From: a virus
DNA length: 24,646 nt
Reading direction: 5' to 3' (one strand)
IMG/VR virus record: IMGVR_UViG_3300042549_002773
Span: 1 to 24,646 of that record
The notes below the pieces were generated by a model. That model saw only the letters and a program-made list of their open reading frames with translations. It was not told the DNA's origin and made no database searches. The translations under genes were made by a program, and so were the position numbers. How positions within the stretch are numbered: position 1 is the first letter of the stretch; every line of letters begins with the position of its first letter. Positions 1 to 24,646 of the stretch are shown piece after piece.

Positions 1-65
1 GTACCTTTACCAACATATCTAACTATTCCATCTTTATCTAAATGTAGATAAACATAACAAATCAT
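1..65 (-). CDS. GIY-YIG nuclease, N-terminal fragment (runs off the window)
   Basis: The ATG at 65 overlaps the TGA of the upstream gene (ATGA). The visible 21 residues begin MICYVYLHLDKDG and continue IVRYVGKGT. This is the start of a GIY-YIG domain, with YVY as the first and RYVGKG as the second strand motif. The catalytic Arg and Glu would lie beyond the window edge. GIY-YIG proteins in phages are usually homing endonucleases, which fits the other homing-type genes in this window. The assignment rests on a short stretch, but both motifs and their spacing match the family. Confidence 0.7.
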   Translation of the reverse strand, partial: MICYVYLHLDKDGIVRYVGKG

Positions 66-394
66 TCAGTTAGACCTCTGAGTCTAAATAAATCATTAAC
101 GAGTCCATTGTTTAATTTTTTAGCAATTGCTTCCTCTGATGCGTAACCTGAGTCGATCCATTCCTTATCAATTCTCTCACATCCAACCCAACGAGAGCAA
201 GTTATCAGATTACCAAACCTATTCCGGTGTTCTACTACTTGTCGCTCTACTGATTGATTAACATCGATCCCTAGGCCATGTAGCACCCCTAGAAGCTCAT
301 TCTCTGAACTGTCTGCCCATTCCTCACTGTACTTACGATCAATCGTTTGTAGCTCGGATAATCTAATGTATACCAGTGCAATAATACTACTCAT
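62..394 (-). CDS. hypothetical phage protein, 110 aa
   Basis: ATG start preceded by AAGGAG at a good distance. The SD overlaps the end of thyX upstream, and the stop overlaps the GIY-YIG start, so the gene belongs to the thyX operon. The protein is mostly helical and charged, with a Trp-rich middle (CSRWVGCERIDKEWIDSGY). It has no signal peptide or membrane segment, and I do not recognise a family. Confidence 0.75.
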   Translation of the reverse strand: MSSIIALVYIRLSELQTIDRKYSEEWADSSENELLGVLHGLGIDVNQSVERQVVEHRNRFGNLITCSRWVGCERIDKEWIDSGYASEEAIAKKLNNGLVNDLFRLRGLTE

Positions 395-405
395 TGTTAT
401 TCTCC

Positions 406-1059
406 TTATAACTTGAAAACTGTAGCAATAGCTGCTGCAATTTCAATAGCTAAATCAATATGCTCTTGTTGTGTACCATTTGCTGACCGCACATCAATAT
501 AGTGAATGAAACTACGAATAGTTCCTTGAACATACAACCTAGACATTGTTAATCCTTCTGGAAGTACAGCACGAGCTTGTTCTTTAGCAATACCATTGGT
601 TACTGCCCAAGTGTATAACTCCTTCACATCACTAATTAATTTCAGTTGCTTCTCTTCCCATAATTCCAGTAGTTCTTTATCTTCTGTTTTTACACTGTTC
701 TGTCTGTTCTTTAAATCCTGTAACCGTGCTTCACGAGTAACGAAAGATAAATCTTTAGTGGGATCAGCATATCGTTGACTGAATTCTTGGAATGTGAAAC
801 TACGATGACGTAATAGTTGTCGCGCAATATCACGAGTAGTTTCTACTTCGATTGTCGCACTCGCCATTTCAAATGGAGAATAGTGTTTATGTTTCAGAAG
901 ATAATTGATTAACTTATCTGAAGTTTCATTATTCATCTGGTTACTAGGGTTGGACACCCGAGCACAAAAAGCAACTAAATCTTTAATGTCTTTAAAATTC
1001 TCCTTGAATTCTTCTGTTGGTTGTGTGTATCCGATTAGCTTTGCTTTTGTATATGTCAT
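406..1059 (-). CDS. thyX: flavin-dependent thymidylate synthase ThyX
   Basis: ThyX methylates dUMP to dTMP using FAD, NADPH and methylene-tetrahydrofolate, supplying thymidine for phage replication. The signature RHR-x7-S is present as RHRSFTFQEFS, followed by QRY, and the C-terminal RSANGTQQEH region is typical. The usual length is about 210-250 aa. The ATG at 1059 is preferred (217 aa) because AAGGAGG lies three bases upstream of it. A longer reading from a TTG at 1077 would place that SD inside the gene. The neighbours include two MazG-like proteins, and two deaminases lie at the other end of the window, so nucleotide-pool control is a theme of this phage. Confidence 0.93.
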   Translation of the reverse strand: MTYTKAKLIGYTQPTEEFKENFKDIKDLVAFCARVSNPSNQMNNETSDKLINYLLKHKHYSPFEMASATIEVETTRDIARQLLRHRSFTFQEFSQRYADPTKDLSFVTREARLQDLKNRQNSVKTEDKELLELWEEKQLKLISDVKELYTWAVTNGIAKEQARAVLPEGLTMSRLYVQGTIRSFIHYIDVRSANGTQQEHIDLAIEIAAAIATVFKL

Positions 1060-1067
1060 AAACCTCC

Positions 1068-1262
1068 TTAAATCCAAAAGGAGTCAAACGGAGATACCTT
1101 GTTCTTTACATGGTATTCGCCATCATTTACTTCCACTACAACTACTTGTTTATCATCGATAGTAAATTCATCACCTAACTTACGTTCTACTTTTGGTTGA
1201 ACAGTAAATACTTTAGTTGGGTCTTGTTGTGAATTAACAACAGTATTATTTTCTTTTTTCAT
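1068..1262 (-). CDS. small hypothetical protein, 64 aa
   Basis: ATG at 1262 with an AAGGA SD. The stop TAA at 1068-1070 lies just upstream of the AAGGAGG that serves thyX, so the two genes are probably translationally linked. The protein is soluble and charged, with an acidic C-terminal half that looks beta-rich (EFTIDDKQVVVVEVNDGEY). It is the first gene after the extended -10 promoter near 1300. No family recognised. Confidence 0.65.
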   Translation of the reverse strand: MKKENNTVVNSQQDPTKVFTVQPKVERKLGDEFTIDDKQVVVVEVNDGEYHVKNKVSPFDSFWI

Positions 1263-1296
1263 ATTATTCCTTCTTAAAAACTAACGTTGGACTAGT

Positions 1297-1305
1297 ATTA
1301 TACCA
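1297..1305 (-). promoter_or_regulatory. candidate extended -10 promoter
   Basis: The minus strand reads TGGTATAATAC in the gap between 1262 and 1318, a perfect TATAAT with the TGn extension. No good -35 is visible at 16-18 bases. It would drive the 64-aa gene, thyX and the genes beyond. Confidence 0.5.
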
Positions 1306-1317
1306 TACTAAACCTAA

Positions 1318-1614
1318 TTATGTGGTCTGCTTTAGTATTACATCATAGTAATAATTTAGTTTCTTTTGTTTACCTTCAACATATGAATTAACATCTAAAT
1401 CTAGTTCAGCATTAAATGCTGCAAAATTAGTCAGTTCACCTAATACCGCAGTTAAATCCAGTAGTTCCTTTTGCAATTTAACTAAATTACTTTCACCGTC
1501 TGTCTCCCTTGGGTCTTTTGAGTCATAACCAAAGAGACTACATTTGATAGCAGCTTGAGCTACTTCCGAAGCTTCTTCTGCTAGTTTAATCAGTAAGTAT
1601 TTTTCGTATTTCAT
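1318..1614 (-). CDS. MazG-like nucleotide pyrophosphohydrolase, 98 aa
   Basis: All-alpha NTP pyrophosphatase fold. The N-terminal helix has LAEEASEVAQAA (the EExxE metal-binding motif), and a second helix has QKELLDLTAVLGEL (the ExxD motif). These enzymes hydrolyse (d)NTPs to monophosphates plus pyrophosphate. ATG start. It is the last gene before the intergenic promoter at 1297-1305. This is the shorter of two MazG-like genes, the other being at 1900-2352. Their sequences differ enough that they are probably separate acquisitions rather than a recent duplication. Confidence 0.72.
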   Translation of the reverse strand: MKYEKYLLIKLAEEASEVAQAAIKCSLFGYDSKDPRETDGESNLVKLQKELLDLTAVLGELTNFAAFNAELDLDVNSYVEGKQKKLNYYYDVILKQTT

Positions 1615-1616
1615 TA

Positions 1617-1898
1617 CTACTCCTTTTTCTTTTGGTTGTACTCAAGTTCAATAATAAGTTCACAATAATGAATAACCTTCTTAATATCTTCAATACCGTT
1701 CTTGGATTTATGTCGAGTAATATACTTGACTACGTTACCTTCTAGAAAACTCAATTTATTAGCATGAATATATTCCACAGGTTGAATTCCAAATTCTTTG
1801 TAGTGACCACCACCCACTTGTTTTTCTAATGCATTTTGAGGCTCTACTCTAGGTACACCTCCTGTTGGAAATGCAGGGATACGTTGATTGTTTTCCAT
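1617..1898 (-). CDS. DUF3310-like (SaV-type) phage protein, 93 aa
   Basis: The core QVGGGHYKEFGIQPVEYIHA followed by LEGNVVKYITRHKSKNG and EDIKKVIHYCELIIELE is the DUF3310 pattern common in phage nucleotide-metabolism regions; its function is unknown. I choose the ATG at 1898 (93 aa) because GGAAGG sits nine bases upstream. The alternative ATG at 1916 would contain that SD and has a weak site of its own. It lies between two MazG-like genes. Confidence 0.75.
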   Translation of the reverse strand: MENNQRIPAFPTGGVPRVEPQNALEKQVGGGHYKEFGIQPVEYIHANKLSFLEGNVVKYITRHKSKNGIEDIKKVIHYCELIIELEYNQKKKE

Positions 1899-1899
1899 A

Positions 1900-2352
1900 T
1901 TAATAAGCCTTCCCATTTTCTTGTAAACGATTCTCTACTTTGTGATCTTCACGTTTGGCGTTGTATTGACGCTTTTCCTGAATAGCACCACCAATGTCTA
2001 GTTTCAAAGCACCAGCTAAATCCCAAATACGAATCATGGCATCTGCTAGTTCTACTTCAATCATCTTACGATGTGGTAGTTTATCGTCCTGTAGATTCTT
2101 ACGTGCTCCCTCCATTGCTTCTGATACTTCAGAGTGGATTAGGCACAACTTCTCTGCTACCAGTGCCTTACCTAAGCGAGTACCATCCCGAGCTTCTTGT
2201 GCAAGGTCTGTACCTGTTTTAAGATCAGTCCACCATCCAGCTTGTACATTACCTTGATGAATTTCATTCTGTAAATCATTGATTATATTAACAGTCATGG
2301 TTGTGTGCATTTCTTTTTCGATTGCATCAGCGTAAATATCTTCCATATTCAT
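1900..2352 (-). CDS. MazG-like NTP pyrophosphohydrolase, 150 aa
   Basis: The core EKLCLIHSEVSEAMEGAR (metal-binding helix with ExxE) and the later IEVELADAMIRIWDLAG (ExxxD helix) mark the all-alpha MazG fold. The tail KRQYNAKREDHK is typical of the larger phage versions, which act on dNTPs. The start at 2352 has AAAGGA about ten bases upstream; an in-frame ATG two codons later is possible. The stop lies within the SD region of the DUF3310-like gene, suggesting coupling. Confidence 0.8.
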   Translation of the reverse strand: MNMEDIYADAIEKEMHTTMTVNIINDLQNEIHQGNVQAGWWTDLKTGTDLAQEARDGTRLGKALVAEKLCLIHSEVSEAMEGARKNLQDDKLPHRKMIEVELADAMIRIWDLAGALKLDIGGAIQEKRQYNAKREDHKVENRLQENGKAY

Positions 2353-2356
2353 AATA

Positions 2357-2542
2357 TTATTTTCCTTTCAAAATAGCATAAATAAACCTAATGACTGCAA
2401 ATGAAACTGCAGTTAATACAAACAACGCTGGTTTAGCTGTAGCAACAAATGCAACTAAACCAACTAAAGTAAGAGCTAAAATAATTACAGATACAAACAT
2501 TGTTACATCAGGTTCAAATCCAAATGGATTGTGTAATTTCAT
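2357..2542 (-). CDS. small membrane protein, 61 aa, two membrane segments
   Basis: Two hydrophobic stretches (about residues 15-35 and 38-57) are separated by a short TAKPA turn, and the tail is basic (ILKGK). AAAGGAAAATAT precedes the ATG. It is the first gene after the hairpin at 2562-2598. No family recognised; probably an inner-membrane accessory protein of the early region. Confidence 0.7.
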   Translation of the reverse strand: MKLHNPFGFEPDVTMFVSVIILALTLVGLVAFVATAKPALFVLTAVSFAVIRFIYAILKGK

Positions 2543-2561
2543 ATTTTCCTTTCATGTTTAC

Positions 2562-2598
2562 AAATAAGAAAACCCTTCAGCTTTTACACCGAAGGATT
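2562..2598 (-). terminator. hairpin with T-rich tail
   Basis: The minus strand reads AATCCTTC, a 12-base loop, GAAGGGTT, then TTCTTATT. This is an 8-bp stem with one G-U pair and a moderate U tract, in the gap between the exonuclease gene and the small membrane protein. It lies only about eight bases past the expected start of the promoter at 2613-2641, so it could also act as a 5' leader hairpin. Confidence 0.5.
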
Positions 2599-2612
2599 TA
2601 TCATTAGTTCAT

Positions 2613-2641
2613 ATTATAACTCATTTACAAGTTCTAGACAA
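2613..2641 (-). promoter_or_regulatory. candidate sigma70 promoter
   Basis: On the minus strand, TTGTCT and TATAAT are separated by 17 bases. The -35 matches four of six consensus positions and the -10 is perfect. The -35 overlaps the end of the exonuclease gene. Transcription would start near 2606 and run straight into the hairpin at 2598. Confidence 0.5.
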
Positions 2642-3551
2642 GTAAACTCTTACGTTTTTCTTTGGTGTTAATTGCTGTCTTGCTACGATGACGAGAACCA
2701 CAATCATTACACTCATATTCTTCGTACTCACAAGCAGGAGTATAAACCGAATTACCTGTCTTAACAATATCTTCACTATTACATACAGGGCAAATAACAG
2801 TAGTATCTTTTGTGAAAATAGCAGAATTAACTGGTAGATTAGAATGCGGAGCTAAACGATGATAGATAGCGTAAAGTAAGTCAACATCCTGAATATTATA
2901 TTCAAGCATTTCTTTTAGACTATCTTCACTTCCAGCTAAACATCCAATCCAAGTGTTAATACCACTATGGTCAGCTTTATCACCTTCACCTAATGCTACA
3001 CCAAGAGAACCTAGTCGATTACTCTGAAAGCGCATCTGTTTAGCTAACTTAAGAGTATCGATTGTTTTTACTTTCTTCATTGGTAACATTCTGTTAATAA
3101 CCATTCTGCTCTTAATTGCAGGTAGATCAAAACGATCAATATTATGACCAATCATAACATCTGCAGTTTCAGCTAGAGCGTAAAGAACAGCACACAACCT
3201 ACTATCATCGCCAATCTGAGCTTCCTGTGAACTCAAAGCTAATCCCTGAGTTACTGCAGAGTGCATCCAACGCCACGAAATACTAAGGATAACTCCACCT
3301 TCACGTAGGATATTATCTTGGCTTAAATTAGCCTTAAAACGTTTAAATGTAACTGCAATATCAGGTGATGTTTCAATGTCGATGAACAGATATTTAGCAT
3401 TAGGTTTCTTACTGTACTCAACAGCAGTTCTATTATATGTTTCGTTAACTGAACTTTTAGATACACCTAGAATTTCAGCAATTCGTCGTGAGGACCAACC
3501 TTTGTTTTTTAGCTCGACAATTTTAGATTGAATTTTAGTTGAATGTTTCAT
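2634..3551 (-). CDS. DEDD-type 3'-5' exonuclease with N-terminal HTH and C-terminal zinc ribbon
   Basis: 305 aa with three parts. Residues 1-45 form a helix-turn-helix (KGWSSRRIAEILGVSKSSVN). Residues 53-235 are an RNase H-like exonuclease: LFIDIETS gives the DxE pair (D58, E60), IGHNIDRFD gives exo II, and YNIQDVDLL (Y218, D222) gives exo III of the DEDDy type. Residues 254-284 are a zinc ribbon (CPVC and CNDC). It probably degrades or proofreads DNA ends, and the HTH and ribbon would add DNA binding. The start lies in the 19-bp repeat shared with position 4628. The polymerase at 12874-15003 has its own exonuclease domain, so this is a second, free-standing one. Confidence 0.8.
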   Translation of the reverse strand: MKHSTKIQSKIVELKNKGWSSRRIAEILGVSKSSVNETYNRTAVEYSKKPNAKYLFIDIETSPDIAVTFKRFKANLSQDNILREGGVILSISWRWMHSAVTQGLALSSQEAQIGDDSRLCAVLYALAETADVMIGHNIDRFDLPAIKSRMVINRMLPMKKVKTIDTLKLAKQMRFQSNRLGSLGVALGEGDKADHSGINTWIGCLAGSEDSLKEMLEYNIQDVDLLYAIYHRLAPHSNLPVNSAIFTKDTTVICPVCNSEDIVKTGNSVYTPACEYEEYECNDCGSRHRSKTAINTKEKRKSLLV

Positions 3552-3564
3552 TAAGTTTCCTTTA
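3546..3564 (-). repeat. 19-bp direct repeat, copy A
   Basis: The minus strand reads TAAAGGAAACTTAATGAAA. It covers the SD and start of the exonuclease gene and the stop of the gene upstream. It is identical to 4623-4641, 1077 bases away, and the next five bases match at four positions. Confidence 0.7.
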
Positions 3565-4057
3565 CGGTTTTGATTAGATTGAGAATAGTAATATAACCAT
3601 GCTCTCGTTTTAGTATAGCTTTATTTAGTAGCTTTCGACGTTCTTTTAAGTTAGAACCATGTGGTTGACCTAGTTGATTCAATAACAAATTCTGTTGTGC
3701 TACTTTTAGTTTATTAAACTCAACAATAATTCTCTTAACCCAACCGGGATGACGCCATCGTCTATCCACAGGTTTGTCTAAGTAGTCTGCACATTGTCTA
3801 AGGAAGTCTGACAACTTACCATTATACCAATGATTCAAGTATCTTACTTGTAGGTTCTCAAGTTTACCTAAAAGCATATTAGCATTGCCATTGAGAGCAC
3901 CACGTATTAACTGTTCGTCATCATGAGCATGATCTACGTGTGTTCTAGCTGCAGATAAATCCTGACCTGATATCGCGCATTTGTTCTGTTGTTCTTTTAG
4001 AAGTAATGCGCGTACTCTGGCTACGTCTTTACTGTTGTATAAGTCTTCTGTTTTAAT
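3551..4057 (-). CDS. endonuclease VII-like recombination nuclease (copy 1), apparent AUU start
   Basis: 168 aa. The core THVDHAHDDEQLIRGAL with NANMLLG carries the DHxH and downstream Asn of the T4 gp49/endonuclease VII fold, which resolves branched DNA. The zinc-binding Cys pairs of gp49 are not complete. It aligns along its length with the paralogue at 5513-6004 (RALLLKEQ/RTLLIKEQ, DRRWRHPGW/DRRFRHNGW, LNLIK/MNLIK). No ATG, GTG or TTG fits the start well. A TTG at 4096 lacks an SD and adds 13 residues. An ATT at 4057 lies five bases after a perfect AAAGGAGG, overlaps the upstream stop (ATTAA) and gives KTEDLY, matching MTTDLF of the paralogue. Confidence 0.8.
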   Translation of the reverse strand: MKTEDLYNSKDVARVRALLLKEQQNKCAISGQDLSAARTHVDHAHDDEQLIRGALNGNANMLLGKLENLQVRYLNHWYNGKLSDFLRQCADYLDKPVDRRWRHPGWVKRIIVEFNKLKVAQQNLLLNQLGQPHGSNLKERRKLLNKAILKREHGYITILNLIKTVKET

Positions 4058-4325
4058 TGCAGCCTCCTTTCGTTGTTCTGGTATTCCATTTTGCAAGTGC
4101 TTCTAATCTGCTGTCACCACTGACTTCAGCGCCACAACCTCCTGACGATTCTACACAATGTATTCCATAACACCATTGTTCTTTTGGTACGTCAAGATAA
4201 TGGTAGTAAGACCTATATCCTTCATGTTGTTTCCAACCTGAACCATTCGGATACAAAGTATCGTTATCTGTGGTGTCAATCTTCTTACCACAAAATGGGC
4301 AAGGCAGTGCAACATATTCAGTCAT
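4053..4325 (-). CDS. Lar-like restriction-alleviation / zinc protein, 90 aa
   Basis: The N-terminus has LPCPFCGKK, and later CYGIHC with GGCGAEVSG give two Cys pairs. The ending EALAKWNTRT matches the pattern of Lar-type restriction-alleviation proteins (CPFCG, then CxxCGA, then EAxxxWNxR). Rac-prophage Lar modulates type I restriction; most phage members are untested. Its neighbours include a DNA cytosine methyltransferase, which supports an anti-restriction role. The ATG at 4325 overlaps the stop of the frameshifted gene upstream. Confidence 0.72.
   Translation of the reverse strand: MTEYVALPCPFCGKKIDTTDNDTLYPNGSGWKQHEGYRSYYHYLDVPKEQWCYGIHCVESSGGCGAEVSGDSRLEALAKWNTRTTKGGCN
4063..4070 (-). 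promoter_or_regulatory. strong SD deciding an AUU start
   Basis: AAAGGAGG followed by CTGCA and then ATT (4057). The spacing of five bases is identical to that of the primase-helicase AUU start at 17924. Confidence 0.6.
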
Positions 4326-4628
4326 AATATCACTCCATATTTAGCAAGGAAAGAATTAATCTCAGGTATCTCCCCATCTCTCTCAATCATCCTCGCGCAT
4401 TTGAGGTAAAGATCCATCATCACAAAATCGTTACCAATACGCTCAGAACCATCCCAAGCAACGTAATTAAACTCAGATGGATACCACGTAGCATATTGAG
4501 AAATAACAGCTTCTAGAGCCTCCTGCTTCGTCTTACAATTCTTCAGAAGTTTATACGCAGCTTTCTCTCCGTACTTAACTCCAGCAAGTTCACATGGTTT
4601 GTTTTTGAATGTTGAATGAATATTTCAT
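4322..4628 (-). pseudogene. frameshifted small gene, about 101 aa if one base is removed
   Basis: A good SD (AAAGGAAACTTA) leads to the ATG at 4628, but that frame stops after 12 codons (MKYSFNIQKQTM). The next frame is open from there to a TGA at 4322 that overlaps the ATG of the Lar-like gene, and encodes KPCELAGVKYGEKAAYK and onward to FLAKYGVIL. Removing one A from the run of five near 4603-4607 joins them as MKYSFNIQNKPCELAG. The second frame has no ATG, GTG or TTG near its beginning. Either the gene is broken, the run is miscounted, or a +1 shift occurs. No family recognised. Confidence 0.65.
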
Positions 4629-4641
4629 TAAGTTTCCTTTA
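4623..4641 (-). repeat. 19-bp direct repeat, copy B
   Basis: Identical to 3546-3564. It covers the end of the gene read in the second frame of the methyltransferase and the start of the frameshifted gene. The upstream genes at both copies end in the same residues (KET stop). Confidence 0.7.
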
Positions 4642-5329
4642 TGTTAGTTGATAATTGATTTGTGTAATTCAATAAATGCTGCTGCTGCCACAACTGGAAC
4701 TTGTCCATTTCCAAGGGCTTTAAGTCTGTCCATCCTTCGGGCCACCCCATTAAGTACTCGAAATTCTCGGGAGTTGGCTTCCCAAACACTTCCACGTAAT
4801 TCCTGCAACACTGGTGTTTTTGCATACTTGGTGCGGAAAAATTCGCCATAGTAGTCGGTGTATGCAAATAACCAATATCTTGTCCTTTCATGGTCTGCAC
4901 CCAAGTCTTTCGCTGAAAGTTTAATGTATTTACTGTTATATCCGTCTTCCAACAAATCCCGCTGTGCTTGTAGTATGGCTTTCTCGGATACATTTTCTGC
5001 AAAGACTGCATGAGGGTTAACCTCTCCAATAATCCTTCGCATCTCGTACCATAAGTCCTTTCCGGCAATGTTTCTACCTCTTGCTGCACTAGAGAATGCT
5101 TGGCAGGGGAATCCTCCAGAAACCAAGTCCACAGTTCCTTTCCATGGTTTTCCGTCAAAAGTACATACGTCATCCCATATCGGGAATGCACCAATGGCTC
5201 GATCGTTCTGCCTTTGCACAAGTACATGCTGGCAGTATTCATCTCTTTCAACAGCGCAAACTGTGTTGATTCCGAGGAGATGGCTTGCGAGTAGTCCTCC
5301 ACCAGCGCCCGTGAATAAAGATAGCTCAT
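4628..5329 (-). CDS. full-length overlapping ORF in a second frame of the methyltransferase gene, 233 aa
   Basis: The ATG at 5329 lies four bases after the methyltransferase GTG, so both could share one AAAGGA SD. The frame stays open for 233 codons, and its stop forms TAATG with the next start, as real genes here do. Its sequence looks like the methyltransferase-associated phage proteins I recall: SRYGMTYVLLTE with LEDSPAKHS near the N-terminus (residues 49-79), then LHTPTTMANFSAPSM (156-169), then EYLMGWPEGWTDLKPLE at 191-207. Some similarity could be a passive echo of conservation in the other frame. Function unknown; a helper of the methyltransferase is a guess. Confidence 0.5.
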   Translation of the reverse strand: MSYLYSRALVEDYSQAISSESTQFALLKEMNTASMYLCKGRTIEPLVHSRYGMTYVLLTENHGKELWTWFLEDSPAKHSLVQQEVETLPERTYGTRCEGLLERLTLMQSLQKMYPRKPYYKHSGICWKTDITVNTLNFQRKTWVQTMKGQDIGYLHTPTTMANFSAPSMQKHQCCRNYVEVFGKPTPENFEYLMGWPEGWTDLKPLEMDKFQLWQQQHLLNYTNQLSTNIKET

Positions 5330-5333
5330 TCAC
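4644..5333 (-). CDS. C5-cytosine DNA methyltransferase
   Basis: 229 aa. Motif I is LSLFTGAGGG (SAM binding, residues 4-13). Motif IV is GGFPCQAFSS with the catalytic Cys77. Motif VI is FAENVS (111-116), motif VIII is RTRYWLFA (150-157), and motif X is RLKALGNGQVPVVAAAAF (203-220). It transfers a methyl group from SAM to C5 of cytosine, probably shielding phage DNA from host restriction. It is short because the target-recognition region is small. I choose the GTG at 5333, which follows AAAGGA by six bases and gives the usual MNELSLFTG start; a TTG at 5372 has no such support. The same DNA is open in a second frame throughout. Confidence 0.88.
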   Translation of the reverse strand: MNELSLFTGAGGGLLASHLLGINTVCAVERDEYCQHVLVQRQNDRAIGAFPIWDDVCTFDGKPWKGTVDLVSGGFPCQAFSSAARGRNIAGKDLWYEMRRIIGEVNPHAVFAENVSEKAILQAQRDLLEDGYNSKYIKLSAKDLGADHERTRYWLFAYTDYYGEFFRTKYAKTPVLQELRGSVWEANSREFRVLNGVARRMDRLKALGNGQVPVVAAAAFIELHKSIIN

Positions 5334-5497
5334 AAACTTCCTTTCGGAAGGTAAACATCGTAACCTAAACAATTGATAATCATTGTGTGTTTCCCTTTGT
5401 AAAGTAAAATATTACCGTTGCTTTGTTCATTTGATGAATAACCCATTTTGATTCGAGCTTCAACGACAACTTGCTGTTCATTTGTGAGATATTTCAT
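5330..5497 (-). CDS. small hypothetical protein, 55 aa
   Basis: The ATG at 5497 follows AAAGGAG by four bases. The reading runs MKYLTNEQQVVVEARIKMG to YDVYLPKGSL, and its TGA overlaps the GTG of the methyltransferase (GTGA), indicating coupling. Spacing and SD make this a real gene although it is short. No family recognised. Confidence 0.65.
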   Translation of the reverse strand: MKYLTNEQQVVVEARIKMGYSSNEQSNGNILLYKGKHTMIINCLGYDVYLPKGSL

Positions 5498-5512
5498 GTG
5501 CTCCTTTGTTGA

Positions 5513-6004
5513 TTACCTGAACTTCTTAATCAAGTTCATTACAGTATTATAACTGAACTTACGTGTCATCAGTGCTTTACTGAAGTTCTTTTTACGTTCT
5601 ACTCCGTTTTTACCCAAAGGACTATCCAGTGCAGCTAGTACTAAGTCTTTCTTCCCTTCAGATAACTTATTGTACTCTGTAAGTGCTTTCTTTAACCAAC
5701 CATTATGGCGGAATCTACGATCCACTCCACGTTCAATATAATCAGCTACAAGGCGTAGAAACTCAGGATAAGTACCTTTGTACCAATAACCAATATAACG
5801 TCCGTAAAGCCCTTCTATACGTCCTAGTGCAACATTCTCTTTACTGTTGATTACACCACGTACAAATTGTTCAATATCGTGTAAATGATCAAGTACTGGT
5901 TGTTCTAATGGTAAACCAGATAAAGCACTTATACTACCTTGTTCCTTGATTAATAATGTACGAACCTTAGATATGTCTGTTGTTGTAAATAAATCAGTTG
6001 TCAT
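5513..6004 (-). CDS. endonuclease VII-like recombination nuclease (copy 2)
   Basis: 163 aa, starting MTTDLFTTTDISKVR. It retains VLDHLHDIEQFVRGVI (DHxH) and the downstream Asn in KENVALG, but has no Cys at all, so the structural zinc of T4 gp49 is lost. It is paralogous to 3551-4057 over its full length. Such nucleases cut branched DNA during recombination or packaging. It is the first gene after the HNH gene, whose end overlaps its start by 11 bases; its own SD is weak, so it may depend on translation from upstream. Confidence 0.78.
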   Translation of the reverse strand: MTTDLFTTTDISKVRTLLIKEQGSISALSGLPLEQPVLDHLHDIEQFVRGVINSKENVALGRIEGLYGRYIGYWYKGTYPEFLRLVADYIERGVDRRFRHNGWLKKALTEYNKLSEGKKDLVLAALDSPLGKNGVERKKNFSKALMTRKFSYNTVMNLIKKFR

Positions 6005-6908
6005 GAGTTACTACTTTCAAGAAATCCTCTTTGAATATACTAGGACTAACTGACTTACTTCTGTCAACTATTGCTGTAATTTCATATTCTATACTATTAA
6101 CTTCAATAAGTATTTTTGAAATACCATATAGTATGTCTGCAAGGTATTGATGTGCCGTGATATTCAACGTTCTTGCTTTTGCATGGATATTAGGTGGGTT
6201 CCTTATAACTTCAGATAATATTAACTTCGTACCATTAACCACAACAAATGTTCGTTTCGGTTTGAGTTTAGTCGTTAGCGCTTTTTCGATACTCCATTTA
6301 AGTTTACCTACCCTATCTGAAATAACTTTACTAGGTATACCTGTTTCATCCTCCCACTGTGAAAGACAAAGTGTTTTACCGTTAAATGTTAATAGATTAG
6401 CATTGAACTTACCGTCCATTGGTCTACGGTTTATTACCTGAATTCGCCTAGTTTCCCATGTACAATTTTCAGGACAATAATTACCATTAACGTCGATACG
6501 TTCTAGCTCTAGACCTTCAACATAAGAACTTTCCATGTCATTAATGAATTCAAGTATACCAGATTCACCCAACCATTTGTCGCATACACTAATACCTCTA
6601 CCACCGTAGTGCTTGTAATCTTTTCTTGATGTATCAGTACACCTTCGTATCATATCATGCCATACATTGTATAGTTTATGAGTAGATAATCCGTGAGTTG
6701 TATTTCGTACAGAAGCCATTTCACTAGCATAACACCCACAACTCAGTGATTCACCAGAAACTAATGTAGATTCTCTTACTAACTTTTCTTTCCCACAAGA
6801 GCATTTACAGATGAATCTTTTTGCAGAGTATCTACCTGATGGTGCAAAGTACAACTCACCTTCTTTCAATACTTCCCATCTACCTATTTTATCACCTACA
6901 TTTATCAT
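5994..6908 (-). CDS. HNH homing endonuclease
   Basis: 304 aa. The N-terminal part (RWEVLKEG, then CKCSCGKEKLV and LSCGCYASE) is a zinc-binding element. The HNH core follows with HGLSTHKLYNVWHDMIRRC, KHYGGRGISVCDKW, LERIDVNGNY and PENCTWETRR. The second half has NUMOD-like modules (NGKTLCLSQWEDETGIPSK, WSIEKAL). This is the classic layout of selfish phage HNH genes. The ATG overlaps the exonuclease stop (ATGA) and has a TAGGAG SD. It sits between the 5'-3' exonuclease and the endonuclease VII-like gene, a typical insertion site between core genes. Confidence 0.88.
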   Translation of the reverse strand: MINVGDKIGRWEVLKEGELYFAPSGRYSAKRFICKCSCGKEKLVRESTLVSGESLSCGCYASEMASVRNTTHGLSTHKLYNVWHDMIRRCTDTSRKDYKHYGGRGISVCDKWLGESGILEFINDMESSYVEGLELERIDVNGNYCPENCTWETRRIQVINRRPMDGKFNANLLTFNGKTLCLSQWEDETGIPSKVISDRVGKLKWSIEKALTTKLKPKRTFVVVNGTKLILSEVIRNPPNIHAKARTLNITAHQYLADILYGISKILIEVNSIEYEITAIVDRSKSVSPSIFKEDFLKVVTHDN

Positions 6909-7900
6909 AAAACTCCTAGTTTAGTCATAACTTCCTTAACGTTGACCCGGTCCCCTTTCCATCTCTCAAGATGAGCCATATTAAAGCATTCTTGTAGAAC
7001 ATATAACCAATCTATGATTAGCTTATCCCCTCGCCAGTTAGTTATTTCTTTCTCTTCAGGATAGAGGTACATAAAGTGATCTTTAATTGCTCTGAAGGCT
7101 TCTAGATCGCTTGTGCAATCTTTTAATCTATTGTACACAGACACTTCGCCGTTTTTCATATCAGAGAAACAATTGGCTGCATAGTTGTCGGACTTATCAG
7201 ACCAGCATATTTGAAAGTATTTCCACATTCTACCTGTTCCAATTATACCAGAATCCCCACGTTCTAATGACCCAAATCCACGTATATTATATAACTTACG
7301 TTGATCAAAGTTCCACCAATCACCTTCACAACCTAAAAAATCTTTTTCGGCGATTACACCAATTAATTTCTGCTTATTTTTAAATGCAGTGTGCATATCC
7401 CGCACAAGCATGTCATCATTCTCACAACCTTGAGCCAAGGAAGCGTTGTGATGATTTATTAAATAATCTTTAGCTGCACCTAGGTGATATGGAAGTATAA
7501 AGTCTTTTCTATTCCCCTTATAAGGGAGTAGTGTACAAATATCCTTACGAAAATTTCCTTGATCACCACCCACATATCCGTAGTAATTACTGGTATTAAA
7601 TTCCTCGTTGATGTCTTTAATTAAATTTTTTACAATAAACAGGGCATTTTTTTCAGCTTGTACCTCACGTATATCTTCAATAGTGTAATCATCTAATGTA
7701 AACTTGGAGCCATTTTTAATTTCTTTACCAAGCCAACCACCTGATTTCTTTCTCCAATCACCATAAAATTCTGTTCTTGATTTAAAGATGTGTTCTTCTT
7801 TGTTAACATTATTTGTACACTTGATCTGGCGTAGTTCAACAGCACAACATGCCTTGAATATAATTGGATCATAGTCATATACTAATTTTAGTTTACTCAT
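6905..7900 (-). CDS. 5'-3' exonuclease, T7 gp6 / flap-nuclease type
   Basis: 331 aa. KLKLVYDYDPIIF holds the first Asp. GNFRKDICTLLPYKGNR is the helical-arch signature of phage 5' nucleases. GCENDDMLVRDM supplies the E-x-D-D metal site, and IAEKDFLGCEGDWWNF the following Asp. In T7 the equivalent removes RNA primers and degrades host DNA. I choose the ATG at 7900, which overlaps the upstream stop (ATGA); a TTG at 7936 would add 12 residues inside the upstream gene. Confidence 0.82.
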   Translation of the reverse strand: MSKLKLVYDYDPIIFKACCAVELRQIKCTNNVNKEEHIFKSRTEFYGDWRKKSGGWLGKEIKNGSKFTLDDYTIEDIREVQAEKNALFIVKNLIKDINEEFNTSNYYGYVGGDQGNFRKDICTLLPYKGNRKDFILPYHLGAAKDYLINHHNASLAQGCENDDMLVRDMHTAFKNKQKLIGVIAEKDFLGCEGDWWNFDQRKLYNIRGFGSLERGDSGIIGTGRMWKYFQICWSDKSDNYAANCFSDMKNGEVSVYNRLKDCTSDLEAFRAIKDHFMYLYPEEKEITNWRGDKLIIDWLYVLQECFNMAHLERWKGDRVNVKEVMTKLGVL

Positions 7901-8316
7901 TCTAAATATTCTTTCCAATCTTTGTGAAAGATGCAATTATCTGGTGCTAACTTAAACATAGGTGCAATTTCAGCGTCTGTATATCCTGCAAGTCCACAAC
8001 CGATCTTCGTGACAATGTAATTATACTGGCAGTTTTCGAAAGCTAGTTTCTTAAATAGCATAACTTGAAGTTCAATGAGATGTAGACTTAACGTTTCAAT
8101 ATTTAAATCTTTAGTAGCAATGGCATAGCACCTTCCAGTGAATCCCATACCACATCCATATGCTGCACCAAATTTATCGTATGCAAATCTGGCCGCACCA
8201 GCACCATGAATTCCTGCGAGATTGCTACCGAATACAAATACCTGATGAGTAGTTAGAGATTTAACTTCACCGCTGTAGTAAGTATAGAATTCTCCTTTTA
8301 ATTGAGTAGGGCGCAT
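7897..8316 (-). CDS. macro-domain-like phage non-structural protein, 139 aa
   Basis: The conserved pattern is VFVFGSNLAGIHGAGAARFA, then GMGFTGRCYAIATKDL, then IVTKIGCGLAGYTDAEIAPMF. It is glycine-rich at the places where a macro fold binds ADP-ribose. It matches a family widespread in phages of gammaproteobacteria that I recall as A1S_2505-like. An ADP-ribose-related or nucleotide-binding role is possible but unproven. ATG at 8316 with AAAGGATAAATT upstream. It is the first gene after the promoter at 8343-8348. Confidence 0.65.
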   Translation of the reverse strand: MRPTQLKGEFYTYYSGEVKSLTTHQVFVFGSNLAGIHGAGAARFAYDKFGAAYGCGMGFTGRCYAIATKDLNIETLSLHLIELQVMLFKKLAFENCQYNYIVTKIGCGLAGYTDAEIAPMFKLAPDNCIFHKDWKEYLE

Positions 8317-8342
8317 AATTTATCCTTTCATAGTTAGTAGTC

Positions 8343-8348
8343 ATTATA
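8343..8348 (-). promoter_or_regulatory. candidate promoter -10 box
   Basis: A perfect TATAAT on the minus strand just downstream of the hairpin at 8354-8380 and about 27 bases before the ATG at 8316. There is no clear -35. Confidence 0.4.
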
Positions 8349-8353
8349 CAGCG

Positions 8354-8380
8354 AAACCCTCCGATTTTACTGGAGGGTTT
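8354..8380. terminator. 9-bp hairpin between operons
   Basis: A perfect stem AAACCCTCC/GGAGGGTTT with a 9-base loop. Read on the plus strand it is followed by TTTCTTTTTATT, an ideal U tract. Read on the minus strand, where the genes are, only the UUU of the stem follows. It lies between the 73-aa gene and a promoter, so it marks an operon boundary. Confidence 0.55.
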
Positions 8381-8387
8381 CTTTTTA

Positions 8388-8609
8388 TTAACTACGAGCT
8401 ACTGTAATAGCTGCTAGGATATCTTCAGATTTCGTACCAAGGTCATCGACTTTGTTCTGTACGATAGCTTTGGCTACTGCACTTAAGATAGCAGCATCGA
8501 AACCTGCTTCCTTAATACTGTCCTTAACTTCCTTGATTTCTTCCTTCAAACTATCTTCGGCGGTATAGTGACGGACTAGTTCTGCGATATATTCTTTTTG
8601 TGTACTCAT
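8388..8609 (-). CDS. hypothetical helical protein, 73 aa
   Basis: ATG at 8609 with an AAGGAG SD. It has an amphipathic helical N-terminal half (DSLKEEIKEVKDSIKEAGFD) followed by an Ala/Val-rich part. The pattern of helix, then EAGFDAAIL, faintly recalls GapR/DUF2312 DNA-binding proteins, but it is too weak to name. It is the last gene before an operon boundary. Confidence 0.65.
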   Translation of the reverse strand: MSTQKEYIAELVRHYTAEDSLKEEIKEVKDSIKEAGFDAAILSAVAKAIVQNKVDDLGTKSEDILAAITVARS

Positions 8610-8619
8610 TGTTTACTCC

Positions 8620-8814
8620 TTATTTACCTGAACGAAGTGCGTAGAAGAAACCAGACAACCATAGCGTAGATAACCATGTCCAGATGTTGACTGCGATTGC
8701 AAGACCGAATAATGTATTCAATGCAAAGATGGTTAGTACTGGTCCTAGACCGATTAGTACAATAAGAAGTAGAACTACGAAAACAATTCCGAGAGATTCT
8801 GTTAGTTTTGACAT
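8620..8814 (-). CDS. small membrane protein, 64 aa
   Basis: Two long hydrophobic segments (about residues 9-34 and 36-58), with Ser/Lys/Thr at the N-terminus and a basic tail (LRSGK). The AAAGGAATATACAA SD fits the ATG at 8814. It is the first gene after the extended -10 at 8853. No family recognised; similar in kind to 2357-2542 but not visibly homologous. Confidence 0.65.
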   Translation of the reverse strand: MSKLTESLGIVFVVLLLIVLIGLGPVLTIFALNTLFGLAIAVNIWTWLSTLWLSGFFYALRSGK

Positions 8815-8852
8815 TTGTATATTCCTTTATAGAGATGGGTTGATAAGATTGA

Positions 8853-8861
8853 ATTATAACA
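8853..8861 (-). promoter_or_regulatory. candidate extended -10 promoter
   Basis: The minus strand reads TGTTATAAT (TGn plus a perfect -10) in the 93-base gap between SSB and the small membrane gene. It overlaps the 3' arm of an imperfect inverted repeat (TAACAG...CTGTTA, with inner CTAAG/CTTAG, about 8855-8892), so a terminator and promoter may share this DNA. Confidence 0.45.
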
Positions 8862-8907
8862 GAGAAACTAAGAATTAACTTAGAATCCCTGTTAATTTTA
8901 CTTCAGA

Positions 8908-9603
8908 TTAAAACGGTAGTTCGTCCAAATCGTCGTCATCCTGTGGCTTTGGTGCAGCCTTTGGTTTAGCTACAGTTTTAGCTGGTGCTGCAGCGGTCTT
9001 AGCCTTAGCTGGAACCTTAACATTACCACCATCACCATCACTAGCTGAATCATCACCGAACTCAGAACCAGCTTCATAGTCCGACTCTGTTGGTACATAT
9101 TCAATCATCTTAGTAACTAGTAGATTCTTCAGATACAGACTAGAGCCACCACTGGTACGATCAAAGCGATCAATACTAACAGTACCATAACTTCCGTTCG
9201 CTGGAATCTTAGTATGGGTGACTTCAACCATTGTATTCTTAATCTTCTCAAATACTTTTGGATAGTGTTTTTCTGGTAGCGGCTTGCCCGTTTTGCCAAG
9301 TTCGACCGATTTCCTTAGAGTAAACACCCATACGTTTTTCTCTGCGTCTTCTGGTGGGGCACATTTGTAGATACTTTCAAAGTCTGCAGTTTTAACTTTC
9401 TTAATACTCAGTAGAGTATCCAGTGATTTACCGTAAGCCTCAAGTTCATCTACGAAGTCTTCCGAAGATAGAACAATACTACATTTAAATTCATCTGGTT
9501 TCTTTGGTGTACCGGGCTTGACATATGCTTTTACTGGTTCAGCCATGTTACAGTATACAATCATACCAGATACCTTGGTGAAGTCTTGATTTGTGTTTGA
9601 CAT
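8908..9603 (-). CDS. single-stranded DNA-binding protein, T7 gp2.5-like
   Basis: 231 aa. An OB-fold-like core (about 10-175; start FTKVSGMIVYCNMAEP, later VWVFTLRKS and NGSYGTVSIDRFDR) is followed by an Ala/Lys/Pro linker and an acidic tail ending DDDDLDELPF. This tail, with a terminal aromatic residue, is the hallmark of phage SSBs that contact polymerase and helicase. It coats ssDNA at the fork and in recombination. ATG at 9603 after AAAGGAAATATA. It is separated from the other replisome genes by tRNAs and an HNH gene. Confidence 0.85.
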   Translation of the reverse strand: MSNTNQDFTKVSGMIVYCNMAEPVKAYVKPGTPKKPDEFKCSIVLSSEDFVDELEAYGKSLDTLLSIKKVKTADFESIYKCAPPEDAEKNVWVFTLRKSVELGKTGKPLPEKHYPKVFEKIKNTMVEVTHTKIPANGSYGTVSIDRFDRTSGGSSLYLKNLLVTKMIEYVPTESDYEAGSEFGDDSASDGDGGNVKVPAKAKTAAAPAKTVAKPKAAPKPQDDDDLDELPF

Positions 9604-9657
9604 TATATTTCCTTTAAAAATGATTTTATAAACGATTTAATAGTTTTAACAGGACTA

Positions 9658-10188
9658 TCAACCTGTATTAGTTACCTCTGATCTTTGATCACCATACATC
9701 TTGTATATCCAATCTGCAAAAAGAAGTAATTCAGTTATTGTAGCATTAGATTTCATTGTATTAGCTTTATGACTAATTACTTGAACATTACCTTTTACAT
9801 AACCTAATGATGGAATTATTCTATCTAAAGATGGAGAATTTGATTCTACTCTTTCAGTACCTACTTTTAATACTACATTCAAAATTGAACAATAATCAGG
9901 AATTACTACATCTGATACTTCTAGATTAAAAGGCAATCCTCTTTTCTTAGCTCTAGTCTTTGCAAGAGAAATCATGTTATTTACAGGATTATTTAATCTT
10001 AATTTTCTAGACCTTATCTTTGCTAATTCTCTTGCTTTTGGTTTATTCTCATTATAAGCTCTCATTTTACATGTATTGCAATATGTAGCTAACTTATCAT
10101 GTTTTGTAGAATCTTTCCAGTATTCAGTAATTGGTTTAATAATTTTGCAACAATTACATTCTTTATACCCATTTACAGCTAAACTCAT
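9658..10188 (-). CDS. HNH-type endonuclease, 176 aa
   Basis: The N-terminal zinc element is CNCC...YCNTCKMRAYNENK. The nuclease half has AKTRAKKRGLPFNL, PDYCSIL, SLDRIIPSLGYVKGNVQVIS and HKANTMKSNAT. This is a familiar free-standing phage HNH family, likely homing. The ATG at 10188 has no SD at the right distance. AAAGG instead serves a 4-codon reading (MNIK, 10199-10185) whose TGA overlaps this ATG. Codon use looks even more AT-rich than its neighbours, fitting recent insertion between tRNAs and SSB. Confidence 0.78.
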   Translation of the reverse strand: MSLAVNGYKECNCCKIIKPITEYWKDSTKHDKLATYCNTCKMRAYNENKPKARELAKIRSRKLRLNNPVNNMISLAKTRAKKRGLPFNLEVSDVVIPDYCSILNVVLKVGTERVESNSPSLDRIIPSLGYVKGNVQVISHKANTMKSNATITELLLFADWIYKMYGDQRSEVTNTG

Positions 10189-10211
10189 TTAATATTCATA
10201 TAAACCTTTCT

Positions 10212-10230
10212 AAAACACGCAGAGTGTTTT
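10212..10230 (-). terminator. short hairpin, possible terminator
   Basis: The minus strand reads AAAACAC, TCTGC loop, GTGTTTT, then AGAAAGG. The stem is 7 bp with its own T run but little U tract after it. It lies between the tRNA genes and the HNH gene. Confidence 0.35.
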
Positions 10231-10252
10231 CAACCTTTACAAGTCGTTGTCA

Positions 10253-10320
10253 GGTGGTTAAACAAGTCCACCAACTATACCATAATCTCAATTGGTGTTG
10301 TAGAGATTAACCAACAAATT
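10253..10320 (-). other. structured non-coding stretch downstream of the tRNAs
   Basis: Two further inverted repeats are present: TAATCTC/GAGATTA (10309-10303 with 10289-10283) and GGTGG/CCACC (10272-10268 with 10257-10253). A TGGTATAGT extended -10-like box (10274-10282) lies between them. No ORF is present. It could be tRNA processing signals, a promoter, or a small RNA. Confidence 0.35.
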
Positions 10321-10397
10321 TGGTGCAACTGGAGAAATTCGAATTCCCGACCTACGGAGTAGAAATCCGCTGCTCTATCCAACTGAGCTACAGTCGC
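10321..10397 (-). tRNA. tRNA-Arg (UCU anticodon)
   Basis: A 7-bp acceptor stem GCGACTG/CAGTTGC, a D-arm with TAGCTCAGTTGGATAGAGC, an anticodon stem GCGGA/TCCGT with loop TTTCTAC giving UCU, a T-arm around GTTCGAAT-like GGAATTCGAATTTCT, and an encoded CCA end. It reads AGA codons, which AT-rich phages use far more than their hosts. Seven bases separate it from the upstream tRNA, so both are processed from one transcript. Confidence 0.92.
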
Positions 10398-10404
10398 ATT
10401 ATTC

Positions 10405-10479
10405 TGGTATGACTTCTGTGGATCGAACACAGGACCAAGAAATTATGAGTTTCCTGCTCTACCACTGAGCTAAAGTCAT
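10405..10479 (-). tRNA. tRNA with CAU anticodon (elongator Met, or Ile2 decoding AUA)
   Basis: Acceptor ATGACTT/AAGTCAT, D-arm TAGCTCAGTGGTAGAGCA, loop CTCATAA with anticodon CAU, T-arm CTGTGTTCGATCCACAG, encoded CCA. It is not an initiator: 1:72 is A-U and the anticodon stem lacks the three G-C pairs. The stretch around the anticodon (GAGCAGG...CTCATAA...CTTGGTC) resembles bacterial tRNA-Ile2, in which lysidine at C34 makes the tRNA read AUA. Confidence 0.88.
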
Positions 10480-10485
10480 GTGTGC

Positions 10486-10494
10486 ATTATACCA
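10486..10494 (-). promoter_or_regulatory. candidate extended -10 promoter of the tRNA genes
   Basis: The minus strand reads TGGTATAATGC, identical in its core to the boxes at 1297 and 24330. Its -10 ends seven bases before the 5' end of the CAU tRNA, so transcription would begin at the tRNA itself. Confidence 0.55.
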
Positions 10495-10499
10495 CAAAT

Positions 10500-10664
10500 C
10501 TACGCACTTTCCGGCAGATCAACTCCATTAATTCTAAAATATTCAATATCAGCTTTAACATTCTTAATGCCTACGCTGTAATCAATATTCACCACCTGAT
10601 CAACCTTGCCATTAACATACCGTGTAGCGGTAGTACCTTGGATTAATACTAAGTTAGGTTTCAT
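10500..10664 (-). CDS. small hypothetical protein, 54 aa
   Basis: The ATG at 10664 overlaps the upstream TGA (ATGA), with AAGGTAGATCA as SD inside the upstream gene. The reading is MKPNLVLIQGTTATRYVNG, then QVVNIDYSVG, ending VDLPESA. Regular spacing and overlap support a gene. It is the last one before the tRNA promoter, whose TGG lies just past its stop. No family recognised. Confidence 0.65.
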   Translation of the reverse strand: MKPNLVLIQGTTATRYVNGKVDQVVNIDYSVGIKNVKADIEYFRINGVDLPESA

Positions 10665-11032
10665 TGATCTACCTTAAAATATTGAGTAACCATAACTTCC
10701 TTTGGCGTTACAAAGAAAAACTCATCAAATTCACTTCCGTTATACGATTGATACCAACCGCTGAACTTAACGAAGACTTCATCTGTACCACTGGTAAACT
10801 TATATACAGACCAGTAATCTTCACCTTCACCTTCACCACCATGGTTATCCATGTGTTTAAAACTAATCTTATTTTCAGCTAGTTCATCAAGAAAAGATTT
10901 TGTTTCGTCGCTATCATAATCACTGTCGTATACATCACTCATTTCTGACTGAAAGAAATTATTGATAATACCATTATCAGCTTCTGCAAGAATTACAGCT
11001 ACTAGTTGCTTTAGGTTTGTTGTGTTTGTCAT
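10661..11032 (-). CDS. hypothetical phage protein, 123 aa
   Basis: Acidic protein with the pattern GGEGEGEDYWSVYKF, then EVFVKFSGWYQSYNGSEF and FVTPKEVMVTQYF. I recall similar sequences as conserved hypotheticals of phages, with no known function. ATG at 11032 after AAAGGATATTTAAA. It is the first gene after the TGATATAAT box at 11076-11084 and is coupled to the 54-aa gene by an ATGA overlap. Confidence 0.75.
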   Translation of the reverse strand: MTNTTNLKQLVAVILAEADNGIINNFFQSEMSDVYDSDYDSDETKSFLDELAENKISFKHMDNHGGEGEGEDYWSVYKFTSGTDEVFVKFSGWYQSYNGSEFDEFFFVTPKEVMVTQYFKVDQ

Positions 11033-11075
11033 TTTAAATATCCTTTACTTAATTTGTTAATTGAACCGAAATTTA

Positions 11076-11084
11076 ATTATATCA
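11076..11084 (-). promoter_or_regulatory. candidate extended -10 promoter
   Basis: The minus strand reads TGATATAAT. The TG is formed by the TGA stop of the nucleotidyltransferase-like gene. No -35 is recognisable. Confidence 0.4.
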
Positions 11085-11903
11085 GATTTTACTTAGTTTA
11101 TCTTTCACACTTAAAAATTTACCTTCATCGAACAATTCCATTACTTCAGGATAATAATCAATTGCCTTATCCCTGAACCAATTCTTGCACAATGTCGTAC
11201 AGACTTTATTCAGAGCTTTATTATAAGCTAATTTCGCTGGATATTTCCAATCCTTTGGAACCATGAATCTTTCTGTAGCAATTACATAAGTTTCTTCAGC
11301 TACACATTGTAGTTGTTCTAAGTGCGTTAAATCGTCCCATAACTCTTTACTGCACCAAGCTTTGGTACTGTCCGTCTGAAGCCTAGTATACATCGGTTGT
11401 TCTTGATACGCGAATAAAGAATGTAACATATCATGATTATAGACCTTTGTTACCGCATCATCGAAGAAATTTTCTACAGTTTGATTGAGGTTTGGACCTT
11501 GCTGTGGAAATCGCTCCATAGTCATTCTGGTGCGTTCATTTAAGAATATACGATTAAATGTTATATTCAAATCAAGATAATCAGCTAGATATTTATGATA
11601 CATAGTGATATGCTTACTGAATCCAAGATCACGCCATAGATGACTACGCTTAATCAAAGCTAAACCTTGTAATTTACAAACGTACAAAGTATTACCATTG
11701 AAATCAATAGTATGTTCAGGAGAAGTAAAATTATGGATAGCGTCATTATTAAGTAACCAAGGATCATGCCATTCAGTACCTTCAATTGGTTTAGTGCTGA
11801 TCACGTCCCAATCACTGTTTGGTTTTGCAATACCTAAATCATACCAGTAATCTAACGCACGAGAACCGATTAGTATATTCCTAGCCAAGATATTCTCCAT
11901 CAT
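11082..11903 (-). CDS. nucleotidyltransferase-fold phage protein, 273 aa
   Basis: The N-terminus has LIGSRALDYW followed by NSDWDVIS, the G-S...DxD signature of polymerase-beta-type nucleotidyltransferases, then TIDFNGNTLYV for a third acidic strand. The rest is helical. Similar proteins (DUF7275-like, as I recall) occur in many large phages without a known substrate. Candidates are nucleotidylation of RNA or protein, or an antitoxin-like role. The ATG at 11903 follows AAGGA by five bases; a TTG one codon earlier is less likely. The start overlaps the upstream gene by 23 bases. Confidence 0.7.
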   Translation of the reverse strand: MMENILARNILIGSRALDYWYDLGIAKPNSDWDVISTKPIEGTEWHDPWLLNNDAIHNFTSPEHTIDFNGNTLYVCKLQGLALIKRSHLWRDLGFSKHITMYHKYLADYLDLNITFNRIFLNERTRMTMERFPQQGPNLNQTVENFFDDAVTKVYNHDMLHSLFAYQEQPMYTRLQTDSTKAWCSKELWDDLTHLEQLQCVAEETYVIATERFMVPKDWKYPAKLAYNKALNKVCTTLCKNWFRDKAIDYYPEVMELFDEGKFLSVKDKLSKI

Positions 11904-12111
11904 CAAATTCCTTATAAATAGTATTTTGTGTTTCTAAAGCAATGATTCTACAGCAATATACTTCCTTATTGATGACTTTAGTAGTAATTACATATTTTAA
12001 ATTACTAACATTATCAGTGTCAGGATGATCAAGTGGTTTAAGTATAGCATGACCATCGGCTAACATGACTACACCTTCTTTACGGCTGAATTGTACTACA
12101 CGTTTGTTCAT
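11881..12111 (-). CDS. small hypothetical protein, 76 aa
   Basis: The ATG at 12111 overlaps the upstream stop (ATGA) and has AAAGGAATAACAA as SD. The middle looks beta-rich (YVITTKVINKEVYCCRIIALE), with a hydrophilic C-terminus. It overlaps the nucleotidyltransferase-like gene by 23 bases. No family recognised. Confidence 0.65.
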   Translation of the reverse strand: MNKRVVQFSRKEGVVMLADGHAILKPLDHPDTDNVSNLKYVITTKVINKEVYCCRIIALETQNTIYKEFDDGEYLG

Positions 12112-12281
12112 TTGTTATTCCTTTCAAGGTACGAAACACTCTTGTGTTTCTCCATATTCTTTACAACTTCCTCCTTAAGATACTGAAGCCATTTGGGAAT
12201 AAACCAACCGTCTATCGTTAGTACAGCATGGATTCTCTCAAGGTCTTCAATATCTTTTAATTTAATACTAGTCAGCAGCAT
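12108..12281 (-). CDS. small hypothetical protein, 57 aa
   Basis: The ATG at 12281 directly follows the upstream TAA and gives MLLTSIKLKDIEDLERIHA, ending SVSYLERNNK. A longer reading from an ATG at 12377 would add 32 residues that overlap the upstream gene by 95 bases, without an SD. Its apparent hydrophobic helix is probably a shadow of the other frame. No family recognised. Confidence 0.6.
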   Translation of the reverse strand: MLLTSIKLKDIEDLERIHAVLTIDGWFIPKWLQYLKEEVVKNMEKHKSVSYLERNNK

Positions 12282-12282
12282 A

Positions 12283-12597
12283 TTAATCTCTAAATAAGTC
12301 AAGAGGAATATCAGGACAACTATGATAATCCCACCATTCAGAACCATCATACTCTCCACGAGTACTCCACGTTCCATCAGTGTACCAGATTACACCGAAC
12401 AGTTCTTGACCACCATATCCTGAATCGTATTCTTTATTTATCTGGTTTAAAAATAATTCTAGATCATACCTGTAGTAACCTAAAGGAAGAATAACAATTA
12501 ATTGGGAGTCTACATAATCATCACCAAAAGTAAGTTTTGCACAAAGGATGGTTTTATCCTTAGTGTGTTCTAGGAATTCTTGTTTAGCGTTTGTCAT
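12283..12597 (-). CDS. conserved-looking phage protein, 104 aa
   Basis: It contains NKEYDSGYGGQELFGVIWY, then GTWSTRGEYDGSEWWDY and a final CPDIPLDLF. This Trp/Gly-rich pattern is one I associate with small conserved phage proteins of unknown function. The ATG at 12597 overlaps the upstream stop (ATGA). Confidence 0.72.
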   Translation of the reverse strand: MTNAKQEFLEHTKDKTILCAKLTFGDDYVDSQLIVILPLGYYRYDLELFLNQINKEYDSGYGGQELFGVIWYTDGTWSTRGEYDGSEWWDYHSCPDIPLDLFRD

Positions 12598-12833
12598 TGT
12601 GTTAGTTCCTTTCGTTTCTGTTCAAGAATAAGTCGCATTTGTAGTTCTGCATAGAAACATAATTTCTGACTAAAGCTTGAGCCTTGTTCTACTTTCTTAA
12701 AATTAGAAGAATTTATCCAATTTGCATTATTCATATCAAAATAAAATTTAACTTCCTTACCGTACCAGTTTTTACAAGTAACTGCAGGAGCAGCGTATTC
12801 ACTGGAATTTACTTCAAATTTAATCGGTTTCAT
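12594..12833 (-). CDS. small hypothetical protein, 79 aa
   Basis: ATG at 12833 with AAAGGACTAAAAC upstream. The first half may be a beta domain (TCKNWYGKEVKFYFDM), and the second half is a charged helix (AELQMRLILEQKRKEL). It is the first gene after the TGCTACAAT box and is coupled to the next by ATGA. No family recognised. Confidence 0.65.
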   Translation of the reverse strand: MKPIKFEVNSSEYAAPAVTCKNWYGKEVKFYFDMNNANWINSSNFKKVEQGSSFSQKLCFYAELQMRLILEQKRKELTQ

Positions 12834-12864
12834 GTTTTAGTCCTTTCAATGATTAACTAAACAT

Positions 12865-12873
12865 ATTGTAGCA
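12865..12873 (-). promoter_or_regulatory. candidate extended -10 promoter
   Basis: The minus strand reads TGCTACAAT just after the DNA polymerase stop. Five of six -10 positions match, plus TGn. Confidence 0.35.
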
Positions 12874-15003
12874 TCAATGTACGTCTTTCCAACTTCCTTC
12901 GTAACTTATTTTTCCTTCTCCGTTTAATGGCAAGGACAGCTTAAGTAATTCTCCAGCTTTGATAATAGCCTTGACACTCATTTGCTGAATTTTCTCTTGT
13001 ACACCATCTTCTACTTCCCAACTATATTCATCGTGAACCATGGAGATGCGTTTGACAACTTTACCATCTAACAAGTAGTAAGGCCGACCCATATCATCCA
13101 GATACATATCACCTAACCAAGTGTCCATTAGACAAGCAGCGTATGACATTGCAATAGCACCACAACCTTGACCTAAGCAGGATAGTAACACGTTCTTTCC
13201 ACGTACAGAAACGATTCGGCCATCAATAGCTGGTATATACTTTTTCTTACCCTTGGTATCAAAGTATTGTTCTACGCTTTTCTTCAGTAGACCTAAACCT
13301 TTGTTACTTTCCCAGTAGTTATCGAAAGCTTCCTTGCCTGCTTTAGTAGACAGTCCTAGACTAGATGCTAACTTAGGAGCACCACCACCGAATGCTAGTA
13401 GGTAAGCGCCTGTTTTAGCCTTGTTTCTCCAAGATTTAAACTCAGGATTCTCCTTGTTCTCTTGGTTGTTGATATCGAACTTATCATGCAAGTGAGGGAA
13501 GAAAGCAAAAGCATTGAAGCTATGCGGATCACCTTCTGTTTGCATTCTTGCGAAAGCACCACCATCATACTTATAGGTATAACTAGATAGTGTTCTGTTC
13601 TCTAATGCAGCAGCATCAGTACCGCAGTACCAGTAACCATCTTCAACATGAAATAAGTCCCGCATTTCATTACCAAGTAGAACCTTCGGATCAGCTTTAG
13701 GGCAATTAACTACAGTCTTGTGCTTAACACGAGAAGTAGGAGCATAACCAGATATCTCAGCAGACAACCGACCATCGAACTCTATTCTCCAGTTATTTAA
13801 CCAACCAGATACAACACCTAGTCTGTTCCTGTAGGATAGGAACTTAACTACCTTGCTTGGAATTTCTCCATTCAACTTCTGCAGATTAGGGCACAGTTGT
13901 CCTGCGTGTTGAATCTTAGGTGTAGTCTTAATGAACTTACCTTTTTCATCACGAACAGGTTTACCATCTGGACCTTTCTTTACATTCCAGAAGTCATCAT
14001 GCGGAACCCAACCAGAATCTAGAAAGTACTGCTTTAGTTCCATATTATCGTCAATCTCCATAGGGAGAGTAACTGGCAATACAGCATTAGGTTCAATATC
14101 TACTTTCATTCCGTAGACTAAGATTTCCTTGTTTGTGTAGTTCAGCTTACCACCGTGCTTCTCTAACCATTTAACCATAGTAGCACTTAACTCACCGTCT
14201 TGAGTAAACGGTTTACTAGGCTGCTTGTAGAACGCTTTCTCAGCCGTTTTAAGCTCTCTTGGAGGCAACTTAGGGTCTACCTCTTGCTTAATCTCCAGCA
14301 TGGCCTTCTCGACCTGTTTAACTAGCTCCTTGGCCTTTTCTACATTGAACTTAACTCCAGTGAATGCCTGTGCAGAGTACAACCAGTAATCTTTTTGCAT
14401 TTGCTTATAGCTAGAATGAATCCATACGTCTTCACCGTAGAGTTCTTGTGCTTCTGACCACAGTTTAGCTATCAGACTAATAGTAGCATCAACGTCCTGA
14501 TCACAATAAGGAACCATTAGGTCGTTATAGAACGTGAATTCAAAACCTTTAGGTGAATTACTTGGAATAACTCCAGCTTCGATAAGACTCTGCCTGTAAT
14601 CAATCTTCTCTTCTTCGCTGTTGCTGGAGAGATATTCCAGAGAATGCTTAGGTAAATTCGGATGCAGATACATCGATAGAACACATCCATCAATGAATTG
14701 TACGGGCTTATCTCCAAGATAGTCCTGTCCTTTCTTACCTACTACTGGTTTGATGTCAAAAAACTTCCATAGCATCCATAGATCAAACCCAAGACCGTTG
14801 AATGAAGACACATGTACATTATCTTCAAATGATTCAATCCACTTGATGATTTTCTGTCTTGATTTTTCCTTAGATTCCCTGAAAGGAAATACCTGCATTT
14901 CTTTCGTGCCGTCTACTGACTTGAAACGAATGTACCAAATCTTTTTTGACTTCAAGTATAAATTATCTGCTTCTATGTCGAAACACCATCCATTGAATTT
15001 CAT
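12874..15003 (-). CDS. DNA polymerase, family A, with 3'-5' exonuclease
   Basis: 709 aa, close to T7 gp5. The exonuclease domain has FDIEADN (D9, E11), SFNGLGFDLW (D74) and YCDQDVDAT (about D170). The polymerase domain has motif A GTDAAALENR (D463), motif B RNKAKTGAYLLAFGGG (R526, K530, Y534) and motif C MVHDEYSWE (H657, D658). It is the replicative polymerase and probably works with the primase-helicase upstream. An insertion of about 120 residues (250-370) between the two domains may correspond to the thumb or thioredoxin-loop region. AAAGGTTAGTT precedes the ATG. A homing-endonuclease-like gene lies immediately upstream. Confidence 0.95.
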   Translation of the reverse strand: MKFNGWCFDIEADNLYLKSKKIWYIRFKSVDGTKEMQVFPFRESKEKSRQKIIKWIESFEDNVHVSSFNGLGFDLWMLWKFFDIKPVVGKKGQDYLGDKPVQFIDGCVLSMYLHPNLPKHSLEYLSSNSEEEKIDYRQSLIEAGVIPSNSPKGFEFTFYNDLMVPYCDQDVDATISLIAKLWSEAQELYGEDVWIHSSYKQMQKDYWLYSAQAFTGVKFNVEKAKELVKQVEKAMLEIKQEVDPKLPPRELKTAEKAFYKQPSKPFTQDGELSATMVKWLEKHGGKLNYTNKEILVYGMKVDIEPNAVLPVTLPMEIDDNMELKQYFLDSGWVPHDDFWNVKKGPDGKPVRDEKGKFIKTTPKIQHAGQLCPNLQKLNGEIPSKVVKFLSYRNRLGVVSGWLNNWRIEFDGRLSAEISGYAPTSRVKHKTVVNCPKADPKVLLGNEMRDLFHVEDGYWYCGTDAAALENRTLSSYTYKYDGGAFARMQTEGDPHSFNAFAFFPHLHDKFDINNQENKENPEFKSWRNKAKTGAYLLAFGGGAPKLASSLGLSTKAGKEAFDNYWESNKGLGLLKKSVEQYFDTKGKKKYIPAIDGRIVSVRGKNVLLSCLGQGCGAIAMSYAACLMDTWLGDMYLDDMGRPYYLLDGKVVKRISMVHDEYSWEVEDGVQEKIQQMSVKAIIKAGELLKLSLPLNGEGKISYEGSWKDVH

Positions 15004-15014
15004 AACTAACCTTT

Positions 15015-16091
15015 CTAGTCTTGTATATCTACTTCATAGTTTAAAAGTGCAATTATGGCACGTTCGCTAATTATATTCTTCCATTGCTCAGCAAGGTTTT
15101 TAGCACAAGCCTCTTTATATTTTTTATAAGTATGGAATGCATCCTCTGGATTACTAAACACTCCTAGGTAGTTACTTTTACCTTTAAAGTTGCAACTAGC
15201 TTGCCATTTATTGAGTCGTTCATGATAAGTTACTCCAACAGGCCAGTCCCCTCTGTGGTTATGTCTGTCAGTTAGAAATGAATTTATCTCTCTTGGTAAG
15301 AATACACAGGCTTTCTCAGAGTATTCCCTATTTCCTTTTATGAGTAAATCTTTATCTAAATGCCAATCATCTTGCACTACTTGATTATCAAACCATTCGG
15401 AGAAATTTTTGATATTCAACCACTCAGCTTGTACTGAGCACCCTTCATAAGTTAATTTCTCCATAGAAGATTGTGGATTATAGACTCGTTTTAACATTCC
15501 ACACCACGATTTGTACATTTTTGAATTAATATCCACATTAAAATCGCCAATCACTCCAACACCAGCAACAGTAGGTAAGTATTTGTTGTGTACGTTGCCA
15601 GACTTAATATTACCTATATTAGTCTTTACAGAGTAGTTAACAGGGTCATTGAATTCAATAATAATATTGGCCGCATTGTTATATTCCTTAACAACCATTA
15701 ATGAACCTTGATTATTTGTAAATATATCACCTACTTTAATAGAAGGAGTTAGTTGTCTAGAGTCCTCTTCTCGCATTAGTGTACCATTTTTTAACACGGA
15801 AGATTGACAGACCCTAGTGTAACCATCCTCCCATTCGAAAGTAATTCTTGAAGTTGTATCAATGTCTTTAATGACTACTGTATTTCCAACCTTATCTTTG
15901 AAAGAATCTCCTATAAATAAAGATGGAAGTTTAACAGATTTATCTCTTATGTATTGAGTTTTTGTCTTCCTGATGAATCCTCTATGATCAAATTTTACAG
16001 TGATATCTAAACAATGATTGGCTTCTATAATTGTAAACCAGTGTCCTGCCTTGTTTTGAAAACGCTCCCCAATAAGTGGTAGACTACTCAT
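15015..16091 (-). CDS. homing-endonuclease-like protein with N-terminal repeats and AP2-like C-terminus
   Basis: 358 aa. Residues 5-170 hold three copies of a module of about 55 aa, each with a Gly-Asp/Glu start, a KAG/KVG/NQG turn and a strand such as TVKFDHRG, ITFEWEDGY or IIIEFNDP; this SH3-like unit occurs in phage HNH/AP2 proteins. The rest has MYKSWCGMLKRVYNP, EWLNIKNFSEWF, HLDKDLLIKGN, CVFLPREIN and the AP2-like GVTYHERLNKWQASCNFKG with YLGVFSNPEDAF. Its position between helicase and polymerase is typical of homing genes. AAAAAGGAGATAAG precedes the ATG. Confidence 0.75.
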   Translation of the reverse strand: MSSLPLIGERFQNKAGHWFTIIEANHCLDITVKFDHRGFIRKTKTQYIRDKSVKLPSLFIGDSFKDKVGNTVVIKDIDTTSRITFEWEDGYTRVCQSSVLKNGTLMREEDSRQLTPSIKVGDIFTNNQGSLMVVKEYNNAANIIIEFNDPVNYSVKTNIGNIKSGNVHNKYLPTVAGVGVIGDFNVDINSKMYKSWCGMLKRVYNPQSSMEKLTYEGCSVQAEWLNIKNFSEWFDNQVVQDDWHLDKDLLIKGNREYSEKACVFLPREINSFLTDRHNHRGDWPVGVTYHERLNKWQASCNFKGKSNYLGVFSNPEDAFHTYKKYKEACAKNLAEQWKNIISERAIIALLNYEVDIQD

Positions 16092-16123
16092 TCTTATCTC
16101 CTTTTTAAGTGTAGTAAATAATT

Positions 16124-16152
16124 ATTTTACCATAATTATCTAAGAATTGCAA
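16124..16152 (-). promoter_or_regulatory. candidate promoter upstream of the homing gene and DNA polymerase
   Basis: On the minus strand, TTGCAA and TAAAAT are 17 bases apart, with TGG before the -10 (extended -10). It lies just downstream of the terminator at 16152-16183, so the polymerase operon seems to have its own start. Confidence 0.55.
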
Positions 16153-16183
16153 GTAATAAAAATGGCAGGGATTAGCTGCCATT
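16152..16183 (-). terminator. Rho-independent terminator after the primase-helicase gene
   Basis: The minus strand reads AATGGCAG, a 7-base loop, CTGCCATT, then TTTATTACTT. An 8-bp GC-containing stem with a U tract, starting four bases after the primase-helicase stop. It is the clearest terminator in the window. Confidence 0.8.
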
Positions 16184-16187
16184 GATT

Positions 16188-17924
16188 TTAGAACTCTGTT
16201 ACACCATTTTCCTCCATCCAATCGTCCAAGTCATAAAGTGTATGCTTCTGGTTGTCGTAGTAATACTTACCTGCAATACCTGTCTTTCCAGTCCAGCGAA
16301 TCTTAGTTGCTTTCATTATAGTGGTGTTTCTTTCCACTTCATCAGTTGCTTCCTTGTTTCTACTAAAAAGTAAATTACACGCAGCACTTTTATACAAACC
16401 ACTATTTCCCATTAGGTCTTCTTCATGTAGATCAGCACCAGCAGAACCTGCTTTCTGACCACCACCAGTTTTTCTGGTGTGACATACGTTCAAGAATGTA
16501 ACCATGTGAGATTTTACCATACCTTTCTGCCAAGACATAAAGTTCTCTTGTTCGTCCAATGGCAATGCTGAGATGACATCGTGTATGGGATCGAGCACAA
16601 TAACTTTACAACCACAAGAGATAATCAAATTCTCAATAGCTGATTGAATATTTTCAACATCACCATCACGATCATCCACTAAATAGAAACGAGGATTACC
16701 ATCTGCATCATTAAACAAATCATGCTCTTTTTTCTTCACTTCTTCACTGTCTAACAACGCCATAGCACTGTCCATATCAAGCAGTTCAATCTTCTTAGAT
16801 ATGTGTCGTGACAGCAGCTTAATACCATACTGTCCACTAGTACTTTCTAACGTAACAACGCCTACTTTATGTGGGCTATTGAATAACATGTAGTAAAGTA
16901 TCTCGTCGGTTATTGTACTTTTTCCAGTTCCTGATGCACTACCTAAGTTAACGATACGCCCTAACGGAATTCCACCAGCCATCATTTCCTGTAACTTATG
17001 CATGAATGGAGGTAATGGAATTTTCTCTGTGTTCATTTCTGAACGCATTTGAGAAGAAATCTGATTACTTGCCACTACACCAACAGGTACATACAATTCA
17101 GCGTTATAGAAGTCCTGAATGAACTCTTTCTGCTTACCTTTCTCAAGATACTCATTATGATCCTTATATCGAAGTTTCATAATCTTCACTTTACTTTTTG
17201 GCAATACCTTGATAGCTTCAGCTTGAGCATCCTGCCCAGCTTTATCTGAATCAAACGCGCAGATGACGAAATCAAATGTGTTGAAAAATTCATATTGAGC
17301 AGCGATTTGTTTCTTTGATTGTGCTCCAGTAGTAGGACTAACTACAGCAATCTCAAAGTCAGAACCTTTGCTAGTATTGTATTCCTTCATGATCTGGTAA
17401 GCTGACAAAGCACAAAGTTCTCCCTCTGCGAGAATTACATACTTACCACCACGATTGAACCTAAATTGACCAAACAACTGGCAATCTGCACCTGTGCGAC
17501 CAATACTACGGAAATCTTTTGGTACTGACCTAATCTTATATCCTGTCAGTTGACCGTCTTGTGTACATGGATAGAATTGTTCGTTTACTTCACCGTCATC
17601 ATCGAACTTATGACGAACAAGAAAATACTTAGTGGTTTCATCTGATAATCCACGGAACTCATTACATTCTGTTGTAGCGTCTTTTTTAATCTCTTGTGCT
17701 ACCTCTGGATCAATTACTGGTTTACTTGGTTTAACTGGTGTTTCATCTTGCATAACTTCCTTTCGTTTTCTTTTCGGTTTCTTTTCGTTTAGTAGTTCCT
17801 TGTATTCTTCGGATAGTGTAGCGTGAGTACATGACCAGCAGTAGGTACTACCGTCATCATAAACAGCTTTCGCGTCAGAACTACCACACTCTTCACAATT
17901 TTCGTGTTTTATAAACTGAGCAAT
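16188..17924 (-). CDS. primase-helicase, T7 gp4-like, apparent AUU start
   Basis: 578 aa, close to T7 gp4 (566). The zinc finger HENCEECGSSDAKAV...YCWSC (C10, C13, C29, C32) is followed by the primase region (RSIGRTGADCQLFG, ILAEGELCALSAY, CAFDSDKAGQDAQ of the Toprim fold) and a RecA-type helicase (Walker A LGSASGTGKST near 328-337, Walker B VIVLDPIHDV, then HTRKTGGGQ). It unwinds DNA 5'-3' and makes primers. The only ATG near the front (17753) excludes the zinc finger. The frame upstream is open back to a stop and has no ATG, GTG or TTG, but an ATT at 17924 follows AAAGGAGG by five bases. Confidence 0.9.
   Translation of the reverse strand: MAQFIKHENCEECGSSDAKAVYDDGSTYCWSCTHATLSEEYKELLNEKKPKRKRKEVMQDETPVKPSKPVIDPEVAQEIKKDATTECNEFRGLSDETTKYFLVRHKFDDDGEVNEQFYPCTQDGQLTGYKIRSVPKDFRSIGRTGADCQLFGQFRFNRGGKYVILAEGELCALSAYQIMKEYNTSKGSDFEIAVVSPTTGAQSKKQIAAQYEFFNTFDFVICAFDSDKAGQDAQAEAIKVLPKSKVKIMKLRYKDHNEYLEKGKQKEFIQDFYNAELYVPVGVVASNQISSQMRSEMNTEKIPLPPFMHKLQEMMAGGIPLGRIVNLGSASGTGKSTITDEILYYMLFNSPHKVGVVTLESTSGQYGIKLLSRHISKKIELLDMDSAMALLDSEEVKKKEHDLFNDADGNPRFYLVDDRDGDVENIQSAIENLIISCGCKVIVLDPIHDVISALPLDEQENFMSWQKGMVKSHMVTFLNVCHTRKTGGGQKAGSAGADLHEEDLMGNSGLYKSAACNLLFSRNKEATDEVERNTTIMKATKIRWTGKTGIAGKYYYDNQKHTLYDLDDWMEENGVTEF
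17754..17766 (-). promoter_or_regulatory. internal ribosome binding site for a zinc-finger-less helicase
   Basis: CGAAAGGAAGTT lies directly before the in-frame ATG at 17753. Starting here would give a 521-aa helicase without the zinc finger, equivalent to T7 gp4B. Confidence 0.55.
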
Positions 17925-17929
17925 AATAA

Positions 17930-17937
17930 CCTCCTTT
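17930..17937 (-). promoter_or_regulatory. strong SD deciding the primase-helicase AUU start
   Basis: AAAGGAGG then TTATT then ATT (17924). It matches the SD and spacing of the endonuclease VII-like AUU start at 4057. It overlaps the stop of the 64-aa gene. Confidence 0.65.
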
Positions 17938-18130
17938 AATCAATCACCCACTCCTGATAATTATCATCAAACCTAGCTCCTTTTATTGTACTAGGAGGAT
18001 CACAACTTGTAATCACAATTCTATCATCGTTATCAAGGTCGATACCATGAGAAGTTAAGAACAGTTTCTTTCCTGTTCTATGACCATGTCGGTCTGTTTC
18101 ATCGAACCAACCTGTGATTAATAGAATCAT
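17936..18130 (-). CDS. small hypothetical protein, 64 aa
   Basis: ATG at 18130 with GAGGAATAATT upstream. The N-terminus MILLITGWFDETDRHGHRTG is followed by a mixed beta region (IVITSCDPPST). Its stop lies within the leader of the primase-helicase, so the two are probably coupled. No family recognised. Confidence 0.65.
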   Translation of the reverse strand: MILLITGWFDETDRHGHRTGKKLFLTSHGIDLDNDDRIVITSCDPPSTIKGARFDDNYQEWVID

Positions 18131-18132
18131 AA

Positions 18133-18288
18133 TTATTCCTCATCATATTCACGAAAAATCTCACGCGCAATATCATAACCTTTCCAGTTATCAACACCAG
18201 CTTGTTCTAGGCATTGAAGCCAAAATTGATCTTTGGTTAACTGTTCGTATTCACTCACAGTGATTGTAGTTAGTTGAGTTGGTTCCAT
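18133..18288 (-). CDS. small hypothetical phage protein, 51 aa
   Basis: ATG at 18288 after AAGGAGAATCGATA. The protein is acidic and helical: TVSEYEQLTKDQFWLQCLE, then AGVDNWKGYDIAREIFREYDEE. The GVDNWKGY pattern recurs in small phage proteins I recall, without a function. It lies tightly between its neighbours. Confidence 0.7.
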   Translation of the reverse strand: MEPTQLTTITVSEYEQLTKDQFWLQCLEQAGVDNWKGYDIAREIFREYDEE

Positions 18289-18300
18289 TATCGATTCTCC

Positions 18301-18687
18301 TTACCAATCAATATTAATTGTATAGTCACCTTTTGGTAACAATCCTTTATTGTACAAATCATTAGCAATCATGTCAATACAAGGATAGAAGTTTCGCTGC
18401 CACCACATTGGAATTGCACTTGGAGAGTTCCATTTTTCAGCATTAAGTTTTTGCTCAGGATCGCGCTCCAACCAAGCTGCAAAACTAACTCCCATTTCGG
18501 GATGGTTTACTTCTTCTGGAACTGTACTGTTTTTAAAATCCCAAGGATAATTCATAGGAACTGAAATTTCATAAGTACCTCGTTCCATACAACCATCTTG
18601 TTGTTGAAAATCATAAGGCTTACCATAGGTTTTAATCACCAAATCATTCCAGTCGTCTACTTCAATCATTGTTGTTGTTTTGAACAT
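18301..18687 (-). CDS. conserved-looking phage protein, 128 aa
   Basis: Strong landmarks: IEVDDWNDLVIKTYGKPYDF, then FQQQDGCMERG, EMGVSFAAWLERDP, WWQRNFYPC and LLPKGDYTINIDW. I associate this with a widespread uncharacterised protein of podoviruses and siphoviruses. It is soluble and Trp-rich. ATG at 18687, two bases after the upstream stop. Confidence 0.78.
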   Translation of the reverse strand: MFKTTTMIEVDDWNDLVIKTYGKPYDFQQQDGCMERGTYEISVPMNYPWDFKNSTVPEEVNHPEMGVSFAAWLERDPEQKLNAEKWNSPSAIPMWWQRNFYPCIDMIANDLYNKGLLPKGDYTINIDW

Positions 18688-18689
18688 TT

Positions 18690-19025
18690 TTAATCCCCTT
18701 CATAGTATTCATAATAAGGTTTTCCATTGAATTCCCAATAACCATTGAAAACATCTTCTACTTCTTCAATAAGTGTATTCTCATTTATAATCAAATCAAT
18801 ATTGACTGTTGGTTTAATATCAAAACAAAACTGCACAGTAGGTGCAAACGACACCTTCCTTGTTCCTGCGAAATTAGGATACTTAAACCACTCGTAAACA
18901 TAGACAGTAATGAAGTATCGTTTTCCTATTTCATCCTTGATTAGCTTTTGTAAACCATAATCTCCATTATAAACGTGATTGAACTTGCGGTATCCTGCAT
19001 CTATCCAATTTTGTGTTGTTAACAT
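18690..19025 (-). CDS. hypothetical phage protein, 111 aa
   Basis: It starts NWIDAGYRKFNHV, then GLQKLIKDEIGKRYFITVYVY. The C-terminus is rich in acidic and aromatic residues (FNGKPYYEYYEGD). It is likely a small alpha-beta protein of the early region. ATG at 19025 with AAAGGTTAAT. No named family. Confidence 0.7.
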   Translation of the reverse strand: MLTTQNWIDAGYRKFNHVYNGDYGLQKLIKDEIGKRYFITVYVYEWFKYPNFAGTRKVSFAPTVQFCFDIKPTVNIDLIINENTLIEEVEDVFNGYWEFNGKPYYEYYEGD

Positions 19026-19026
19026 A

Positions 19027-19656
19027 TTAACCTTTCTTGATCAAATACTGATTTCCGATACATTTAAAACTAATTGTACTGTCATTCATCGCTTTGTAAA
19101 CATAACCTTCACGGATACACTTAGGATTCACACTAGACATACCATCAGCATCTTCTAGGAGGTCACTAACAGTACCTACAAGCGTTCCAAAACCCCTTAA
19201 TGGTACGTGAGGTAGTCCTAGGTCACTTACGAGCTTCCAGCGTTCTTCTGGCAGTAAGTAACGTTTGTTATCAATGTCGTAAATATCAAACACAGCTAAC
19301 CGTTGGTCATCTAACTGATAGAGATTACCATTGATACCTGAACCATAAATCTCACCTTGTACTGCTAGGTTACGACCAGTTTGTTTAATCTTTTCAATTA
19401 CTTTATGTTGGTTCGCTAGTTTCCACCATGTGTTATCTAGATCATCCTTAAGGTCCAAGTTACGTGAGCACACACCAGAAGTTTCACCATTTACATAACA
19501 AGTAATAGAACTACCATCTAAATTCTCAGTTACTTCAAACAAAAGATTATCTGCTTGATACTTTTCAATATCACGGCGAATATTTTGTACACGTTCTTGA
19601 TCTGTTTTAGGAATAAAACTAGGCTCCATTAGCGTTGGTATGACAAACGTAATCAT
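19027..19656 (-). CDS. RNA ligase family protein, probably inactive or truncated
   Basis: 209 aa of the DraRnl (DRB0094)-like nucleotidyltransferase domain. Present are FIPKTDQERVQNI ahead of the core, motif I region EVTENLDGSS, then GVCSRN, motif III QGEIYGSG, motif IV REGYVYKA and motif V ISFKCIGNQYLIK. In motif I the catalytic lysine of KxDG is replaced by Asn (codon AAT), so self-adenylylation should fail. The N-terminal OB domain of this family is missing, and the start region overlaps a truncated gene. There is no SD at the ATG of 19656 or at the next one (19629). It may be a decaying ligase, an RNA-binding remnant, or a pseudogene. Confidence 0.68.
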   Translation of the reverse strand: MITFVIPTLMEPSFIPKTDQERVQNIRRDIEKYQADNLLFEVTENLDGSSITCYVNGETSGVCSRNLDLKDDLDNTWWKLANQHKVIEKIKQTGRNLAVQGEIYGSGINGNLYQLDDQRLAVFDIYDIDNKRYLLPEERWKLVSDLGLPHVPLRGFGTLVGTVSDLLEDADGMSSVNPKCIREGYVYKAMNDSTISFKCIGNQYLIKKG

Positions 19657-19723
19657 ATGTGCTACGACTATGTAAGATTGTACCGTCTTTACACTTCCAT
19701 TTATTGACTAGTAAATGTGTCAT
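19619..19723 (-). pseudogene. truncated small gene fused to the RNA ligase remnant, 34 aa
   Basis: The ATG at 19723 overlaps the upstream TGA. The reading is MTHLLVNKWKCKDGTILHSR, then STYDYVCHTNANGA and stop. It matches the start of a common phage protein (WxCxDGTILxSxxxHDYVxHxDxNG...VDGG, usually about 110 aa), but ends exactly where the ligase-like sequence MEPSFIPKTD begins in another frame. This looks like the 5' remnant left by a deletion. Confidence 0.55.
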
Positions 19724-19914
19724 TTAAGTTCCTCATTTAATTCGACAACCAAAGTTTCAAAGTACGAACCATATCTAATTTCATCTACAACTTCATGTTG
19801 ATGTTTACCAATATATTCGATAGCGTTTTCTTCACAATCAAACACTCCACGAAGTTGGGTATAGTCTTGTTCGTATTCTTCCCAAGCACGATAGTTTACA
19901 ACAAATACAATCAT
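19720..19914 (-). CDS. small protein of a repeated family, 64 aa (copy 1)
   Basis: MIVFVVNYRAWEEYEQDYTQ, then LRGVFDCEENAIEYIGKH, ending FETLVVELNEELK. The pattern of a starting strand, tyrosine-rich acidic segment, VFD-x(3)-A-x-YI helix and closing strand is shared with 20643-20825 and more distantly 22169-22336. It resembles the small DUF7336-type phage proteins. Function unknown. Confidence 0.72.
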   Translation of the reverse strand: MIVFVVNYRAWEEYEQDYTQLRGVFDCEENAIEYIGKHQHEVVDEIRYGSYFETLVVELNEELK

Positions 19915-19931
19915 TTTGTTTCCTTCTTAAG

Positions 19932-20312
19932 TTAAGCCACTAGTTTACCATAATAACGAGCGTTTTTCGGCATACGTACTTTAATTCTTTCTTGATTAAC
20001 AGCAATAGCTTTGTTTGTAACAACATAGTCACCTTGATTCCATAGCGGCACAACATCAGGAAATTTATAAGTAACAGCAAATCCACGGTTGAGACATTCT
20101 TGGTGTAACTCATTATAGCGCTTACGAAGCCACGTTAGCTTGTTCACGAAGAATTTTACGTGCCCTGTACCTAGTGTGTACTCAGATGGAATACCAGTAG
20201 AACTGATTTTACCTGAGTTAACGCAGTTAGGGATGCGGGTTAGTTCGCGGTGTTCGGCCAGCAGGTGTTGGTCTACTAGTTCTTTAACGTCTACTACGTT
20301 GATACGGGTCAT
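19932..20312 (-). CDS. denV: pyrimidine-dimer DNA glycosylase / AP lyase, T4 endonuclease V (DenV)-like
   Basis: 126 aa, near T4 DenV (138). All key residues are in place: Thr2 (Schiff-base nucleophile), Arg3, Arg22, Glu23 (catalytic) and Arg26 in MTRINVVDVKELV...AEHRELTR. LGTGHVKFFVNKLTWLRKR and ECLNRGF follow, and the end ARYYGKL matches T4 KYYGK. It removes UV-induced cyclobutane dimers in phage DNA. It is slightly shorter than T4, lacking residues in the loop after Arg26. ATG at 20312 with AAGGAACAAC upstream. Confidence 0.93.
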   Translation of the reverse strand: MTRINVVDVKELVDQHLLAEHRELTRIPNCVNSGKISSTGIPSEYTLGTGHVKFFVNKLTWLRKRYNELHQECLNRGFAVTYKFPDVVPLWNQGDYVVTNKAIAVNQERIKVRMPKNARYYGKLVA

Positions 20313-20320
20313 GTTGTTCC

Positions 20321-20578
20321 TTAAAGATAATCTACTAAAGCGTTGATTGTACCAGAATTTACTGAGAATTTAATAATCTTAACACCTTTTTCTCTTGCAT
20401 CATAATTTAGAAATTTAATTTGTTCTTCTGTTGGAGTCCAATCTGGATAGTTATCTGAATTATATTGCATTGCAAATTTAAACCAGCGAGGGACAAAAGT
20501 TAATTCGAATACCTGATCATCCATTTTTCTGTTCATAATCAACGAACCATCTTTAGTTTTAAACACAATTCTTACCAC
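20321..20578 (-). CDS. small hypothetical protein, 85 aa
   Basis: I choose the GTG at 20578, which follows GGAG by six bases and gives MVRIVFKTKDGSLIMNRK. A TTG at 20590 would add four residues and destroy that SD. The middle is aromatic (FVPRWFKFAMQYN), followed by DWTPTEEQIKFLNYDAREKG. It probably binds nucleic acid or protein, but no family is recognised. It follows the 23-codon reading. Confidence 0.65.
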   Translation of the reverse strand: MVRIVFKTKDGSLIMNRKMDDQVFELTFVPRWFKFAMQYNSDNYPDWTPTEEQIKFLNYDAREKGVKIIKFSVNSGTINALVDYL

Positions 20579-20643
20579 GATATTCTCCAATTAATTAAGA
20601 TATGTTTATTGTCGTTTTCGTCAAATCCAATTACTTTTGGCAT
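20572..20643 (-). CDS. possible micro-gene, 23 aa
   Basis: ATG at 20643 forms TAATG with the upstream stop and follows AGGTGG. The reading MPKVIGFDENDNKHILINW ends RISW and its TAA lies just past the next GTG start. Coupled overlaps on both sides suggest translation, but the product is very short. Confidence 0.4.
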   Translation of the reverse strand: MPKVIGFDENDNKHILINWRISW

Positions 20644-20825
20644 TATTCCACCTCTCGTTCAATAACCTCAAAATTATGATCTTGGTAAGCCTTGTCAATA
20701 ACTTCAGAAGAATTTTCTGCAATATAGGCTTCTGCTTTTTCCATTGAATCAAATACTTTACGTAAAGTAGATTGATCATATTCATATTGATAATACTCAT
20801 TAAACATTACAACAAAAACTTTCAT
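20643..20825 (-). CDS. small protein of a repeated family, 60 aa (copy 2)
   Basis: MKVFVVMFNEYYQYEYDQST, then LRKVFDSMEKAEAYIAEN, ending FEVIEREVE. Clearly related to 19720-19914 (LRxVFDxxExAxxYI). Acidic and tyrosine-rich. ATG at 20825 after AGGAGAAAATT, first in the operon after the promoter at 20856. Confidence 0.72.
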   Translation of the reverse strand: MKVFVVMFNEYYQYEYDQSTLRKVFDSMEKAEAYIAENSSEVIDKAYQDHNFEVIEREVE

Positions 20826-20855
20826 AATTTTCTCCTGTTAATTTAAGATGTATAA

Positions 20856-20861
20856 ATTATA
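20856..20861 (-). promoter_or_regulatory. candidate promoter -10 box
   Basis: A perfect TATAAT on the minus strand directly downstream of the terminator at 20862-20896, about 30 bases before the ATG at 20825. No clear -35. Confidence 0.4.
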
Positions 20862-20896
20862 ACCCAAAAACAAGAAAAGCTCTCGAAGGAGCCTTA
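20862..20896 (-). terminator. Rho-independent terminator
   Basis: The minus strand reads AAGGCTC, 6-base loop, GAGCTTT, then TCTTGTTTTT. The 7-bp stem has one G-U pair and a long T run, starting two bases after the stop of the 54-aa gene. Confidence 0.72.
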
Positions 20897-20897
20897 A

Positions 20898-21062
20898 TTA
20901 TTCTTCATTATTTTTACCAGTTACACCATGATTGTGACACACAGCTAACAGAAGGTTGATGGACTGGATAATCATGTGTTGCTCTTGAGGATGTAACGCA
21001 TCCCATACAGGAAGTCCTACACATGAATTACGTAAATTTTCGTAGTATTTTAGAACATCCAT
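20898..21062 (-). CDS. small hypothetical protein, 54 aa
   Basis: ATG at 21062 after GGGGAGAATAAC. The reading is MDVLKYYENLRNSCVGLPVW, then DALHPQEQHMIIQSINLLLA and VCHNHGVTGKNNEE. The VWDALHPQEQ...VCHNHG pattern recurs in small phage proteins I recall, without a function. It is the last gene of its operon, followed at once by a terminator. Confidence 0.7.
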   Translation of the reverse strand: MDVLKYYENLRNSCVGLPVWDALHPQEQHMIIQSINLLLAVCHNHGVTGKNNEE

Positions 21063-21063
21063 G

Positions 21064-21252
21064 TTATTCTCCCCTTTTTAATCGCCTTTGTTCTGTGAAA
21101 TCTTTCTTCTTATCTTTCGATTTTTCATGATCTGGTTTTCCACGGTGTTCTTTGGTTTTATTCTTACTTAGCTTAGAATAGTAACTCACACCACCAAACT
21201 CAAGTTCATCATCAGTAAACCGAGCGTAACTACTTGACTTAATCTTTGACAT
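21064..21252 (-). CDS. lysine-rich hypothetical protein, 62 aa
   Basis: A basic C-terminal half (KLSKNKTKEHRGKPDHEKSK, then KKKDFTEQRRLKRGE) suggests nucleic-acid binding or a disordered tail. The N-terminus is RFTDDELEFGGVSYYSK. ATG at 21252, one base after the upstream stop. No family recognised. Confidence 0.65.
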   Translation of the reverse strand: MSKIKSSSYARFTDDELEFGGVSYYSKLSKNKTKEHRGKPDHEKSKDKKKDFTEQRRLKRGE

Positions 21253-21253
21253 A

Positions 21254-21517
21254 TTAACCTTCTAGTTCCATGTTTAGTTCTTTGACTTTATCTGCAGCTT
21301 CATCAAAAGTTAAATCAGTCTCTACTACAGAAATAAACTCACCTTTCTTATCCACAGCTACTACATTAAACAACAGGTTATCAGCGAATGATCGACGTAG
21401 AGTATAAGCGTAAATCTGTTTGTTGATAATCTTAATATCGGAGTAGTTGAAGCCTTCGGCTACTCCTACAGATTCTGTGCTTTTCTTTACAGTAGCAACT
21501 TGAGTAATGTTTTGCAT
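21254..21517 (-). CDS. small hypothetical protein, 87 aa
   Basis: An alpha-beta protein: TQVATVKKSTESVGVAEGFN, then YAYTLRRSFADNLLFNVVAV and TFDEAADKVKELNMELEG. AAAGGATTTAT precedes the ATG at 21517, and a 5-codon reading lies directly upstream. No family recognised. Confidence 0.68.
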   Translation of the reverse strand: MQNITQVATVKKSTESVGVAEGFNYSDIKIINKQIYAYTLRRSFADNLLFNVVAVDKKGEFISVVETDLTFDEAADKVKELNMELEG

Positions 21518-21526
21518 ATAAATCCT

Positions 21527-21544
21527 TTAGGTTGCGAAGCACAT
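21527..21544 (-). other. five-codon minigene (MCFAT) with strong SD
   Basis: AAGGAG lies six bases before an ATG, followed by four codons and TAA that overlaps the SD of the 87-aa gene. The sequence also forms an AGCAC/GTGCT hairpin. It could be a leader peptide, a decoy, or chance. Confidence 0.3.
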
Positions 21545-21560
21545 AAAGTGCTCCTTATGG

Positions 21561-21755
21561 TTAAAATGAATCGTTGAATGAAATCGTATCAGTGTTACTA
21601 TAGTTATCCTGTACATGACACCTGAGTTGATCTTCATCTTCAGTTGAATTGTACATCAAATAATCACAATCTATTGGTTTTTCTTTAAGTTTCTTTCTTG
21701 GCATGTAAACGACAGTTTTACTCTGGTTTGATTTGTTTTGTTGGTTTAACTGCAT
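21561..21755 (-). CDS. small hypothetical protein, 64 aa
   Basis: Hydrophilic and Asn/Gln-rich (MQLNQQNKSNQSKTVVYMPR), then KKLKEKPIDCDYLMYN and an acidic end. The ATG at 21755 forms TAATG with the 38-aa gene upstream. Probably disordered in part. No family recognised. Confidence 0.6.
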   Translation of the reverse strand: MQLNQQNKSNQSKTVVYMPRKKLKEKPIDCDYLMYNSTEDEDQLRCHVQDNYSNTDTISFNDSF

Positions 21756-21871
21756 TAATACTTCCCTACTTTAAAAATACGATAACGTTTATTATTTATC
21801 TTAAGATACAAACCTGCATATTTCCATAGCATCGGAGAGTGCCACAATAGTTTAATTGTCGGTAGATTCAT
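21755..21871 (-). CDS. small hypothetical protein, 38 aa
   Basis: The ATG at 21871 follows AAGGAG by seven bases and overlaps the end of the HU-like gene by 20 bases. The reading is MNLPTIKLLWHSPMLWKYAG, then LYLKINNKRYRIFKVGKY. It is basic and aromatic, and its stop couples to the next start (TAATG). No family recognised. Confidence 0.6.
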   Translation of the reverse strand: MNLPTIKLLWHSPMLWKYAGLYLKINNKRYRIFKVGKY

Positions 21872-22172
21872 TCTTGTTCTCCTTATTAAAAGCTTTAATC
21901 CTGTTTTGCAACGACTGAGATACCTTAAGTCTCATTGTAACACTTTCTGGTGTTTCTTTCATGATACCTTCCTTTAAGTTATAGTTCATAAAAGATTTGT
22001 TGATACTAGGCATGAAAGTACCAAAGTTATTCAATGTTACTTCATGTTTTTCTTTGACTAACTTTTCGATTACTTCCGTAAAGATTGTAAGGAAATCTTC
22101 GTATTCATACTTGTGATATGCATCACTATATTTGTTTAGTTCTTCGATTAATTGCTTCTGAGTAATTTTCAC
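21852..22172 (-). CDS. HU/IHF-like DNA-binding protein, 106 aa
   Basis: The N-terminus ITQKQLIEELNKYSD with DFLTIFTEVIEKLV gives the two-helix dimer part. VTLNNFGTFMPSINKS matches the V-L-x-NFGTF signature of HU/IHF, and VTMRLKVSQSLQNRI matches the end of the fold. It would bend or wrap phage DNA. It starts at GTG (22172), which overlaps the upstream stop (GTGA) after GGAAGTACT. The flexible beta-arm is atypical (NYNLKEGIMKETPE) and lacks the usual RNP motif. Confidence 0.68.
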   Translation of the reverse strand: MKITQKQLIEELNKYSDAYHKYEYEDFLTIFTEVIEKLVKEKHEVTLNNFGTFMPSINKSFMNYNLKEGIMKETPESVTMRLKVSQSLQNRIKAFNKENKNESTDN

Positions 22173-22336
22173 AGTACTTCCATTTCTTCGACATAATAAG
22201 ATTGACGATCATCTGTGTTGTTATCTTCCAATTTAACACGTTCAGTAATTGCGTCAAATTCTCGTTGATATAAATCAACAATAGATTCAAAATAATCACA
22301 GAAATAATAACAACTAATTAAAGCATAAACTTTCAT
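22169..22336 (-). CDS. small protein, possible third member of the repeated family, 55 aa
   Basis: The ATG at 22336 follows GGAGGG by five bases. MKVYALISCYYFCDYFESIV, then DLYQREFDAITERVK, ending YYVEEMEVL resembles the 60-64 aa family (KVFVV start, tyrosine-rich, final VE-x-EV), but more distantly. The TTG at 22378 is not needed. Overlaps the HU-like gene by four bases. Confidence 0.65.
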   Translation of the reverse strand: MKVYALISCYYFCDYFESIVDLYQREFDAITERVKLEDNNTDDRQSYYVEEMEVL

Positions 22337-22337
22337 A

Positions 22338-22475
22338 TCAACCCTCCATATCGTTAGCAGACTGATGCCATTTAGCAAACGGAATTACTACTTGTACAGC
22401 AGCATTCGGTAGTAGCATCTTAGGCCAGTCTTGGAATTTAGTATCCTTGGTTGGAACTACAATTAATTCTATCAT
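22338..22475 (-). CDS. small hypothetical protein, 45 aa
   Basis: ATG at 22475, three bases after the upstream stop. MIELIVVPTKDTKFQDWPKM, then LLPNAAVQVVIPFAKWHQSA and NDMEG. The SD is weak, but it fits exactly between two genes and its end contains the SD of the next. No family recognised. Confidence 0.58.
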   Translation of the reverse strand: MIELIVVPTKDTKFQDWPKMLLPNAAVQVVIPFAKWHQSANDMEG

Positions 22476-22477
22476 GG

Positions 22478-22672
22478 TTATTCAATAATCTTAATAATAG
22501 AAGTGCCTAGTACACCATAAGGTACAGTTGTAACTACATTATTTACATGAAATTGCAAGTAACCTTCTCCAGTCAATGCCTTGCTTACAGTGGTGTGTAA
22601 ACCATTTATAGTAGATGCAAGTTCATCAGAAGTAATAACCCCATGATCTTTTGTCGAGATTTGTAGTTTCAT
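22478..22672 (-). CDS. small hypothetical protein, 64 aa
   Basis: MKLQISTKDHGVITSDELAS, then TINGLHTTVSKALTGEGYLQ and a beta-rich end (VTTVPYGVLGTSIIKIIE). AAAGGAATTTAAA precedes the ATG at 22672. No family recognised. Confidence 0.65.
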   Translation of the reverse strand: MKLQISTKDHGVITSDELASTINGLHTTVSKALTGEGYLQFHVNNVVTTVPYGVLGTSIIKIIE

Positions 22673-22683
22673 TTTAAATTCCT

Positions 22684-22902
22684 TTAAGAGTATTCATTAT
22701 ACAATTCTAGCACTTTTTCAATGAACTTTTGCTTATGTTTGTAAATAAGCCTAAGTTCATTATAATGATTAAATGCTTCTTTACCTTTATACCATTTGGA
22801 CCAACCAAAAGTATTTTTACTTGTTTGTACGAACACATAGAAATCTGTTGGACTACCAATTACAGCATATTGAGGAAGACTCTTGTGTGATCCGTATCTC
22901 AT
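22684..22902 (-). CDS. small hypothetical protein, 72 aa
   Basis: MRYGSHKSLPQYAVIGSPTD, then FYVFVQTSKNTFGWSKWYKG, then a helical tail with many Lys and Tyr. Aromatic and basic. AAGGAGTAATTAAT precedes the ATG at 22902. No family recognised. Confidence 0.65.
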   Translation of the reverse strand: MRYGSHKSLPQYAVIGSPTDFYVFVQTSKNTFGWSKWYKGKEAFNHYNELRLIYKHKQKFIEKVLELYNEYS

Positions 22903-22907
22903 ATTAA

Positions 22908-23273
22908 TTACTCCTTACCGTGGATTTTAACTTCTTTTACTTCTTTGGTTTCACCGTCGAATACTAACTCTAGTTTATTTACTAGGTCATACCAAGAATC
23001 AGAACTTGTTTCGATTTCTTTAGGAATAGACCCAAGTGAACTGTAGACTCCATCTGTATGATTACAACTAGAATCTTGCTTATGTTCAAAGATACCAATA
23101 AACTTAGAATAATCTGGCTTTGGTTCTGGTTTAACGCGGTATTCCGCTGTAGTTTCCCACATGGGTTCATTGTGAAGACAATCGCTCCAGTCTCCAAATA
23201 CTGATTTATATTGAATAATCGCTCCATCTGCCCACAATTTGATTAGCTCTTTATGTTTATGTCCTGTTATCAT
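22908..23273 (-). CDS. phage protein with a WxxG/EYRVKP-type N-terminal module, 121 aa
   Basis: HKHKELIKLWADGAIIQYK, then GDWSDCLHNEPMWE and AEYRVKPEPKPDYSKF form a pattern seen at the start of many small phage proteins (xWADGxxIQ, Trp, EYRxKP). The C-terminal half (residues 60-121) is an alpha-beta region with no recognised family. AAAGGAACTTAAA before the ATG at 23273. Confidence 0.68.
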   Translation of the reverse strand: MITGHKHKELIKLWADGAIIQYKSVFGDWSDCLHNEPMWETTAEYRVKPEPKPDYSKFIGIFEHKQDSSCNHTDGVYSSLGSIPKEIETSSDSWYDLVNKLELVFDGETKEVKEVKIHGKE

Positions 23274-23291
23274 TTTAAGTTCCTTTATTGG

Positions 23292-23699
23292 TTAATTGAA
23301 TTGTTCAACTTCTACACCGCTTCGTACAAGATGTAGTATACCAGAATTATCCTTGTATTCGTGTTTGTAGTAAACTTTAGTTATTCCAGCATCAACAATA
23401 TCAATCGCACAATTTTTACAACATGCGTGAGTCACAAACATAATAGAACCAACAGGGCTGATTCCGGCCCTCAGAAGACCCATTAGAGCACTCTTTTCTG
23501 AATGCCTAACCGTACTAAGCGTCACGTTGTTTTCGTCTTCTAGCGGCCCGTCTATGTGTTGTGGATGTGCGTTGTAACCACAGCTAATAATTCGGTTATC
23601 CTTGACAATCACTGATCCTACTTTTAGTCGAGTACCTACAGAGCATTCAGCGAATACTTCTGCTGTTTTCATGTAGGCTTGCATGTGCTTTTCTTTCAT
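23292..23699 (-). CDS. deoxycytidylate (dCMP) deaminase-like enzyme
   Basis: 135 aa. KVGSVIVKDNRIISCGYNAHP is followed by the zinc site RHSEKSALMG (HxE) and ACCKNCAIDIVDAGI (CxxC, with Cys in place of the usual Pro), then KVYY. It likely converts dCMP to dUMP, feeding ThyX. ATG at 23699 overlaps the upstream stop (ATGA). The Pro-to-Cys change before CxxC is uncommon but need not affect zinc binding. Confidence 0.82.
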   Translation of the reverse strand: MKEKHMQAYMKTAEVFAECSVGTRLKVGSVIVKDNRIISCGYNAHPQHIDGPLEDENNVTLSTVRHSEKSALMGLLRAGISPVGSIMFVTHACCKNCAIDIVDAGITKVYYKHEYKDNSGILHLVRSGVEVEQFN

Positions 23700-23824
23700 T
23701 CAATAATCTCCGCATAAACAATCTGTACCAACCGACCAGTATAGTACATTGGCTCTACTTTATGGAATTCTAAAACATCGTTACCACCGTAATCTTTGGT
23801 GTAAAGTAACCATCCAATTTTCAT
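23696..23824 (-). CDS. small hypothetical protein, 42 aa
   Basis: ATG at 23824 after GGAGAATAAA. MKIGWLLYTKDYGGNDVLEF, then HKVEPMYYTGRLVQIVYAEI and IE. The stop couples to the deaminase start (ATGA). It looks like a complete small beta-rich protein. No family recognised. Confidence 0.68.
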   Translation of the reverse strand: MKIGWLLYTKDYGGNDVLEFHKVEPMYYTGRLVQIVYAEIIE

Positions 23825-23825
23825 T

Positions 23826-23930
23826 TTATTCTCCATTAAACGTAAGATACAGTACCACAGCGATTGTGATACCTACGGATGCTACGAACAGTAGTTTTTC
23901 TTTTAGGTATTCTTTTTGTTCTTTGTTCAT
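23826..23930 (-). CDS. small single-span membrane protein, 34 aa
   Basis: A charged N-terminus (MNKEQKEYLKEK) is followed by one hydrophobic helix (LLFVASVGITIAVVLYLTF). AAAGGTTAAT precedes the ATG at 23930, and the next gene starts one base after its TAA. Single-pass peptides of this kind are common in phage early operons; the role is unknown. Confidence 0.65.
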   Translation of the reverse strand: MNKEQKEYLKEKLLFVASVGITIAVVLYLTFNGE

Positions 23931-23939
23931 ATTAACCTT

Positions 23940-24299
23940 TCAAATATTCCATTCCGTAGGATCAACCTGTACTATACCACAATCAGTAGTGTATCGCACA
24001 TATTTAACCCCTGTTTCAACAATAGCTAACTTACAACTCAAACAAGGACAAGCGTTAGCCATTGTCCCGTCTTTATTAAACCTCTGCACCAACAAAGAAT
24101 AAACCTTTCTATTCCTACTCGCCAACAAACACGCGACTTCTGCGTGTAGAAATATTCGTAGTTCCGACAAACCAGCTTTAACCGAAAGTTCCTTTTGCCA
24201 AGGATTACTCTTAGTATACATGTTTGTACGTGTAGCTATGATATTTCCACGTTTATCAAACGATGAACAGATCAGTTCAAATTTATTACGAGCAGACAA
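23940..24299 (-). CDS. cytidine deaminase-fold protein, 119 aa
   Basis: The zinc site is complete: LHAEVACLLASR (HAE) and ANACPCLSCKLAI (PCxxC), followed by GVKYVRYTTDCG. The N-terminal NIIATRTNMYTKSNPWQ fits the substrate-side loop of small deaminases. The substrate is unclear: nucleoside, nucleotide or nucleic acid. It starts at TTG (24299), with AGAGGAAACCAACA upstream; there is no ATG nearby. It is distinct from the dCMP deaminase two genes away. Confidence 0.78.
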   Translation of the reverse strand: MSARNKFELICSSFDKRGNIIATRTNMYTKSNPWQKELSVKAGLSELRIFLHAEVACLLASRNRKVYSLLVQRFNKDGTMANACPCLSCKLAIVETGVKYVRYTTDCGIVQVDPTEWNI

Positions 24300-24329
24300 T
24301 GTTGGTTTCCTCTAGAGTTAACTTAATGA

Positions 24330-24338
24330 ATTATACCA
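24330..24338 (-). promoter_or_regulatory. candidate extended -10 promoter
   Basis: The minus strand reads TGGTATAATTC, overlapping the stop of the 95-aa gene. Same core as the boxes at 1297 and 10486. It would serve the deaminase genes. Confidence 0.5.
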
Positions 24339-24618
24339 GTCCGCGCTTAAGTTTAGCTTGAATCAAGGAAAGTTTGTTCCGTTTATTACGTGCCTTGTCT
24401 ACAAGTTTAAAGTAACGTTCAGAGATTTCATTGATATCTTTCTTATTACTTTTGCAGCTTTCAGCCACATGTTTGTAGTGTCCAATAGACCATTCAAGAG
24501 CTTCCAGTTCTGATTTCATCAGAGCAACCAAGGATTGTACTTGTGCCTTACTCAGACCTTGCTTTGGCTTGAATGTTTTGACGCGCTTTGTCATACGAGG
24601 GATATTTGTGTCGATCAT
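24331..24618 (-). CDS. hypothetical coiled-coil protein, 95 aa
   Basis: A basic N-terminus (RMTKRVKTFKPKQGLSKAQ) is followed by two long helices (LVALMKSELEALEWSIGHYK, and ISERYFKLVDKARNKRNKLS) that likely form a helical hairpin. Basic overall, so DNA binding is possible. AAAGGAAACATAA precedes the ATG at 24618. No family recognised. Confidence 0.68.
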   Translation of the reverse strand: MIDTNIPRMTKRVKTFKPKQGLSKAQVQSLVALMKSELEALEWSIGHYKHVAESCKSNKKDINEISERYFKLVDKARNKRNKLSLIQAKLKRGLV

Positions 24619-24646
24619 TTATGTTTCCTTTAAAAGTAAGACGAAT

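Follow-up and report, generated by a model that had tools for sequence, protein, structure and literature searches.

Introduction

The long form of the T7 gene 4 protein, gp4A, starts at AUG. Known bacterial genes with AUU or AUA starts amount to a handful, and work in E. coli has established that AUU starts are sensitive to IF3. The short T7 form, gp4B, is initiated at codon 64 and has no zinc finger; gp4A and gp4B are equimolar (PMC9198812). IF3 represses near-cognate starts such as AUU and AUA (PMC5472188), and in Staphylococcus aureus such starts reduce initiation and are accompanied by extended Shine-Dalgarno (SD) sequences (PMC13009471). In the literature that we searched, with most subscription journals outside its reach, AUU or AUA starts in phages were not found.

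The gene described here varies two kinds already known, near-cognate starts as in infC and the 4A/4B pair of T7. It lies in a stretch of viral DNA of 24,646 nucleotides (IMG/VR record IMGVR_UViG_3300042549_002773), called the window throughout. The original prediction was that its primase-helicase starts at AUU, which restores the zinc finger, and that an internal AUG gives a short form like gp4B. Comparison with relatives makes it very probable that there are two nested starts and that AUU, or AUA in some relatives, limits the zinc-finger-bearing form relative to the helicase-only form.

The Primase-Helicase Frame

The frame is on the minus strand and is open from 17939 to the stop at 16188, with a TGA (17942-17940) just upstream. 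Its first ATG, GTG, or TTG is the ATG at 17753, from which a protein of 521 amino acids would be made. The cysteines all lie upstream of 17753, so this product is without the zinc finger, as had been claimed. The reading-frame check also agrees with the claim that the frame upstream of 17753 is open and free of ATG, GTG, and TTG, and that it gives 578 amino acids from 17924 (16188-17924, minus strand).

The predicted long form is of the T7 gp4 type. Residues 3-573 match phrog_239 (E=3.2e-168), and the match of a family profile to T7 gp4 spans residues 10-540, zinc finger included. The cysteines (17829-17897) are spaced C10-x2-C13-x15-C29-x2-C32 in the context FIKHENCEECGSSD...YCWSC, which aligns with FLYHIPCDNCGSSD...FCYVC of T7 gp4, bearing out the T7-like context described earlier. 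A Toprim_2 domain follows at residues 164-260 (17145-17435; PF13155, E=2.3e-9), and a RecA/KaiC-type helicase domain at residues 310-484 (16473-16997; PF06745, E=1.2e-7), the latter also recognized by alignment with the T7 gp4 helicase. By Pfam, PHROG, and the profile, a zinc-binding domain, a Toprim-type RNA polymerase domain, and a RecA/DnaB-type helicase domain are thus combined in one chain, as in the bifunctional T7 enzyme.

The best candidate for the start of the long form is the ATT at 17924-17922. The SD, AAAGGAGG, was found where it had been reported, at 17937-17930, and the ATT follows it by 5 nt; the duplex energy with the anti-SD is -12.3 kcal/mol. A second in-frame ATT (17927-17925) is an alternative start, but it is 2 nt from the SD and off the site at which the starts of relatives align. 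The mRNA around the AUU is mildly structured (-11.0 kcal/mol vs. a mean of -6.2 at other starts). An upstream ORF of 64 amino acids (17936-18130, minus strand) ends in a TAA (17938-17936) that overlaps the SD, which makes translational coupling possible. Among the genes of the window, an SD followed by AUH in a sense-coding frame, with no usual start nearby, is found in the primase only. Because of this, and because relatives start at the same codon position, chance is a poor account of the AUU. That the zinc-finger form starts at AUU 17924 is strongly supported by the comparison with relatives.

Start Codons of the Relatives

Relatives of the primase were taken from IMG/VR and a phage collection, and 55 non-redundant members of the clade were counted. 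At the homologous site the start is ATG in 27, TTG in 17, GTG in 3, ATT in 4, and ATA in 4. The codon aligned with ATT 17924 is ATA in L002, ATT in L003 and L018, TTG in Limnohabitans phage DC31, and GTG in Curvibacter phage P26059A. In the closest relatives the aligned start is always followed by A-x-F-[IVL]-x-H-x-x-C. Aligning related phages had been proposed as a check; when this was done, the near-cognate codon recurred at the homologous site with the SD kept there, and the relatives' starts fell at this codon and not at an ordinary start further upstream. The near-cognate genes therefore have no canonical start upstream of the conserved N-terminus, an SD at the proper distance, and a start site homologous to those of their relatives. 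On the protein tree of the clade the near-cognate state requires five changes, at least four of them being forced by supported branches, with gains and losses indistinguishable. This recurrence of AUU or AUA at one spot suggests that the long form may be deliberately kept scarce. L002 is 95% identical to the window overall, but its zinc finger is divergent and its upstream gene is a different one. Directly past the zinc finger the two evidently share a recombination breakpoint, by which the 5' module, start codon included, was swapped.

That the ordinary start was destroyed by a sequencing or assembly error can hardly be entertained. The window is a metagenome contig, but the same class of codon occupies the site in seven lineages of the clade, in roughly ten contigs that belong to a second family, and in one isolate genome (both described below); independent contigs and an isolate thus refute the idea.

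The AUU could also be a weak start that is passively tolerated, changes from AUG or UUG to AUU or AUA being nearly neutral, with the SD compensating and no selected role in dosage. We give this reading a minor but real share of the probability. AUG is retained in half of the clade, so the gene does not require a weak start; low GC favors ATT and ATA; and the SDs at near-cognate starts are strong (mean -10.0 vs. about -8 kcal/mol at canonical starts of the clade; one-sided p=0.02, uncorrected for kinship). However, the DNA polymerase gene downstream on the same contigs starts with AUG in 18 of 18 cases, which makes the weakness of the start specific to the primase; non-ATG starts number 28 of 55 in the primase vs. 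0 of 18 in the polymerase (Fisher p=4e-5). A further polymerase scan gave ATG in 10 of 10, on contigs that partly overlap the 18. Passive tolerance also sits poorly with the independent recurrences, which fall in primases, and with the second family, which has maintained AUU through large synonymous divergence even though a single mutation would turn it into AUG.

Selection on the Zinc-Finger Segment

If the zinc-finger frame were a relic and the helicase without it the sole product, 17753 would be the true start; it is indeed the only canonical one. The reading is very improbable, since among AUU/AUA relatives dN/dS in the segment is about 0.01-0.09, all four cysteines are kept, and so is the SD at the near-cognate site. 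In the pair L003/L018, dN is 0.008 and dS 0.67 (13 synonymous codons and 1 nonsynonymous), and in L070/L094 they are 0.007 and 0.28 (8 and 1). In the more divergent pair of the window and L002 the values are 0.18 and 2.1 (8 synonymous codons and 7 nonsynonymous). Judged by these substitutions, the zinc-finger segment is evidently translated and under strong purifying selection.

A translated zinc finger might still be reached by a programmed frameshift, either from the upstream ORF or from an out-of-frame UUG that overlaps the AUU. The upstream ORF does end within the open primase frame in the window, L003, L018, L094, L112, and phage QDWS535, and AUUG holds an out-of-frame UUG in the window, L003, and L070. 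But in L002, L070, L072, L090, L096, and L259 the open part of the primase frame is free of any overlapping upstream ORF, which makes a fusion impossible there; the AUA members have no out-of-frame start at that place; and the near-cognate codon is throughout where the aligned N-termini begin. Both routes, fusion by frameshift and initiation at the UUG, are thus ruled out by the relatives, and we regard a frameshift as about as improbable as a relic. Initiation at the AUU itself is preferred.

The Internal Start

The predicted short form of 521 amino acids (16188-17753, minus strand) has its own SD, AAAGGAAG, at 17763-17756 (-5.6 kcal/mol), as had been noticed. An internal start past the zinc finger is kept in 55 of 55 clade members, as ATG in 51, TTG in 3, and GTG in 1; where the ATG is lost, the codon is still capable of starting (GTG in L019; TTG in L068, L072, and L112). 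It falls in the linker, 51-67 residues past the conserved Phe and about 25 past the last Cys. A conserved in-frame start with an SD is therefore present between the zinc finger and the RNA polymerase domain. This geometry matches the position of T7 gp4B and, with the conservation of the start, argues for the 4B-like short form of the original prediction.

An SD of -5.3 kcal/mol or stronger precedes the internal start in 94.5% of the clade, compared with 5.7% of 687 other in-gene Met codons. The mean energy is -5.69, vs. -4.85 under synonymous codon shuffling. Selection at the codon level on this SD appears modest because Lys and Glu abound in the upstream peptide, and shuffled sequences already come near the observed energy.

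Near-Cognate Starts in Other Phage Primases

IMG/VR was scanned for GGAG with an unrestricted codon behind it, at a set distance from the zinc finger; further scans, anchored on AGGA or restricted to ATH or ATW, added members. Among the matches listed in the GGAG and AGGA scans, genuine ORFs without an in-frame ATG, GTG, or TTG before the zinc finger had ATT or ATA at codon -3 from the Phe in every case; the few exceptions among the matches listed in the GGAG scan were all frames of 19 codons or fewer. ATT and ATA together make up 4.7% of the codons in the window genes, and so chance fails to explain their presence at the site. In L090 and L100 a TTG abuts the SD, and ATA is preferred as the start but is not certain. 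Several candidates were dropped because their starts are not near-cognate: L091 and L092 (ATT, then ATG), L097 and L108 (GTG), L099 (an ATG two codons up), L101, L102, L104, L106, L110, and L111 (an upstream GTG or ATG), and L105 (a GTG abutting the SD, ambiguous). The AUU/AUA pattern was also sought in bacterial genomes, where the matches were all spurious short frames.

One isolate carries the pattern. Alcaligenes phage vB_Af_QDWS535 (GenBank OK172329.1) reads TAAGGAGGTAAGA-ATA-GCTAACTTT, and its upstream frame holds no canonical codon. In the region of L242 601-661, the deposited primase CDS begins within the zinc finger, at an ATG 20 codons downstream of the ATA N-terminus.

The ATW scan also gave a second family, about ten contigs with stand-alone primases of 230 amino acids that start CTAAGGATTATC-ATT-AGTAAATTT; the nearest classified isolates are MEP401/402 of the Zobellviridae. 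In an unbiased sample of 52 non-redundant starts, ATG accounts for 39, ATT for 9, TTG for 2, and GTG for 2, and those without a canonical start all have ATT. The AUU persists even where synonymous differences reach 22 of the 44 zinc-finger codons, close to saturation of such sites. L272 (ATG) and L273 (ATT) have nearly the same ORF; past the start, 18 codons differ synonymously and 3 nonsynonymously. Their leaders are different, the ATG following CTAGGGAATTTC and the ATT CTAAGGATTATC, as if a 5' start/leader module had been swapped. Since stand-alone primases without a fused helicase also use AUU, the 4A/4B link and its ratio cannot be the whole reason for the weak start. Being unable to make a helicase-only form, they fit a broader reading in which the primase itself is kept scarce. 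More tentatively, unrelated phage lineages may have converged on AUU or AUA for the zinc-finger product, whether it is fused or stands alone, because selection favored a throttle on lagging-strand priming that IF3 gates.

In L098 the stand-alone primase and a DnaB-like helicase gene both start at ATT. The helicase (3291, minus strand) reads AAAGGAGTTAACT-ATT-AACTATGAG and matches PHROG 19 from residue 2; gene callers would start it 28 codons later. It is the sole convincing unselected case of AUU or AUA in some 1.65 Mb of retrieved DNA, from loci chosen for the primase.

Other Features of the Window and Its Relatives

In the comparison of L002 3001-3110 with window 17815-17924 the zinc fingers differ, and past about residue 33 of the primase the two sequences are almost the same. 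An HNH homing-type endonuclease gene (15015-16091, minus strand; phrog_953, E=2.3e-61) lies between the primase-helicase and the DNA polymerase, and in Curvibacter phage P26059A HNH genes flank the primase on both sides. The primase of KIL4 (KU130129.1, L007) belongs to a gene that is annotated in the KIL phages as a join of two pieces, which suggests an intron in the primase of these distant relatives.

Two phage tRNAs, with anticodons UCU (Arg) and CAU (called Met), are encoded at 10321-10479 (minus strand). A phage-encoded initiator tRNA was considered and rejected: in the tRNA-CAU, A1 pairs with U72, and the anticodon stem includes A-U pairs. It is presumably closer to tRNA-Ile2, which carries lysidine and reads AUA, than to elongator Met.

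Two long same-strand frames (4628-5329 and 4644-5372, minus strand) overlap almost fully. One encodes a C5 cytosine methyltransferase (PF00145, E=1.3e-23); in the other, a terminal MGWPEGWTDL segment matches small PHROG families (phrog_35493, 1.1e-9) and has a weak match to a methyltransferase family. The pair may represent dual coding or a shifted domain.

Proposed Mechanism and Its Meaning

In the mechanism we propose, ribosomes would initiate the priming-competent protein of 578 amino acids inefficiently at AUU 17924 with fMet-tRNA, helped by the near-perfect SD and probably also by ribosomes that terminate on the upstream ORF. The stop of such an ORF lies 13-20 nt before the primase start in several cases, the window included, and termination-reinitiation may therefore help. 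Like the AUU and AUA starts of S. aureus (PMC13009471), the near-cognate starts of the clade carry somewhat stronger SDs than the canonical ones. The 521-residue helicase form without the zinc finger would be initiated at the internal AUG 17753, and the weak AUU would leave the primase-competent subunit scarce relative to it. We infer that AUU works poorly in this host, that both proteins are produced, that selection acts on the ratio between them, and that IF3 disfavors initiation at the AUU.

A stronger role for IF3, in which AUU or AUA is an IF3-responsive switch of primase translation during infection, as in infC and sigR, seems unlikely, a little more so than passive tolerance. AUU, AUA, and GUC starts are repressed by IF3 in bacteria (PMC5472188; PMC13009471), and overexpression of IF3 inhibits re-initiation and M13 propagation (PMC2268962). 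Sister phages, however, carry UUG or GUG at the site, weak canonical codons with a different response to IF3.

With nested starts of this kind, phage tuning of the primase-to-helicase ratio, an old question with T7 gp4A and gp4B, becomes testable, and the sister lineages with AUG, UUG, and GUG offer natural codon swaps with which to probe the benefit of a weak start. Gene callers limited to ATG, GTG, and TTG delete the zinc finger, a systematic annotation error of which OK172329.1 is an example, and such phages therefore appear to be without a primase.

Comparison with Known Systems

T7 gene 4 has the same domain order as the window gene and a homologous sequence, zinc finger included, and an internal AUG with an SD about 25 residues past the last Cys. 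It differs in the start of the long form, which would be AUU in the window and is AUA, UUG, GUG, or AUG in relatives. The viruses differ also, the nearest isolates here being Pakpunavirus-like myoviruses and not T7-like podoviruses.

Like infC, the window gene has an AUU with a strong SD, against which IF3 is expected to discriminate (PMC5472188). However, the product of infC is IF3 itself, which results in autoregulation, whereas the phage product is a primase, so any effect of IF3 would be one-way. The ccpN (AUA) and cvfC1 (AUU) genes of S. aureus and B. subtilis similarly have conserved near-cognate starts, an extended SD, and lowered initiation (PMC13009471), and in Streptomyces sigR a near-cognate GUC start sets a dosage ratio (PMC5472188). 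Unlike these cellular regulators, the gene described here encodes a phage replication enzyme in which AUG, UUG, GUG, AUU, and AUA are swapped at one site among close relatives.
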